In this document: piece after piece, positions 1-64,000 of the stretch | Position numbering within the stretch: position 1 is the stretch's first letter | Layout: each line of letters begins with the position of its first letter | Assembly: GCA_011390205.1 (NCBI GenBank) | Contig: JAABSX010000004.1 | Span: forward strand, 1-64,000 | Direction of reading: 5' to 3' | Length of the DNA stretch: 64,000 nucleotides | Source: Microscillaceae bacterium | GTDB lineage: Bacteria > Bacteroidota > Bacteroidia > Cytophagales > Microscillaceae | Notes under the pieces: generated by a model | Told to the model about the DNA's origin: nothing | Database searches by the model: none | The model's input: only the letters and a program-made list of their open reading frames with translations | Made by a program: the position numbers and the translations under genes

Positions 1-32
1 ATTACAGCATTAAAATAGTCAATGATGTCCAT
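1..32 (-). CDS. Possible 5' end of a CDS running off the left edge
   Basis: An ATG at 30-32 on the minus strand opens a frame of ten codons (starting MDIIDYF) that runs off the window without a stop. It begins four bases after the stop of the 107-aa gene upstream, a spacing typical of an operon. Too short to identify; it may be chance. Confidence 0.3.
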   Translation of the reverse strand, partial: MDIIDYFNAV

Positions 33-35
33 ATT

Positions 36-359
36 TTACTGATTTGGATGCGTATCTAATTTTTTTACAATGGCAGAAGAGGCATTTTGTGAATAAATCC
101 CAAAGGCATTTACAACAATTCCTTTCAGATTCTTGCCTTTGGAGGAAATGGCATACACAATCATAGAGTCGCCTGGGTCGCTTTCGCCCTCAAATCTATA
201 GAAACTATCAATTTCAAAATCATCGGGTGATAATACGTGTTTCGTTATGTCACAAAAAAGATATTCTTTTTCAGTCAATATCGAGAAATCAATTGTGTAG
301 CCAAGTGTCCTAAGGTCAGCCATGGCTTCGGTAACTGTATCGTAATTTTTTCGTTTCAT
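36..359 (-). CDS. Small conserved Bacteroidota protein (often mislabelled phosphoribosylpyrophosphate synthetase)
   Basis: A 107-aa soluble protein without signal peptide or membrane segment. The N-terminal segment (NYDTVTEAMADLRTLGY), the central FEIDSFYRFEGESDPGDS and the following VYAISS stretch match, from memory, a family of about 100 residues common in Bacteroidota. Databases often label it phosphoribosylpyrophosphate synthetase, but it is far too short for Prs and shows none of its PRPP or ATP motifs, so that name should not be trusted. Function unknown. It may be co-transcribed with a frame that starts at 32 and leaves the window. Confidence 0.75.
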   Translation of the reverse strand: MKRKNYDTVTEAMADLRTLGYTIDFSILTEKEYLFCDITKHVLSPDDFEIDSFYRFEGESDPGDSMIVYAISSKGKNLKGIVVNAFGIYSQNASSAIVKKLDTHPNQ

Positions 360-628
360 TGTTTTTTTAAGTAGTGAGTATGTGATTGGTGAGTAATCTT
401 CACTCGGGTGCTTGGTGTCGAAATGGCTGTAAACTAACTCCTAATCTTTTACAAGCTCCTCAACAGCCATTTCTAAAATACTGAGCAGTCATTCTTTGGC
501 TAAGAATATGATCATAAAAATCTTACTTTCCAAGAAATTATAGGACTTCTGAGGCTGTTTCTCACGCACTCTTTGAGGATGAACGTCTAACTCTGCCATT
601 AAAACCACAGAAAATGGAGGGCTACAAA

Positions 629-1129
629 CTATTTTTTAAACTCTTCACGCTCATAAAATCCATCAACCCTGCTCGAGCTATGAATCGTATCATCTCCTCT
701 ATAATGGCGAATTAAATTTAATTCATATTCAAAATCTATGGCATCTCCTTTTCTGAATCGCTTGGCTTTGGCAAAGGTTAAAGTGTCAATTTGGTCAGTG
801 CTTACTGATTTGTTTTGTGTATCAATGGTTGCCATGCCGATAGGAATAATCAGGTGATTTTCCCCTTCCTTGTTTAAAAACTCGTGCACACCCGCACTTA
901 CCCGATTTTGATACACATTGTGCCCTTCCTCTATCAAGGCAGCGTCTATTTCTACATCAAGATAAACCACACATTCAGCCGCTTTATTTACCAGCAAATG
1001 ATCTACTTTCCCAATACTGCGATTATTCGCGTCTTTTACGTTCCAGCCCCTTACATCGCTGTAATTTTCGGCAACTTCATAGCCCGATAATTCATCCAGA
1101 TTAAAAAGGTTTTTGTTTGTAACTGTCAT
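629..1129 (-). CDS. PRC-barrel domain protein
   Basis: 166 aa, soluble. Residues about 15-95 fit a PRC-barrel: a strand ending in GYEV, then DVRGWNVKDANNRSIGKVDH, then VVYLDVEIDA. PRC-barrels occur in photosynthetic reaction centre H subunits and RimM, and in many stress-related bacterial proteins of unknown role. The C-terminal half is charged and ends EREEFKK. It lies 22 bp downstream of the membrane-anchored gene at 1152-1754 on the same strand, so the two probably form an operon. The biological role cannot be inferred from the sequence. Confidence 0.8.
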   Translation of the reverse strand: MTVTNKNLFNLDELSGYEVAENYSDVRGWNVKDANNRSIGKVDHLLVNKAAECVVYLDVEIDAALIEEGHNVYQNRVSAGVHEFLNKEGENHLIIPIGMATIDTQNKSVSTDQIDTLTFAKAKRFRKGDAIDFEYELNLIRHYRGDDTIHSSSRVDGFYEREEFKK

Positions 1130-1151
1130 TATTTTAATTTTTAAAGATTGA

Positions 1152-1754
1152 TTAATTCATTTTTTGAAGAAGGTCGGAAGCCTTTGCAAAGTAATTTTTA
1201 ACTGCCTCTTCTTGCTCAAGTGTAAGCACCTCTGGATAAATCAATGTAGATGCATTTTTTAATTCTGCAACTTCATTTGTCAATGCTGGATATGCTGCTT
1301 TTTGGATATTTTGCAATACATTGCTCAAAATATCGCTCGCTTTTCTAATGTTGGCTGCGTGTGTTGTTTTAAGTGGATTTTTCGTAATCATTTTTGCATA
1401 TCCCCTTACCTTTTCTAAATCCGCCTGAACTTCAAATCCAACTTCATCAGCAATGGCACTGGTAGCCTCAATTAGTTTTAAAAGTGCTTCATTGGTGTAT
1501 TCGTGGTTTATCCCCATCTTTTTTTTATTGGTTTCCTCAAAATTTACGTAAGCCGCAACAGTGGTATTGTTTCCTGTTTCCTCCAATAGCTCAGGTTCGT
1601 TTGTATTGGTGTCGTAATCTGTTTCGGTGACTGCCGCTGTACTTTTGCCATCATCATAGAATACGATAAAATATACAAACAAGGCAGCAATGACAAGAAC
1701 AACTAACCACCACATCGAAAATTTTTTTTTCTGTTCAATCTTAATTTCTGCCAT
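1152..1754 (-). CDS. Membrane-anchored hypothetical protein
   Basis: 200 aa. A short basic N-terminus (EQKKK) precedes one hydrophobic helix at about residues 14-32. An acidic, Thr/Asn-rich linker follows (about 35-65), then an alpha-helical domain (about 70-200) rich in Ala, Leu and Lys that may form a helical bundle. The topology suggests one transmembrane anchor with the domain outside the cytoplasm. I do not recognise the family. First gene of a probable two-gene operon with the PRC-barrel protein. Confidence 0.7.
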   Translation of the reverse strand: MAEIKIEQKKKFSMWWLVVLVIAALFVYFIVFYDDGKSTAAVTETDYDTNTNEPELLEETGNNTTVAAYVNFEETNKKKMGINHEYTNEALLKLIEATSAIADEVGFEVQADLEKVRGYAKMITKNPLKTTHAANIRKASDILSNVLQNIQKAAYPALTNEVAELKNASTLIYPEVLTLEQEEAVKNYFAKASDLLQKMN

Positions 1755-2115
1755 AATAATTTTGGTTTAAAAAGTGAATTTCTAATTGTAAAATACTGAG
1801 GTCAAAGTTCAGTACATTTAAATTTAAAAGCATTACATATTATTATAAAATATTACATAAATCACACATTTATCTGTGGCTTCGGTCTAAACTGTTTTTG
1901 TTGTCATTTTGTAAGAATCTGCTATACTGCGTAGCCTTTTCTGCTTCTTTCAGATCAGTGGACTGCCAAATTACGGCACACAAACCTCTCCTGATGGAGA
2001 AGGCAATCCTGCGTGGTGAGCGATGTGGTGTATTTGAATGTGATCTAAGGATTGAAATGTTAGGCACATAAAAAAAGCACTTAGCTTTTTGAGTGCTAAG
2101 TGCTTGATTTTTAGG
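1755..2115. other. Intergenic region, 361 bp
   Basis: AT-rich spacer between the membrane-anchored gene and tRNA-Asn. It holds the tRNA terminator hairpin (2075-2105). An 89-codon minus-strand frame at 1870-2139 overlaps the terminator and the 3' half of the tRNA and is not a gene. Nothing else recognised. Confidence 0.5.
2070..2105 (-). terminator. Intrinsic terminator of tRNA-Asn
   Basis: Perfect 11-bp inverted repeat: arms 2075-2085 and 2095-2105, 9-nt loop. On the minus strand it is followed by a run of T (2076 down to 2070). It lies 10 bp past the tRNA 3' end. Confidence 0.75.
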
Positions 2116-2189
2116 CTCTTCCTCTTGGGCTCGAACCAAGGACCCTCTGATTAACAGTCAGATGCTCTAACCAGCTGAGCTAAGGAAGA
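2116..2189 (-). tRNA. tRNA-Asn (GTT)
   Basis: A 74-nt cloverleaf on the minus strand. The acceptor stem is a perfect 7-bp pairing (2183-2189 with 2117-2123), with G as discriminator at 2116. The D arm contains AGCTGGTTA. The anticodon stem TCTGA/TCAGA encloses loop CTGTTAA, giving anticodon GTT (Asn). The T arm has the canonical GGTTCGAGCC. CCA is not encoded. An intrinsic terminator follows. Confidence 0.97.
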
Positions 2190-2424
2190 CTGTTTGTGCT
2201 TGATTGAGTTACAAAATAAGTACATGTTTTTTACATCTGCAAATTTTTAATCTTTTTTTTTTCATTATTTTTCTCATTTCTTCTTAGACTGATTGACTAC
2301 AGAGACCTCTCAAAATAGATGAAGTTTGGGAATTTAATTTTATTGCCAAATTTTCAGAAAACTTAAACAAAATACGCATAATTTATTTTATATTTATGCT
2401 TCGTAAATCAAGACCAAGGTACTT

Positions 2425-3885
2425 ATGCAAAAAAAACAATTCCTCATGATGTTCTTGTCAGCTACAATGGGTGCAGGCTTCGCTTTGGGGGCATTTCTAC
2501 TTTTGACACCTCAAGACCCCTACAGCTCTATCAAACAATCTCAACAGCAAAGTTTTGCACGCCTCACAGATAGCAATGCTGTGGTGCCCGAGGGGCTTAA
2601 TTTTTTATATGCCTCCAGAGTAGCCAGCCCTGCAGTAGTGCATATCAAAACTACCATGCTCAGGCGTGAAGCAAACTATGGGGAGTCATCAGAAATAGAA
2701 GATATGATGAGACATTTTCATGGAGGCAACCCTATGCATCCTCCAAGACAATCCTCTGGCTCAGGTGTGATTATCTCCGAAGATGGCTACATCGCTACCA
2801 ATTACCATGTAATAGGAGATGCAGGCAAAATAGAAGTTATACTTAATGACAAAAGAAGCTATATCGCTACACTCATCGGGCAAGACCCTGCCACAGACCT
2901 AGCCCTGCTAAAAATCAATGCTACACAGCTTCCATTTATACCTTATGGCAGCACCAAATCACTGCAAGTAGGTGAATGGGTGCTGGCAGTCGGCAATCCT
3001 TTTGACCTGACATCTACTGTTACGGCAGGCATTGTCAGTGCCAAAGGAAGAAGTATTAATTTGCTCAAAGACCAACAATATGCCATAGAATCATTTATAC
3101 AGACAGATGCCGCCGTAAACCCAGGCAATAGTGGCGGGGCTTTAGTGAATCTAAAAGGAGAGCTCATTGGCATCAATACTGCCATTGCTACACAGACAGG
3201 CTATTACACAGGCTATTCTTTTGCAGTACCCATTGATTTGGTTAAAAAAGTAATGGAAGACCTCCGCAAGTTTGGTGAAATCCAACGAGCCATCCTTGGG
3301 GTGAGTATTCAAGAGGTAGATGCTTTGCTTGCAGAAGAAATGAAGCTCAAAAGCCTCAATGGTGTCTATATACGGTCTGTCATTAAAAATGGTGCAGCAC
3401 ACCTTGCAGGCATCAAAGCAGGGGACATTATTCAAGAAATAGATGGAATCAAGATTAATTCTTCGGCAGAGCTACAGACCAGCATCGCACTGCACCAGCC
3501 AGGAGATAAAATAAAGGTTACTTTTGTAAGAAATCAACAAATAAAAACAGCTACTGCCACACTCAGAAATCAAGAAGGAAAAATAAAACTCCTGAGCAGC
3601 CTCAAGCCAAGAGAACCCTTGATTCTTGGTGCAAAATTAAGAGAACTAAATACCGAAGAAAAATCTCAACTTGGGCTAGACTATGGCGTGAAGATAATCT
3701 GGCTCGGAGAGGGGAAATTCCAAAAATCAGGCATCAAGCAGGGCTTTATCATCACTAAAATGAATGAACAAGAGATTCACTCTATCACTGATTTATCAAA
3801 ACTCTTACAACAGCAGCAGCAGCTAATTGCCTTAGATGGCGTCTATCCTGACGGAAAAAAAGACTATTATGCCATTGGTAGCTAG
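2425..3885 (+). CDS. DegP/HtrA-type periplasmic serine protease with two PDZ domains
   Basis: 486 aa. Residues 5-28 are a hydrophobic signal or anchor helix, so the enzyme acts in the periplasm. The trypsin-like domain (about 60-270) holds the full catalytic triad: His128 (TNYHVIGD), Asp158 (TDLALLKI) and Ser236 (NPGNSGGAL). Two PDZ domains follow (about 283-375 and 390-480). The layout is that of Do-family quality-control proteases that degrade or refold damaged envelope proteins. A run of five Gln sits near residue 465 in PDZ2. Monocistronic by spacing. Subfamily (DegP, DegQ or DegS) is not resolved. Confidence 0.93.
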   Translation: MQKKQFLMMFLSATMGAGFALGAFLLLTPQDPYSSIKQSQQQSFARLTDSNAVVPEGLNFLYASRVASPAVVHIKTTMLRREANYGESSEIEDMMRHFHGGNPMHPPRQSSGSGVIISEDGYIATNYHVIGDAGKIEVILNDKRSYIATLIGQDPATDLALLKINATQLPFIPYGSTKSLQVGEWVLAVGNPFDLTSTVTAGIVSAKGRSINLLKDQQYAIESFIQTDAAVNPGNSGGALVNLKGELIGINTAIATQTGYYTGYSFAVPIDLVKKVMEDLRKFGEIQRAILGVSIQEVDALLAEEMKLKSLNGVYIRSVIKNGAAHLAGIKAGDIIQEIDGIKINSSAELQTSIALHQPGDKIKVTFVRNQQIKTATATLRNQEGKIKLLSSLKPREPLILGAKLRELNTEEKSQLGLDYGVKIIWLGEGKFQKSGIKQGFIITKMNEQEIHSITDLSKLLQQQQQLIALDGVYPDGKKDYYAIGS

Positions 3886-4049
3886 TTTTTATAGTTTTTT
3901 TGCTAAATTGCCCGCCTTAAGTGAATGTACCATTTGGTTGGTTTGCTAATGTGTTAATTATTACTGCATTCTACAAAAAATCATGCAAATTAAATAAGTG
4001 CAAAATACTTAAAATCAAATAAGCTTACAATTAAAAAAAATACAAATCT

Positions 4050-5612
4050 ATGACATCTCATAGCCACCTTATCGAAGAAATTTTTACCACCCTTAAAATC
4101 AAGCCTCAAAATGACTCCTTTTATACAGGACAGAAGTCAGGGAGGAGCAGCTCGGCTGCCAAGCTCAACATACACACACCTATAGATGGCTCAAAACTGG
4201 CAGAGGCATCCATGGCTACCCAAGAAGAATACCAACAAGTCATCTCGCAGGCACACACAGCTTTCGAAACTTGGAAAAGCACCCCAGCACCACAAAGGGG
4301 AGAAATCGTGAGGCAAATCGGTCTGAAACTACGCCAATACAAAGAGCCACTAGGCAAACTTGTAAGCCTAGAAATGGGTAAAATCTACCAAGAAGGGCTA
4401 GGAGAAGTCCAAGAAATGATAGACATCTGCGATTTTGCTGTCGGTCTTTCAAGGCAGCTACACGGCTTTACGATGAAATCAGAACGCCCCGAACACCGAA
4501 TGTTTGAGCAATACCACCCTATAGGCATTGTAGGCATCATTTCAGCATTTAATTTTCCTGTAGCAGTATGGGCCTGGAATGCCATGCTTGCTGCAGTATG
4601 TGGTGATGTCTGTATTTGGAAGCCTTCCGAAAAAACACCTTTGACCGCCATCGCTTGCCAGCACATCGTGGCAGAAGTACTTGCCGAAAATCAGCTTCCA
4701 GAAGGCATCTTTAACCTCGTCATAGGTGATAGAAACTTAGGTGAATGGATGGCGCAAGATGAAAGAATCCCCCTTGTCTCTGCCACAGGCTCTACCCGAA
4801 TGGGCAAAGAAGTAGCCAAAAATGTGGCTGCACGCCTTGGCAAATCTCTCTTAGAATTGGGAGGAAACAATGCCCTCATCATCACCGAACACGCCAACCT
4901 AGATTTGGCCCTGCGGGCTACTGTATTCGGGGCTGTAGGCACTTGTGGACAGCGCTGCACCACTACTCGCAGACTGATAGTGCACGAAAGCCTCTTAAAT
5001 CAGGTCAAAGAAATACTCTGTAAGGTCTATCCTCAATTAAACATCGGTAGCCCCCTCGAAGAAGGAACTCTAGTAGGCCCTTTGATTGATGCAGAAGCTG
5101 TCCGAAGCTTCCAAAAAGCACTAGAAAATGTACAGGCAGAGGGAGGAAAGCTACTCACAGGGGGGGAAATCCTCAAAGAAAAGCCTCTTTTTGAACAAGG
5201 ACACTATGTCAGCCCTGCCATTGTAGAAGCAGAAAATCATTATTCTACAGTGCAGTGTGAGACATTTGCACCTATTTTGTACTTGATTTCGTATAATGGA
5301 GATATACAAAATGCCATTAAATTACAAAATGATGTAAAACAAGGGCTTTCTTCTGCTATCTTTACACAAAATTTACTTCAATCTGAGAGGTTCTTGGCAG
5401 AAATAGGCTCTGATTGTGGCATAGCCAATGTGAATATAGGCACATCAGGAGCAGAAATAGGCGGTGCCTTCGGAGGTGAAAAGGAAACAGGAGGCGGAAG
5501 AGAATCTGGCTCAGATGCATGGAAAATTTATATGCGCAGACAGACCAATACAATTAACTATAGTCAAAGTTTACCTCTAGCTCAAGGTATAAAATTTGAT
5601 TTAGAAATATAA
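4050..5612 (+). CDS. amaB: ALDH7-family aldehyde dehydrogenase (piperideine-6-carboxylate / aminoadipate-semialdehyde type)
   Basis: 520 aa, cytoplasmic NAD(P)-dependent aldehyde dehydrogenase. Visible catalytic residues: Asn168 (SAFNFPVAVWAWN), Lys191 (WKPSEKTPLTA), Glu269 (ELGGNNA) and nucleophile Cys303 (GQRCTTTRR). The GQRCTTTRR and ELGGNNA signatures and the N-terminal shape are those of the ALDH7/antiquitin group, which oxidises aminoadipate semialdehyde in lysine breakdown. Substrate assignment is by family resemblance only; no other lysine-catabolic gene is in the window. The symbol is tentative. Flanked by the DegP gene and a receiver protein, both separated by more than 150 bp. Confidence 0.88.
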   Translation: MTSHSHLIEEIFTTLKIKPQNDSFYTGQKSGRSSSAAKLNIHTPIDGSKLAEASMATQEEYQQVISQAHTAFETWKSTPAPQRGEIVRQIGLKLRQYKEPLGKLVSLEMGKIYQEGLGEVQEMIDICDFAVGLSRQLHGFTMKSERPEHRMFEQYHPIGIVGIISAFNFPVAVWAWNAMLAAVCGDVCIWKPSEKTPLTAIACQHIVAEVLAENQLPEGIFNLVIGDRNLGEWMAQDERIPLVSATGSTRMGKEVAKNVAARLGKSLLELGGNNALIITEHANLDLALRATVFGAVGTCGQRCTTTRRLIVHESLLNQVKEILCKVYPQLNIGSPLEEGTLVGPLIDAEAVRSFQKALENVQAEGGKLLTGGEILKEKPLFEQGHYVSPAIVEAENHYSTVQCETFAPILYLISYNGDIQNAIKLQNDVKQGLSSAIFTQNLLQSERFLAEIGSDCGIANVNIGTSGAEIGGAFGGEKETGGGRESGSDAWKIYMRRQTNTINYSQSLPLAQGIKFDLEI

Positions 5613-5779
5613 AGTTAGTATCTTGGTTTTGTGAAAAGCAGACTCTATTTTTACAAAAAAGGTTATTTTTTCTCACATAAGTTTTACTTATTCAGTAAAA
5701 ATACATACTTTAATGCTTTGCTTTGAAAGCTTTGTAAAATCATAACAATGAATAAACGAATATAACATAAGTTTAAACT

Positions 5780-6190
5780 ATGGCTAAGTACCACGCAGTA
5801 ATGCTTATTGATGACAATGAAATCGATAATTTGATTAATCAAAAAATTATTGAATCCTCTGGCATCTGTAACCACATCTTTACACACACAGGAGGCAGAA
5901 GTGCCATTGAATTTCTAAAAAATGCTGAAAAAATTGCAGATTCAGCTGGTAAGAAAGAACTTATGCCCGAAATTATATTTCTGGACATAGACATGCCACT
6001 CATGGATGGCTTTCAATTCTTAGATGAATTTGAAAATTTATCACAAAATATTCGTGAACATTGCAAAATCGTCATGCTTACCTCTTCCATCAATTCAAAA
6101 GATGTAAGACGCTCAAAAAGATATGCCAATGTAAAAGAATATATCAATAAGCCACTCACCAAAGAAAGCCTCAAAGCACTTAGTGTATAG
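5780..6190 (+). CDS. Stand-alone response regulator receiver protein
   Basis: 136 aa, a single CheY-like receiver domain without output domain. Acidic pocket Asp11-Asp12 (LIDDNE), phospho-acceptor Asp69 (IIFLDIDMP), conserved Thr101 (MLTSS) and Lys124-Pro125 (INKPLT) are all present. The DDNEIDN start and the insertion before the phosphorylation site are typical of Bacteroidota lone receivers (Rcp1-like). Its kinase is not adjacent. A terminator hairpin follows directly (6208). Confidence 0.9.
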   Translation: MAKYHAVMLIDDNEIDNLINQKIIESSGICNHIFTHTGGRSAIEFLKNAEKIADSAGKKELMPEIIFLDIDMPLMDGFQFLDEFENLSQNIREHCKIVMLTSSINSKDVRRSKRYANVKEYINKPLTKESLKALSV

Positions 6191-6207
6191 CTTATCTGAC
6201 ATTTAGA

Positions 6208-6238
6208 AAGCCCAAGTAGCATACTTCTTGGGCTTTTG
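6208..6238 (+). terminator. Terminator after receiver gene
   Basis: Inverted repeat of 9 bp (arms 6208-6216 and 6227-6235) with a short T-rich tail, 18 bp past the receiver stop codon. Confidence 0.6.
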
Positions 6239-6468
6239 AGCTTTTTTACCTAAGCATTTAATTTAGTTTGCCTGCCTTGTTTAGGCTGCACATAAGATAA
6301 AGTGAAAACTAACTTACACCAGACAATGGGTAAGATTTATCTACTAAGTGTAAAAACTGACTGATTCAAGATTACTTTGCTGGATTTATTTCTTAAAGAA
6401 AACAAGCACCTGATTTTATCGTTTTCAAAAGAAATAAACTGTTATAGAATTTCATTAGAATCCTAAGA

Positions 6469-6921
6469 ATGATGTATTTTACCACCCTACTTTTGTCTTT
6501 TCATTTGTGGAGCAGCTTTGCTGCACCCACACCTCATACCACAGCCCTCAACACTCTTGAAAACCATGATGATGTCTGGAAAATACTACTCAAAGTAAAA
6601 TCTACTTACAAAGATTTGGTGTATATCCCACATTTTACATCTGAGGTCAAGGCATTAGATGACAAGATTATCACCATCAAAGGCTATATGTACCCTTTGG
6701 AAGAGGCTACAAAGCATGAGTTTTTTATGCTGTCTTATTATCCCGTAAATGTATGTTTCTTTTGTGGTGGCTCAGGCCCTGAGTCTGTTGTAGAAGTTTC
6801 TGCCTCCAAGCCCATACCTTATACTTCCAAGCCCATCACACTACGGGGCAAACTCAAACTCAATGCAAATGACCCCAACCGCCTGTTTTTTTTGCTGCTA
6901 TCCGCAGAAGTAGCCAAATAA
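6469..6921 (+). CDS. DUF3299-like exported protein
   Basis: 150 aa with an N-terminal signal peptide (cleavage probably near Ala18-Ala19). The mature part carries GYMYPLEEATKHEFFMLSYY, then CFFCGG (Cys96, Cys99) and GPESVVEV. This arrangement matches the DUF3299 family of small periplasmic proteins, often found near metal or lipoprotein export systems. The paired Cys suggest metal or redox chemistry, but this is inference. No partner gene is adjacent; the flanking genes are signalling proteins. Confidence 0.75.
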   Translation: MMYFTTLLLSFHLWSSFAAPTPHTTALNTLENHDDVWKILLKVKSTYKDLVYIPHFTSEVKALDDKIITIKGYMYPLEEATKHEFFMLSYYPVNVCFFCGGSGPESVVEVSASKPIPYTSKPITLRGKLKLNANDPNRLFFLLLSAEVAK

Positions 6922-7105
6922 TACACCCACTGACTTCACGTATTTTACTGTATTTTGCACATATTCATTCAAACATTACTTCTCCTAAAACCTCCCCACC
7001 TTGGCAATGCTTCTAAACTTCATGAAAGCATAACATTGGCTTAAAAACTGCTTGCCTAAGAAGTTGTACTTTTGTGGCACAAAACAAAAAAGAGCAAAGA
7101 AGAAA

Positions 7106-8959
7106 ATGAATATCTTTACTATATTCCGAACCATCAAATCAAAGCTATTATTTAGCTTTATGGTTTTTTTGGTCATAGTTGGTTTTTTGGCACTGGCTGA
7201 CCTCTGGTTTGATATGCGTGAAAAAAGACTCTCTAACATTTCAGAGATACTACAAAACATAGAACTCAACCTACAAGTAGCAGAAAAAGATGAGTACGTG
7301 TTTTTTCAGGATGAAACCATCAACCCGTATTTTCATAAAACAGGCAAGAGTGAAGTATTGAACCGCCGCCGAAAACACATCTCACAAATCAAAGCTGACC
7401 TGCAGACCCTGGAAGAATTTCAAGAGATACGCAGCACCGAAGTCATTAAACAGACCCAGCAAGCCATACAGACTCTGGATGAATATGAAAGAAACTTTGC
7501 CCAAATCATCGCTCTCATCCGTGAAAGGGGCTTCAAAGATGATGGATTAGAGGGGCAAATGAGAGATTATATCCATAAAATAGAAGAAAGTGTAGCAAGT
7601 GCTGACATGGCAAAACTGCTGATGATTCGCCGACATGAAAAGGATTTTATGCTTCGCAAAGATACCAACTATACCTCTAAACTCTCAGAGGCAGTACAGC
7701 AGCTAGCCAACCAAATTCAGAACAACAAGCCCCTCCTTAGGCTGCTCACTATGTATGAAAAAATCTTCAAAGAAATAGCCTACACAGAAGAAAAAATTGG
7801 TTTTTCGGAAAATGAAGGAATCAAAGGAAAAATAAAAACCGCTGAAAGAAAAATAGAAAAAAGTCTTTCACTCATCAATATCTCCGTAAATACACAGATA
7901 AGCACACTGAGAAGCCAAAATAATTGGATTCAGATTATGATTATCCTTCTAGGTTCGGCACTCATTATTGTGCTTGGCTTTTTGATCACCCGCATTCTGA
8001 GCAAACCGATTAGTCGCTTGTCATCTTCTATACATCAGATAGTAGAGAGTAATTTTGCCGAAGAAGTGCACTTTGCCCGTGTAAGCAGCAAAGACGAACT
8101 AGGGCTTCTATCAGAAGATGTAGGCTATATGATTGCCAAAGTAAAGGAAAGTATCAGCGAAATCCGAGAAAAATCAGACAAAATAGCACTCAACCACCAA
8201 ATACTGATGGATGGAGTTACGTATGCCCAAAGAATACAGCAGGCTATCTTGCCTAAACACGAAATAGAACAGTATTTCAAAAAATATTTCATCCTTTACA
8301 AACCTCAATACGATGTGTCTGGAGACTTCTACTGGTTTATGAAAACACGAGGAAAGTATTTTTTAGCTGTGGTAGATTGTACTGGAAAGGGCGTTTCGGG
8401 GGCTTTTATGTCTATGATTGGCAATACGCTTCTGCATAAAATCATCGGGGAAAAAGGCATTGATGACCCTTCTCTTATCTTAGAAACCCTCAATACAGAA
8501 TTTAAAATAGCCCTCCATCAAAATCAAAATCTAGGCTCAGACAGCATGGATGTGTGTCTGTGCTGTTTAGAAGAACCCACAGAGGGCAAAAGTAAGTGGA
8601 CCATTACCTTTGCTGGCGCTAACCGCCCTTTGATTTATAGCAAGGGGTGGGAAATCAATGAGATCAAAGGCTCGCCACGCTCCATAGGGGGAAGAGATAT
8701 CCAAAAACAAATTACTTTTGAGAACCAAAGTATCAAACTCAAAAGAGGAGATATTCTTTACCTAAGCACAGACGGGTTTATGAATCAACCCAATGCAAGC
8801 TCAGAAGAATACAGTATGGAAAGATTTAAAGAATTTTTGAGGGGAATGATTCACCTGCCTCTCAAAGAACAAGTGGGCTGCCTCGATACTGAATTGGCAC
8901 TCCACTTAGACAATATAAGCCCAAAAGATGATATGACCATTTTTGCACTTAAACTGTAG
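7106..8959 (+). CDS. Membrane sensor with HAMP and SpoIIE/PP2C phosphatase output
   Basis: 617 aa from the ATG at 7106. TM1 (about 11-31), a periplasmic helical sensor (about 35-270) with RRHEKDFMLR at 175-184 as in HBM-type domains, TM2 (about 275-297), HAMP (298-352), a linker helix, then a SpoIIE-type phosphatase (about 380-617). Metal-binding acids are visible: Asp407 (VSGDFYW), Asp424 (VVDCTGKG), Asp556 (STDGF) and Asp608-609 (KDDMT). It likely dephosphorylates an anti-sigma-factor antagonist. The frame is open back to a TTG at 7052. I prefer 7106 because a TACTTTTG box at 7067-7074 fits a -7 element lying inside the longer version. Confidence 0.88.
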   Translation: MNIFTIFRTIKSKLLFSFMVFLVIVGFLALADLWFDMREKRLSNISEILQNIELNLQVAEKDEYVFFQDETINPYFHKTGKSEVLNRRRKHISQIKADLQTLEEFQEIRSTEVIKQTQQAIQTLDEYERNFAQIIALIRERGFKDDGLEGQMRDYIHKIEESVASADMAKLLMIRRHEKDFMLRKDTNYTSKLSEAVQQLANQIQNNKPLLRLLTMYEKIFKEIAYTEEKIGFSENEGIKGKIKTAERKIEKSLSLINISVNTQISTLRSQNNWIQIMIILLGSALIIVLGFLITRILSKPISRLSSSIHQIVESNFAEEVHFARVSSKDELGLLSEDVGYMIAKVKESISEIREKSDKIALNHQILMDGVTYAQRIQQAILPKHEIEQYFKKYFILYKPQYDVSGDFYWFMKTRGKYFLAVVDCTGKGVSGAFMSMIGNTLLHKIIGEKGIDDPSLILETLNTEFKIALHQNQNLGSDSMDVCLCCLEEPTEGKSKWTITFAGANRPLIYSKGWEINEIKGSPRSIGGRDIQKQITFENQSIKLKRGDILYLSTDGFMNQPNASSEEYSMERFKEFLRGMIHLPLKEQVGCLDTELALHLDNISPKDDMTIFALKL

Positions 8960-8975
8960 GGACACACCATTGCAT

Positions 8976-10154
8976 TTAGAAAATAAATCCTGCTATAAGC
9001 CCCAAAAAAATTAAAAGAGGTGGAGGTGCTTTGGTAAATTCTAAAATCAAAATGGTGGTAATGATAATCACAATGCTGATGATGCTCCCACTCAAAGGTA
9101 TAAACAAAAGCAAAGCTGCTGCCACCACCAAGCCAGAACTTGCGGCATGGATGCCCTCTAATGAAGCCTTAACCACCCGATACTTTTTGAGCTGCTCCCA
9201 AAAACGGATGACAAAGAAAATCAAGAATATACCTGGCAAAAATATCCCTACTGCCGACACAAAGGCCCCCAAAATCTGCCCCCAAATGCCATAAGAACGC
9301 ATAGACAATGTCCCGATAAAAGAGGTAAATGAAAAAACAGGGCCTGGCACTAGCTGAGCAAGACCATAACCCGATAAAAACTCATCTGCCGAAAGGTAAT
9401 GCTTAAATTGTACGAACTCTGTGAAAAGCACGGGTATCAGTACTTGACCCCCACCAAAAATAAAACTACCATTCCGATAAAAATTTTCGAACAAACGCAC
9501 AGGAAGTGATTTGGTAAGCCCACCAAGAATGGCAGCCAAAAGTGCTACACCTACAAAAAGTACAAAATTACCCCAGCGAATCTTAATCTTTTTATCAGGC
9601 TCTTTCTCTTGTCGCCTAAAATTAAATGCCGTAACAAGCCCCCCTCCTACCACTACCAAAGGAAAAACCCAAGGTGAGCTAAACCAATAAGCTGCCAAAG
9701 TAGAAATACTCATCAGCACAAAACCCGTGTATGTATTGACCACGAGGCGTATGATTCTAAAAGCCGCATACGCCACCAAACCCACAGCAATAGGCTGCAC
9801 AAAACGAAAAAAATCAAGCGAAATGCTTTGATTGTCAAAATAAGAAAAGCCCAAGCCAAAGACGGTCATCATCGTAACGGCAGGCAAGCACCAAATCAAG
9901 AGGGTAAGATAAGCAAGTGTAGGCCCTCCTATCTTAAAACCCAGTGCCACAATGGTCTGCGTAGAAGAAGGGCCTGGCAGTATCTGGCAAAGGGCATTCA
10001 ACTCCATAAAATCTTTTTCGGAGAGGTAAGCTCTTTTTTTGACAAACATATCTATAAACAAAGCAATATGCACCTGAGGCCCGCCAAAAGCCATGATGGA
10101 TAGCCACGCCACATCTTTCAAGAAAATGTAATTGCGGATTTTTTTAATTTGCAT
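8976..10154 (-). CDS. chrA: Chromate transporter ChrA (two-domain CHR family)
   Basis: 392 aa, polytopic inner-membrane protein with two homologous CHR halves. The first has FGGPQVHIALF and LCQILPGPSSTQ (residues about 22-65); the second has FGGGQVLIPVLF and GLAQLVPGPVFSF (about 232-280). This long-chain ChrA form exports chromate, lowering cellular chromate taken up by sulfate transporters. The gene starts 29 bp after the stop of the 2OG-Fe(II) oxygenase on the same strand, so it is the second gene of a likely operon. No ChrB regulator is present. The real substrate in this organism may differ. Confidence 0.92.
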   Translation of the reverse strand: MQIKKIRNYIFLKDVAWLSIMAFGGPQVHIALFIDMFVKKRAYLSEKDFMELNALCQILPGPSSTQTIVALGFKIGGPTLAYLTLLIWCLPAVTMMTVFGLGFSYFDNQSISLDFFRFVQPIAVGLVAYAAFRIIRLVVNTYTGFVLMSISTLAAYWFSSPWVFPLVVVGGGLVTAFNFRRQEKEPDKKIKIRWGNFVLFVGVALLAAILGGLTKSLPVRLFENFYRNGSFIFGGGQVLIPVLFTEFVQFKHYLSADEFLSGYGLAQLVPGPVFSFTSFIGTLSMRSYGIWGQILGAFVSAVGIFLPGIFLIFFVIRFWEQLKKYRVVKASLEGIHAASSGLVVAAALLLFIPLSGSIISIVIIITTILILEFTKAPPPLLIFLGLIAGFIF

Positions 10155-10183
10155 AATTACTTAGTTTGCCGCTAAGATACGCA

Positions 10184-11155
10184 CTATTTTTTCAAACCAA
10201 TCTCAGCGAGGCGTTGGTCTAAAAACTGCCCTGCCGTAATGTCTTCATATTGCTTCGGATTTTGCTCATCAGTGCAAGCTTCCAAGCAGCTCAAATCCAT
10301 CTCAGCGTGAGGGTGCATAAAGAAAGGAATAGAATAACGAGAAGTATGCATTTTTTCACGAGGGGGGTTCACTACCCTGTGTATGGTAGATTTTAATTTG
10401 TTATTGGTCAGCCGCTCAAGCATATCGCCCACATTGACCACAATCTGCTCGGGCAAGGCCGTTACAGAAACCCACTTGCCATCTTTTCTCAAAATCTGTA
10501 AACCTTCGGCACTGGCACCCATGAGCAAAGTAATGAGGTTAATATCTCCATGCTCGGCAGCACGCACTGCATCTTCTGGCACTTCATCGGGGTTTTCAAT
10601 GGGGTAATAATGTATGGCCCTCAAGATGCTGTTGCCATTCTTGACTTTATCATCAAAATAGTTTTCTTCTAAGCCAAGATACAAAGCAATGGCTCTTAAG
10701 ATTTCTTTGCCCGTATTCTCAAGGGTGCGGTAAGCTTCTAGGCTTACCTCTTTCATGTGTTCTATTTCATCTGCAAATACATTCTCAGGGTAGTCAAATT
10801 GGCTGACATCTTCTGGCGCTACAGACTGCCCCACGTGAAAAAACTCTTTCAAATCACCTGTGGAGCGTCCTTTTGCGTGTTCTTTGCCTTTGCCTGTATA
10901 ACCTCTCTGCCCAGCGATGTCTGGCACTTCATACTTATATTTGAGGGAGTCGGATTGCTCAAAAAACTGCTGGTATGTATCATATAATTGGGCAACCAGT
11001 TGGTCTCTAAGTCCATGGTTTTTGATAGCTACAAAACCGATTTTCTCAAAAGCATCTCCGAGCTTGTTCACAAATTCTTGTTTGTGTGCTAGATTTCCTG
11101 AGGTAAATTCGGCAAGGTCTAAGGATGGTATATTGTCAAAGTTTGTATCAAACAT
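10184..11155 (-). CDS. 2-oxoglutarate/Fe(II) oxygenase, isopenicillin N synthase-like
   Basis: 323 aa, cytoplasmic. An N-terminal DIOX_N region (about 8-130) precedes the jelly-roll oxygenase core. Iron ligands are His202 and Asp204 (EHGDINLITLL) and His259 (STIHRVV). The 2-oxoglutarate-binding Arg273 and Ser275 are in HTSRYSIPFF. Full length for the family and all key residues intact, so it should be an active dioxygenase. Substrate unknown; such genes are often annotated by default as flavonol synthase or IPNS. Upstream gene of the likely operon with chrA. Confidence 0.9.
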   Translation of the reverse strand: MFDTNFDNIPSLDLAEFTSGNLAHKQEFVNKLGDAFEKIGFVAIKNHGLRDQLVAQLYDTYQQFFEQSDSLKYKYEVPDIAGQRGYTGKGKEHAKGRSTGDLKEFFHVGQSVAPEDVSQFDYPENVFADEIEHMKEVSLEAYRTLENTGKEILRAIALYLGLEENYFDDKVKNGNSILRAIHYYPIENPDEVPEDAVRAAEHGDINLITLLMGASAEGLQILRKDGKWVSVTALPEQIVVNVGDMLERLTNNKLKSTIHRVVNPPREKMHTSRYSIPFFMHPHAEMDLSCLEACTDEQNPKQYEDITAGQFLDQRLAEIGLKK

Positions 11156-11619
11156 AATCTTATGGTTTAGGGAGTGAATAACTATTGGGTTCAGTATTTA
11201 TTTTTAGGGTAATTGATTTTTATAATGCAAATTAAGCAAATAACTCTCTGTGATACAATTTCTCTGTTGGCTTATCTCAAGATTACAGACAAAAATACCC
11301 AATAAATTTAAACAAATTCTTTGTCTAAAAAGATATTTCTGGCTAAGAAAAGGATAAGTTTTCAAGTTCTGCGTATTTTTGAATTTAAGACGAACGCATC
11401 AAGTCATAAGAAAAAGCAAGAATACACTCGTGGCAGCAAAGTAATCAGATACAAACTACTGTAAATGTTTTCTAGAATTAAATTTGTCTTACATCATGCT
11501 TTCAGACCATCCTGAGCTTGCAAAGGAGCTGAACACTACACTTAGGTAAGTTTTCTTACCTCGTTTGGAGGTGGTAATTCAAGAGAAACACATAACAACA
11601 CACAAAAACCTATACTATT
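11156..11619. other. Intergenic region upstream of nuoH, 464 bp
   Basis: No convincing gene. The only structure noted is a perfect small hairpin, AGGTAAG/CTTACCT with a TTTT loop, at 11544-11561, about 59 bp before the nuoH start and without a T-run, so more likely a leader element than a terminator. An 83-codon frame from 11565 is out of frame with nuoH and is rejected. Confidence 0.5.
11544..11561 (+). promoter_or_regulatory. Perfect hairpin in the nuoH leader
   Basis: A 7-bp perfect inverted repeat (11544-11550 with 11555-11561) around a four-T loop, in the untranslated region before nuoH. No U-tract follows. It could be an operator or an mRNA leader hairpin; function unproven. Confidence 0.35.
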
Positions 11620-12723
11620 TTGATAGCATTTTTATTTTTTCTTCCTTTTGTAGCACTTTTTGCCCTTTTGGGTGTGTACGCAGAGCGCAAGGTGTCGGCA
11701 TATATCCAAGACCGTATGGGGCCGATGGAAGTAGGCTACGGAGGGATTTTGCAGACCCTTGCAGATATTTTAAAGCTATTGATGAAGGAAGACATCGTGC
11801 CACAGGTAGCCGATAAACGCCTGTTCAAATTAGCTCCTTTGATTATTTTTGTAGCGGTCTTTGCGGGCTTTGCTACCATCCCTGTTACGCCCACTGTGAT
11901 AGGCTCGGCAGTGAATGTGGGTGTTTTTTATCTTTTGGCGATTGTTTCACTAGACATCATCGGGATTTTGATGGCGGGCTGGGCTTCTAATAGCAAATAC
12001 CCGCTCTTGGGTGCGATGCGTGCCATTGCACAGATTATTTCGTATGAAATTCCGATTGGCTTGATTATCTTGGCAGTAGTGATGATTAGCCAAAGCCTTG
12101 ATTTACAGAATATTAGCTATCAGCAAGGCATTTGGATACAAGCCCACCCTGCACACAACACAAGCCAAAATTACCTCTTCGGACTTAAGGCCACAGGCAT
12201 AGACATTACCCATGTTGGTGGAGTATTGACTTGGAATATTTTTAGAATGCCTTTGCTGATGGTCGGTTTTGTGATTTATTTCATTGCTTCTTTGGCAGAG
12301 TGTAATCGTGCCCCTTTTGATATTCCTGAGGCAGAGTCAGAGTTGATTGGAGGCTACCATACAGAGTATTCGGGTTTGCGCTGGGCATTTGTGATGCTTG
12401 CCGAATATGGGATGATGCTTTTGGTGAGTTTTCTGGGCGTAATTTTATTTTTGGGTGGCTGGAATACCCCCTTCCCCAATATAGGCTCTTTGGCACTGGC
12501 AGACTGGACAAGTGGTGCACCTGGCACGGTCTATGGTACGATGACAGGTATTTTTTGGGTGTTTATCAAGACTTTTGTACTGGTGTTCTTTCAGATGGTA
12601 GCTCGCTGGACATACCCACGCCTGCGTGTAGACCAGCTTATGTATCTATGCTGGAAAGTCTTGATTCCTTTTTCTTTGTTTATCTTGTTTGTCTGTGGTT
12701 TGTGGCGTTTAGGAATGGTCTAA
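11620..12723 (+). CDS. nuoH: NADH-quinone oxidoreductase subunit H (complex I)
   Basis: 367 aa with about eight membrane helices. Signatures: YAERKVSAYIQDRMGP, GGILQTLADILKLLMKEDI, MRAIAQIISYEIPIGL and ECNRAPFDIPEAESELIGGY (E-rich quinone-site loop). NuoH joins the hydrophilic arm to the proton-pumping arm. There is no ATG near the N-terminus: after an in-frame TAA at 11593 the only starts are ATT at 11617 and TTG at 11620, so TTG is used here; the protein is then just slightly short at the N-terminus. No other nuo gene is in the window, so complex I genes must be split in this genome. Confidence 0.92.
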   Translation: MIAFLFFLPFVALFALLGVYAERKVSAYIQDRMGPMEVGYGGILQTLADILKLLMKEDIVPQVADKRLFKLAPLIIFVAVFAGFATIPVTPTVIGSAVNVGVFYLLAIVSLDIIGILMAGWASNSKYPLLGAMRAIAQIISYEIPIGLIILAVVMISQSLDLQNISYQQGIWIQAHPAHNTSQNYLFGLKATGIDITHVGGVLTWNIFRMPLLMVGFVIYFIASLAECNRAPFDIPEAESELIGGYHTEYSGLRWAFVMLAEYGMMLLVSFLGVILFLGGWNTPFPNIGSLALADWTSGAPGTVYGTMTGIFWVFIKTFVLVFFQMVARWTYPRLRVDQLMYLCWKVLIPFSLFILFVCGLWRLGMV

Positions 12724-12842
12724 GGCTAAATACTGTAGTTTTTTTGCTGTGGTTTTGGTAAATTTTAAAGCTATTTGTATCTTTCCAAAAAAGAGATACA
12801 CCAAACCTAGCCACGAAGTCTATCCACTAAAATTTATGAATT

Positions 12843-13301
12843 ATGAACGGTCAAAAACCTCTACAAACACTTCAAATCATCCATTTTGCTATGCTCTCAG
12901 GGCAGGTAATGTTTGCGGGTGTTTTATTTTTTTTGAGAGATGAAATCACCATAACCCAGACTGATGATGAATTGGCAAACCTGTTCAAAATACTTGTGCC
13001 TGTTCTTGGCTTTGGAGGGCTTTTGGGTGGAAATTTTGTATTTAAGTCCTTCATGAAAAAAGCCCTCACTTCCGAAAATATTGGTAAAAAAATGGATACC
13101 TACAGAGTGGCTTTTCTTATTAGGTCTGCACTTTTAGAAGGTCCTAGCTTGTTTACTTTGGTTGCTTTTTTACTCACAAGTGATGTCTTCTTTATAGGCT
13201 TTGCGATCATCCTTATGGTGATATTTACCTTCCTACGCCCTACAGCAGCAGGCATTATCCAAGATTTGGAGCTAAGCGGAGAAGAACGCAATGCCGTGTA
13301 G
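12843..13301 (+). CDS. Small four-helix membrane protein, unknown function
   Basis: 152 aa with four hydrophobic segments (about 16-32, 48-64, 92-108 and 112-130). A conserved-looking stretch with FRSALLEGPSL-like character (LIRSALLEGPSLF) precedes helix 3. I recall similar short membrane proteins in Bacteroidota without a known role. It lies 120 bp after nuoH on the same strand; a link to respiration is possible but unsupported. An overlapping frame from 12749 is rejected because it lacks membrane character. Confidence 0.7.
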   Translation: MNGQKPLQTLQIIHFAMLSGQVMFAGVLFFLRDEITITQTDDELANLFKILVPVLGFGGLLGGNFVFKSFMKKALTSENIGKKMDTYRVAFLIRSALLEGPSLFTLVAFLLTSDVFFIGFAIILMVIFTFLRPTAAGIIQDLELSGEERNAV

Positions 13302-13315
13302 TGATTGAATTTATC

Positions 13316-13669
13316 TTAGCGTTCTCTTAGATAAAACACCCAAAAAGCAATCGAGAACAGCAAATGCAACACCCCTGCAGGCAGTTGGTCTTTGAGCTCT
13401 AAACCATTGATAAACTGACTTGCCATAATCCCTGTATGAAACAAAGCCAAAAGTAAAAGACCTTGCACTAGAAATGCATGCTCATGTATATTCAGCAACA
13501 GCCGAAGACCCATAAGGCCAAACACCAAAGCCGCTACCCCATACATCCGAATTAAATACAATGTAACAGGCTCTGCACCCACAAAAAGAGGAATCACCTC
13601 AGGCACAAAAATAAAAATTAGCCCAAAAATAGCCTCTACCAAAAAGTGCAATAGAAGTAATACTTTCAT
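13316..13669 (-). CDS. Small membrane protein, unknown function
   Basis: 117 aa with four predicted hydrophobic helices (about 3-25, 38-60, 65-82 and 95-113) and no catalytic motif. The layout resembles DUF4345-like or DoxX-like four-helix proteins, but no firm family match can be made. It converges with the preceding plus-strand gene (14 bp apart). Confidence 0.65.
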   Translation of the reverse strand: MKVLLLLHFLVEAIFGLIFIFVPEVIPLFVGAEPVTLYLIRMYGVAALVFGLMGLRLLLNIHEHAFLVQGLLLLALFHTGIMASQFINGLELKDQLPAGVLHLLFSIAFWVFYLRER

Positions 13670-14045
13670 TTATCTTAGATTTAATTGTCTTTTACTGTGA
13701 GCGAAGTTAGACATTATTTATAAATACACCAATACCTAATTTTATATCTCCATCAAATCATCTATTTGGCAGCCCCAAAAGTTTTTCTAAAAAAAAATAA
13801 AAATAAATCATGCCTTTTTTATACGAAGCTGAAAATAAGATTAAAACAAGATTATTATAGAATAATTACCCTATATATTGTAACTATTCCAATAATAAAG
13901 TTACCTATGCTGATGGCTATCCCATTACTATTTATCTATTTTGTTTACTATTATTAATCAATTCCTAAACAAAAAATAAAGTTAGCAAGTTGTAGCAGCA
14001 TAATTTGTTTTACTTTTTCTATCTATAACTAAACTCTTTAATTTT
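13670..14045. other. Intergenic region upstream of the rhodopsin gene, 376 bp
   Basis: Very AT-rich. It must contain the rhodopsin promoter. TAATTTG at 14001-14007 is one base short of the TAnnTTTG consensus and has no clear -33 partner, so I do not call it. A 63-codon frame at 13766-13957 has no family features and is rejected. Confidence 0.5.
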
Positions 14046-14798
14046 ATGACTACAGGCAACTTTTTATCACTACTCTTAGCCGCCGATTTAAAAGAGGGGG
14101 ACTACGTAGGTTTCACATTTTTTGTCGGCTTCATGGCTATGACTGCCGCCTCTGTGTTTTTCTTCTTTGAAAGCACACGTATGGAAGGCAAATGGAAAAC
14201 TTCTTTGTTGGTGTCTGGCTTGATTACATTCATCGCAGCTGCACACTATTGGTACATGCGTGATTACTGGATTGCTAACCAGACCTCACCTACTTCATTC
14301 CGTTACATAGACTGGACATTGACTGTGCCTTTGATGTGCGTTGAGTTTTACCTTATCCTAAAATCATTCGGAGCAAAAATTGACTTATTATGGAAAATGA
14401 TAGGTTACTCTGTGTTGATGCTGGTAGCAGGTTATCTTGGTGAGACAGTTTACCGTGATAACAGTGTACTTTGGGGTTTTATCTCAACAATAGGTTACGT
14501 AGGTATTTTGTATGAAGTATGGTTAGGTTCTGCAAAAAAGTTGTCACAAAATTCAAACGATCCTATCCTACAGGCTGCATTCACTACTTTGGCGTGGTTT
14601 GTATTGGTAGGTTGGGCTATCTATCCTATCGGTTATATGGCTATTGAAACAGATGGTTGGTTACGCAATGTAATTCCACTTGCAAGCTTAGATTTGATTT
14701 ATAACCTTGGTGATGCCGTAAACAAAATCGGTTTTGGTCTAGTAATCTACAGCCTAGCTGTAAACTCTATGGAGAAGCAGAAAAAAGCAAACGCTTAA
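14046..14798 (+). CDS. Proteorhodopsin-type light-driven proton pump
   Basis: 250 aa, seven-helix retinal protein. Helix C reads RYIDWTLTVPLMCVE, giving the DTE motif of outward proton pumps: Asp89 (Schiff-base counter-ion), Thr93, Glu100 (proton donor). Met97 at the spectral-tuning position predicts green absorption. His67 in helix B is the partner of the counter-ion as in proteorhodopsin. Lys227 in helix G (GDAVNKIGFG) carries retinal, with Asp223 four residues before. Helix E has WGFISTIG with Gly144 at the position of bacteriorhodopsin Trp138 and xanthorhodopsin Gly156, which could leave room for a carotenoid antenna. The retinal-forming genes follow directly. Confidence 0.96.
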   Translation: MTTGNFLSLLLAADLKEGDYVGFTFFVGFMAMTAASVFFFFESTRMEGKWKTSLLVSGLITFIAAAHYWYMRDYWIANQTSPTSFRYIDWTLTVPLMCVEFYLILKSFGAKIDLLWKMIGYSVLMLVAGYLGETVYRDNSVLWGFISTIGYVGILYEVWLGSAKKLSQNSNDPILQAAFTTLAWFVLVGWAIYPIGYMAIETDGWLRNVIPLASLDLIYNLGDAVNKIGFGLVIYSLAVNSMEKQKKANA

Positions 14799-14823
14799 TT
14801 TTGAAATTATTGAAATATCATCT

Positions 14824-14860
14824 ATAGACTATCTTTCTAATCAGAAGGGTAGTCTATTTT
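14824..14860 (+). terminator. Hairpin between rhodopsin and lycopene cyclase genes
   Basis: Arms 14824-14833 and 14848-14857 pair over 10 bp with one G-U, loop of 14 nt, followed by TTTT. It lies 26 bp past the rhodopsin stop. It could terminate the rhodopsin message fully or partly, allowing more pump than cyclase to be made. Confidence 0.55.
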
Positions 14861-14916
14861 CAGATTATCTCTACTGAATAATCCTTGAAATTACTCCATT
14901 CCAAAACCCTACTGAC

Positions 14917-16134
14917 ATGGCTAAGTTTGACATTCTCATCACTGGCGCAGGTGCAGCAGGTCTGAGTCTTGCGTATCATCTTTCTAAAAGTGATTTGTCT
15001 AACAAAAGAATACTTTTATTAGACAAAGACAGCAAGCATACCAATGACCGTACTTGGTGTTTTTGGTCAGATGAAACACCCAACTTTAAATCAGCAAGGG
15101 AGGTCTTTTGGGATAAACTTTCATTTAGTGGGGAAAACTTTGACAAAACCAGCCTTATTCATCCTTACCGCTATTATCATATCAAAGGACTTGATTTTTA
15201 CAATGAACTGAAAGCACACCTTGCTTACTTCCCCAACATCGAATTTAGGCAGGAGTCAGTCCAAAAAATAAATACACACAAAGAAATCACAGAGGTCTAT
15301 ACCGAGCAAAACAGGTATGAGGCTGCATGGGTTTTCAACAGTATTCCTCAGTTTAGCCCTGCCTTTCCGCTGCCAGAAGACACTGTAAAGCAGTATTTTA
15401 AAGGCTATTTTATCAAAACACAAAAAGATTTTTTTACAAAAGATACGGCAAAGCTGATGGATTTCTCTATGAATACTGTATCTGGTGAAATCAAGTTCTT
15501 TTATGTCTTGCCTTACCACTCCAGAGAGGCACTGGTAGAGTGTACGGTATTGAGCAAAAACAGAGAAAATCCAGAAGAATATCGCTCAGGTTTAGAAGTT
15601 TATATCCAAGAAAAGCTAGGCATCCAAGATTACGAAATCTTAGAGGAAGAAAAAGGAATTATTCCGATGACTACAAAGCCCATGCCCTCTAAATCTTCAG
15701 AGCGTGTATTTCATATTGGTACAGCAGGCGGCATGACGAAGCCTAGCAGTGGCTATACCTTCAGAAATATTCAAAAATCTTCTCTAGCATTCGTCAAAAA
15801 ATGGCAAAGCAATTACGAAAATCCTCCTGCAGACTTTGGGAAGATAAACAAACGTTTTAAGTTTTATGACAGCTTGTTGCTGCACATCATCAAGTATCAG
15901 CCTCAGCAATTTCAGCAGATTATGGAAGCCTTATTTCAAAAAAATGAGATGCACAAGGTACTCAAATTTTTGGACGAAGAAACACACTGGACAGAGGACA
16001 TGCAATTATTTATGAATCTGCCTTGGAAACCCTTTTTGAATGTACTTTATGAACAAAATTTATCTTGGCTTACATCAGGCAGGCGAAATCAAAATTGGAC
16101 TGGTCTCCCTTTGGGTGATACTTCTCACGGCTAG
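14917..16134 (+). CDS. crtY: Lycopene beta-cyclase (CrtY family)
   Basis: 405 aa FAD-dependent protein. The N-terminus has the dinucleotide fold ITGAGAAGLSLAYHLS (residues 8-23), followed by NDRTWCFW (about 43-50), the lycopene cyclase signature. The later GTAGGMTKPSSGYTFRNIQ matches the substrate-binding region of the family. It cyclises lycopene to beta-carotene, the precursor cleaved by the neighbouring Blh. The last 30 or so residues overlap the blh gene in another frame and have no recognisable family features. Located 118 bp after the rhodopsin gene behind a possible attenuator. Confidence 0.92.
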   Translation: MAKFDILITGAGAAGLSLAYHLSKSDLSNKRILLLDKDSKHTNDRTWCFWSDETPNFKSAREVFWDKLSFSGENFDKTSLIHPYRYYHIKGLDFYNELKAHLAYFPNIEFRQESVQKINTHKEITEVYTEQNRYEAAWVFNSIPQFSPAFPLPEDTVKQYFKGYFIKTQKDFFTKDTAKLMDFSMNTVSGEIKFFYVLPYHSREALVECTVLSKNRENPEEYRSGLEVYIQEKLGIQDYEILEEEKGIIPMTTKPMPSKSSERVFHIGTAGGMTKPSSGYTFRNIQKSSLAFVKKWQSNYENPPADFGKINKRFKFYDSLLLHIIKYQPQQFQQIMEALFQKNEMHKVLKFLDEETHWTEDMQLFMNLPWKPFLNVLYEQNLSWLTSGRRNQNWTGLPLGDTSHG

Positions 16135-17005
16135 TTTGGGTGTCTTCTCCTTGCTTTTTGAAGTAAATCCCAGCACTGAGATAAGTCTTTTTATTTTGCT
16201 GATGCTCATTCTAGGGATTCCACACGGGGCGACAGACCACCTTGTATTTTTTTCTAGACACCGTGTATCCTCTAGGTTTGACTGGCTGCGGTTTTTAGGG
16301 CTATATTTGGGTATTATGTTGGGTTACAGTTTGGCTTGGTATTTTTTTCCTGTAGCTTGTTTTATTGGTTTTTTGTTGTTTTCAGCCTATCACTTTGGCC
16401 AGTCACAGCTTCACTACCTTTCTATCCCCGAAAACTCTTGGCTCAAAATCCTGCTTTACCTTGTCTGGGGGGCACTTGTATTGCTGTTGATATTGGGCTT
16501 CCATGCAGACCAAAGTCTGTCCATTCTTGAAAACACACCTTTTTTGGGTCTGATGAGTCAAGTATTTTTGTGGCTATTGCCTTTGTGTCTGTCTAGTATG
16601 GCACTGCTTTTATTTGGGTTTTTGCTGGCTTACCTTAGTGATGAGATTCACCTGAAGCAAATCGGGCAAGAGTTAGGGCTTTTGCTGCTGATTGTATTTT
16701 TATGTTGGAGTACTTCTCTGCTATGGTCGTTTGCAATTTATTTTGCACTTTGGCACAGCTTACAGACCATAGAGCAAGAAATAAAAGTATTTCGCCAAAA
16801 ATTTTCCAAAGAATATAATTGGAAGAACTATGTACAAGATGCACTCATTTTTTCACTCATGAGCTTTATAGGGATTGGATTAATACTCGGCACACTGCAT
16901 TTTCTTGGTTTAGAAATATCTAGTTTGCTTTTTTCATTTTTTGTAATGATTTCTATCCTCACTGCTCCACATGCTTGGTTAATTGGAGGCATTTACCAAA
17001 AATAA
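16040..17005 (+). CDS. blh: Beta-carotene 15,15'-dioxygenase, Brp/Blh family
   Basis: 321 aa, polytopic membrane protein that splits beta-carotene into two retinals for the rhodopsin. Conserved His motifs of the family are visible: GIPHGATDH, SAYHFGQSQLHY, ALWHSLQTIEQE and TAPHAWLIGGIY near the C-terminus; these hold the iron. The start lies inside crtY: ATG 16040 (or ATG 16049) gives an 86-95 bp overlap. No later start precedes the first membrane helix, so the overlap is real. With crtY and the rhodopsin this makes a compact phototrophy cassette. Confidence 0.93.
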   Translation: MYFMNKIYLGLHQAGEIKIGLVSLWVILLTASLGVFSLLFEVNPSTEISLFILLMLILGIPHGATDHLVFFSRHRVSSRFDWLRFLGLYLGIMLGYSLAWYFFPVACFIGFLLFSAYHFGQSQLHYLSIPENSWLKILLYLVWGALVLLLILGFHADQSLSILENTPFLGLMSQVFLWLLPLCLSSMALLLFGFLLAYLSDEIHLKQIGQELGLLLLIVFLCWSTSLLWSFAIYFALWHSLQTIEQEIKVFRQKFSKEYNWKNYVQDALIFSLMSFIGIGLILGTLHFLGLEISSLLFSFFVMISILTAPHAWLIGGIYQK

Positions 17006-17106
17006 TCACAATTTGTGTTTAAGCACAAAACCATCTACAAATTTACTTTTCACAGTCATTATGACTAACTTTGTTTTTCTCATTTTTTAGGATTTAAAGT
17101 AAATAT

Positions 17107-17952
17107 ATGACAATGTTCGGACAAAAATCCCAAAAGAGGTTAATTTGGGTCTCAGCAGGACTTAACCTGCTTCTTATCATGGTGCTCATTGGGGCATTCA
17201 ATGCGTACAACACTCAAGCAGCACTCAGCTCCGAAAAATATTTTGAAAGATACTACGAACGCCGAGCGGCACATTTTAAGACTTTGCCCAATGTAGGCGA
17301 AGAAATCGTCTTTGCAGGAGACGAGTGGATAGAAAACGCTGCTTGGAGGGAGTTATTGGATAACCCAAAGGTAATCAACAGAGGAATCAATAAAGATAAT
17401 ACGGCAGGTCTGCTGGCCCGTGTGGCGGAAATCAGCGAATCCGAACCCGAAAAGGTCTTTTTAATGATTGGCAGTCAAGACTTGGCTACAGGCATCAAAG
17501 AAGAAGATATTTTAAAAAATTATCGGCAGATTATTACCGAAATCGCTGTACAATCTCCAAAAACTGGCATTTTTATACATAGCCTTCTGCCCGTAAGTAA
17601 AAATGAAAACCTACGCAACAATGAGAATATACTCAAACTTAACAAAAAACTAGAAGCACTGGCAGCAGAGTTTAATACTACTTACCTTGATATTTATACG
17701 CCCTTCGAAAAAGATAAAAAACTAAACGAAGAATTTAGCAATGACGGGCTACACCTAAACGGAAAGGGCTACCAAAAATGGAAAAATGCCATAGAGCCGC
17801 ATATCCAAGAGCCCAAACGCAAAGGAATTCTTTTCTTTAAGGATGGTGCTGATAAAAATATAGATTCAACACGCCTTAGCCCACGCAAGCCTAAAGAATT
17901 CCTCAAAAAAGACAAAAATACGATTTCACCCACCAAAAACATTGAATTATGA
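17107..17952 (+). CDS. SGNH/GDSL-hydrolase-like protein, probably inactive
   Basis: 281 aa with one N-terminal membrane helix (about 11-31), an SGNH fold domain (about 55-235) and a Lys-rich tail (about 235-281). Block I reads FAGDEWIE: Glu73 stands where the nucleophilic Ser should be. Block III has GSQD (Gln124 for the oxyanion Asn). Block V keeps Asp213 and His216 (NDGLHL). The next gene is a paralogue with all catalytic residues, so this copy looks like a duplicated pseudoenzyme. ATGA overlap with that gene shows an operon. A TAACTTTG box at 17066-17073 fits a -7 element. Confidence 0.82.
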   Translation: MTMFGQKSQKRLIWVSAGLNLLLIMVLIGAFNAYNTQAALSSEKYFERYYERRAAHFKTLPNVGEEIVFAGDEWIENAAWRELLDNPKVINRGINKDNTAGLLARVAEISESEPEKVFLMIGSQDLATGIKEEDILKNYRQIITEIAVQSPKTGIFIHSLLPVSKNENLRNNENILKLNKKLEALAAEFNTTYLDIYTPFEKDKKLNEEFSNDGLHLNGKGYQKWKNAIEPHIQEPKRKGILFFKDGADKNIDSTRLSPRKPKEFLKKDKNTISPTKNIEL

Positions 17953-18641
17953 AAAGATTATTGATGGTCTCTGTCATCTTAAATTTTATTTTAATAGCCA
18001 CAACTTTTGCATTTTTTTACTTCTACCCCGAAAGTCTGAAGTACCGCCGTACAGCACTCACAGCAGCTTATCATGAGCGGCAGGCTTCTATGTTTGAGAC
18101 CCTGCCCAATCAAAAAGAAGAAGTCATCTTTCTGGGAGCAAGCCTGATAGAAGGGGCAAACTGGCACGAGATGTTCCAAAATACCCGTATTCTTAACCGT
18201 GGAGTAGCTGGTGATAAGACGGCAGATGTGCTGAATCGCTTAGGGGAAGTTACGGCATCCAAGCCCCACAAAATATTCTTACAGTGTGGCTTTAATGACC
18301 TTAGCAATGGCATTTCTCAGGATAGTCTCTTGGCAAATTATGCACAGATAATGAGCAGAATTTCCAAAGAATCTCCACAAACACTGACTTATTTGATTAG
18401 TCTTTTACCCGTCAGGTATGAGTTACTTGGCGAAAATGTCAAGAACGAGCAACTCATGGTAATCAATGGAAAATTAAAAGAGATGGCAGAAAAAAAAGGT
18501 GTTACTTTTATAGATATGTTTGCCCCTCTAGAAGAAGCAGAAGGCAATCACCAACTTAACATAAACTACACCAATGACGGCTTACACCTGACAGCAGACG
18601 GCTATACACGCTTCAAAGCCCTGTTGCAAAGATTTTTGTAA
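17949..18641 (+). CDS. SGNH/GDSL hydrolase, membrane anchored
   Basis: 230 aa. One N-terminal membrane helix (about 4-25) places the enzyme outside the cytoplasm. SGNH blocks: Ser65 (FLGASLIEG), Gly85 (NRGVAGD), Asn116 (GFND) and Asp210-His213 (NDGLHL). All four catalytic positions are present, so it should be an active esterase or lipase-like hydrolase, possibly acting on acylated glycans or phospholipids; substrate unknown. Starts within the stop codon of its inactive paralogue (ATGA), indicating translational coupling. Confidence 0.87.
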   Translation: MKRLLMVSVILNFILIATTFAFFYFYPESLKYRRTALTAAYHERQASMFETLPNQKEEVIFLGASLIEGANWHEMFQNTRILNRGVAGDKTADVLNRLGEVTASKPHKIFLQCGFNDLSNGISQDSLLANYAQIMSRISKESPQTLTYLISLLPVRYELLGENVKNEQLMVINGKLKEMAEKKGVTFIDMFAPLEEAEGNHQLNINYTNDGLHLTADGYTRFKALLQRFL

Positions 18642-18939
18642 GTAAAAAGTAGCTTTGTAAATCACTTTATTCTATCTTACCCGCAAGGTGTCTTACCTTC
18701 GGAAATTTTGGTGTCTCACCAAAGTCAAACTGATAGAAATTTTTAAACTCAGAATAGGAGGCAAAGATGCCACTCCCAAAGGTGTTGTATCCTATATTAT
18801 ACGCCTTTTAACCTCTTTTGCTACAAAGATGGCAAGCCTATGGCTTTTATTAAATCCATTAAAACTGAAATCTCTGTAGAAGAAAGCCAAAAATAATAAA
18901 CGTCGTAGGCGTGAAACATTATGGCTTTTTGATATAAAA
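18642..18939. other. Intergenic region with a possible decayed reading frame
   Basis: Between the SGNH hydrolase and the mdh terminator. Two plus-strand frames within 18684-18896 read like coding sequence but are joined only by a frameshift (see the remnant entry). The rest shows nothing recognisable. Confidence 0.4.
18684..18896 (+). pseudogene. Possible gene remnant (perhaps HU-like)
   Basis: One frame gives EIFKLRIGGKDATPKGVVSY; a shift into another frame near 18812 then gives FCYKDGKPMAFIKSIKTEIS and a stop at 18896. Both have protein-like composition, and the order loosely recalls the C-terminal part of Bacteroidota HU-type DNA-binding proteins. No start and no intact frame exist. This is weak, based on impression rather than alignment. 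Confidence 0.22.
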
Positions 18940-18972
18940 AAAGGCAGATTTATGATTTACAAATCTGCCTTT
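18936..18972 (-). terminator. Terminator of mdh
   Basis: Perfect 12-bp inverted repeat (18940-18951 with 18961-18972), loop 9 nt. On the minus strand it ends in seven T (18942 down to 18936). It lies 25 bp past the mdh stop. Confidence 0.85.
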
Positions 18973-18996
18973 AAAACTATAAAGCCATTAGGAAGC

Positions 18997-19929
18997 TTAT
19001 TTTCCTAGATTATCATAGACAGCCATGACCTCTTTTACTTTGGTACGAGAGATTTCGAGCAGTTCTTTTTCATCTGGGGTGAGGTCAAGCTCTAAGACTT
19101 TCTCCACACCATTTTTGCCCAAAATCACAGGAACACCCAAGTAGCAATCATCTATGCCATACTCACCTTCTAGGCTGATACAGACAGGGAATACACGGCG
19201 TTGGTCTTTCACGATGGCTTCTACCATCTGAGCGGCTGCCGAGCCTGGTGCATACCAAGCCGAAGTACCCATGAGTTTGACGAGCTCACCGCCACCTGAT
19301 TTGGTACGCTCCACGATAGGGTCTAGCTTGTCTTTTGAAAGCAGTTCACTTACAGGGATTCCACCTACAGTAGTATAGCGAGGAAGCGGCACCATGGTAT
19401 CACCATGTCCGCCCATGAGTACAGCCTGAATATCTTTTGGAGATACATTCAATTCAGAAGCCAAGAATGCACGGTAGCGAGCTGTATCTAAGATACCAGC
19501 CATCCCGATTACTTTGTTGCGGCTTTTGCCCGAAGTTTTATGAGCAGCATAAGTCATTACATCTAATGGGTTAGAAACCACGATGATGATGGCATCTGGA
19601 GAGTATTTTACTACTTGCTCAGTTACCGAGCTTACGATGCCTGCATTGGTAGAAATCAAATCATCACGAGTCATCCCTGGCTTGCGAGGAAGCCCAGAGG
19701 TGATGACTACAACCTCAGAGCCAGCAGTTTTGCTATAATCATTGGTAACTCCATAAGTGCGAGTATCATACAAATCAATAGGTGATTTTTGCCATATATC
19801 AAGGGCTTTTCCTTCGGCAAAACCTTCTTTGATATCAAGTAAGATTATTTCATTGGCTACTTCACGATACGCCAATACATCAGCACAAGTAGCGCCTACA
19901 TTTCCGGCACCCACGACAGTAATTTTCAT
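18997..19929 (-). CDS. mdh: Malate dehydrogenase (LDH-like type)
   Basis: 310 aa, cytoplasmic NAD-dependent enzyme of the TCA cycle. Rossmann motif VVGAGNVGATCADVLA at residues 4-19. Substrate-binding arginines lie in GLPRKPGMTRDD (Arg82, Arg88). Catalytic-loop VVSNPLDVMTY and the active-site His in MGGHGDTMVPL are present. The Arg-containing loop marks malate rather than lactate specificity. Length is normal for the family. Monocistronic: a strong terminator follows, and a TATATTTG box on the minus strand (19963-19970) fits a -7 element placing transcription start about 28 bp before the ATG. Confidence 0.96.
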   Translation of the reverse strand: MKITVVGAGNVGATCADVLAYREVANEIILLDIKEGFAEGKALDIWQKSPIDLYDTRTYGVTNDYSKTAGSEVVVITSGLPRKPGMTRDDLISTNAGIVSSVTEQVVKYSPDAIIIVVSNPLDVMTYAAHKTSGKSRNKVIGMAGILDTARYRAFLASELNVSPKDIQAVLMGGHGDTMVPLPRYTTVGGIPVSELLSKDKLDPIVERTKSGGGELVKLMGTSAWYAPGSAAAQMVEAIVKDQRRVFPVCISLEGEYGIDDCYLGVPVILGKNGVEKVLELDLTPDEKELLEISRTKVKEVMAVYDNLGK

Positions 19930-20281
19930 ATTTTTATTTTTTAGAGTGAAAAATTTATACTACAAATATATTGCTTCTCTCGGCACTTAGTGTGCCTTTG
20001 AGAATTACCGTAAAATTATGAATTATTTGATAATTCTGGCAATCTTATAGGCATCAAATTATGCTTAGGAGAGATTTATTTAAGAAAGCGGAAGGGATAA
20101 TTTACTAAATTTGAAAATTTTCATAAAAAAATCTAGTGATAATTTGCTTAATCAAAGACTTGTTGTAATTTTGTAGTCCATAGCTGGTTGAAGGATATTG
20201 GAGGTTAAATGAGCATCCCCGCTCATACCTCCTTTATCTTTTTTAGCACTTCCCTAAAAAATTCACGCAGGTTTCCCCGTT
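19930..20281. other. Intergenic region, 352 bp, with hairpin
   Basis: Contains the mdh upstream region with the -7-like box at 19963-19970. A two-part hairpin lies at 20200-20232 (GGAGGT/ACCTCC and ATGAGC/GCTCAT separated by a TAA bulge, loop ATCCCC). It may terminate the gene at 20282-21058, but there is no T-run on that strand. Nothing else seen. Confidence 0.45.
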
Positions 20282-21058
20282 TCATTTTTTTATAACTTCG
20301 AAGCTAAGCCCATCATAGGCTAGGTGGATGTTGGGAGGAAGTTCTTTTTCTACCTCTGCGTGAAGGCCCATGCGGTGCCCTATGTGAGTAAAATAAGTCT
20401 TTTCGGGCTTGAGTGCTTGTGCTACTTCTATGGCTTGGCTCAGGGTAAAATGCGAGATATGCTCTTCTTTTTGGAGTGCATCTAAGATGAGGTAGCGTGT
20501 GCCTTTGAGCTTCTCAAACTCCGCAGGCGGGATGCTGCTCACATCTGTCAGATACGTAAAGTCTCCAAACCTAAAGCCAAATACAGGCAGTTTATAATGA
20601 AATACATCTATAGGAATAATCTCCACTCCTTCTATCTCAAAAGGCTGATTATCAATGTGATGCACTTCTACAGAGAGCACTCCAGGGTATTTGACAGCTT
20701 TGTCCACAAAAATATAAGCAAACTCTCGGCGTAGCTGTTCTATGACGGGCACTCGCCCATAGATAGGCACATCTTGCCTTTGCTTGAAGTTAAATGAGCG
20801 TAAATCATCCATCCCGGCGGTGTGGTCTTTGTGCTGATGTGTATAAATCACGGCATCCAGTTGTTTGATGTTTTCTCTGAGCATTTGCTGCCTAAAATCA
20901 GGCCCTGTATCTATCACAAAACTTTTGCCTTGTGTCTGTATATGGATAGAAGGACGCAACCTTTGGTCTCGGTAATCTAAGGATTTGCACACCTTACAGC
21001 CACAAGCGATGACAGGTACGCCTTGTGAAGTGCCACTTCCTAAAACAGTTATTTTCAT
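20282..21058 (-). CDS. Metallo-beta-lactamase-fold hydrolase (PhnP-like)
   Basis: 258 aa, cytoplasmic. The N-terminus ITVLGSGTSQGVPVIACGC leads a PhnP/RNase Z-like MBL fold, and GCKVCKS may form a structural Cys site. The metal motif is THQHKDHTAGMDD (residues 73-85: His74, His76, Asp78, His79), with further ligands later (LTDVSSIP; FTHIGH). Likely a phosphodiesterase; in Bacteroidota this family is often placed next to lipoate or DNA-repair genes but its substrate is unknown. It follows the 97-aa gene with a 24-bp gap, so they are co-transcribed. Confidence 0.88.
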   Translation of the reverse strand: MKITVLGSGTSQGVPVIACGCKVCKSLDYRDQRLRPSIHIQTQGKSFVIDTGPDFRQQMLRENIKQLDAVIYTHQHKDHTAGMDDLRSFNFKQRQDVPIYGRVPVIEQLRREFAYIFVDKAVKYPGVLSVEVHHIDNQPFEIEGVEIIPIDVFHYKLPVFGFRFGDFTYLTDVSSIPPAEFEKLKGTRYLILDALQKEEHISHFTLSQAIEVAQALKPEKTYFTHIGHRMGLHAEVEKELPPNIHLAYDGLSFEVIKK

Positions 21059-21082
21059 TTTTTTGGATTCAAAGTAAAAACA

Positions 21083-21376
21083 TTAATTTTGAGGCTTGGA
21101 AAACAAATCTTGTTTTTGTTTAATGATTTCTTGATAGACTTTGTTTTCTTTTTCTTCGAGTGCCTCAAACTGCCAATCTACGTTTTGTAAGATTTCTATG
21201 AGGCAATTTATCTTGCCCTCTAGTGGGTAGTATTGATTGACCACGATTACTTTTTGCTGTTTGATGAGGCAGTATCCTGATTTGAAATTTCCTTTTTCGT
21301 ATCGAAGCACATACCCTCCTTGTTTTAGGATATTTTCTAATGTGCGGAGGGTATTGGCTGTGGGTTTTAGATTCAT
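21083..21376 (-). CDS. Conserved small Bacteroidota protein, unknown function
   Basis: 97 aa, soluble. The pattern ENILKQGGYVLRYEKGNF, then GYCLIKQQKVIVVNQYYP, then INCLIEIL matches what I remember of a short protein widespread in Bacteroidota, often linked to the same MBL-fold gene. Here it sits 24 bp upstream of that gene. No catalytic motif. The partnership suggests a regulator or small subunit, but this is inference. Confidence 0.7.
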   Translation of the reverse strand: MNLKPTANTLRTLENILKQGGYVLRYEKGNFKSGYCLIKQQKVIVVNQYYPLEGKINCLIEILQNVDWQFEALEEKENKVYQEIIKQKQDLFSKPQN

Positions 21377-21445
21377 ATATTGTTTTTATCAGTTTCTTAG
21401 GGGCTGCTATTCCGAAGGGGTAAAGCTCAGAATGACAGAGAGCAG

Positions 21446-21826
21446 CTAGTCATCTGGCGACATTTTTTTGAGTAAAGTTACCAAATTATCAAAATCAATG
21501 GGTTTGGGGAGGTATTCGTCTATGCCTGCCGCTTTAAAATCTTCCATAGAATAATTTTGGGCATTGCCAGTGATGGCGATGATGGGTATTTTAGATTTTT
21601 TAGTATCTTCCAATGCACGAATCTGTCTGGCACACTCCATACCATCCATTTGGGGCATGTTTATATCCATGAGGATGGCATCATAAGCTGTTTTTTCTAA
21701 TTTTTTGAGTACTTCCTTTCCGTTTTTGGCAGAGTCAATGTCATAATTTTGAAATTCTAAGACTTTTTTGGCGATGTTTTGAATGACAGAACTGTCTTCG
21801 GCGATGAGTATTTTTTTGTTGTTCAT
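21446..21826 (-). CDS. Stand-alone response regulator receiver protein
   Basis: 126 aa CheY-like receiver. Asp10 follows Glu9 (LIAEDSS), the phospho-acceptor is Asp54 (AILMDINMPQMDG), and Thr and Lys of the switch are in ITGN and YLPKPIDF. No output domain. It lies 96 bp downstream of the large hybrid kinase on the same strand and may be a second phosphate acceptor for it. Confidence 0.9.
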   Translation of the reverse strand: MNNKKILIAEDSSVIQNIAKKVLEFQNYDIDSAKNGKEVLKKLEKTAYDAILMDINMPQMDGMECARQIRALEDTKKSKIPIIAITGNAQNYSMEDFKAAGIDEYLPKPIDFDNLVTLLKKMSPDD

Positions 21827-21922
21827 ATCTTAATGATGTTAAAAGTTTAAAATTAGAATATTGTTTTAGAGAATTATGAATAGGCTTGAGGATTTTTTAT
21901 GAGAACGCAAAATTAAAATTCA

Positions 21923-24900
21923 TTAGATTAAACTTACATAATTTTCTTTAAATTCTACAAAATACTTTTCAAGCACCTCAAAATCTGCCCTAATTTCTGG
22001 ATAATTTTTCACTTTCAAGTACTTTTCTATTTTGGCAGCTTGTGCGGCTACTTTGATGACACCGAGCGTGCCTGCATTTCCTTTGAGTGTATGCAGAGAT
22101 TGTCTGAGGCCCTCCCAGTCTTCGGTCTGGAGTGCTGTTTGCCCTTCTTGCAGCAGCGTTTCTGTATCTGTTTCAAATTCTTGGAGTGATTCTTCTATGA
22201 GTGTTTTTCCTCCATATTTTGCCAGTTGGTTAAGTACCTTGTGGTCTAGTATGTTTTCTTTTTTGCTTTGTTTTTTTGTATCTGCGTCATTTTTTTGTTG
22301 TAGTATTTTTTCTTCTTCTTCTTGGGGTGTTTTTAGGAGATATTCTTTGACTTTATTGATGAGTGTTTGTGCTTTGATGGGCTTTGCTACATAATCATCT
22401 AATCCTTTGGATAAGAATTTTTCACGGTCTTCGTGCATAGAGTAGGCAGTCATGGCCACTACAGGAGGAAGTTTTATTTTTGGGATTTCTCTGAGCAGTG
22501 CCGTGGTTTCTACTCCGTCTAGGTCAGGCATTTGGATATCCATAAATATAAGTTGATAGAAGTTGGCTTTGTCTTGATTTTTGACTTTGTAAAGGCATTC
22601 TTCACCACTGGAGGCAAGTTCTACGAGGCAGCCTGCTTTTCGGAGTATTTCACCTGCCACTTTTCTATTGACGGCATTGTCATCCACGATGAGTATTCGG
22701 GGTATGAGCTTTCCGAAGTGATTTCCTGAGCTAAAAGCAGGCAAGAATGTTTCTTGATTGACGGGTATTTCTTGGGATTCTTTAGCTTCTAGGGTAATCC
22801 AGAAAGTGCTACCCTTTCCGATTTTAGACCTAATACCTATTTTCCCTTTCATCAGCTCGGTGAGCTCCTTAGAGATTGCCAAGCCCAGCCCTGTGCCTGC
22901 ATAAGATTTGGAAGAGGAGTTATCTAATTGGCTAAAGGTATGAAAAAGTAGTTTTACGTTTTCGGGGTCTATGCCTATGCCTGTGTCTTGTACTTCTATT
23001 TTGATTTTGACTTTGCCTTTTTTTCTACTTACCATAAACATTCTGAGCCAGACGTGCCCTTTTTCTGTAAATTTAATGGCATTAGAAGTCAAGTTAGCAA
23101 TGATTTGGAGGAGGCGGGTTTCGTCTATTTCTAAGCTTATCGGGATAGATTCGTCTATGAAGTAGTGCAGTTTATTTTCTTTTCGGTGGGCTTGTGACAT
23201 AAAGAGGGTATAGACCTTCTCGAGTGTGATTCTTAAATCAATGGGGCGTGTGTGCAGTTTCATTTTTCCTGCTTCTATCTTAGAGAGGTCTAAAATATCA
23301 TTGAGGATGTGGAGCAATGTTTCAGAAGATTTTTTGATGGTGTGCATATATCCATATTGCTCTTGGCTAAGGGCTGTGTCCATCATGAGGTCTATCATGC
23401 CGATGACCCCGTTCATAGGTGTGCGGATTTCGTGGCTCATATTTGCCAAGAAACTTTCTTTGACAGCCAGGGAGCGTTCGGCAATTTCTTTGGCGTGCAT
23501 GAGCTCTTCGGTGGCTTTTTTGAGCTCTGTGATGTCTCTCACTACCCCTTCTATGCCTGTGGGCTGGTCATTTTCGTCATAGACTAGCCTGATATTAGAG
23601 ATGGACTGTATCAGTTTTCCGTCTTTGGTCTGGAGTGCGATTTCAAAATTTTTGATGCGTTTTTCACGGATTAAGTTTTCCATGAGGGTGCTGAGTTTTT
23701 CTTTGTCTAGCACTAGATTAGCGATTCGTTTTCCTAGTATTTCTGTGGGGTGATAACCCGAGATTTCTTGTATGGAAGGGCTAATCAAGGTAACGATTCC
23801 GTCCAAATCTGTGTGATAGTAAATGTCTTGAAAAGATTCGAAGATATTTCTAAATTTGTTTTCGCTTTCTATCAGTGCTATTTCGGAGAGTTTTTTTTCG
23901 GTAATGTCATGTGAGATAGCAGAGACCTCTTCTATGGAGCCATCTTCAAGCCTGATGGGGTTTAGATAGACTTCTCTCCAGCGGTAGCTAGAGTCTTTGA
24001 GCTGGTCTTTGAGTTCAAAATGCTGCATTTCACCTTTGAAAGCGAGTTTATATTTTTCTTCCCAAAACTCATACAAGTCGCTCTTCATGAGTTTGTCACG
24101 TAGGTTTAATAAGCTAGAGTTGGTTTGGGCTTGCAGGGCATACTGTTTGTCTAGGGAGTTGAGGTAATTGGTATTATAAGAGGTAAGCCTATATTTACGG
24201 TTAATGGACCACATCATGTGTGTGCTACTTTCGAAGATGGCCTCAAGTCTTGCTGTCTGATTGCTGAGTTGTTCTTCATTTCTTTTTCTTTGGATGGCGA
24301 GTGCAATCTGCCCTGAGATAAAGTCTAGGAGCTCTAAATCACTGCTATTATATGTACTTCGGCTTCTGTAGCATTTTACGGAAATCAGCCCGATGACTTC
24401 ATTCTCAAATTTAAGTGGCACACCTATCCAGATTTTGGGCAAGGGGCCGAAGAGTTTGATTTTTCCTTGATGCAGCAGGCTCACTATTTCTTCTTCATAA
24501 AGAAAGAGGGCCTTTTCTCGCTTCATCACATAGTCAGTAAGCCCCATTCCTGCCCTTCTCCTTCTGATTTTGGCTTCATTGTCTCGGGCTTCATCTGTAT
24601 AATAGGGGAATAATATCTCACTCTTGGCATCATTGTAAAGTTTGATATAAAAATTACGCACATCTATGACCTTGCCTAGCTCGTGGTGAATGGTCTGGTA
24701 GAGTTGGTCTAGGTTTTTGCTTTTTACGGTAAGGTTGCCTATGCTGTAGTAGAGTGTTTGGGCTTTTTCGGCACGTATTTTATCTGTAATGTCATACATA
24801 ATGCCTCTGACGGCTACGGGGCTTCCTTGCTCTGAGCGAATATTGACACTTCCTTCTAGGTAAATCAGCTTGCCTTTTCGGCTCATGAGGATGGTTTTTA

Positions 24901-25639
24901 TTTTAGATGCTGACTCCCCGTTTAAGATGTCTAATACTTTTCGATAGGTAGGTTTTTTGGCTGTTTCGTGTATAAGGTCTTTGACATTGAGTTGCGCCAG
25001 CTCTTCATTATTGTAGCCTATTTTATCTTTAAAAGCACGGTTTACGAATAATAAATCTCCTTTTACAGAGCATATAAAGATAAGGTCATTGCTATTGTCA
25101 AAAAGGTCTTGTAGGGCTTCATTGCTCCGTTTGAGAGCCAGAGACACCTCTCTTTGCTGTGTTACATCTTCGCCTATTTTGGTGAGTCCTGTGGTAGTTC
25201 CTTGATGGTAGTTAAGCACTACAGAATTAAAATTAATATACCGAATCTCCCCTGATTTCATTTTAAAACTTCGTGCGGCATTCTCCCAAAAGCCTTGTCT
25301 TTCTATGGCTTTTTGGTATTCTCTTCTGCGAGGTTCTTGCTCTTCTTCGGGTACAAATACTTCAAAATAATCTTTGCCTATGACTTCTTCGGAGGCATAT
25401 CCTGTTACTTTAAGTAGGTATTCATTACAGTAAATAATCTCTCCTGTGATGCTAATTTCTATTCCGTACAGGTTAAGATTATTGACAGCCTCCTGAAATC
25501 TAGCTTGGTTTTCTTCGGGCACAGAGGGTTTATTTTGGTGTGCATAGCCTGTATGTAGCTGCTGCTCAAGTGCCCCTAGCTTTTGTTTGAGCTGCTGGTT
25601 TTCGGCTTCTAGTAAATCCCAATCTCTTACTGTGGGCAT
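21923..25639 (-). CDS. Multi-PAS/GAF hybrid histidine kinase with receiver and Hpt domains
   Basis: 1238 aa, no membrane segment, so a cytoplasmic sensor. Order: N-terminal coiled coil (about 7-30), PAS (about 55-165), PAS (175-290), GAF (298-452), PAS (462-582), PAS (592-706), HisKA with His736 (ANMSHEIRTPMNG), HATPase (about 840-952; N box, DTGIGI, GTGLGL), receiver with Asp1034 (IFMDIQMPDLDG), and Hpt with His1183 (LHTLKGNAGT). A complete phosphorelay on one chain, ending at Hpt, from which phosphate can pass to a separate regulator, possibly the receiver protein just downstream. Signal unknown. Confidence 0.94.
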   Translation of the reverse strand: MPTVRDWDLLEAENQQLKQKLGALEQQLHTGYAHQNKPSVPEENQARFQEAVNNLNLYGIEISITGEIIYCNEYLLKVTGYASEEVIGKDYFEVFVPEEEQEPRRREYQKAIERQGFWENAARSFKMKSGEIRYINFNSVVLNYHQGTTTGLTKIGEDVTQQREVSLALKRSNEALQDLFDNSNDLIFICSVKGDLLFVNRAFKDKIGYNNEELAQLNVKDLIHETAKKPTYRKVLDILNGESASKIKTILMSRKGKLIYLEGSVNIRSEQGSPVAVRGIMYDITDKIRAEKAQTLYYSIGNLTVKSKNLDQLYQTIHHELGKVIDVRNFYIKLYNDAKSEILFPYYTDEARDNEAKIRRRRAGMGLTDYVMKREKALFLYEEEIVSLLHQGKIKLFGPLPKIWIGVPLKFENEVIGLISVKCYRSRSTYNSSDLELLDFISGQIALAIQRKRNEEQLSNQTARLEAIFESSTHMMWSINRKYRLTSYNTNYLNSLDKQYALQAQTNSSLLNLRDKLMKSDLYEFWEEKYKLAFKGEMQHFELKDQLKDSSYRWREVYLNPIRLEDGSIEEVSAISHDITEKKLSEIALIESENKFRNIFESFQDIYYHTDLDGIVTLISPSIQEISGYHPTEILGKRIANLVLDKEKLSTLMENLIREKRIKNFEIALQTKDGKLIQSISNIRLVYDENDQPTGIEGVVRDITELKKATEELMHAKEIAERSLAVKESFLANMSHEIRTPMNGVIGMIDLMMDTALSQEQYGYMHTIKKSSETLLHILNDILDLSKIEAGKMKLHTRPIDLRITLEKVYTLFMSQAHRKENKLHYFIDESIPISLEIDETRLLQIIANLTSNAIKFTEKGHVWLRMFMVSRKKGKVKIKIEVQDTGIGIDPENVKLLFHTFSQLDNSSSKSYAGTGLGLAISKELTELMKGKIGIRSKIGKGSTFWITLEAKESQEIPVNQETFLPAFSSGNHFGKLIPRILIVDDNAVNRKVAGEILRKAGCLVELASSGEECLYKVKNQDKANFYQLIFMDIQMPDLDGVETTALLREIPKIKLPPVVAMTAYSMHEDREKFLSKGLDDYVAKPIKAQTLINKVKEYLLKTPQEEEEKILQQKNDADTKKQSKKENILDHKVLNQLAKYGGKTLIEESLQEFETDTETLLQEGQTALQTEDWEGLRQSLHTLKGNAGTLGVIKVAAQAAKIEKYLKVKNYPEIRADFEVLEKYFVEFKENYVSLI

Positions 25640-25985
25640 TTTGGTTTTTGGTTTTTAAATGATACAAATAAATCTTAGCGAAAAATTAAACATTAATCTT
25701 CAAAAAGTAAAAGATTCACTTAAAATTTTTGCTTGCTCAAGACGAAGTAGGCAGGCTTGGAGCTCTATCAGCGGAGCTATGCTTCTTTTTTTGTATTGTC
25801 TGGTGCGTATATCAGACATCTACCTTTGAGACTTGCTAAAAAACACTGTAATTCATTGTATTTTTTAGCTTGATTGATGTTAAATCTCCAAATATCTCCT
25901 AAATTAGTATTTCAAAGTGAGTGCTTTTATAAATCAAAGCATCTCTGACAAAATTAACTGACACCTTAAAATCAATAGCCTCTAT
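25640..25985. other. Divergent intergenic region, 346 bp
   Basis: Promoter region shared by the hybrid kinase (minus) and the SulP transporter (plus). AT-rich; no gene, strong hairpin or exact TAnnTTTG box found. Confidence 0.45.
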
Positions 25986-28211
25986 ATGCGCCTATTTTCT
26001 TACCTACAAAACCATTTTATCTTCTTCAAAAGAAGTTGGAAAAAAGATTTTTCTGCCAGTGTGTGGGTATTTATGCTCTCCCTTCCGATTAGCCTTGCCA
26101 TTGCACAGGCGAGTAATTTTCCTGTATCTTCTGGGCTGATTACTGCCATTGTAGGAGGGCTATTTGTAAGCCTTTTGAGCAGCTCCCCACTTAGCATCAA
26201 AGGCCCTAGCATAGCCCTTGTATTGGTGATGAGCTGGGCGGTCTTAGAGCTGAGCCACTACCCTAGCACAGGGCTCAATTATGCCCTTGCAGCACTGGTG
26301 ATGGCGGGCATCATTCAGTTTTTGATAGGCTTGCTCAGACTCGGGAAGTGGTTTAGCCTCATCCCTACACCTGTGGTATATGGTGTAATTTCGGGCATTA
26401 GTGCTGTCGTATTTGTGCAGCAGCTTTATTTATTGAGTGGCTTCACTGATTTTGTACAGCCTAGCCTGTGGCTTATCTTAGAATTGCCTGAGCGTTTTTT
26501 ATCCGCAAGCACATGGGTGCTTGGTGTGGGTTTTATTACATTGGGGGTTTTGTTTTTGCCTTCTATCTTAGGGCAGAGATTTTCTAAAAACCTACCTGGT
26601 GTATTTTGGGCATTTTTGACTGGTTTGGGTTTTGGGGTTTATTTTGATTTGCCAGTTCGTGAGATAAACCTTGTCTATCTCCCTCAGAACTGGAGCGAAC
26701 TCTGGATAAGTCCTGACTACAGCATGGTCTTCACGGGTCAGTCATTGGGTTATGCCTTCTTGATAGCCATCTTGAGCAGTTTAGAAAGCCAACTCAACAC
26801 ACGTGATACAGAGGTCTTGGATATCTGGCGTAGAAAATCTTCTATAAACCAAGAGTTGATGGCCTTGGGCATCGGTAATTTAGCCTGCGGACTGTTGGGG
26901 GGGCTTCCGCTCATCACCACAGTAGAAAACAGCACACTCAACATCAACCAAAAGGCGCGCTCACACTGGTCTGGGTTTTTTCAGGGTTTGTTGCTTTTGT
27001 GTTTTTTAGGCATCGGTTTTTGGGTGCTTCGTTACTTGCCTCATGTGAGCCTCGTAGCGGTGCTGATATATGCCATTTATCAACTTAACTCCCCCAAACT
27101 CTACCAAGGAATATGGGAAACGGGCAAAGAGCAGTTTTATATTTTCTCGGTGAGCTTCTTATTGACGATGTTCTTGGGGATTTGGCTAGGACTCCTAGGC
27201 GGTGTCATCTTTGCACTGATTGTCTATAGCAACCTGAGCAACTCTTATCTTGCCTTGCTTTATGCACCTGTTACTATTTCTATGAAAGGCAAAAATAAGG
27301 CGAAAATCGACATACATCAGGCAGCGTTGTCGACAAACTATCTGTCTATCCAGAATCGCCTACAAAAAGTCTTGCACCATGAGCGCATCATCATAGACCT
27401 AAGCCAGTGTGAGGTGGTAGAGCATGGCTTCTTAGAGCAGATTTATGAGTTTGCGTACTGGAACAATCTCAATGATGGGCGAATGGAGCTACAGGGGCTC
27501 AAAAACCACTACCCCACCTCAAAACACCCACTCGCTACCCTCAAAAAAGAAGATGAAAACAAACCCCGAGGAAACCGCTATTTTAGAAAAATAGAAAATC
27601 TACTCAATGAACGGCAGTTAGACCTCCAAGCCGTGGCAGCCACCAATAACACCAGCCTTGAGACAAGCCTGACTTATGACGGTGTGGTCTTGCAGGGCTT
27701 TGCTTTTGCAAGAGGTTTTGAGATTAGGTATAGAGAGAATAAATTCTTAAAATTTTTAGGGAGTACCCCTTTTGAGTTTTCAGACGTATTTTTATCAAGA
27801 GGACTCAGGATGAGCGACAGAAACCACAAGGTATCTGTCTGCCTGATTACGGTCTTAGACATGCCCTTGCCTGATTTTAACCTACAGCAAGAGTATCTTA
27901 TGGACAAAATGTGGCAAAGCATTGGTTATGAGGACATTAACTTTCCTGAATTTCCGATTTTCTCAAAAAATTATCTTTTGAATGGAGAAAAAGAAGCTGA
28001 TATTAGGGCTATCTTCAGACCTGCAGTAATTCGCTTTTTAGAAGAGCATCTATTTTTGCAGCTTAATCTAGAGGTCAAAAACAACCGAATGTTACTCTAT
28101 AAATCTCAATCTACACTGCAGCAAACAGAGATAGAAGATTTCATAGACTTTTCGGAGAGATTTCTAGAGATTCTAAGACATCCTGAGCAGGTCTTGATAG
28201 ATTCTGAATAA
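25986..28211 (+). CDS. SulP family anion transporter with STAS and extra C-terminal domain
   Basis: 741 aa. The N-terminal transport domain (about 15-420) has ten or more membrane helices; SLPISLAIAQASNFPVSSG, SIKGPSIALVL and SLESQLNTR are the SulP landmarks. A STAS-like domain follows (about 435-505, with IIIDLSQCEVVEHGFLEQI-type core). After a basic linker comes an unassigned region (about 560-741) with GFAFARGFEIRYRENKF and IRAIFRPAVIRFLEEHL, absent from standard SulP proteins. Likely substrates are bicarbonate or sulfate; the sequence does not decide. Monocistronic. Confidence 0.9.
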   Translation: MRLFSYLQNHFIFFKRSWKKDFSASVWVFMLSLPISLAIAQASNFPVSSGLITAIVGGLFVSLLSSSPLSIKGPSIALVLVMSWAVLELSHYPSTGLNYALAALVMAGIIQFLIGLLRLGKWFSLIPTPVVYGVISGISAVVFVQQLYLLSGFTDFVQPSLWLILELPERFLSASTWVLGVGFITLGVLFLPSILGQRFSKNLPGVFWAFLTGLGFGVYFDLPVREINLVYLPQNWSELWISPDYSMVFTGQSLGYAFLIAILSSLESQLNTRDTEVLDIWRRKSSINQELMALGIGNLACGLLGGLPLITTVENSTLNINQKARSHWSGFFQGLLLLCFLGIGFWVLRYLPHVSLVAVLIYAIYQLNSPKLYQGIWETGKEQFYIFSVSFLLTMFLGIWLGLLGGVIFALIVYSNLSNSYLALLYAPVTISMKGKNKAKIDIHQAALSTNYLSIQNRLQKVLHHERIIIDLSQCEVVEHGFLEQIYEFAYWNNLNDGRMELQGLKNHYPTSKHPLATLKKEDENKPRGNRYFRKIENLLNERQLDLQAVAATNNTSLETSLTYDGVVLQGFAFARGFEIRYRENKFLKFLGSTPFEFSDVFLSRGLRMSDRNHKVSVCLITVLDMPLPDFNLQQEYLMDKMWQSIGYEDINFPEFPIFSKNYLLNGEKEADIRAIFRPAVIRFLEEHLFLQLNLEVKNNRMLLYKSQSTLQQTEIEDFIDFSERFLEILRHPEQVLIDSE

Positions 28212-28226
28212 ATCATCCAAGTGTTT

Positions 28227-28790
28227 CTAACGTATATTTATCCGAATGGTATCCGTCTCTATGACATTGCTCCTGTTGAGTGCCCTGTCTAATATTTGTA
28301 CCCGAAATTTGAGAAGTGTATTGGGCTGGGTGAGATTCCGCTGAAAAATCACCTTATGATTGATGATGCCTTCTAGGGGAGTCTTTCTACCCTCTACATT
28401 GAGCCGCTGATAACGCCCATTGAAATTAAACTCTGGGTTTGGTAGCGGATAAGGGATAAATTCCCCATTTTGCTCAAGAAATACGTCCAAAATATAATTT
28501 TTATTAAACTCATTGGGGCTACCATCTTCATTTTCTTTTTGGTAAGGGGGGAGCGTATCTGTTTCATTCAAACCTAAATCTCCGTCTCCGTCTTGGAAAT
28601 CAATCGTAATCGTAACCACATCAGTTGGGGAGAGTGTGTTTGGGTCTTGTCCTGCTGAGGCGCTGATGCTATTAAAACCAATCTGAGGCACTACAGGAAA
28701 CTCAGGCTTCTCATAGCAAGCATTGAGGATAAATAACAAGCCAACCAAAACAAAAAATGGAATTTGTACTTTCTTTATGGAGTTGCTCAT
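28227..28790 (-). CDS. Lipoprotein of unknown function
   Basis: 187 aa. A type II signal peptide ends in the lipobox ILNAC (Cys25). The mature protein is beta-rich with DFQDGDGDLGL (about 70-80), an acidic Ca-like loop, and short strands such as LLKFRVQILDRALNRSN. Probably anchored in the outer membrane. Similar small lipoproteins with a DGDGDLG loop are frequent in Cytophagales and Flavobacteria; role unknown. Converges with the SulP gene with 15 bp between the stops. Confidence 0.75.
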   Translation of the reverse strand: MSNSIKKVQIPFFVLVGLLFILNACYEKPEFPVVPQIGFNSISASAGQDPNTLSPTDVVTITIDFQDGDGDLGLNETDTLPPYQKENEDGSPNEFNKNYILDVFLEQNGEFIPYPLPNPEFNFNGRYQRLNVEGRKTPLEGIINHKVIFQRNLTQPNTLLKFRVQILDRALNRSNVIETDTIRINIR

Positions 28791-28835
28791 GGTATAGTAG
28801 GTTTTAAGATTGTGTTCTTTATTTTTTAAAAACGT

Positions 28836-29828
28836 ATGGACTTCAAAAAAAATTTTAAGGAGAATTTGTTCACTGTTAGTTCACAAAATTTTGTGGAGAC
28901 AGCACTTCAGCTTTTCTATTACCAAGCCAAACATAATAAAATTTACCGAGAATATCTAGGTCTGCTTCATTTTAAACCTGAGAAAGTCAGCAAAATAGAA
29001 GAGATCCCTTTCCTTCCGATTGAGTTTTTTAAGCAACATACTGTAACGACAGGCAGCTTTGAGCCTGAGCGTATTTTTGAGAGCAGTGGCACTACAGGGC
29101 AGCTTCGCAGCCAGCATTATGTGGCAGAGGCAGGCTTTTATCATCGGCTTTCTCAGAGAATCTTTGAGCAATTCTACGGAAAACTGACAGACTACCATAT
29201 TTTGGCATTGCTTCCCTCCTACTTAGAGCGTAACAATGCTTCTTTGGTAGATATGGTGGCTTATTTTGTGGATGAGAGTCAGTCTGATTTTTCGGGTTTT
29301 TATTTAGATGATTTCCAGAAGCTGCAAGAAAGCCTTCTTTACCTCAAAAAAAAATCTGACAGAAAAGTACTGCTTCTCGGGGTAACCTTTGGGCTGCTAG
29401 ATTTTGCGGCACAATACCCCATGGATTTGGCCGGAATCACCCTCATGGAGACAGGCGGAATGAAGGGCAGACGCAAAGAGCTGCTCAGAACAGAAGTGCA
29501 CCAGATACTAGGAGAAGCCTTTGGGCTACCTACTGTGCACTCTGAATATGGCATGACGGAGCTTTTATCACAGGCATACTCTCTAGAGGAAGAGGTGTTT
29601 CAATCACCTGCTTGGATGCGGATTTATCTGAGAGACATTAGAGACCCTTTTTGCATAGACAATGGGCAGCGCTCAGGGGCTATCAATATCATAGACCTTG
29701 CAAATGTAGATTCTTGTGCTTTTATTGCTACACAAGACATCGGGACTTGGCTCGGAGCACATCATTTTAAGGTTTTAGGGCGTATGGATGCCAGTGAGGT
29801 GAGGGGCTGCAACCTGATGGTTTGGTAG
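28836..29828 (+). CDS. LuxE-like acyl-protein synthetase / acyltransferase
   Basis: 330 aa. The nucleotide-binding motif FESSGTTGQLRSQ (residues 81-93) and the later HSEYGMTELLSQAY match the adenylate-forming LuxE/PaaK-like group. LuxE activates fatty acids for aldehyde synthesis in bioluminescence, but in Bacteroidota a lone LuxE-like protein is common and no other lux gene occurs here. It probably activates an acyl group for lipid or amino-acid conjugation; the substrate is unknown. A strong terminator lies about 200 bp downstream. Confidence 0.85.
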   Translation: MDFKKNFKENLFTVSSQNFVETALQLFYYQAKHNKIYREYLGLLHFKPEKVSKIEEIPFLPIEFFKQHTVTTGSFEPERIFESSGTTGQLRSQHYVAEAGFYHRLSQRIFEQFYGKLTDYHILALLPSYLERNNASLVDMVAYFVDESQSDFSGFYLDDFQKLQESLLYLKKKSDRKVLLLGVTFGLLDFAAQYPMDLAGITLMETGGMKGRRKELLRTEVHQILGEAFGLPTVHSEYGMTELLSQAYSLEEEVFQSPAWMRIYLRDIRDPFCIDNGQRSGAINIIDLANVDSCAFIATQDIGTWLGAHHFKVLGRMDASEVRGCNLMVW

Positions 29829-30029
29829 ATTTTAGGGATGTTTTTATTATTTTTAAAAAACCACGCTTCCATAACTCTCTAAAAAACAGATAGTTACGAA
29901 CTGATATTAAAAAAATATGATTTTTTTTAATATTGTCAGTTACTTTTTGTGCTGTCAAAGTATATAGAGTAGCAAACAAGAAAAATTTTATTCAAACACA
30001 CCTGTTTAACACTTTATTATTTTAGCAGA

Positions 30030-30061
30030 AAATCCCGTTCAGATTGAGCGGGATTTTTTTT
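30030..30061. terminator. Bidirectional terminator
   Basis: 12-bp stem with one G-U (30030-30041 with 30045-30056), loop GAT, followed by a run of T on the plus strand. It lies between convergent genes and serves mainly the LuxE-like gene. Confidence 0.8.
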
Positions 30062-30073
30062 ATTTCACTGGGT

Positions 30074-30592
30074 TTAGTCCACATCTTCTTGAATGCTTTT
30101 CTTTTTTTTACATCTTTTGATAGACTCCTCAAAGCGCTCGATGTCTTCATTAACCAATGAGAGTTGTATGCTTTTCTTGTAGGCACTGATGGCATCTGCG
30201 TATTCGCCCTGAAGCTCCGACATAATCCCTCTTTCATTCCAGATTTTAGATTCGTTGATGCCGGGCACTTTTAAGGCACGGTCCAGATGCTCTTCTAGCT
30301 CTGTGTATCTTTTGAGTGTAGAGAGTAAGATGGCATAATTGAGATACACAGGGGTATAATCTGAGGCATATTTAAGCGCCAAGCGGTAACACTCCTCTGC
30401 TTTCTGATAGTCCTTTTCTTTGGTTTCATAAATCCAGCCGAGGTGATTATACGCTTTTCCAAACTGGGCATCCTGCCCTATGATTTGGGTGAGTGTATCT
30501 AGTGCCTCCCCTATAAGTCCATCTTTGATTTGGTTATCGGCCCTGTAAAAGAGTTTGTTAAGCTCTCCGATGTCATCATTGTAATTATCCAT
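30074..30592 (-). CDS. Tetratricopeptide repeat protein
   Basis: 172 aa, soluble, made of about four TPR units (for example FGKAYNHLGWIYE; AEECYRLALKYASDYTPVYL; GDAISAYKKSIQ-like segments). Ends in a Lys-rich tail. It follows accC on the same strand by 30 bp, so the two are likely co-transcribed. A scaffold role is expected; partner unknown. Confidence 0.82.
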   Translation of the reverse strand: MDNYNDDIGELNKLFYRADNQIKDGLIGEALDTLTQIIGQDAQFGKAYNHLGWIYETKEKDYQKAEECYRLALKYASDYTPVYLNYAILLSTLKRYTELEEHLDRALKVPGINESKIWNERGIMSELQGEYADAISAYKKSIQLSLVNEDIERFEESIKRCKKKKSIQEDVD

Positions 30593-30622
30593 GAGTGTAT
30601 TTTTTAGTTTAAAATTTTAAAA

Positions 30623-32119
30623 TTAGCTTCTGTTTTTTTTCCATAAGCTTGCCTTTTGGGTTGGGTGGTGTGTGTTTTGTGCAGATGCTTTTTGTTGTTT
30701 GTCATCCAAAAGATGATTCACAAGCAAGGCTGCTATTTCTGCCCCTTGTTTTGAGGTGTTTTCGTGTAGTTTGTCGGGGCTAAAATACTTTGCTACAAAG
30801 TTAGTATCAAATTTTCCAGAAACAAAAGCCTCATGCCCCATCACAAAATCACAAAAGCCCAAAGTAGTCTCTATGCCTGTGATGTGATACTCTGCAATGG
30901 CACGCCTCATTCTCTGGATTGCTTCTTGACGGTCTTTGCCATAAGTAACCAATTTGGCAATCATAGGGTCATAATAAATCGGTATCTCCATTCCTTCTTC
31001 AAAGCCATCATCTACCCTTACACCTATGCCCTGCGGCCTGCGGTATGTGTGCAGCTTGCCTATATCAGGCAAGAAATTATTCTGGGGGTCTTCGGCATAT
31101 ACCCTGACCTCTATGGCGTGTCCTTTGATTTTGAGCTCATCTTGCGTAAATTGAATGGCTTGCCCTTCGGCTATTTTGATTTGCTCCTTTACGAGGTCTA
31201 TCCCTGTAATTTCTTCTGTTACGGGGTGCTCCACTTGCAAGCGAGTATTCATCTCCAAAAAATAAAAATTAAGCTGTTCATCTACAATAAACTCCACCGT
31301 GCCTGCTCCATAATAATCACAGGCTTTGGCCACTTTGACGGCAGCCTCTCCCATGGCCTTGCGCATCTCAGGGCTGACCACGGGTGAAGGGGCTTCTTCT
31401 ATTACTTTTTGATGTCTTCGCTGTATGGAGCATTCTCTCTCAAAAAGATACACTACATTGCCGTGCATGTCTCCCAATACCTGAATCTCAATATGCTTGG
31501 GAGAGGTGATGTATTTTTCTATGAAGACCGCTCCATCTCCAAAAGAAGAGATAGCTTCGCTGATGGCTCTATCCATTTGCTCTTCAAAATCTGCTTCTTT
31601 TTCTACTACACGCATGCCCTTTCCGCCGCCGCCTGCACTGGCTTTAATCAGGATAGGGTAGCCTATCTCACTGGCTTTTTGTTTGGCTGCCCTGATGTCT
31701 GTAATTGCCTCTGGAGTACCTGGCACCATCGGTATGTCATACTGAGAGACGGCATCTTTGGCGGCAAGTTTACTGCCCATGACAGAAATGGATGCCGAAG
31801 AAGGACCTATAAAAATCATGTTTGCAGCCTTGACTGCCTCTGCAAACTTGGCATTTTCAGATAAAAACCCATAGCCAGGATGTATCGCATCTACGCCCAA
31901 GCGTTGGGCTACTTCTATGATTTTTTCTATCTGAAGGTATGATTGGGCAGAAGGTGGAGGGCCCACACACACAGCCTCATCTGCATAGCGTACATGCAAG
32001 GCTTGCCTATCTGCCTCACTGTAAATGGCTACGGTTTTGATGCCCATTTCACGTGCTGAGCGCATTACCCTCAGCGCAATCTCACCCCGATTGGCGATTA
32101 ATATCTTTTTTATTTTCAT
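30623..32119 (-). CDS. accC: Acetyl-CoA carboxylase biotin carboxylase subunit
   Basis: 498 aa from the ATG at 32119 (MKIKKILIANRGEIALRV); the frame is open to an earlier ATG at 32158 but the canonical AccC N-terminus begins at 32119. ATP-grasp fold with IKASAGGGGKGMRVV, EKYITSPKHIEIQVLGD and FLEMNTRLQVEHPVTE. It carboxylates biotin on the carrier protein, first step of fatty acid synthesis (or of a propionyl-CoA/other acyl-CoA carboxylase; accB is not adjacent, so this is open). The C-terminus (last 40 residues) is a polar tail beyond the usual core. Followed by the TPR gene. Confidence 0.93.
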   Translation of the reverse strand: MKIKKILIANRGEIALRVMRSAREMGIKTVAIYSEADRQALHVRYADEAVCVGPPPSAQSYLQIEKIIEVAQRLGVDAIHPGYGFLSENAKFAEAVKAANMIFIGPSSASISVMGSKLAAKDAVSQYDIPMVPGTPEAITDIRAAKQKASEIGYPILIKASAGGGGKGMRVVEKEADFEEQMDRAISEAISSFGDGAVFIEKYITSPKHIEIQVLGDMHGNVVYLFERECSIQRRHQKVIEEAPSPVVSPEMRKAMGEAAVKVAKACDYYGAGTVEFIVDEQLNFYFLEMNTRLQVEHPVTEEITGIDLVKEQIKIAEGQAIQFTQDELKIKGHAIEVRVYAEDPQNNFLPDIGKLHTYRRPQGIGVRVDDGFEEGMEIPIYYDPMIAKLVTYGKDRQEAIQRMRRAIAEYHITGIETTLGFCDFVMGHEAFVSGKFDTNFVAKYFSPDKLHENTSKQGAEIAALLVNHLLDDKQQKASAQNTHHPTQKASLWKKNRS

Positions 32120-32292
32120 ACGATGTTTTTTAAATATGCAATACAAGTTTCTAAACAAGGCATTAAAGTACAGTCTTTCGTGTATTTTTAATAATTTTTA
32201 AGACACAAAATTGATTTATTACAATTATATATAAAAAAAAGACAATAAATGCGTATATATTTCATGTTTTTGTGCTTTACTAGGTCTTAGCG

Positions 32293-32324
32293 TTTGTAAA
32301 AGCTTAGTTTTAAGGCTAAATTTG
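32293..32324 (+). promoter_or_regulatory. Bacteroidota-type promoter of the Spt-like gene
   Basis: TTTG at 32293-32296, 20-nt spacer, TAAATTTG at 32317-32324. This fits the TTTG-N19 to 20-TAnnTTTG consensus of the Bacteroidota primary sigma factor. It would start transcription about 45 bp before the GTG start codon. Confidence 0.65.
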
Positions 32325-32375
32325 GAATGTTTTATATAAACTTAAGCAAATTCGTACATTAAAATATAATGATTA

Positions 32376-33620
32376 GTGGATTTATTTGAAAAACTAAGAA
32401 CCGCAAAAGGAGCTTTAGGGCAATATTCAGAAGAAGCCCATGGCTACTACACCTTCCCAAAACTCAGAGGTGAGCTATCTGCACACATGGAGTTCAATGG
32501 TAAAAAGGTACTTACCTGGAGCCTTAATAATTACTTGGGCTTAGGTAATCATCCTGAAATCCGTAAGGTAGATGCTGAAGCCGCTGCAGAGTGGGGGCTT
32601 GCCTACCCGATGGGCTCTCGTATGATGTCTGGAAACACAGACCAGCACGAGCAGCTAGAAGCAGAGCTTTCTGCCTTCGTAAAAAAAGAAGATACAGTAT
32701 TGCTTAACTTTGGCTACCAAGGCATTTTATCTACTGTAGATTCCCTCCTTAACCGCAAAGATGTGGTAGTGTATGATGAGCAAGCACATGCTTGTATCAT
32801 AGATGGGCTCAGAATGCACCTAGGAAAGAGGTTTGTGTATAAGCACAATGACATAGAAGACTGTGAGAAGCAGCTTGTCCGTGCTCAGAAACTTGCCGAA
32901 AAAACAGGCGGAGGTATCCTTGTGATCACCGAAGGTGTATTTGGAATGTCTGGAACAGTAGGAAAGCTGAAAGAAATCGTCCAACTTAAAGAAAAATATG
33001 AGTTTAGACTGCTCGTAGATGATGCACACGGCTTCGGCACGATGGGTAGCACTGGAGCAGGCACTGGAGAGTTTTTAGAGATTCAAGACCAGATTGACGT
33101 TTATTTTTCTACCTTTGCCAAGTCTATGGCAAGCATTGGGGCATTTGTATCTTCTACCAAAGAGGTTTGTGATTTCTTACGCTACAATATGCGTTCACAA
33201 ATTTATGCCAAATCCTTGCCTATGCCTATCGTCATTGGAGCACTCAAACGCCTTGAGCTACTTAGAGAGCAGCCCGAGCACCGTGAAAAACTCTGGACTA
33301 TAGTAAAAGCATTACAAGGCGGCTTGAAAGAAAGAGGATTTAATATTGGAAACACACAATCACCTGTCTCACCCGTGTTTTTATCTGCTACGATTGGTGA
33401 AACCTCACAACTCGTGGTAGATTTAAGAGAAAATCTACATATTTTCTGCTCGGTAGTGATTTATCCTGTAGTCCCTAAAGATGTCATTATGCTCAGGTTA
33501 ATCCCTACGGCGATGCACAGCTTAGAAGATGTAGAAACTACACTCAAAGCATTTGAGCAAGTGGCTCACAAGCTGAAAAATAAACTTTATGCGCAAGAAA
33601 TCTATGATATTCACGCATAA
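32376..33620 (+). CDS. Serine palmitoyltransferase-like PLP enzyme (alpha-oxoamine synthase)
   Basis: 414 aa, fold type I PLP enzyme. Schiff-base Lys249 (STFAKSMASIG), PLP-stacking His138 (DEQAHAC), Asp215 and His218 (LLVDDAHGFG) are present. The N-terminal LYFEKLRT-like start and length match the Bacteroidota Spt/KBL group, which condenses serine with palmitoyl-CoA to start sphingolipid synthesis; 2-amino-3-ketobutyrate ligase or BioF activity cannot be excluded. The start is GTG 32376 (no in-frame ATG nearby), with a good promoter upstream. A histone H1-like gene follows by 63 bp. Confidence 0.87.
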   Translation: MDLFEKLRTAKGALGQYSEEAHGYYTFPKLRGELSAHMEFNGKKVLTWSLNNYLGLGNHPEIRKVDAEAAAEWGLAYPMGSRMMSGNTDQHEQLEAELSAFVKKEDTVLLNFGYQGILSTVDSLLNRKDVVVYDEQAHACIIDGLRMHLGKRFVYKHNDIEDCEKQLVRAQKLAEKTGGGILVITEGVFGMSGTVGKLKEIVQLKEKYEFRLLVDDAHGFGTMGSTGAGTGEFLEIQDQIDVYFSTFAKSMASIGAFVSSTKEVCDFLRYNMRSQIYAKSLPMPIVIGALKRLELLREQPEHREKLWTIVKALQGGLKERGFNIGNTQSPVSPVFLSATIGETSQLVVDLRENLHIFCSVVIYPVVPKDVIMLRLIPTAMHSLEDVETTLKAFEQVAHKLKNKLYAQEIYDIHA

Positions 33621-33683
33621 ACCCTTTTTTTTGTTTTAATTTGTTTATTCATTTAATTAACCTAGTGATTAATTCTTAATTGT

Positions 33684-33869
33684 ATGAAAAGATTCGAAGA
33701 ACTTCGTGATTTAGTAATGGCCCTAGAGGGTGATTTTGAAAAGTTTTATGATAAAGAGAACCAAGCCGCTGGTACTCGTGTGCGTAAAGGAATGCAAGAC
33801 CTAAAAAACCTTGCCCAAGATATTCGCAAAGAAGTACAGGACATGAAAAATGCCCGTGGCGAAGAGTAA
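33684..33869 (+). CDS. Histone H1-like small protein
   Basis: 61 aa, charged and helical. RVRKGMQDLKNLAQDIRKEV (residues 33-52) and the N-terminal FEELRDLVMALEGDFEKFYDK match the short Bacteroidota protein annotated as histone H1-like. Despite the name it is not strongly basic overall, so direct DNA binding is unproven. Very short but with its own terminator at 33897, and clearly conserved in this phylum. Confidence 0.8.
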   Translation: MKRFEELRDLVMALEGDFEKFYDKENQAAGTRVRKGMQDLKNLAQDIRKEVQDMKNARGEE

Positions 33870-33896
33870 GCACTCTGCAACATCATTTTATTTAAG

Positions 33897-33923
33897 AAAA
33901 GCCTCCTAACTGGAGGCTTTTTT
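33897..33923 (+). terminator. Terminator of the H1-like gene
   Basis: 10-bp perfect stem (33897-33906 with 33912-33921), 5-nt loop, T-run. It lies 27 bp past the H1-like stop. Confidence 0.85.
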
Positions 33924-33967
33924 GTTATATATTCTTGGTTGTTCATTTACGCTCAATAATATATCAC

Positions 33968-34465
33968 ATGAAAAACATAAGCATACGCCTGTTATCAAGT
34001 ATTTTCTTGCTCATTATTATGGCCTCTTTTACTTGGCAAGAAAACTGGGGCACTTACTTGTTTCGATCTGCCAGTTTTAAGATGAAATTCCCTAAACTTC
34101 CTACGGCCATAGACAAAGACAATCTTTTATTGGCAAAGACAGAAGAAAATGGCATGAATTTTCAAGTGGCAGCCCATTACAAAAGGAATTTTGACATCAA
34201 AAAAGCCTCTTCACTTCTTGAAGAAAGCATCAATGGGTTCACTCAAAAAGATTCGGATAAAATTGTGGATAGGAAAAAGAACATGCTGGTAGCGGGGTTT
34301 CCTGCCGAAGAGGTACGCATCAGGGGCAATGACGGTATGTACATTGTATTTCGTACACTTATCACAAAGGACACGATGTTTCAGTTTGTGATTACGAGCA
34401 GCAAAGGTTTTCCGAATGAGTCAATCAGCAAAGCGTTTTTAGATTCGTTTACACTTGTACCTTGA
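33968..34465 (+). CDS. Exported protein of unknown function
   Basis: 165 aa from the ATG at 33968 (MKNISIRLL); an upstream in-frame start at 33935 would push the signal peptide inside the protein. Signal peptide about 1-22, then a soluble domain beginning WGTYLFRSASFKMKFPKLP, with an alternating strand pattern and VFRTLITKDTMFQFVITSS at the C-terminal side. The shape is like small beta-sandwich proteins that bind lipids or peptides, but there is no firm family. Converges with the Cas6-like gene (8-bp gap). Confidence 0.7.
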   Translation: MKNISIRLLSSIFLLIIMASFTWQENWGTYLFRSASFKMKFPKLPTAIDKDNLLLAKTEENGMNFQVAAHYKRNFDIKKASSLLEESINGFTQKDSDKIVDRKKNMLVAGFPAEEVRIRGNDGMYIVFRTLITKDTMFQFVITSSKGFPNESISKAFLDSFTLVP

Positions 34466-34472
34466 TTTTGGC

Positions 34473-35273
34473 TTAATCTTTCTGGGCAGGCTCATAGATG
34501 ATGGTCTTCTTGCTTGGGTCTGGGCTGGCAAGGTCTATCATCCCGAATCCGTGGTAAGCAAAAGCACCTAGACCGCATTCATACACAAACTGCTGCACTT
34601 TGGGGTCGGCATAGAGTAAAAAAGGAAACGTATATCCCCTTACTTCGTACTTTTGCTGAACCTGCTGGAAGGTGTAAATTCTTGCAAACTTTTTTTCTTG
34701 CTCACGGATTCTTTTGAGGTAAATCTTATCAGGCACTACTTGAAATTTGTAAAAGGAAGCGATTTCGGCTTCTGTAAACCTTTGGCTTCGCTCCATACGG
34801 CTCATAGTAGATTCATAGAGCAAGTCAGAAAAAGTGTCTTCTTCGGGAGAAATAAATTTTTTGGCGTAATATTGATCCCGAGCTGGGTCTGTTAGCACCA
34901 GCGGAGAGATACAGATGCACTTGACTGCTCCACTGAGGTCAGGGTTGGGCTCGGCTTCTATGGAGTGGGGGCTTAAATACAACTGACCTATCTGGATCGT
35001 ATCCCTCTCAAAAATCTGGTTTAAGAGATAGTCTAAAAAGTGTTGGTTGGGAGAAGAAAGCACCAGTGTAACTTTAGAAGAATAAAAATGAAGTCCTTCA
35101 CGGCTGATTTTTGTCTGGCCTTTTAGCCCTGAGAAGTTAAAAAACTCATAGTTTTCATATTGAGCTTCTCCCTCTTCTAGCAGCTCATTAATGAGATTTG
35201 ACAACAAATATTGATGATGAAAAGGTACATTCCCACCACGATTATTCAAAGAAAATACTACTCTTACCCTCAC
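34473..35273 (-). CDS. cas6: Cas6-like protein, orphan
   Basis: 266 aa. The ferredoxin-like double domain is suggested by the N-terminal HHQYLLSNLINELL (19-32) and FFNFSGL (44-50), and by the Gly-rich C-terminal loop GLGAFAYHGFGMI (234-246), the hallmark of Cas6 endoribonucleases that cut CRISPR precursor RNA. No CRISPR array and no other cas gene are in the window. In canonical Cas6 a segment with a catalytic His separates the first helix from the FTFS strand; here only EEGEAQYENYE lies there, so cleavage ability is doubtful. It may act as an RNA-binding protein of another system. Confidence 0.75.
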   Translation of the reverse strand: MRVRVVFSLNNRGGNVPFHHQYLLSNLINELLEEGEAQYENYEFFNFSGLKGQTKISREGLHFYSSKVTLVLSSPNQHFLDYLLNQIFERDTIQIGQLYLSPHSIEAEPNPDLSGAVKCICISPLVLTDPARDQYYAKKFISPEEDTFSDLLYESTMSRMERSQRFTEAEIASFYKFQVVPDKIYLKRIREQEKKFARIYTFQQVQQKYEVRGYTFPFLLYADPKVQQFVYECGLGAFAYHGFGMIDLASPDPSKKTIIYEPAQKD

Positions 35274-35426
35274 GCTTCTGTTCTGTTTTGTGGATGTTGA
35301 TATGGCATATGTTACCTTTGGATGTAACTAAGCTATTTTTAAAATGTTTTGAAAAATGGCTAAAAACAGCGCTTAATTTTTATTTTTACTGAAAAAGGTA
35401 ACTGTTTAGGTATCTCCATTTAAATA

Positions 35427-35500
35427 CAAAACCATTCTGAAGATGCCACCCTTCTGGGAGTTTACAGATTTCTATTTATTTTTCTACAAAGATTTTTCCA
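35427..35500 (+). repeat. Dispersed intergenic repeat, copy 1
   Basis: About 74 bp sharing most of its bases with 48861-48937. Shared blocks are AAAACCAT, GATGCCACCC, a GGG-containing hairpin arm, ACAGATTT/GCAGACTT and TATTTATTTTTCTACAAAG. Both copies lie between genes. Resembles a short dispersed repeat seen in many Bacteroidota genomes. Confidence 0.7.
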
Positions 35501-35576
35501 CCTCACGCCGTTGCCGTGTTCAATCCCGCCGTCTTCTGTGAAGACACGGTGAAAAGTAACTTATCAAAAAAACATA

Positions 35577-35608
35577 AAAAAACCTAACTCACTCGGAGTT
35601 AGGTTTTT
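35577..35608 (-). terminator. Terminator of ychF
   Basis: Perfect stem of 13 bp (35578-35590 with 35596-35608), loop ACTCG, followed on the minus strand by a T-run. It lies about 56 bp past the ychF stop. Confidence 0.88.
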
Positions 35609-35663
35609 ATCAGAATCAGAAGATGACACAGGATATACTCTAGCCTCAGGGCTAGTTTTGTGC

Positions 35664-36761
35664 TTAGACATTGAATCTAAAGTGCATAATATCTCCGTCT
35701 TCTACCACATATTCTTTTCCTTCTACGCCCAGTTTGCCTGCTTCACGGCAAGCGGCTTCGGTTTTGTATTGCTCGTAATTACTCAGTTTGATGACTTCGG
35801 CTCGGATAAAACCTTTCTCAAAATCACTATGAATCACGCTGGCAGCCTTGGGTGCTTTCCACCCTCTCTCAATAGTCCAAGCCCTTACTTCTTTGACCCC
35901 TGCCGTAAAATAAGTGATTAGATTCAACAATGTATAGGCCTCACTGATTAACCTGCTTAGACCTGATTCTTCTAGGCCATATTCTTTTAGGAACTCTACT
36001 TTGTCTTCTTCCTCTGTGAGTTCTGCTATTTCTGCCTCTATGGCAGCACTTACCCTGATGAGTTGGGCGTTTTCGGCACTGATAGAATCACGAAGTGCTT
36101 TCACGAATATATTGTCTTCATGAAGAGATGCCACATCAACATTGGCTACATACAGCACAGGCTTGATGGTGAGGAGGTTTAGCTCTTCTATCCAAGGTTT
36201 TTCTTCATCACTTAGCTCTATTCCTCTTACGTTTTGCCCTGACTCGAGGCGTGTCTTGACCTTTTCATAGGCTTCCATTCTTTTGAGGGCATCTTTGTCG
36301 CCTGTTTTCGCCATTTTTTTGACTCTTTCGGCTCTTTTTTCTACACTCTCTAAGTCTTTAAGCTGTAGCTCTGTATCTATGACCTCTTTGTCACTGACGG
36401 GGTTAATCTTTCCATCTACGTGTACGATGTTTTCATCTTCAAAACACCTTACTACGTGTACGATGGCATCTACCTCTCTGATGTTTGCCAAAAATTGATT
36501 TCCTAGCCCTTCGCCTTTGCTCGCACCCCTAACAAGCCCTGCGATATCTACAAACTCTATGATGGTTGGGATTACTTTTTGAGGGTTTACGAGTTGTTCT
36601 AAGACCTTGAGGCGGGGGTCTGGCACAGTAACCACGCCTACATTAGGCTCTATAGTACAAAAAGGATAATTGGCTGATTCGGCTTTGGCACTTGAGAGTG
36701 CATTAAACAGTGTAGATTTACCCACATTGGGCAGCCCTACTATTCCACATTGAAGACCCAT
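35664..36761 (-). CDS. ychF: Redox-regulated ATPase YchF (OLA1 family)
   Basis: 365 aa, cytoplasmic P-loop protein related to Obg GTPases. G1 is GLPNVGKST, G3 is DIAGLVRGASKGEGLG, and the TGS-like C-terminal part is present (LITYFTAGVKEVRAWTIERG; GFIRAEVIKL). YchF hydrolyses ATP rather than GTP and binds ribosomes; it controls stress responses. Universally conserved single-copy gene of normal length. Preceded by a 105-bp gap from the AI-2E family gene and followed by a strong terminator. Confidence 0.96.
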   Translation of the reverse strand: MGLQCGIVGLPNVGKSTLFNALSSAKAESANYPFCTIEPNVGVVTVPDPRLKVLEQLVNPQKVIPTIIEFVDIAGLVRGASKGEGLGNQFLANIREVDAIVHVVRCFEDENIVHVDGKINPVSDKEVIDTELQLKDLESVEKRAERVKKMAKTGDKDALKRMEAYEKVKTRLESGQNVRGIELSDEEKPWIEELNLLTIKPVLYVANVDVASLHEDNIFVKALRDSISAENAQLIRVSAAIEAEIAELTEEEDKVEFLKEYGLEESGLSRLISEAYTLLNLITYFTAGVKEVRAWTIERGWKAPKAASVIHSDFEKGFIRAEVIKLSNYEQYKTEAACREAGKLGVEGKEYVVEDGDIMHFRFNV

Positions 36762-36865
36762 ATATTATTTAATTTATTGTTATGAATGGTTTATTGTATT
36801 TGAATAAAATTCTAGGCACACAAGATAACTTAATGATTTTGAGTGTTTTATATATTATCACTGGC

Positions 36866-37999
36866 TCAGCCATCTTGTCTGGCAGAAAAAGGTGGCAGAG
36901 GGCTACTCATCTTAAAGATATGATACTGCCGATAGCCCTTGCTTAACTCTATATAAGAGACCCTCAAAATAGTGTAAGTAGGGATGGCAGCAATCATGCC
37001 CAATACCCCCACTACAGCCGCCCCTGCAAAAATAACAATAAATATCTCCAGAGGATGTGCTTTGACGCTTTTTGAAAAAATAATAGGCTGCAATAAGATA
37101 TTATCAATCAGCTGGGCCACGGCAAAGACGGGTACAATCCTGAGCCCTAGAATAAAATAATTATGCAGGTCGGCATCCATCATTCGGGTAGAGACGATGA
37201 CTATCAGACCAAACAAAAGCCCCATGATAGGTCCCAGATAAGGGATAAGATTCACGATGGCCGCAAACACGGCAATGGTCAGGGCATACTTCACGCCGCT
37301 CAGGGTCAGCCCTAGTGCAATGATTGTAAACATAATCATAATCTGTAGAAGCAGCCCGATGAGGTAATTAGAAAGCAGCTTTTCTATCTTATAAATGGTG
37401 GTAATGCCTACTTCAAAATAAGCATTCGGGATAACTGCCAAAAGGCTTCGCCGTATGATACCTTTCTCATAAAGAAGAAAAAACGTGATGAAACTCACTG
37501 CCAAAAGATAAATAAAAATAGTGCCTGTAAACTGCAAAAGTGAATTGAGCAAGGCAGCTATCTGGATACTCTCAATAAAAGACAAGATGGCATCATTGAC
37601 CTCATCAATCAAAAAACCTGACTCGTGCTTTGAGCTGATATTCTGAATAATAAATGCGTCTATTTGGTTCATAGGCTTTTGAAGGCTGGCTATGATTTTA
37701 TTAAACTGAATGCCCTGAAGTACATTGACCTGCTCTATAATCAAAGGCACAAACATCAGTGTAAACAAAAGCGGAATGGCTGCTAATATCAAAAAAGATA
37801 CAAAGACTGCCAGCCAGCGAGGCACTTTTACTCTGAAAAATTCTAAATTGTCTATGTAATCTGTTACAGGTCTTAATATTGATGAAATCACCAATGAAAC
37901 CAATACATATACAATAATATCAGAAAATAACCAAAAGATGGCAAACAATGTGCTTGCTACCAACGCCAAATTTAGACTGGCACGAGGGTGGATAATCAT
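36866..37999 (-). CDS. AI-2E family transporter
   Basis: 377 aa with about eight membrane helices. The N-terminal paired helices and the long loop (about 90-150) lead into a C-terminal pore region with NLIPYLGPIMGLLFG and LGMIAAIPTYTILR, the family signatures. Despite the name, most members have unknown substrates; Na+/H+ exchange has been shown for a few. Separated by a terminator from the PUR-fold gene upstream. Confidence 0.88.
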   Translation of the reverse strand: MIIHPRASLNLALVASTLFAIFWLFSDIIVYVLVSLVISSILRPVTDYIDNLEFFRVKVPRWLAVFVSFLILAAIPLLFTLMFVPLIIEQVNVLQGIQFNKIIASLQKPMNQIDAFIIQNISSKHESGFLIDEVNDAILSFIESIQIAALLNSLLQFTGTIFIYLLAVSFITFFLLYEKGIIRRSLLAVIPNAYFEVGITTIYKIEKLLSNYLIGLLLQIMIMFTIIALGLTLSGVKYALTIAVFAAIVNLIPYLGPIMGLLFGLIVIVSTRMMDADLHNYFILGLRIVPVFAVAQLIDNILLQPIIFSKSVKAHPLEIFIVIFAGAAVVGVLGMIAAIPTYTILRVSYIELSKGYRQYHIFKMSSPLPPFSARQDG

Positions 38000-38023
38000 A
38001 ACATTGTAGAGGTTTTTTTAAAA

Positions 38024-38065
38024 CACAAAAAACGCTTGGTCGTACACAACCAAAGCGTTTTTTGT
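38024..38065 (-). terminator. Terminator of the PUR-fold gene
   Basis: Long stem ACAAAAAACGCTT/AAGCGTTTTTTGT with GGT/ACC inside (38025-38065), followed on the minus strand by a T-rich tail; 26 bp past the PUR stop. Confidence 0.8.
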
Positions 38066-38090
38066 ATTTCTTTCATCCTTCAAAAAAGAC

Positions 38091-38426
38091 CTAATCCCAT
38101 TTTAGCTCATCATCCACTTCATCTGTCTTATTAGACTCTGTGTATTTATCTTCTATCTGGGTGAAATCAAAATCTGGCATTAAATCCGTTTTTACATGAG
38201 AAACCGCCTCTTGGATGGCTTCTAAAAACTTCTCAAAATCTTCTTTATACAAGAAAATCTTATGCTTTTCATAAAAAAATCCACCTTCTTTGTACTTCTT
38301 CTTACTTTCTGTAATCGTAAGGTAATAATCATTCGAGCGTGTTGATTTCACATCAAAGAAATATGTCCTCTTCCCAGCACGTACTCTTTTCGAGTAAAGT
38401 TCGTCTTTTTCTCTATTTTCTTCCAA
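38091..38426 (-). CDS. PUR-fold DNA/RNA-binding protein (DUF3276)
   Basis: 111 aa, soluble. The pattern KRTYFFDVKSTRSNDYYLTI followed by KIFLYKEDFEKFLEAIQEAV is that of the small Bacteroidota PUR-alpha-like proteins, which bind single-stranded nucleic acids. Acidic C-terminal tail. A minus-strand TACCTTTG box at 38450-38457 fits a -7 element just before the start. Confidence 0.88.
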   Translation of the reverse strand: MEENREKDELYSKRVRAGKRTYFFDVKSTRSNDYYLTITESKKKYKEGGFFYEKHKIFLYKEDFEKFLEAIQEAVSHVKTDLMPDFDFTQIEDKYTESNKTDEVDDELKWD

Positions 38427-38504
38427 AGTCCTATAATTTTTGATTAAATCAAAGGTAAAACTATAACATAAATACTTAGATACAAAGCACTTTTGCTAAT
38501 AAAA

Positions 38505-38536
38505 TTGTAATATCACTAAATAATTTAATACTTTTG
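38505..38536 (+). promoter_or_regulatory. Bacteroidota-type promoter of rlpA
   Basis: TTG at 38505-38507, 21-nt spacer, TACTTTTG at 38529-38536, fitting TTG-N17-23-TAnnTTTG. Transcription would begin about 32 bp before the ATG at 38575. Confidence 0.6.
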
Positions 38537-38574
38537 GGTTTTAGGCATCAATCCTATACATAAACCTTAAACTT

Positions 38575-39351
38575 ATGAAACTCTTAAGCAAATTGAGCAT
38601 ACTTCTGTTTTTAGTTGTGTATCACAGCCCCACTCTCAAGGCTCAATACAAAGCAGGTTATAAAGAGAGAGGCATTATCTCTTATTATACAGATAAATTT
38701 GCTGACCGCAAAACTGCCAATGGAGAAAAATTTGACAATACTGACCTAGTAGCCTGCCATAATCAGATTCCATTTGATAGCAAAGTAAAAGTAACCAACC
38801 TCGCCAATGGCAGGTCTGTCATTGTGCGTATCAATGACCGTGGACCCTATGCCTATGGCAGAATCATGGACATCTCTAAGGCAGCAGCCCTAAAAATAGA
38901 CCTTATCTCCACAGGCACTGCCAAAGTAGAAATCGAACTCCTCCCCCAGACCGAAGAAACCGAAGGAAATAAACCAGAAGGTCCTTCAGAGAAATCTGGT
39001 ACTGCCATCGCTTCCCAAAACCCCGCCACCACAGAGAGTAGTGCAAGTGCAAGCAGTTTTAGTCTTGACCAGACTTACAGCCAATGGGGCACGGCACTCA
39101 ACCCTTCAGGATATACCATACAGCTCATCGGGTATAGCAGCCCCGAAAAAGCACAAGAGTACTGCAAAATGCTTAGAAAAAATGGGTTTGAAGATGAAAA
39201 AATATTTATCCGTGCCGAAAAAAGCAGCAATGACACTTTGTATAAAGTCTTGCTCGGAGAGTTTGAAAACAAAGAAGATGCTGTAATATTAGAAAAAAAA
39301 TACCTGCACCTCATCAAAAAGAAAGGATATGTAAGACCTTTTCAGAGATAA
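38575..39351 (+). CDS. rlpA: RlpA-like lytic transglycosylase with SPOR domain
   Basis: 258 aa. Signal peptide about 1-23 (ends LKAQ). The double-psi beta-barrel (about 30-122) has ISYYTDKFADRKTANGEKFD and VRINDRGPYAYGRIMDIS, the RlpA signatures. After a Ser/Thr/Glu linker the C-terminal SPOR domain (about 178-256) has SGYTIQLIGYSSPEKAQEYC and binds denuded septal peptidoglycan. Acts in cell division or daughter-cell separation. No lipobox, so it is a soluble periplasmic or outer-leaflet form. Confidence 0.9.
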   Translation: MKLLSKLSILLFLVVYHSPTLKAQYKAGYKERGIISYYTDKFADRKTANGEKFDNTDLVACHNQIPFDSKVKVTNLANGRSVIVRINDRGPYAYGRIMDISKAAALKIDLISTGTAKVEIELLPQTEETEGNKPEGPSEKSGTAIASQNPATTESSASASSFSLDQTYSQWGTALNPSGYTIQLIGYSSPEKAQEYCKMLRKNGFEDEKIFIRAEKSSNDTLYKVLLGEFENKEDAVILEKKYLHLIKKKGYVRPFQR

Positions 39352-39441
39352 AAATATCTCTGAAAAACAACCCCTCCTTCTGGGTGTCTGAATCATCTTA
39401 CTTCAAAAAAATTCCTAAAAATTTATTGCGTATCATTGACC

Positions 39442-40371
39442 ATGGCAAACAAAAAACTTGACCTGAGTGATTTATCCCAAATCAGAGAATTTGGAAATAT
39501 AGAGTTCCTTGCCAAACAGATGGTAGAGGGCTTTATCACGGGGCTGCACCGCTCACCATTTCACGGATTCTCAGTAGAATTTGCAGAACACAGACTCTAT
39601 AACACAGGCGAAAGCACCAGACACATTGACTGGAAAGCCTTCGCCAAAACTGACCGACTCTATACCAAACGATATGAAGAAGAAACCAACCTCAGGGCAC
39701 AGCTACTGATAGATGTGTCTTCTTCTATGTTTTATCCGCAGCCTGCTCACGGCAAACTGACCTTTAGCATCATGGCAGCGGCAGCTATTGCTTATATGCT
39801 CCAGAAGCAAAGGGATGCCGTCAGTCTGTGTACTTTTGCAGAAGATATAGAAGAACATACGCCCACCAAATCTACGCCTTCACATATCCATAAGATATTT
39901 TTGATGCTAGAAGAGCTGCTACACAGCCCACAGAAGCAGCAAGGCAGCAAAACCTCGATAGCAGAAACCATCCATAAAATAGCCAATAAAATCCCTCGCC
40001 GCTCTCTAGTCATTATTTTTAGTGATATGTTTGAAGGAGGAGAAAACCAAGAAGAGGTCTTCTCAGCCCTACAGCACCTTAAGCACAATCACCATGAAGT
40101 TCTACTCTTTCATGTTACGGACAAAAAAACTGAAAGAGATTTTGACTTTGAAGAAAGACCTCACGAATTTATAGACCTAGAGACAGGAGAAAAAATTAAA
40201 CTCCAACCCTCTCAAGTGCAAGCCTTCTACCGCAAACACGTAGAGACGGTTTACAAAGACCTCAAACTGAAATGTGGGCAATACAAGATTGACTTTATAG
40301 AAGTAGATATCAAACAAAGCTTTGAGCAAATCCTAACTGCTTATCTCATCAAAAGAAGTAAGATGAAGTAA
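39442..40371 (+). CDS. DUF58 domain protein (MoxR-associated)
   Basis: 309 aa from the ATG at 39442; a TTG two codons earlier extends the frame without support. The DUF58 core is seen in GESTRHIDWKAFAKTDRLYTKRY, and a vWA-like domain follows (LIDVSSSMFYPQ; LVIIFSDMFEGG) with MIDAS-type residues. DUF58 proteins are partners of MoxR AAA+ ATPases in envelope stress or protease assembly; the usual MoxR and BatA/B genes are not adjacent here. Confidence 0.88.
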   Translation: MANKKLDLSDLSQIREFGNIEFLAKQMVEGFITGLHRSPFHGFSVEFAEHRLYNTGESTRHIDWKAFAKTDRLYTKRYEEETNLRAQLLIDVSSSMFYPQPAHGKLTFSIMAAAAIAYMLQKQRDAVSLCTFAEDIEEHTPTKSTPSHIHKIFLMLEELLHSPQKQQGSKTSIAETIHKIANKIPRRSLVIIFSDMFEGGENQEEVFSALQHLKHNHHEVLLFHVTDKKTERDFDFEERPHEFIDLETGEKIKLQPSQVQAFYRKHVETVYKDLKLKCGQYKIDFIEVDIKQSFEQILTAYLIKRSKMK

Positions 40372-40443
40372 GCAAAAATTACCTGCTTTCAAGTCTTTTT
40401 GTTAGGTATTTTATCCGTAATATACCATTTATTTAATTAACTT

Positions 40444-40866
40444 ATGTACTCTTTTATGAAACTTACTCATTTGTTTTTTCTTGTATTGCTGTTCGTTTGT
40501 TTTTCTGGACTTACACAAGCCCAGACCGAAAAGTTTGAACCCCAATCAGGCATGGTAGAGCTTTCTAAACGGAAAGTTATCCTAAAAGTAGGTCAGAAAG
40601 CCTATTATCAGGGCATTATGCATGGCTCAGTAGGCATCGGAATAGTAGTAAATATAAAAGATGAAGAAATACTGAAATACATTGATAAGCATTTTGCCTA
40701 TCATAGAGTACAAGTAGAAGGAATGACCGGAGGTGATAAAGCTACCCAAACTTACATTTTTGAAGCCCTAAAAAAAGGTAAAACTAAAATGATATTTCAA
40801 GAAGTTATGCGAGGAGAAATTCTTAAAAAGCATACCATTAAAATCATCGTCAAAAAATCATATTGA
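40444..40866 (+). CDS. Small exported protein, chagasin-like fold possible
   Basis: 140 aa. Signal peptide ends LTQAQ near residue 27; an internal ATG at 40456 is an equally good start. The mature protein is Lys-rich and beta-stranded. GMTGGDKATQTYIFEALKKG and the preceding strands recall the fold of chagasin (I42) cysteine-protease inhibitors, but the NPTTGY and RPW loops are not present, so this is only a weak hint. Ends with a terminator shared with the convergent gene. Confidence 0.65.
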   Translation: MYSFMKLTHLFFLVLLFVCFSGLTQAQTEKFEPQSGMVELSKRKVILKVGQKAYYQGIMHGSVGIGIVVNIKDEEILKYIDKHFAYHRVQVEGMTGGDKATQTYIFEALKKGKTKMIFQEVMRGEILKKHTIKIIVKKSY

Positions 40867-40920
40867 CCTTGTCAGGTTTATAGTACTTTATTTTTTATTT
40901 TAAATAAAGCCTGACAAGGT
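40866..40920. terminator. Bidirectional terminator
   Basis: Outer arms of 11 bp (40866-40876 with 40910-40920, CCTTGTCAGG type) enclose a second 8-bp hairpin (CTTTATTT/AAATAAAG). Sits between two convergent genes. Confidence 0.75.
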
Positions 40921-40957
40921 TATGGTTAGGCAATTGAAGTGATTTACGACACCCATG

Positions 40958-41671
40958 CTAAATCTTACTTACCATCCGCACAAGGAGTCTTTTGGCCACA
41001 GGCAAAAGCGTTTCTTCTAAGGGAATCGGGGCATTTGCCGCAATGAGGTAAGTGGCAGGGTTGGGCATTTTTTGGTATTTTCGGATTAAGTCTAGCTTGA
41101 TACTCTCTAGTGTAATACCCAGATTTCTATGCACACTCTCTAAAAAAGCAGTTTGCATAGCACGAAACCGCTCTTTGGCTCCATCAAAGATAGTCAGTCT
41201 ATATTCAAATATTTGAAGCTCTCTCTTGTTACTCTCCTGAATAAAAAAATACCCCTCATTAAAATGAAGCGGAGTAATGCCCACAGGGCTTATCTCTATG
41301 TTATTTTCCACATATTCATAGATTTCTTTCCCCTCATTCATCACATGTTGAATCTGTGGCAATGCAAATAAAATAATATCTTCCATCTCTTGGAGTAAAT
41401 CATCATCCTGAACCATTTTTTTATACTCGAGGCTTAACTTTTCAAAATCTGCTTTAGAGATTTCTTTCGGAAAATTCTCAAATAATAGTTCTTTGTTTTT
41501 TTTCAAATCCTTCAAATTTTGATAGTGAAACATCAAATCAGAAAACTGAGGGTAAAGGTAAGTAGATTCGAAATCCTTTTTGACCCCCTGTAGATATGCC
41601 AGCAAGACATATTTTTTGTATTCGTAATCAATCAGTCCTTCTGTGAGCCAATCTTTGCCAAGTGTGTTCAT
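40958..41671 (-). CDS. Conserved hypothetical protein
   Basis: 237 aa, soluble, no signal peptide. Helical first half with a charged SLEYKKMVQDDDLLQEMEDI stretch, then a strand segment (GEIYEYVENNIEIS; PLHFNEGYFFIQE) and a C-terminal helix pattern. I recall similar Bacteroidota proteins but no function. It lies beside the groESL promoter region on the opposite strand. Confidence 0.65.
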   Translation of the reverse strand: MNTLGKDWLTEGLIDYEYKKYVLLAYLQGVKKDFESTYLYPQFSDLMFHYQNLKDLKKNKELLFENFPKEISKADFEKLSLEYKKMVQDDDLLQEMEDIILFALPQIQHVMNEGKEIYEYVENNIEISPVGITPLHFNEGYFFIQESNKRELQIFEYRLTIFDGAKERFRAMQTAFLESVHRNLGITLESIKLDLIRKYQKMPNPATYLIAANAPIPLEETLLPVAKRLLVRMVSKI

Positions 41672-42018
41672 AAAAAAATAAGTTTAATTAAAATCAAATA
41701 CGTAGTAAATATCTTTTATCACAGAATGTCAGTTTTCTGTGCGTGCTGTGTCAGTTTTATGAGTATTATTCTGACAAAACATGGTAATTATCTTATATAC
41801 GATAAGTAAGGCTTTTTTATCCAAAGAATCTATTAAAATTAAAGCCTTTTACCGAAAAAAACAACCTGACAAAGCATAAAATTTAGCACATAGTATGAAA
41901 AAATGTCAGCCTATTCTGCCATAAAATATACCCAAAAGCCATTGGCATAAGAAATGATACATACGAGGTATAAAGCATAAAATTCATAAATTTTTAAACT
42001 TAATAAAACAAAATCAAT
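41672..42018. other. Intergenic region upstream of groES, 347 bp
   Basis: Divergent promoter region between the 237-aa hypothetical gene and groES. It holds five TGTCAG/CTGACA half-sites (see separate entry). No standard CIRCE element and no exact TAnnTTTG box found. Confidence 0.6.
41727..41909 (+). promoter_or_regulatory. TGTCAG repeat array upstream of groESL
   Basis: Half-sites TGTCAG at 41727, 41749 and 41904, and the complement CTGACA at 41771 and 41866. The first three start exactly 22 bp apart, and the 41749 and 41771 sites form an inverted repeat. Flanking TTTT/AAAA is shared. Looks like an operator or activator site of a heat-shock regulator; identity unknown. Confidence 0.55.
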
Positions 42019-42294
42019 ATGTCTGTAAGTCTTAAACCTCTAGCAGATCGTGTTCTAGTAGAACCCGCTGCCGCCGAAGAAAAAACTGCATCAGGTATCA
42101 TCATTCCTGATACTGCACAAGAAAAACCCCAAAAAGGACAAGTTGTGGCTGTAGGCAATGGCAAAAAAGATGAACCTATGACTGTAAAAGTAGGTGATAC
42201 CGTACTTTACGGAAAATACTCTGGCACAGAAATCTCAGTAGATGGAAATGAATACCTCATCATGCGTGAGTCAGACATTTTTGCAGTTTTATAG
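42019..42294 (+). CDS. groES: Co-chaperonin GroES
   Basis: 91 aa. [20 protein letters not shown], then [20 protein letters not shown] (the mobile loop and roof region) and [16 protein letters not shown] match GroES over its full length. Caps the GroEL ring. Co-transcribed with groEL 66 bp downstream; the promoter is expected in the region with the TGTCAG repeats. Confidence 0.97.
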
Positions 42295-42333
42295 CCCAAT
42301 TCAAATTTCGTATCAGCATTTTTTTTAATCTAA

Positions 42334-44004
<1,671 letters not shown>

Positions 44005-44435
44005 TCACCCCCCTCTTGCTCAGTGTTAGATAATAATGCTAAAACATAAGGGAGCAAAAGCCTGTTTTCAGTGCCTTTCTCCCTTGCTTACTCATCAAAT
44101 AACTATTTTTTTGATTTTACTTTTTAGTCTGTTTTTTTAGCCTGAAATTTTTTAATCTTTATTCTTAGATTATTTGTACTAAATCATATCAAGCCTCAAA
44201 GCTGTAGCTTTGGGGCTTTTTTAGTTTGGGTATGCTTACACGCAAAACAAAAAGCACATTAAAAAAAAGAACACGAGATTGGCTTTTAATCAGAATACTG
44301 CTAAATTCGTAGCATCTAAGCCACCAAGCATATAAATAAGTATTAGATAAAGGAAAAATACAAAATAAAACTGCTTACTTTATAAAAACAACACAATCAC
44401 CACTCAGAGGATTAAAATAAAAGATATAAAATACC
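44005..44435. other. Intergenic region, 431 bp
   Basis: Contains the groESL terminator (44191-44222) and the AT-rich upstream region of the SerB-SerA fusion gene. No gene. Confidence 0.6.
44191..44222 (+). terminator. Terminator of the groESL operon
   Basis: 12-bp stem with one G-U (44191-44202 with 44207-44218), loop TGTA, T-run; 187 bp past the groEL stop. Confidence 0.8.
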
Positions 44436-46334
44436 ATGAATACGAGTCCACAAAAATACATCATTATTGATTTTGACAGTACATTTACCAAAGTAGAAGG
44501 GCTAGACGAACTGAGTGCCATCGCACTCAAAGACCAGCCCGAAGCACAAGAAAATGTAGCCAAAATCAGAGAAATCACAAACCTAGGCATGCAAGGAAAA
44601 ATAGATTTTGCTGACTCCCTGCGCCAGCGAATTAACCTCCTCCATGCACATCAAAATCACTTAACAATATTGGTGGAGCACCTCCATGAGCGTGTTTCGG
44701 ATTCTTTTCAGCGAAATAAGGCCTTTTTAGAAAAATTCAGCGACCAGATTTATATCATATCTAGTGGCTTCAAAGAGTTTATCTTGCCCATAGTTACAGC
44801 CTATGGCATCAAAGCCGAAAATGTCTATGCCAATACTTTTACCTTTGATGCTCAGGGCAATATCACAGGTTACGAAGAAAGCAACATCCTTACTCAAGAC
44901 AAGGGCAAGGTAAAACTTCTCAAAGAACTCAAATTACAGGGAGATGTCTATGTGATAGGTGATGGCTATACAGATTACGAAATCAGAGAAGCAGGGCTTG
45001 CAAATAAGTTTTTTGCCTTTACCGAGAATGTCGCACGTGATGGTATCTCTGAAAAAGCAGACCATATCACCCCCTCCTTAGAAGAGTTTTTATATGTAAA
45101 CCAACTTCCTATGCCTGTCTCCTACCCAAAAAGCCGCATCAATGTGCTTTTATTGGAAAATATACACCCACAAGCAGCAGCTATTTTTAGAAAAGAAGGC
45201 TATAATGTAGAGTGTGTCAAAGGAGCTTTGAGTGAGGCAGAGCTTTGCGAAAAAATTCAGAATGTATCTATCTTGGGGCTTCGCTCCAAAAGCAAAGTTA
45301 CACCCAAGGTGCTTGAGCATGCCAATAGACTGATGCTCGTGGGTGCTTTTTGTATCGGGACAAATCAGATAGACCTAGAAGGCTGCCTTGAGAAAGGCGT
45401 GGTGGTATTCAATGCCCCTTATAGCAACACCCGCTCAGTGGTAGAGCTTGCCATCGGGCAGATGATTATGCTCATGCGCAATATCCCTGATGTGAGCTCA
45501 CAAATGCACCAAGGCATCTGGAATAAATCAGCCAGCAACAGCAACGAAATCAGGGGTAAAAAACTAGGCATCATCGGCTATGGCAATATCGGAGCACAAC
45601 TCTCTGTGCTTGCAGAGTCTATCGGGATAGAGGTTTATTACTATGATATTATAGAAAAACTAGCCCTCGGCAATGCAAAAAAATGTGAAAGCCTTGAAGA
45701 GCTTCTGAGCATCTCTGACATTGTGTCCTTGCACATAGATGGACGTGAAACCAACAAAAACATCCTCCGAAAAGAGCACTTCGAGATGATGAAAGAAGGC
45801 GTAATTTTTATCAATCTCAGCAGAGGTTTTGTAGTAGATATAGAGGCACTCAAAGAAGCCATAGAGCAAGGAAAAGTAAGGGGTGCGAGCATAGATGTGT
45901 TTCCGAAAGAACCCAAGACGAATGATGACCCCTTCGAGTCTCCTCTCAGAGGGCTGCCCAACCTTATCCTGACGCCACACATCGGAGGAAGCACCCAAGA
46001 AGCACAAGAAAACATCGCTAATTTTGTGCCTAACCGAATCATAGGCTATGTCAATAAAGGTGACACCTATGGAAGTGTAAACTTCCCCAACCTTCAGCTT
46101 CCTGAGCAAAGCAATGCCCATAGACTCATCCATGTGCATCACAACGTATCAGGCATTCTTGCAAAGATTAACCAAATATTGGCACAAAATGAAGTAAATA
46201 TCCTAGGGCAATACCTCAAAACCAATGAAAAAGTAGGTTATGTAATTACAGACATAGACAAGGCATATCAAAAACAAGTAATCCAAGAGCTAAAAAGTAT
46301 CAAGCACACAATCAAGTTTAGGATTTTGTATTAA
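44436..46334 (+). CDS. Fused phosphoserine phosphatase (SerB) - phosphoglycerate dehydrogenase (SerA)
   Basis: 632 aa, two enzymes in one chain. Residues 1-225 are a HAD-type phosphatase: Asp12 and Asp14 (IDFDSTFTK), SSG at 109-111 and GDGYTDYE (175-182). From about 233 on is a PGDH: IIGYGNIGAQ for NAD, VELAIGQMIMLM, INLSRGFVVDIEAL, TPHIGGSTQEAQENI with the catalytic His, then an ACT domain (about 565-632). It performs the first and last steps of serine synthesis; the middle step (SerC) is encoded elsewhere. SerA and SerB are normally separate genes. Confidence 0.93.
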   Translation: MNTSPQKYIIIDFDSTFTKVEGLDELSAIALKDQPEAQENVAKIREITNLGMQGKIDFADSLRQRINLLHAHQNHLTILVEHLHERVSDSFQRNKAFLEKFSDQIYIISSGFKEFILPIVTAYGIKAENVYANTFTFDAQGNITGYEESNILTQDKGKVKLLKELKLQGDVYVIGDGYTDYEIREAGLANKFFAFTENVARDGISEKADHITPSLEEFLYVNQLPMPVSYPKSRINVLLLENIHPQAAAIFRKEGYNVECVKGALSEAELCEKIQNVSILGLRSKSKVTPKVLEHANRLMLVGAFCIGTNQIDLEGCLEKGVVVFNAPYSNTRSVVELAIGQMIMLMRNIPDVSSQMHQGIWNKSASNSNEIRGKKLGIIGYGNIGAQLSVLAESIGIEVYYYDIIEKLALGNAKKCESLEELLSISDIVSLHIDGRETNKNILRKEHFEMMKEGVIFINLSRGFVVDIEALKEAIEQGKVRGASIDVFPKEPKTNDDPFESPLRGLPNLILTPHIGGSTQEAQENIANFVPNRIIGYVNKGDTYGSVNFPNLQLPEQSNAHRLIHVHHNVSGILAKINQILAQNEVNILGQYLKTNEKVGYVITDIDKAYQKQVIQELKSIKHTIKFRILY

Positions 46335-46520
46335 AAAATTAACTCAACCAACGCTAAGTCTAATGTTTGAAAGAATAGGACATAGCAAGTTAAATTTAGC
46401 CTAAATTCTTATTTCGTTTGGATGTGGTATGATTTTTACTAAATTTACGTAAGTAAGACAGATAATGCGTAAACTCAACAAATTATCTATCTATTAAGAA
46501 CTTAATCTCAAACTAAGATA

Positions 46521-48662
46521 TTGAAACCAAAAAGACATATCATCCCCTTTCTAATGCTTATCGGACTGCTCTGGAGCTGCCAGTTTCAGAAAGATATGCA
46601 GGCTGGATCTTATGTTGCAAAAAAAGGCGTTTTAAATCTTAGCGATTGGGATACAGACAAAGACCCAACCATTGATTTAGATGGTGAGTGGGCTTTTCAC
46701 TGGAAAGAATTGCTGATAGATAACCAAAAGAATCAGCCTCAGGATTTTGTAAATGTACCTTCTTTTTGGAATCAATACCCTTATAACCCTGAAAAAACTT
46801 CGTATGGATATGCTACTTACCAGCTCAAAGTCATCTTACCCAGAGAGCACCCTCCTCTTGCATTTAAGTTATTATCCTTTGGCACAGCTTACGAAATGTT
46901 TGTCAATGGAAAAAAAATAGCCCAAAACGGAAAAGTAGGAACACTCAAAACTGACACATCACCTTATACGCTGCCGCTGGTTGCTCACTTCGAAAACAAC
47001 AGCGATACCCTCAATATCAGCATACAAGTCGCTAATTTTCATCACAGGCACGGAGGATTCTGGCACAGCATACAGCTAGGAAAAGCCCAAAGAATACAAA
47101 TCAGCCGTGATAGACTCATTGCCATTGATTTGCTCTTGGCTGGCTGTCTTTTGATTATGGCCTTTTATCATCTCGGGATTTATGCCTTCCGTAAGCAAGA
47201 CCGCTCAGTTTTGTATTTTAGTGTGGTAAGTTTATTTTTTGTAGTGCATACCCTCATCACAGATGAGCGGTATTTGCTGTATTTATTTCCTCAAATTTCT
47301 TGGGAGATAGCCATCAGGGCAGAGTACTTGACGGTCTATCTGGGCTTTTCTTTTTATATTATGTTCTTTTGCTCAGTGTATCCCAAAGAGTTTTCACGCA
47401 AGGTCATGCTCACTGTCAGGTGGATTGGCATTTCGTTTGCCCTATTTGTGCTGTTTACTCCTGTGAGTATTTTTTCTTATTCATTGGATGTGATGCAGTT
47501 TTTGATGCTCTCAGTAGGGGTTTATGTTTTTTATACATTGATACTTGCAGTGTCTAATCGGCGTGAAGCTGCCACTGTATTTTTGCTTGGTTTTTTAATT
47601 TTTGCCAGCACACTCATCAATGACTTACTTTATACGGCACACATCATCAATACGGGCAGATGGGTCTCTTTGGGCTTTCTTATCTTTACTTTTACACAAG
47701 CCATGGTGCTTTCTATTCGTTATGCACGCTCTTTTACGGCTGTAGAAGACCTGACCGCAGATTTGGAAGATAGAGTAGAAAAAAGAACCCAAGAAATCAG
47801 CCAAAAAAATATTGAACTAGAAAACCAAAAAGATGAGATTATCCGAAAGACAGCCATTATAGAGAAAAAAAATAAAAATATCACAGCAAGTATCAACTAT
47901 GCCAGCCGTATCCAGAAGGCAATCATCGGCAATGAAGATGCTGTCAGCTCTAACTTTAAAGAATCATTTATTCTTATCAAACCTAAAGACATCGTCTCGG
48001 GAGATTTTTATTGGTACACAGAAGTCAAAAGGCTGGGCACTGTCAAAGGCTCAGATGACAGGCAGTCTATTTATTTTAAAATCATTGCAGCAGCAGATTG
48101 TACGGGGCATGGCATACCAGGGGCATTTATGACGGTGATGGGCAATGCACTCTTAGATGAGATTATCAATGAAAATAAAGTAACCAACCCTAGCCGAATC
48201 CTGTCTGTACTTGACCGCAAGCTGCTCATGAAGCTGCGCCAGCACAATGTCAATGACGGAATGGACATCGCTATGCTCATATTTGATGATGAAAATCAGG
48301 TGGTTACTTTTGCAGGGGCTAATAACCCTCTCTACTATGTCAGAGATGGTGAATTGCATCAAGTAAAAGGGGCTAAATTCCCGATAGGTAGCACACAGTA
48401 CAAAACTAAGAAAAAATTCGAGTCTCACGCCATTCCCTACTTGCCTGGTGATATTTTTTACATCTTTACGGATGGCTTCCAAGACCAGTTTGGGGGGGAA
48501 GAAGGCCGCAAATATTATAAGAAAAATTTTAGAGAGTTTTTACTCCAGATTAGCTCACTACCCATGAAAGAGCAAAAAAACCAACTAGAAGAAGAACTTA
48601 AAAAATGGCAGGGAGACCAAAGCCAAACAGATGATATTCTGGTGATTGGAATTAAAACCTAA
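46521..48662 (+). CDS. 7TM-DISM sensor with SpoIIE phosphatase output
   Basis: 713 aa starting at TTG 46521 (no ATG fits; the first in-frame ATG would cut the signal peptide). The N-terminus has a lipobox-like LLWSC (Cys20), then an extracellular beta-sandwich (about 35-195, DGEWAFHWKELL), seven membrane helices (about 205-405), a coiled coil (about 410-455) and a SpoIIE phosphatase (about 470-713) with VSGDFYWY, ADCTGHGIPGAF, FTDGFQDQF and TDDILVIGIK. It shares the output type of the HAMP-SpoIIE gene at 7106. Probably a partner-switching regulator; the signal is unknown. Confidence 0.88.
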   Translation: MKPKRHIIPFLMLIGLLWSCQFQKDMQAGSYVAKKGVLNLSDWDTDKDPTIDLDGEWAFHWKELLIDNQKNQPQDFVNVPSFWNQYPYNPEKTSYGYATYQLKVILPREHPPLAFKLLSFGTAYEMFVNGKKIAQNGKVGTLKTDTSPYTLPLVAHFENNSDTLNISIQVANFHHRHGGFWHSIQLGKAQRIQISRDRLIAIDLLLAGCLLIMAFYHLGIYAFRKQDRSVLYFSVVSLFFVVHTLITDERYLLYLFPQISWEIAIRAEYLTVYLGFSFYIMFFCSVYPKEFSRKVMLTVRWIGISFALFVLFTPVSIFSYSLDVMQFLMLSVGVYVFYTLILAVSNRREAATVFLLGFLIFASTLINDLLYTAHIINTGRWVSLGFLIFTFTQAMVLSIRYARSFTAVEDLTADLEDRVEKRTQEISQKNIELENQKDEIIRKTAIIEKKNKNITASINYASRIQKAIIGNEDAVSSNFKESFILIKPKDIVSGDFYWYTEVKRLGTVKGSDDRQSIYFKIIAAADCTGHGIPGAFMTVMGNALLDEIINENKVTNPSRILSVLDRKLLMKLRQHNVNDGMDIAMLIFDDENQVVTFAGANNPLYYVRDGELHQVKGAKFPIGSTQYKTKKKFESHAIPYLPGDIFYIFTDGFQDQFGGEEGRKYYKKNFREFLLQISSLPMKEQKNQLEEELKKWQGDQSQTDDILVIGIKT

Positions 48663-48727
48663 AAATAAATCAAGCCTACCCCACACTGGCTATGCCTCAG
48701 AGATAATTTCCATTCTTACAAAATAAG

Positions 48728-48776
48728 AAATGCTTTGCCCAAATATATTAGAATAAGTGGGCAAAGCATTTTTTTT
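48728..48776 (+). terminator. Terminator of the 7TM-SpoIIE gene
   Basis: Perfect 14-bp stem (48728-48741 with 48758-48771), loop 16 nt, T-run to 48776. Confidence 0.85.
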
Positions 48777-48860
48777 GAGTAGCTTTTTGAGCGAGGTCTA
48801 TGTTTTGAGCAGCTTAGTGCTAAGAAAATCTGTACCTATTGGGGGGCTGTCCGTTCAGGC

Positions 48861-48937
48861 TTAAAACCATCTCGAGGATGCCACCCCTACGGGGGTTTGC
48901 AGACTTGTATTTATTTTTCTACAAAGGTTTCACGCCT
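48861..48937 (+). repeat. Dispersed intergenic repeat, copy 2
   Basis: Pairs with the copy at 35427-35500 in the same orientation: AAAACCAT, GATGCCACCC, a GGGGGT-TTT block, and TATTTATTTTTCTACAAAG followed by a TTTCAC tail. Intact CCACCC/GGGGG can fold into a small hairpin. Confidence 0.7.
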
Positions 48938-48968
48938 ATGGTATTGCAAAAAAAACCTATCCAAACAA

Positions 48969-50531
48969 TTACGAAAACCTTTTGATTTCTCCGTTTTTGA
49001 TGCGTGCCATGTAGCTCTTTAAATCACGGCGAACCTCAGGTGCTAAGATATACAAACCCAACACATTGGGGAAGCACATCGCAAAAATCATTGCATCTCC
49101 GAAATCAAATACACTCGTGGCATTGATGGCAGAGCCAATCACGATAAACACACAAAAGATAAATTTATAAATCAAATCTGAAACTTGGCTTTCACCAAAA
49201 ATATAGGTCCAGGCCTTCAAGCCATAGTAAGACCAAGAAACCATCGTAGAAAGTGCAAATAAAATCACCGCAATAGAAAGCACCACAGGAAACCACGAAA
49301 TGACCGAGCCAAAAGCACGTGAAGTAAGTGAGATGGCTTCTTGATTGCCCGAGACTTGGTTTTGATACTCACCCGTAATCACGATTACGAGGGCCGTCAT
49401 CGTACAAATCACCACTGTATCTATAAAAGGCTCTAAGAGTGCTACGATTCCCTCACTCACGGGTTCATCTGTCTTGGCGGCTGAGTGTGCAATAGATGCC
49501 GAGCCAATCCCTGCTTCATTAGAAAATGCAGCCCTTCTGAAGCCCATAATTAACACACCTATCATACCTCCGTAACCTGCCTCAGGTGTAAATGCTCCTG
49601 AAATTATCTGGCTAAAAGCTGTAGGAATTTGTGTGATATTGCCAAAAATCACGACCAAAGCCGCAATCACATATACACCTACCATCAGTGGCACTATTTT
49701 GTCGGTTACTTTTACGATGCCTTTAATGCCTCCGATGATGATAAAACCTACCAAAAGAGCCATCATCACACCAAATAACCAACCTTGATTAAAAAATATA
49801 CTGCTCTCACCCCCTGTTACATTGATGAGCTGTTGTGTGGCCTGATTGACTTGCACCATATTACCGCCTCCAAAAGAGCCTCCAATGCACGCAATGGCAA
49901 AGAATACAGCCAGAATCTTGCCTAGCCAACCTATGCCACGCTTCTCAAGTCCTTTGTCTAGGTAATACATTGGCCCACCTGAGACAGAACCATCTGCATT
50001 TTTTTTGCGGTATTTTAAGCCCAGAGTACACTCCACGAATTTGGAAGACATTCCCAAAAATCCTGCAATAATCATCCAAAAAGTAGCCCCAGGACCTCCT
50101 AGCGAAATCGCAATGGCTACGCCTGCAATGTTCCCTACGCCTACCGTGCCCGATAGGGCAGCCGTAAGTGCCTGAAAGTGAGATACTTCACCTGAATCGT
50201 CAGGGTTATCAAATTTCCCTGCTACTACATCCAAGGCGTGCTTAAAGCCTGTCAGATTGATAAAGCCCATATAAATCGTAAAGACCAATGCGCCTAAGAT
50301 GAGCCAGACCAGCACAAAAGGAACTACATACTTGCCTGCACCTACTTCAAAGAAAACAACATCAGAGATAACCTTGGTAGCAGGAGTCATCACAGCGTTA
50401 ATCTGATCATCTATTGTGAGCACTTTAGCTTTGTTACTGCTTTGTATGAGTGTACTATCTTCTTGGGCATAGCCTACAGAAGTAGAGAGTATAAATAAAA
50501 TGAATAAAATTAAAGTGTTTTTTAGTTTCAT
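48969..50531 (-). CDS. Alanine/glycine:cation symporter (AGCS family)
   Basis: 520 aa, polytopic. An N-terminal signal-like helix (ends VGYAQ) precedes about eleven membrane helices; [25 protein letters not shown] and [22 protein letters not shown] are the AGCS fingerprints. Imports alanine or glycine with sodium. Such N-terminal extensions are usual in Bacteroidota members. Monocistronic by position. Confidence 0.93.
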
Positions 50532-50666
50532 ATAATTAGTAGTGTATCTTCAGTTTAATACATAAGTAGATTGCAAAGTATGTAATAAGTTTTAAACTTA
50601 GCAAATAAATTCTTTACAATGGCTAAAAACATGTTTTTTGGCGTGTAAATCAAGCAAAATTCTTTG

Positions 50667-51767
50667 TTATTTTTTGACCGGCATCCGTGTTTTTGAAAGC
50701 TTCTGGAGCTCTTGCTGTACTTTTTGCTGCTGGTGGCAGTAGTCATCCGTCAGTTTTAAAAATGCTATTAAGATTTGCTTTTGGCTTTCTACCTTCTTCT
50801 CAAGTTCTTTTTTACGTGCTTGCTCTTGTATAAGTGCCTTCTGTGCTTTGGCAAGGCTGTTATCTTGCCTGATGCGCAAGGTCTGAAAAGCTTCATAGAG
50901 TTTTCCTTCTTGTCTGATAAGTTCTTCTGCTTGTGCCTCCTCCTCTCCTTTGAGAGCAAGGCTTACCTCTACTGCTCCCTTGGCTTGTGCATAGATTTGT
51001 TCATTTTGGCGAAGCATTGTTTCTTTTTCTGCCACAGATTTGGCTTGTGTATTCAATGTCTGATAAAATTTATCTAGCTGTTGTCTCAGTCTTTGGGCTT
51101 GATAAAAGGCATTGCTCTGAAATATCAAAGCACTTTTGGCTTGCTCGAGTTGTGTATATTGCCTTGCGTATTCTCTCTTTGCTGTCTTGATTTTATCCTC
51201 ACTTTGGATGATAAACTGTTGGTATTTTTCTATTTTGTCTTTTTTGAGGCGGATAAGGTTTGCTATGCTTTCACTGACTTTGCTGGGCATCCCGAAAGTT
51301 TGGTTGGTTTGATAGTGGTGATATGCACTCAGCCCCAAAAGAGGCATTAAGAAGATAAGCAAAACCCACTTTATCCATGTGTTTTGTATTTTAAATAAAT
51401 ACTGTTGGAGTATCTTCTGGCTTTCAGGTTTGATTTGTGTTGTTTTCTGCATTTGATGGCGTTGCTCTACGGCGGCCATAAACCTGTGGTAGATTCGGTT
51501 GCCTTTTTGCTGAATTTTCAGAAATAAAAAAATCAAGCCTGCATTGAGCATCCCAAAGACCAAGACCCATATCAGCCCTGTCTTTGGTAAAAAATAAGCA
51601 AGAACCAATGCAGTACTCATCCCTGCACACATCAGCAAGATGCCTATCAAAAGTAAAGACAAAATCTTGCTCAACCTTGCCAATACTTGCCAAGGTCTCT
51701 CCTGTGCATCAGGCAGATAAAGCAATATGCTTTTAAAGTGAATGCGTTTTTTTATTAAAAATTTCAC
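50667..51767 (-). CDS. Membrane protein with a long coiled coil, unknown function
   Basis: 366 aa. Basic N-terminus, two neighbouring membrane helices (about 35-58 and 64-84), a third at about 133-150, then a long helical region (about 180-350) with heptad character (Gln/Lys/Glu/Ala rich) that should form a coiled coil. C-terminus basic (SKTRMPVKK). No known domain found. The topology suggests a membrane-attached scaffold or tether. Confidence 0.65.
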   Translation of the reverse strand: MKFLIKKRIHFKSILLYLPDAQERPWQVLARLSKILSLLLIGILLMCAGMSTALVLAYFLPKTGLIWVLVFGMLNAGLIFLFLKIQQKGNRIYHRFMAAVEQRHQMQKTTQIKPESQKILQQYLFKIQNTWIKWVLLIFLMPLLGLSAYHHYQTNQTFGMPSKVSESIANLIRLKKDKIEKYQQFIIQSEDKIKTAKREYARQYTQLEQAKSALIFQSNAFYQAQRLRQQLDKFYQTLNTQAKSVAEKETMLRQNEQIYAQAKGAVEVSLALKGEEEAQAEELIRQEGKLYEAFQTLRIRQDNSLAKAQKALIQEQARKKELEKKVESQKQILIAFLKLTDDYCHQQQKVQQELQKLSKTRMPVKK

Positions 51768-51948
51768 TAAATATTCTATTCCTACTGGTTATTAAAATAA
51801 AACCACCTCTAAACTTAATGACGAAAGTATAAAATTAGCATTTATTGAGATATTCATAGACTATATTTCAAGTAATTATTTTTTGTCTGCTACAGATTTA
51901 TGCTCAAAATGCCCTTTTTTTCATTTTTTTTTGTTCCTTTGAATTTTA

Positions 51949-53244
51949 ATGAACTGTCTAATAAAATCTTGCCAAATCTGGGATAAAAATTCCCCTTGGC
52001 ACCTCCAACTTGTCAATCTTTACATCAAGGAAGGCATCATCGAAAAAATCCAACACCTTGGAGATGAGTCGCCTCATGCTGCCCCTGACAGCAGGGTCAT
52101 AGAAGCCAAAAACAAAAAACTTTCTATTGGCTGGATGGATATGCGTGTCTTGATTCCTGAGCCTGGGCTAGAGCACAAAGAAACCCTTGCCTCTGGTGCA
52201 GCGGCAGCCCAAGCAGGCGGATTTACAGAAATCATGCTCCTACCCAATACTGAACCCGTGATTCAGCACAAAAGCAACCTTAGCTTTATACAGCAGCATA
52301 ACCAACAGCAACTCGTCAAAATGCACCCTACGGCTGCCATCACACTCCATACCGAAGGGCACGAACTCACCGAAATGATAGACCTGCACAAAGCAGGGGC
52401 TGTGGCATTCACAGAGGGGACACGCCCCGTCTGGCACTCAGATATTTTGGTAAAATCACTGCAATATTTACAGTTTTTTGATGGGTTGCTCATCAACCGC
52501 CCCGAAGATACCCTCCTGACAAAATTTGGGCAGATGCACGAAGGCAAATATAGCACCTTGCTGGGGCTCAAAGGAATGCCCGCACTTGCCGAAGAAATGA
52601 TGATTCAGAGAGATTTACAGTTTTTAGAGTATGCAGGAGGTAAGATTCATTTTTCTCTCATCTCTTCTAGGCGTTCTGTAGAGCTTATCCGCAGTGCCAA
52701 AAGCCAAGGTTTGCAAGTTACCTGTGATGTGGCAGCCCACCAACTGGCTTTCACAGATGCTGACCTGCAAGGCTTTGATACCTTGCTCAAAGTCAATCCG
52801 CCTTTTCGCACGCTGTCTGACCAAGAAGCACTCTGGCAAGGGCTGGCAGATGACACCATAGATGCCATCGTATCTGACCACTGCCCCCAAGATGAGGAGA
52901 GTAAGAATCTTGAATTTGATTTGGCTGATTTTGGTGTGATAGGGCTGCAGAGTGTATTTGCGGTATGCCACACACAGAATGTCAAAAGAGGAGAAAATGC
53001 CCTCCCACTAGAAAAAATACTTGAGAAAATCACCTACAACCCTCGTCAGATACTCAAGCTGCCCATCCCTAAAATAGCCGAAGGAGAAGCCGCCAACCTC
53101 ACCCTCTTTGATACCGAAAAGACTTGGACACTGACAGAAAAAGAAATTCGCTCACATTCTAAAAATAGTCCTTTCATAGGGCATCATTTGCAAGGCAAAG
53201 CACTTGCAGTCATTCATCAAAATCAACTTTACCAAAATGCCTAA
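51949..53244 (+). CDS. Dihydroorotase-like protein without metal ligands
   Basis: 431 aa amidohydrolase of the class I dihydroorotase type; LGLKGMPALAEEMMIQRD and LLKVNPPFRTLSDQEAL match closely. The zinc site is lost: the usual D-x-HxH is DMRVL (Arg66, Leu68), the HIST motif is SLISS, the HAED motif is RPED, TPHH is AAHQ, and TDHAPH is SDHCPQ. Such inactive homologues (pDHO/PyrX-type) can support aspartate carbamoyltransferase. It overlaps the downstream DUF4199 gene by 8 bp. A catalytic dihydroorotase must be elsewhere. Annotation pipelines would label it pyrC. Confidence 0.88.
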   Translation: MNCLIKSCQIWDKNSPWHLQLVNLYIKEGIIEKIQHLGDESPHAAPDSRVIEAKNKKLSIGWMDMRVLIPEPGLEHKETLASGAAAAQAGGFTEIMLLPNTEPVIQHKSNLSFIQQHNQQQLVKMHPTAAITLHTEGHELTEMIDLHKAGAVAFTEGTRPVWHSDILVKSLQYLQFFDGLLINRPEDTLLTKFGQMHEGKYSTLLGLKGMPALAEEMMIQRDLQFLEYAGGKIHFSLISSRRSVELIRSAKSQGLQVTCDVAAHQLAFTDADLQGFDTLLKVNPPFRTLSDQEALWQGLADDTIDAIVSDHCPQDEESKNLEFDLADFGVIGLQSVFAVCHTQNVKRGENALPLEKILEKITYNPRQILKLPIPKIAEGEAANLTLFDTEKTWTLTEKEIRSHSKNSPFIGHHLQGKALAVIHQNQLYQNA

Positions 53245-53749
53245 ACATTTAATCTATACTACTTTGCTTGCAGGGTTTGCAGGGAGCATTGCCTTCATCA
53301 CTTTTTTCTGGGCAATGTACCTTCTCCACGAAAACCCCTTTGTAACAGAGGCAAAGTCTCCCGATTTTTTTGTGTATATGGGTGTCATCGTGATTGCCAA
53401 TATTTTGTATCGTTTTAGGCTCAATCAAGGCAGAATGCGTTTTTGGGAGGGTTTTGTGCTCGGAGGCGGGAGCGTTATCCTAATGGCAAGCCTTGGCGCA
53501 GTATTTATTTATGTTTTTTTAGAATATCTACACCCTGAAGTATTGCAGGCACATATCCAGTATATGAGCAATACACTGACTCAAAACCCTGAGCAGGGCA
53601 TCGCCTCTTTTGGTGAAGAAAATTACAAGCAAATCCTCAAAGACATTCAAAATACCAGTGCCTCACGCTTGGCTTTTTATGAACTGAGGGTGAAGCTACT
53701 CATCGGCACTATGATGGCTATCATCGTGGCGGCAGTCGTAAGAAAGTAA
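53237..53749 (+). CDS. DUF4199-like membrane protein
   Basis: 170 aa from the ATG at 53237, which overlaps the upstream stop by 8 bp (ATGCCTAA) and is the natural N-terminus (MPKHLIYTTLLAG); the frame is open a little further upstream. Helices at about 7-27, 38-52, 68-92 and 148-168, with FRLNQGRMRFWEGFVLGGG as in DUF4199 proteins. Function unknown. Confidence 0.8.
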   Translation: MPKHLIYTTLLAGFAGSIAFITFFWAMYLLHENPFVTEAKSPDFFVYMGVIVIANILYRFRLNQGRMRFWEGFVLGGGSVILMASLGAVFIYVFLEYLHPEVLQAHIQYMSNTLTQNPEQGIASFGEENYKQILKDIQNTSASRLAFYELRVKLLIGTMMAIIVAAVVRK

Positions 53750-53765
53750 ACTTACTCCGTAAAAC

Positions 53766-54761
53766 ATGCTACGCACCCAAAAACTACAAATAGGATACAC
53801 TGCTCAAAAACCTTTGCTGAGTGAAAGACTGGATTTAGAAATCCCCGAAGGTAAATTTGTGAGTCTTCTGGGGGCAAATGGCACTGGCAAATCTACCCTG
53901 CTGCATACCTTGGCGGGCTTGCTGCCCCCTCTGTCTGGAGATATTCTGTGGAAAAACACAGCCCTGCGCAAATCTGCTACCTCCACCCGTGCCAAAAACA
54001 TTGCAATGGTGCTTTCTCCACGCCCTATTGCCCCTACACTGCGGGTGCATGAAGTAATTGAGCTTGGAAGGTATCCGCACCAAGCTTGGCAAGGACTCCG
54101 AGGGAATCTCTCTGGACAAAAAGCAGTGGAAAAAGCCTTGGCACTGACCGAACTAGAGGCACTGGCAAAACGAAAACTTTATACCCTGAGTGATGGTGAG
54201 CACCAAAAAGTAATGATTGCAAGGGCTTTGGCACAAGATACGCCCCTGATTTTGCTAGATGAACCTACTGCACACTTGGATTTGCCCAATAGAATTATGA
54301 TTTTTCAGATGCTGAGGCAGCTCTGCCAAAATCAAAAAAAAACCATCCTGACAAGTACACACGAGCTTAACCTTGCCTTACAAGTCAGTGATGAAGTCTG
54401 GCTTCTGAAGCGAGCAGGAAAGATGAGCATAGGCACACCCGAAGACATGATTCTGCAAGATAAATTTACGGAAACTTTCCCTGAGAAGGGCTTCTCTTTT
54501 GATAAACATACAGGTAATTTTCAGATTCATCACCGCCACCAATCACCCATACAGCTCAAAGGACAGGGGGCAGCTCGGCACTGGACCAAGCAAGCACTTG
54601 AAAAAAATGGATTTAGCACAAGTCTGACCTCTGGGTCTCTTTGTGTAGAAATCAATGAAAAGACCAATGCGGGTATTTCTTGGGAAGTCACACAAAACCA
54701 GTGCAAATCATCTACTGTGTTTTCTATTTACGAACTCATCAACTACCTCAAAAATGCCTGA
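53766..54761 (+). CDS. ABC transporter ATPase, iron/siderophore/cobalamin type
   Basis: 331 aa. Walker A is GANGTGKST (about 36-44), the signature is LSDGEHQKV, Walker B is LILLDEPTAHLDL and the switch His is in STHELN. Close to FecE/BtuD-type ATPases of importers. The C-terminal 75 residues (from about 255) go beyond the usual core; such extensions are common in Bacteroidota. No permease or binding protein is adjacent, so the partner is elsewhere. It overlaps the next gene by 8 bp (ATGCCTGA). Confidence 0.88.
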   Translation: MLRTQKLQIGYTAQKPLLSERLDLEIPEGKFVSLLGANGTGKSTLLHTLAGLLPPLSGDILWKNTALRKSATSTRAKNIAMVLSPRPIAPTLRVHEVIELGRYPHQAWQGLRGNLSGQKAVEKALALTELEALAKRKLYTLSDGEHQKVMIARALAQDTPLILLDEPTAHLDLPNRIMIFQMLRQLCQNQKKTILTSTHELNLALQVSDEVWLLKRAGKMSIGTPEDMILQDKFTETFPEKGFSFDKHTGNFQIHHRHQSPIQLKGQGAARHWTKQALEKNGFSTSLTSGSLCVEINEKTNAGISWEVTQNQCKSSTVFSIYELINYLKNA

Positions 54762-54942
54762 GCCCCCCATAGAAGGAGTAGATTTTTATCTAGAGAAAGG
54801 TGTTCAGATATTTTATGCAGCTTACCTTCTCAAAAGAGGATATTGCTGCAAAACTACCTGCAAGCATTGCCCCTATGGCTACCGCAAACCAACCTCAAAA
54901 CTTGATAAATTTAGACGAAACTCCGAAGATGATTCAAGATAA
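54754..54942 (+). CDS. DUF5522 small Cys-rich protein
   Basis: 62 aa from the ATG at 54754, which overlaps the ABC gene's stop by 8 bp. The Cys motif LKRGYCCKTTCKHCPYGY (residues about 27-44) matches DUF5522. Four Cys suggest a metal or iron-sulfur site; function unknown. An earlier in-frame start at 54655 is rejected because it lies wholly inside the ABC gene. Confidence 0.85.
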   Translation: MPEPPIEGVDFYLEKGVQIFYAAYLLKRGYCCKTTCKHCPYGYRKPTSKLDKFRRNSEDDSR

Positions 54943-55480
54943 GTACTAAATATGCTTTAACTTGACCTTGTTTCTTACATCTAATCTATCAGAATAAACC
55001 TCTATCAGACAATCTAAAACACAACACTATTCTTATAATAAATTTCATTATTCTGGTATTCTACTGCTTTTCACTAGGTTTATTCTATATTTGCATAAAA
55101 TAATTTTATAAATGCACTTCTTGCAAATATCCTCATCATTACACATTGTTCTTAGTCTGTGATACAAAAAATAATAAGGGTAAATCACTAACTTTTACCC
55201 TAATTTAATGAATTTCTAGTACTTTTGTGATGTGAATATTGTAACTTTCTAAACACTCAAATAAATATACGCAAAACGTAAATGTGCCTTTTGATTTTTG
55301 TGGATTAAAAATACTTAAATTCAAACTTTACTAAACACTCATTTTATAAGTAATCTAAGAAAATAGAACATTTAGTATTCAGCTTAAATTTAAGATTTTT
55401 CATACATGCACCTTATTTCACAAACTCGTAATTATTTGCGGAAATAGCGTTAGAAAAGAGAGGAGTCAAATCAAATTTTT
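54943..55480. other. Intergenic region upstream of the WecA-like gene, 538 bp
   Basis: No gene. AT-rich, with two exact TAnnTTTG boxes (55086-55093 TATATTTG; 55220-55227 TACTTTTG) but no convincing -33 partner, and an inverted repeat GGGTAAA/TTTACCC at 55178-55200. This is a long regulatory region. Confidence 0.5.
55178..55200 (+). promoter_or_regulatory. Inverted repeat in the wecA-like upstream region
   Basis: GGGTAAA (55178-55184) and TTTACCC (55194-55200), 9-nt spacer, 20 bp upstream of a TACTTTTG -7-like box. Could be an operator. Confidence 0.35.
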
Positions 55481-56593
55481 ATGGAAATAACCAATACTTT
55501 TTTAGCAAGTGTAGTTGCATTTATCATTACCTATATCAGTGTGCCTGCCATTATCAAATTATCTGACGAAAAAGGCCTCTATGATGAGCCCGATGGTGAA
55601 CGTAAAGACCACAAAAATCAAATTCCTGCCCTTGGTGGCATTGCTATCTTCGGAGGATTTGTGATTACGACTACTTTTTTTCTTGATTTTGCTCAAAATC
55701 CAGAGTTGGGTTATGCCTTTTCAGCCATTACCATCTTGTTTTTTACAGGTCTGAAAGACGATATTATTCCGCTCACCCCCAAAAAGAAATTCATTGCACA
55801 GCTTCTGAGCATTGCCATCATAATTTTCAAGTGTGATATTCGGCTTACCAATATGTATGGCGTGCTGGGCATAGAGGAGATTTCTTATTTCTGGAGTGTG
55901 CTACTCTCAGGGGTTACACTGCTAGGGATTGTCAATGCCTTTAACCTTATTGATGGCATTAATGGATTGGCGGGAGGGCTTGCCATCATTATCAGTAGTA
56001 CTTTTGGCGTGTTGTTTTGGCAAATGAACCAGCAGAACTTGGCGATATTTGCCTTTGCTTTGGGAGGGGCTTCGGCTGGTTTTTTGATGTTTAACTTCCG
56101 CAACAAAATATTTATGGGAGATACAGGCTCTCTGACTATTGGGTTGATTGCAGGTATTTTTTCTATGAAATTTATAGAGCTGAGCCACGAGACCAATTTT
56201 TTATTCAAACCCACCTTTGCACCTGTATTTGCTTTTGCCGTGTTGATTATTCCTTTATTTGATACATTAAGGGTCATTTCTATCCGCTTGGTACATCGTA
56301 AATCTCCTTTTCGAGGAGACCGCAACCACATACATCACTTTCTAATAGACATAGGTTTTAACCACATTCAGGCATCTGTGATTTTGTATGTGGTCAATAT
56401 CTTTTTTATCTTGATGGCTTGGTCGCTTCAGACGCTTCCGCAGTTGGTTTTGCTTATCAGTCTGCTTTCTATGGCAACTGCCTTTAGTTTGATTTTATAT
56501 TATTTTAAGACAAAAAAAGCTCTAGAATCTGAGGAGGTAAAATCATCTTCGCAAGTGCCTGTCTCTGGGATGAAGAGTTATGCAAAACATTAA
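55481..56593 (+). CDS. wecA: Undecaprenyl-phosphate sugar-1-phosphate transferase (WecA/MraY family)
   Basis: 370 aa with about ten membrane helices. Family motifs: DEKGLYDEPDGERKDHKN, FFTGLKDDIIPLTPKKK, NAFNLIDGINGLAGGLA (Asp for Mg), FMGDTGSL and FRGDRNHIHHFL. It attaches GlcNAc-1-P or a similar sugar to undecaprenyl phosphate, starting a polysaccharide or O-antigen chain. No other polysaccharide gene is adjacent, as is usual for the general WecA in Bacteroidota. Sugar specificity not decided. Confidence 0.9.
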   Translation: MEITNTFLASVVAFIITYISVPAIIKLSDEKGLYDEPDGERKDHKNQIPALGGIAIFGGFVITTTFFLDFAQNPELGYAFSAITILFFTGLKDDIIPLTPKKKFIAQLLSIAIIIFKCDIRLTNMYGVLGIEEISYFWSVLLSGVTLLGIVNAFNLIDGINGLAGGLAIIISSTFGVLFWQMNQQNLAIFAFALGGASAGFLMFNFRNKIFMGDTGSLTIGLIAGIFSMKFIELSHETNFLFKPTFAPVFAFAVLIIPLFDTLRVISIRLVHRKSPFRGDRNHIHHFLIDIGFNHIQASVILYVVNIFFILMAWSLQTLPQLVLLISLLSMATAFSLILYYFKTKKALESEEVKSSSQVPVSGMKSYAKH

Positions 56594-56683
56594 ATTTTTA
56601 TGTTTTTTGGCATGTACTGCGTTTGAATATTGTGATAAATAAACTTGAAGAAAACATCGTGTAATTTTTTGAATGGATTTATA

Positions 56684-56722
56684 TAAAAAAAGGGTATTTG
56701 GTAAATATCCTAACGCCCTTTC
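56684..56722 (-). terminator. Probable terminator of the Sel1-repeat gene
   Basis: Imperfect inverted repeat (GGATATTT/AAATACC) with a T-run on the minus strand, 25 bp past the stop. Confidence 0.45.
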
Positions 56723-56746
56723 TTGTTGGGCAGCCGTCTAAAAAGA

Positions 56747-57871
56747 TCAACCTCCTATCGCTTTGAGGGCATACCTTGCTTTGAGATGTCCTTGTTTGGA
56801 AGCTTTTCCATACCATTTTTTGGCAAGTCTGTCACTTTGCTTGATGCCTTCGCCCTTTTGGTAGCGTTCTGCCAAAAAAAACTGCGACTCTGCAAAACCC
56901 TTCCGAGCTGCTTCTTTGATGTATTTGAATGCTTTGTCCTCGTCTTCTTCTACACCATACTCCCCAAAGTAATAATTTTCACCCAAATAATGGAGTGCAT
57001 ACAGGTTATCCTGCTTGGCAGAAAGCTCGAGCCATTCTACCATTTCCTTATCACTGCGTTCTGTGCCTCTTCCCCAGAAATACATATAACCCAATGCCCA
57101 GGTAGCATTGCTGTTTTTGCGTAGTTTTTTATCATCTTTGTGCTTGATGAGGTATTTAAAAGCCTTTTCAAAATCTTCTTCATCAAAAAGTCTTAGCCCT
57201 TTGGCAGTGGCTTCTGCTGCACTGAGGTTTTCATTGATGACTTGCACACTCTTAAAATCAATCCCAATAATTTTAAATTCTTTCAGACGAGTGTCAGGCT
57301 TGTCCATTGTCTGCACATAAAAGTCCAGTTTCTTGGTATTGTCTGTAAAATACCTGCCTAGATACATCCCCTTAAATTTTCGTTCTACCTCTACTTTGGC
57401 ATAAAAAAACTTCTCTGGGGCTTGGCTATTGTAGCCCACTTGGGTTACATTGGCACTGTTCATTCTTGATTCGAACTTTCCCTTGCTTTGGTCACCATAA
57501 TAATACTTTAGCTGTCCTAGGTATTCGTCTATGGTCATTACACGCTGTGCGGAGGGGTCAGGCTCACTGTCAGGGCTAAGGTCATTGAAGATGTAAATGT
57601 CATTATTTCTAAAAAAACGGTTGATAAATTGTTGTTGGTAAGATACCTTTTTATCTACCGAATCTCCCTCCTCATTGTCTTCTTGTATGGTTACACTGTC
57701 TTTAGATTTTCCTAGTATTTCGGGCAGAGCCTTGTAGTATTCTTCTACCAGTCTTGCGGCTTCGGCACGAAATATCCTTTCTTCGGCTAGATTGAGTTTT
57801 TGGGCTGAGAGTGTGGTCATTTGAGCAAAAGCCAGCCAAAATAATAAGACAAGGTATTTGATTGTATTCAT
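56747..57871 (-). CDS. Exported Sel1-repeat (TPR-like) protein
   Basis: 374 aa. Signal peptide ends LSAQ (about residue 24). The N-terminal half (about 25-210) is unassigned; the C-terminal half has Sel1-like units, for example ALHYLGENYYFGEYGVEEDE, KAFKYIKEAARKGFAESQFFL and AERYQKGEGIKQSDRLAKKW. Sel1 repeats form protein-binding scaffolds in the envelope. No partner gene is adjacent. Convergent with the WecA gene. Confidence 0.85.
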   Translation of the reverse strand: MNTIKYLVLLFWLAFAQMTTLSAQKLNLAEERIFRAEAARLVEEYYKALPEILGKSKDSVTIQEDNEEGDSVDKKVSYQQQFINRFFRNNDIYIFNDLSPDSEPDPSAQRVMTIDEYLGQLKYYYGDQSKGKFESRMNSANVTQVGYNSQAPEKFFYAKVEVERKFKGMYLGRYFTDNTKKLDFYVQTMDKPDTRLKEFKIIGIDFKSVQVINENLSAAEATAKGLRLFDEEDFEKAFKYLIKHKDDKKLRKNSNATWALGYMYFWGRGTERSDKEMVEWLELSAKQDNLYALHYLGENYYFGEYGVEEDEDKAFKYIKEAARKGFAESQFFLAERYQKGEGIKQSDRLAKKWYGKASKQGHLKARYALKAIGG

Positions 57872-57958
57872 TGTTTACGATTTTATGGATATGATTACTT
57901 AAACGAAAGAATCGAAGCCTGTATTATTTTTCTAAAGTACACGGCATTTTTTTGTTAC

Positions 57959-59314
57959 TTAATTCATATTGGGTGGGATTCCTAGGTAATTCTCAGGGCA
58001 AATCCTCAGCAGTTCTTCTTTAATCTCTTTGCTGACCTCTAGGTTTTCTACGAACTCTTTGAGTGTCTCTTGATTTATTTTTTGATTGCCACGTGTGAGC
58101 ATTTTGAGTGCCTCGTAGGGATGAGGATAATTTTCACGCCTCAGTATGGTTTGGATGGCTTCGGCTACTACGGCCCAGTTTTCGGCAAGGTCTTGCTCGA
58201 TTCGGGCTGGGTGCAGTGTCAGTTTGCTGAGTCCTTTGGCAAGTGCCTGAAAAGCAATCAATGTATGTGCAATGGGCATTCCTAGATTTCGTAGCACTGT
58301 AGAGTCTGTCAAATCTCTTTGGAGTCTAGAGATGGGCAGTTTTTCGCTAAGATGTGTAAACAAAGCATTGGCGATTCCTAGATTTCCCTCTGCATTCTCA
58401 AAATCAATGGGATTGACCTTGTGTGGCATTGCCGAAGAACCTACCTCTCCCGCAACGACCTTTTGTTTAAAATAATCTATAGAGATATAATGCCACATAT
58501 CTCTTGCCAAGTCCATCAGTATTGTATTGATTCGTTTGTAATTGTCTAGTCTTGTGGCAAGATAATCATAATGCTCTATCTGCGTAGTGGTCTGGCTGCG
58601 GTGCAGCCCGAGGGAGTCTAAGAGTCGGTTAGAAAAAGCAATCCAATGTACATTGGGGTAGGCAACTTGGTGTGCATTAAAATTACCTGTAGCTCCACCA
58701 AACTTTGCTGCATACGGAATCTGCTTAATTAGCTTTATCTGATGCTCTATCCGCTCTACAAAGACCCAAATTTCTTTTCCGAGACGTGTAGGTGAGGCAG
58801 CCTGCCCGTGTGTGCGTGCAAGCATAGGGGTGTCTGCCCAGTTTCGGGCAAGTTTTTTGAGCTGCAAGTGTAGCTGCTCTAGCTGAGGCAAATAGACTTG
58901 TGCATCTGCTTCTTTGTGCAAAAGAGGGATAGCGGTATTGTTAATATCTTGGGAGGTAAGCCCAAAATGAATAAACTCTTTATACTCTCCAAGCCCTATC
59001 TGCTCAAACCTCTCTCGCATAAAATACTCTACGGCTTTGATGTCGTGATTGGTCGTTTTTTCAATTTCTTTGATTTTATTTGCATCAGACTCTGTGAACT
59101 CAAGGTATAACTGAGGCAGTTGCGCTAATTTTTCTTTTGGAAAATGCTTAAAAGCATCTAAGGGTAACTTTACCAAATCCGAGAAATACGCCACTTCTAC
59201 CCAAATACGGTAACGAATAAGGGCGTATTCAGAAAAAAAAGGCACTAAATCAGTAACTTTACTGCGGTAGCGTCCATCAATGGGTGAAATGGCTGTAAGG
59301 GTATTTAAGTTCAT
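57959..59314 (-). CDS. purB: Adenylosuccinate lyase
   Basis: 451 aa from the ATG at 59314 (MNLNTLTAISPIDGRY). The frame is open to 59359, but a minus-strand TATATTTG box at 59357-59364 fits a -7 element there, so translation should begin later. Catalytic motifs: RTHGQAASPTRLGKE and the fumarase-superfamily signature SSAMPHKVNPIDFENAEGN. Acts twice in purine synthesis (SAICAR and adenylosuccinate cleavage). Length normal for the family. Monocistronic. Confidence 0.96.
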   Translation of the reverse strand: MNLNTLTAISPIDGRYRSKVTDLVPFFSEYALIRYRIWVEVAYFSDLVKLPLDAFKHFPKEKLAQLPQLYLEFTESDANKIKEIEKTTNHDIKAVEYFMRERFEQIGLGEYKEFIHFGLTSQDINNTAIPLLHKEADAQVYLPQLEQLHLQLKKLARNWADTPMLARTHGQAASPTRLGKEIWVFVERIEHQIKLIKQIPYAAKFGGATGNFNAHQVAYPNVHWIAFSNRLLDSLGLHRSQTTTQIEHYDYLATRLDNYKRINTILMDLARDMWHYISIDYFKQKVVAGEVGSSAMPHKVNPIDFENAEGNLGIANALFTHLSEKLPISRLQRDLTDSTVLRNLGMPIAHTLIAFQALAKGLSKLTLHPARIEQDLAENWAVVAEAIQTILRRENYPHPYEALKMLTRGNQKINQETLKEFVENLEVSKEIKEELLRICPENYLGIPPNMN

Positions 59315-59557
59315 AGATTGTTTGGGTTCATTGATGCAAAGTAACTGAATTTTAAGCAAATATACAGCAAAAGGATTGGCTTGGTTTTGGTATATAGTGC
59401 TTTGCAGCCCAATAAAAGAAAAAAATTAAGCAAATTTATTTTAGGTTTCGCCCAAAAAGGCTTAATTTGAGATTTTAATGCTGTAAATTAATCATTATCC
59501 ATCATTGCCCATTGGCTCATATTGATTTGAGCAAGTGGTTTGTACTTAACAAAGAAC

Positions 59558-61324
59558 ATGGCAGGTTTTAAAATTAGTTTTCGTCTTAGTATTCAGAATA
59601 GTGTATTCTTACAATTAGGTCTAATTGCCTTTCTGATTGTGGTGAATTTCTCAGTAGTGCAGTGGTTTGATAGCAACCTATCAGAAATCGAAAAAACCAT
59701 CAACTTGGTAGAAAAAAACAGCACCTACTCACAGCAAGTCCCCCTCTATGCCAAATATATCTATGAAGGCAAAGAAGAGTATAGACTCAGGCTAGGGCAG
59801 GTAATTACTAACTTTGATACAGTCTTAGAGATTCTACTAAAAGGAGGTGTGTCTTCTGTAGATAAAAGCACCTACATTAACAAAATGCCCGATGAGCTCG
59901 TGCCTATCTATAATGGCTTGGAAAATAACTGGAAAGACTTCCGTGAAAACGCCAAAATCGTCAAAGAAAATGACGTAAAAACCAGCAGCAGCAGCGCCTT
60001 AGAAAATGCCAGGTTCATCAATGCACTTAAATATTTGTTAGAAAATAGCAGTCAAATCTTAGAAGCCAATGACCAACTCGTGAAAGCCTATCTTATTCAT
60101 TTTGATGGGCAACAAAGATTCAGAGATGCCGTGTTCTTGTCTGTGTTTATCATCAATATGCTCTCTATCGGAGGGATGTTTGTATATGTGTTTACCAATG
60201 TAAGCCGCCCCATTTCTAAACTGAACGAAATAGAAAATATCATCAGTGAGGGTAACTTTGACAGGCAAATAGACTACACCCGCAAAGACGAACTCGGAGA
60301 TGTGGCAAAATCTATCAATACACTTTTTCGAAATCTACGGAATGCGACTGAGTTTATCATTGATATCGGAGAAGGAAAACTCAACACCGAATACCAAAGA
60401 CCCACAGGCACTGATGCCCAACACGATAGACTCGGCTCGGCACTCTTAGAAATGCGTGATAAGATGCGCCAAGTAAGTGAGCAAGATGGGCAGCGTAACT
60501 GGGTATCTGAAGGACTTGCCAAATTTGCAGATATTTTTCAAAATAAAAAAGACTCCGAAGAATTTACTTATATCATCATCTCTGAGCTGGTCAGGTATGT
60601 AGAAGCAAATCAAGGTGGATTATTTATTGTAGAAGATGACCAAAATGAAGACTCTCACTTAGAACTGGTAGCCTCTTATGCTTACCAAAAACGCAAATAC
60701 CTCAACATAAGAATAGACAAAGGTGAGGGACTCATCGGTGAGGTCTATCGTGAAGGAAACAAAGTCTATATGACCGATGTGCCTGAAGATTATGTACATA
60801 TTACCTCAGGGCTGGGTGATGCCAATCCACGCTGTATCTTGATGATTCCGCTCAAACTCAATGAAGAAATCTATGGTGTATTAGAGTTGGCTTCCTTTAA
60901 TTATTTTGAGCCTTATAAAATAGAATTTATTGAGAAACTTGGAGAAAGTATCGCTTCTACGTTTGCCTCCGTCAAAAACAGTAAACAAACGCAAACACTC
61001 TTGCGTGAATCTATCCAACTTAGTGAGCAAATGAAATCTCAAGAAGAGGAAATGAGACAAAACCTAGAAGAGCTCGTGGCTACACAAGAGGAAGTGCAGC
61101 GAAAAAATCAACTCATAGAAGAACAAAAATTAGAGCTCGAAAATAGCTTAGAAGATGAGAAAAAGAAAGTAAAAGAATTAGAAGAAACATTCAAAAACTT
61201 GCTCATACAACACAATGCACTGCAAAAAACACTCTCAAAGGTAGAGTCAGAAAATGAAGCCCTTCAGGCAGAAAAAGATGACCCTACTACTCTGATTGAA
61301 AAATCTGCTGAGAAAGATGCCTAA
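59558..61324 (+). CDS. Membrane sensor with HAMP, GAF and coiled coil
   Basis: 588 aa from the ATG at 59558; an upstream TTG at 59540 is not preferred. TM1 about 18-36, a helical periplasmic region (about 40-190), TM2 about 195-218, HAMP (about 219-272), a second HAMP-like stretch, GAF (about 320-465: GGLFIVEDDQ, GEGLIGEV, LMIPLKLN), then a long coiled coil (about 475-570). There is no kinase, phosphatase or cyclase, so it should act through a partner protein. Such GAF-coiled-coil sensors are common in Cytophagales. Confidence 0.88.
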   Translation: MAGFKISFRLSIQNSVFLQLGLIAFLIVVNFSVVQWFDSNLSEIEKTINLVEKNSTYSQQVPLYAKYIYEGKEEYRLRLGQVITNFDTVLEILLKGGVSSVDKSTYINKMPDELVPIYNGLENNWKDFRENAKIVKENDVKTSSSSALENARFINALKYLLENSSQILEANDQLVKAYLIHFDGQQRFRDAVFLSVFIINMLSIGGMFVYVFTNVSRPISKLNEIENIISEGNFDRQIDYTRKDELGDVAKSINTLFRNLRNATEFIIDIGEGKLNTEYQRPTGTDAQHDRLGSALLEMRDKMRQVSEQDGQRNWVSEGLAKFADIFQNKKDSEEFTYIIISELVRYVEANQGGLFIVEDDQNEDSHLELVASYAYQKRKYLNIRIDKGEGLIGEVYREGNKVYMTDVPEDYVHITSGLGDANPRCILMIPLKLNEEIYGVLELASFNYFEPYKIEFIEKLGESIASTFASVKNSKQTQTLLRESIQLSEQMKSQEEEMRQNLEELVATQEEVQRKNQLIEEQKLELENSLEDEKKKVKELEETFKNLLIQHNALQKTLSKVESENEALQAEKDDPTTLIEKSAEKDA

Positions 61325-61444
61325 AGATGGGTGTCTTGATGAGTTTTTGGACTATTTTAAATTATTCTTTTTTTTAAGAAAAAATCTCAAACCATTGATA
61401 AAAAATTTCGTTCAAAATCAATAAAACCATTAATCATATACATT

Positions 61445-61819
61445 ATGTCTGATAAGCCGAAAAAAAATAAAATAGTTGCGGGACTTCTTGCCTTATTTCT
61501 AGGTCCTTTTGGAGTACATAGATTTTATCTAGGTCAGAACAATGCAGGGGTAGGATTTATCATAGGAACGATTACCATTATCGGGGCATTCTTCACACGT
61601 ATCATCTCTTTTGTAGAGTTCGTACAGCTCATCACGATGAGTGATGAGATTTTTGATATGAAATATAACAAGGATTCTATAGCCCAGGGTTACTACCCCC
61701 TCAATACATCCAACCATGTCAATGTAGCTGATGAGATTCACAAACTTGATATTCTGTTTCAGAAGGGTGTCATTACTTTTGAAGAATTTGAGAAAAGAAA
61801 GCAACGCCTTTTGTCTTAG
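61445..61819 (+). CDS. TM2 domain protein with SHOCT-like tail
   Basis: 124 aa. A TM2 domain at about 8-70 (AGLLALFLGPFGVHRFYLGQ, second helix GVGFIIGTITIIGAFF) and a short C-terminal SHOCT-like helix pair (EIHKLDILFQKGVITFEEFE). Small inner-membrane protein; the family role is unknown. Ends at a strong terminator. Confidence 0.85.
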   Translation: MSDKPKKNKIVAGLLALFLGPFGVHRFYLGQNNAGVGFIIGTITIIGAFFTRIISFVEFVQLITMSDEIFDMKYNKDSIAQGYYPLNTSNHVNVADEIHKLDILFQKGVITFEEFEKRKQRLLS

Positions 61820-61840
61820 ACAGTTGAGACTTTAATTAAA

Positions 61841-61885
61841 AAATCGGGTGTCAGTCTTTGAAAGACCGACACCCGATTTTTTTTG
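61841..61885 (+). terminator. Terminator of the TM2 gene
   Basis: Nearly perfect 19-bp stem (61841-61859 with 61861-61879, one mismatch) with a T-run; it also fits the convergent amylase gene. Confidence 0.85.
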
Positions 61886-61953
61886 GTCTTGTCAAGTGCT
61901 TTTGTTTGCTTGTCTTTTATACAAGCCTTGAAGCTATTGACAGCTATGTTCGC

Positions 61954-64000
61954 TTATTTTTTTACGATTCTCTTCACTGCATACCCCTGTGAAGTCATTA
62001 TTTTTAAGAAATAAACACCAGGACTGAGTTGGCCAATGTTCCACTCATATACTCCTGCCTGTGTATTGCTCACTGTAGGGCTTTGCTTGATGGCTTGCCC
62101 TTGGCCATTCGTCAATCCAAAGCGCACATTTTGATAAGCACTGCTCTGCAATCTGAGCTGCAGACGCTCTGCACTCGGATTCGGAAATATTTCTATAGAA
62201 TTGGCGAGGGCGTTGTTCTCATTGGCAAGCACTGTGATATTTACCTCATTAGAATATGCCTTTACGGAGCCAATAGCGGCTGCCACACGGTAAGTATAAG
62301 GTATATCACGGTTGATGATGTCATCCTGAAAAGTATTCGAGTTTGGGTCAAGCAATGCAATCTGCACAAACCCTCCTGTACCCGCTTTTCGCTCCACGAG
62401 ATAAGCAGTTTCATTATTGGCATTGTCTTGCCAATTAAGCACAATAGCATTGCTCAAGGGAGTACCTACTAAATTACTAGGAGCTACTGGTGGTGTACTT
62501 GCAGGAGGCAATGTAGTAGCACTTAACTCCTCAGATGAGTTTTGATTGATGCTCGTAACCGTTACAATCTTATAAAAATAAGTCGTATTCCCCACGAGTC
62601 CACTATTATCAATATATGAAATGCTGTTGGCAGGCAAGCTGGCTACCTCGTTGAAAGTTCCGCTAGAAGTATTTGCCCTCAAAATACGATATCCTGTTTC
62701 AATATTTGATATATCTTCCCAAGTAAGTTCTACGTTAATATCTGACAAGGCAGTAGCAGTAGCAGCATTAGGGGCTTTGGGGCGTGTATAATTATGCAAC
62801 TCTAGCTCAGGCGAAGGCAGCGGATAATTGGTATAAAGCCTAAACTCGCCAGGCTGCAAAGTGATTTGCATATTGGCATTGCTCACCGTCATGGGTGCAT
62901 CTTCGCTTCCCGAAAAATACTCATACCAAATGCCTGTATGCTGAAAATTGGCATTGACAGTTTGTGCAGTTGTCCCGAAGTTTCCTAAAACATGGACACT
63001 CATTTCATTGGCATTGGCGGGGGTAGCCGTGAAAGGCTGTGGAGTAAGGGTGATTTGCTTTTGTAGGCTATTGCCTCCTATGATAGAAACATCATTGGTT
63101 TTAAAAATAGAATAAGTTGTTTTGAGCTTGATGAGTTCGGCAAAAGTACGGTAAAGGCGATTGCGGTTAGGCTCGTCAAAATATTCCCAAAGAATGGGTT
63201 TGCGTCCTACTCTTCCGTTTTCGTTGATAGAGACATCATAGCCTACTTCTCCGAATTGCCAATACATCTTAGGCCCAGGAATGGCAAACAAGAATGCGTT
63301 GGCGGTTTTGATGCGGTCAAGTGCTGTAGCAAGATTTCTGACATTGTAGCCGCTTGTGCTTGCGCCATTGTTGAGGGCATCTACCATTTGCCGCTCTTCA
63401 TCGTGGCTTTCCATGTAGCCCACCAAACCATGTGTATTCCAGCCTCTGCCACCTCCATTGGTGAGCGATCGGGCATATGTGCCAGTGATGTTAGAATTGT
63501 TAGAAAATCCCAAGACATTTTCCTTGAAACTTCCGTGCATATTTCCCCAAAGCATCATGCCTTTGCTTGCCTCATTTAGACGGTATTCAGCCAATTCTCT
63601 TTCTTCTCCATTATCGGCAAAGTGTTCTAAAATTACATAAGAAGTCGGGTCAATCTCCCATATTTTATCAGCCATGCGCTTCAGAATAGCAATGCGTGCG
63701 TTGTCTCTAGCGCCCCAATCACCAAATCCGCTGCTGGGTGTCTGTGTCATTCCTTTGGAAAGGTCAAATCGGTAGCCATCAATTTTAAATTCTTCTATCC
63801 AGTATTTGTTAATACGGTCTATCAAATCTTTGGTGTATTGGCTTCCGTGGTTGAAGTCATAGAAAAAAGTCAATACACTGTGTGGGGCATCTACATTAAA
63901 CCAAGGATTGTTGGCTGTGGGCTTGTTCCCATCAAAATACAACTTCACATACGGAAATTCTCTATCGGCATGGTTGAGTACAATATCCAAAATGACCGCA
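61954..64000 (-). CDS. GH13 alpha-amylase-type enzyme with Fn3 and T9SS domains, 5' truncated
   Basis: The gene runs off the right edge; only the 3' part is visible, beginning inside GH13 region I (VILDIVLNHAD). Region II has the nucleophile Asp (DGYRFDLSKGM), region III the acid/base Glu (YVILEHFADN) and region IV His-Asp (GYMESHDEERQ), so the core is active. After the C-terminal beta domain come two fibronectin type III modules (about 400-490 and 500-580 of the visible part), and the protein ends in a type IX secretion sorting domain (IEIFPNPSAERLQL; GVYFLKIMTSQG). It is secreted or surface-bound and cleaves alpha-glucans. A terminator lies downstream. Confidence 0.93.
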   Translation of the reverse strand, partial: AVILDIVLNHADREFPYVKLYFDGNKPTANNPWFNVDAPHSVLTFFYDFNHGSQYTKDLIDRINKYWIEEFKIDGYRFDLSKGMTQTPSSGFGDWGARDNARIAILKRMADKIWEIDPTSYVILEHFADNGEERELAEYRLNEASKGMMLWGNMHGSFKENVLGFSNNSNITGTYARSLTNGGGRGWNTHGLVGYMESHDEERQMVDALNNGASTSGYNVRNLATALDRIKTANAFLFAIPGPKMYWQFGEVGYDVSINENGRVGRKPILWEYFDEPNRNRLYRTFAELIKLKTTYSIFKTNDVSIIGGNSLQKQITLTPQPFTATPANANEMSVHVLGNFGTTAQTVNANFQHTGIWYEYFSGSEDAPMTVSNANMQITLQPGEFRLYTNYPLPSPELELHNYTRPKAPNAATATALSDINVELTWEDISNIETGYRILRANTSSGTFNEVASLPANSISYIDNSGLVGNTTYFYKIVTVTSINQNSSEELSATTLPPASTPPVAPSNLVGTPLSNAIVLNWQDNANNETAYLVERKAGTGGFVQIALLDPNSNTFQDDIINRDIPYTYRVAAAIGSVKAYSNEVNITVLANENNALANSIEIFPNPSAERLQLRLQSSAYQNVRFGLTNGQGQAIKQSPTVSNTQAGVYEWNIGQLSPGVYFLKIMTSQGYAVKRIVKK

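Follow-up and report, generated by a model that had tools for sequence, protein, structure and literature searches.

A Cas6-like protein lacking the canonical catalytic region, probably a CRISPR-independent RNA-binding protein of the Cytophagales

Within the analysed stretch of 64,000 nucleotides (hereafter the window), a reverse-strand open reading frame (34473..35273, -) encodes a Cas6-like protein of 266 amino acids that starts with GTG, is built of two RAMP/RRM-type domains and misses the region of the catalytic Tyr, His and Lys. Cas6 proteins normally cut the CRISPR guide RNA (i.e. crRNA processing). The membership of this reading frame in Cas6 is far above chance, with matches over the curated cut-offs of Pfam Cas_Cas6_C (PF01881, 5.5e-20) and NCBIfam TIGR01877 (1.8e-20), and a match to PADLOC Cas6b at 6.3e-34. 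The AlphaFold2 model of the protein (23-sequence alignment, pLDDT 91.9, pTM 0.88) found its top PDB match in PH0350 (3qjj: Z 25.7, 2.0 Å over 226 residues), followed by the Cas6-related protein 3ufc of P. furiosus (Z 25.6), 5yi6 (Z 25.2) and the P. furiosus Cas6 3i4h (Z 24.1), while the next group after the Cas6 structures drops to a Z score of 14.8; Foldseek agrees with this ranking. The tandem RAMP/ferredoxin-like domains were recovered over residues 1-250 (Z up to 25.7), together with a Gly-rich loop near the C terminus (RAMP motif V, GLGAFAYHGFGMID, 34530..34575, -), in which all four Gly of GLGAFAYHGFGM are invariant across the family. The Cas6 fold and the Gly-rich C-terminal loop proposed by the original prediction are thus borne out by the profiles, the model, the PDB matches and the invariant Gly, and the structural comparison that it had suggested returned Pyrococcus Cas6-like proteins as the best matches, at a Z of about 25.

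The segment that connects helix 1 to the FNFS strand (approximately residues 35-47; 35133..35171, -) falls, by alignment, lengths and secondary structure, some 12-15 residues short of its counterpart in CRISPR-linked Cas6, and it contains no His. In an alignment with 28 CRISPR-linked Cas6 of Bacteroidota the window protein reads 'LEEGEAQYENYEFFNFS' where the latter read 'YAERLHEQGY..FKLFTFS', and the orthologue family as a whole carries a block deletion exactly at their LH(E/D/N)xGY motif. The stretch between the helix-1 motif and the F-x-F-S strand amounts to 18-26 residues in 113 orthologues, as compared to 37-39 in the 22 CRISPR-linked proteins in which the segment could be measured; a His was present in this segment in all of these 22, versus 15 of the 113 orthologues, where it is sporadic and varies in position. 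The shortened, His-free segment noted beforehand therefore stands as described. No conserved His, Tyr or Lys was found in it among the 113 orthologues, and no substitute catalytic residue was identified, nor could a candidate triad be assigned. What remains is the invariant H20-Q21 pair, which belongs to the ancestral helix-1 motif (HQ is also found in P. furiosus Cas6). In the P. furiosus enzyme, the catalytic His, plus a Tyr and a Lys, are essential (PMC3150331). On the basis of the alignment, catalysis has likely been lost in the Cas6-like family; the loss of the His is in itself no proof of inactivity, since crenarchaeal (Sulfolobus) Cas6 cleave without it (PMC3652601).

The landmarks associated with RNA binding have been retained. 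In addition to the Gly-rich loop, the protein possesses a beta2'-beta3' hairpin (KKFARIY...EVRGYTFPF, residues 194-218; 34620..34694, -), a structure that positions the RNA in other Cas6 (PMC3727216), and in which K194, K195, R198, E210, R212 and Y214 are invariant in the family (the positions of R198 and R212 being occupied by Lys or Arg in CRISPR-linked Cas6). F47/S48, S123/P124 and K51 are likewise invariant. By analogy, single-stranded RNA would be bound in the cleft between the two RRM-like domains, through the Gly-rich loop and the basic hairpin.

Among characterised proteins, the closest counterparts are the Pyrococcus Cas6nc (PhCas6nc PH0350, 3qjj/3qjp; PfuCas6nc, 3ufc), which are the best structural matches (Z 25.7/25.6, rmsd 2.0-2.2 over 226-227 residues) and rank among the best profile matches as well, although only 20-22% identical to the window protein. 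These have been reported to be inactive homologues of Cas6, with PhCas6nc binding unstructured RNA in the cleft between its domains (PMC3727216; PMC3652601); the window protein, too, combines a Cas6 fold with the absence of the canonical catalytic residues. The Pyrococcus proteins were, however, studied as binders of CRISPR repeats in archaea that have CRISPR, whereas the present family is an order-wide chromosomal marker (found also where no Cas1, RAMP or Cas5 was detected) whose catalytic loop is deleted. P. furiosus Cas6 (3i4h at Z 24.1, 3pkm at Z 23.6) has the two-RAMP fold in common with the family, as well as the Gly-rich loop and the PF/Y-x-HQ start of helix 1. The family differs from it in having no loop with the catalytic His and no conserved Tyr and Lys in helix 1 or ahead of the F-x-F-S strand. 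The CRISPR-linked Cas6 of Bacteroidota (PF01881 matches, e.g. L026, L040 and L060) are homologous processing enzymes, yet keep LH(E/D/N)xGY (in 22/22 examined), and those compared form a separate clade.

The genomic context of the gene is a housekeeping one, with no array or cas operon associated. Upstream lie ychF (35664..36761, -), an AI-2E family permease (36866..37999, -; Pfam PF01594, 8.3e-37) and a DUF3276 protein with a non-ATG start (38091..38426, -; Pfam PF11680, 5.6e-34), all of them conserved neighbours. An inverted repeat (AACCTAACTCCGAGTGAGTTAGGTT) followed by a T run, read from the sequence (35574..35608, -), is the probable ychF terminator, and the Cas6-like gene is therefore probably transcribed alone in the window. 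Across 81 loci (80 named ones plus the window, a sample that favours close relatives) the neighbours keep a fixed order near the Cas6-like gene, with YchF present in 80, DUF3276 in 76 and the AI-2E permease in 72; among 25 loci of greater diversity, fewer than half have YchF next to the gene. Since one genome of the order (locus L175) keeps DUF3276-AI-2E-YchF without the Cas6-like gene, the latter was probably added to a neighbourhood that already existed.

The start codon is another shared trait: at the conserved start position in 112 loci of the family we counted GTG 77 times, TTG 23 times and ATG 10 times (two loci were unresolved), so that non-ATG starts account for 100 of the 112, and an upstream in-frame ATG occurs in only one of them. 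Along the same neighbourhood, ychF starts with ATG in 92/92 cases and the DUF3276 gene with GTG or TTG in 75/75 (the window, 38091-38426 (-), and L081-L160 being among the loci). The GTG/TTG start of the Cas6-like gene suggests weak or controlled translation, while autoregulation is speculative. We considered the conserved 5' leader as an autoregulatory site and rejected it: its conservation (0.70) is no evidence, because the ychF leader is conserved to the same degree (0.70). In 57 Cyclobacteriaceae-type loci a leader ATTGTTTCAnTTTTATTTTT directly precedes the GTG, and a promoter-like GTAnTTTTGC lies at about -90. An Rfam search of the window for a structured RNA partner found only a tRNA.

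The family is widespread within a single order. Its profile matched 129 of 241 genomes of the order (called Cytophagales from its named relatives), in single copy, in 13 families and with E values of 1e-69 to 1e-130. In a sample of 395 genomes of the phylum all matches at 1e-114 or better fall in this order, and those outside the family, none stronger than 1e-24, are ordinary Cas6. A scan of GTDB species genomes yielded 397 matching stretches, the named ones all belonging to Cytophagales (Algoriphagus, Echinicola, Belliella, Fulvivirga, Sporocytophaga, Microscillaceae and others). The orthologues group in one clade apart from the CRISPR-linked Cas6 compared (SH-aLRT 100). Their reading frame is open and their pairwise dN/dS has a median of 0.056 (range 0.015-0.091, 49 pairs); the family is under purifying selection. 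As for the occurrence of the gene in relatives without CRISPR, which the original prediction had proposed to look for, no Cas1, RAMP or Cas5 (the three profiles by which absence of class 1 systems was scored) was found in 55 of the 129 orthologue-bearing genomes, which speaks for it. In one of these (G469, a single contig), no CRISPR array was detected in 1.2 Mb (27% of the genome) by a scan with five positive controls.

The genome of the window is not CRISPR-free. The window itself and the next 20 kb of its contig hold no CRISPR array, and no Cas1, RAMP or Cas5 profile matches were found on that contig, in agreement with the earlier statement that neither an array nor another cas gene lies within 64 kb. 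Elsewhere in the same genome (G000), contig C2 carries an array, cas2, cas1 and a type III-B-like RAMP (L048, G000:C2, 47-237, 578-883, 1527-2528, 2971-3834 and 6118-6396), with 3 repeats seen at a 76-nt period, and contig C110 begins inside another RAMP gene; the two represent a type III-B-like locus that the assembly has split. The C2 part of the locus has an AAA ATPase as a neighbour, along with a transposase-like ORF at the end of the contig. Of the two observations that had been held to count against the original prediction (a complete type I or III system elsewhere in the genome, and a catalytic residue at another place in the fold), the former was thus encountered in fragmented form and the latter was not. 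A profile search of the genome for cas genes detected the Cas6-like gene as its only Cas6, and a role in trans is possible in this particular strain, given the III-B locus with its array and no other detected Cas6.

Such a role, generalised to the family, constitutes the strongest competing explanation: the protein would serve type III arrays located elsewhere, either by binding pre-crRNA repeats uncut or by cutting them with other residues, and would hand them to Cmr/Csm. It is consistent with the situation in the window's genome and with the view that most type III loci rely on a Cas6 supplied in trans (PMC12669027), as well as with the higher frequency of Cas1 (71/129 versus 26/112) and RAMP (24/129 versus 6/112) in genomes with the orthologue than in those without it, an enrichment for which lineage and genome reduction may account. 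Against it, CRISPR loci do not accompany the gene, over two fifths of the orthologue-bearing genomes yielded none of the three class 1 profiles, and 21 of the 24 genomes that combine the orthologue with type III RAMPs have another Cas6 (a second PF01881 match or a divergent subfamily), the three exceptions (G000, G004 and G499) being drafts. An initial indication that type III loci lack a Cas6 of their own (by PF01881, the orphan stood alone in 15/24) was discarded as an artefact of limited sensitivity, as most of these genomes do have a divergent Cas6 (PADLOC 4e-45). This divergent type III subfamily (PADLOC PDLC01381/PDLC02104), missed by PF01881, adjoins type III loci in the order (L172:10770-11546 (-); L167:15376-16107 (-); L170:3739-4401 (+); L171:4237-4962 (-)); as exemplified by the L172 protein, it is homologous to the orphan family but represents another Cas6 subfamily. 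In a further genome that also has the orphan Cas6 (G005, L161 4953-12225), we observed a type I-B operon comprising a WYL regulator, Cas8b, Cas7b and Cas5b, with a Cas6 candidate just before cas1. The trans-acting reading does not explain the order-wide pattern and, with another Cas6 in 21 of the 24 type III genomes, service to a distant array is weakened as a general function; we hold it to be unlikely.

Slightly less probable still is an active ribonuclease whose catalytic site has been rebuilt, as in Sulfolobus Cas6 with its Lys and Arg, and which would cut specific cellular RNAs. Several basic or polar residues are invariant (H20, K51, K194, K195, R198 and R212) and could furnish such a site, and the crenarchaeal enzymes, active without a His (PMC3652601), provide a precedent; nevertheless, the catalytic loop has been deleted rather than substituted, no triad is assignable, and H20/Q21 occupy the ancestral helix-1 position at which P. 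furiosus Cas6 has HQ too. As to a functionless remnant of a lost CRISPR locus in the course of decay, for which the absence of an array and of cas genes nearby might be invoked, it is refuted by the purifying selection (dN/dS about 0.06), with frames open in the orthologues and retention throughout the order, and we assign it a negligible probability.

We therefore favour, with a probability of roughly 70%, the reading of the gene as a domesticated Cas6 without canonical cutting residues, maintained in single copy independently of CRISPR and acting as a putative RNA-binding protein. A function outside CRISPR, one of the two options offered by the original prediction, is well supported by the order-wide single-copy retention, the genomes without detected class 1 cas genes and the stable housekeeping neighbourhood, while the other option (service to a distant array in trans) lost ground. 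According to this domestication scenario, a crRNA-processing Cas6 would have been captured once by an ancestor within the Cytophagales; its canonical cutting residues would then have been lost, the gene being kept as a single-copy chromosomal gene with a CRISPR-independent function. Judging from the conserved fold and residues, the family probably functions as a general RNA-binding protein, whose target may be a cellular RNA (mRNA or small RNA) on which it would act as regulator, chaperone or stabiliser, without cleavage. For the more specific proposal of a core, CRISPR-independent and non-cleaving RNA regulator with cellular targets of its own, expressed at a low level from a non-AUG start, possibly autoregulated and spread across much of the order, we consider the odds to be slightly better than even.

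Cas6 counts as a CRISPR marker, and TIGR01877, whose cut-off the gene passes, names such genes 'CRISPR-associated endoribonuclease Cas6'. A search of the open-licence literature returned no earlier account of a Cas6 family free of CRISPR. The range of the family includes culturable genera (Algoriphagus, Echinicola, Belliella and Fulvivirga). If the domestication of this Cas6 is true, CRISPR counts in Bacteroidota would need correction, and the family, order-wide and kept without CRISPR, would clearly exemplify the conversion of a Cas protein into a housekeeping RNA-binding protein.
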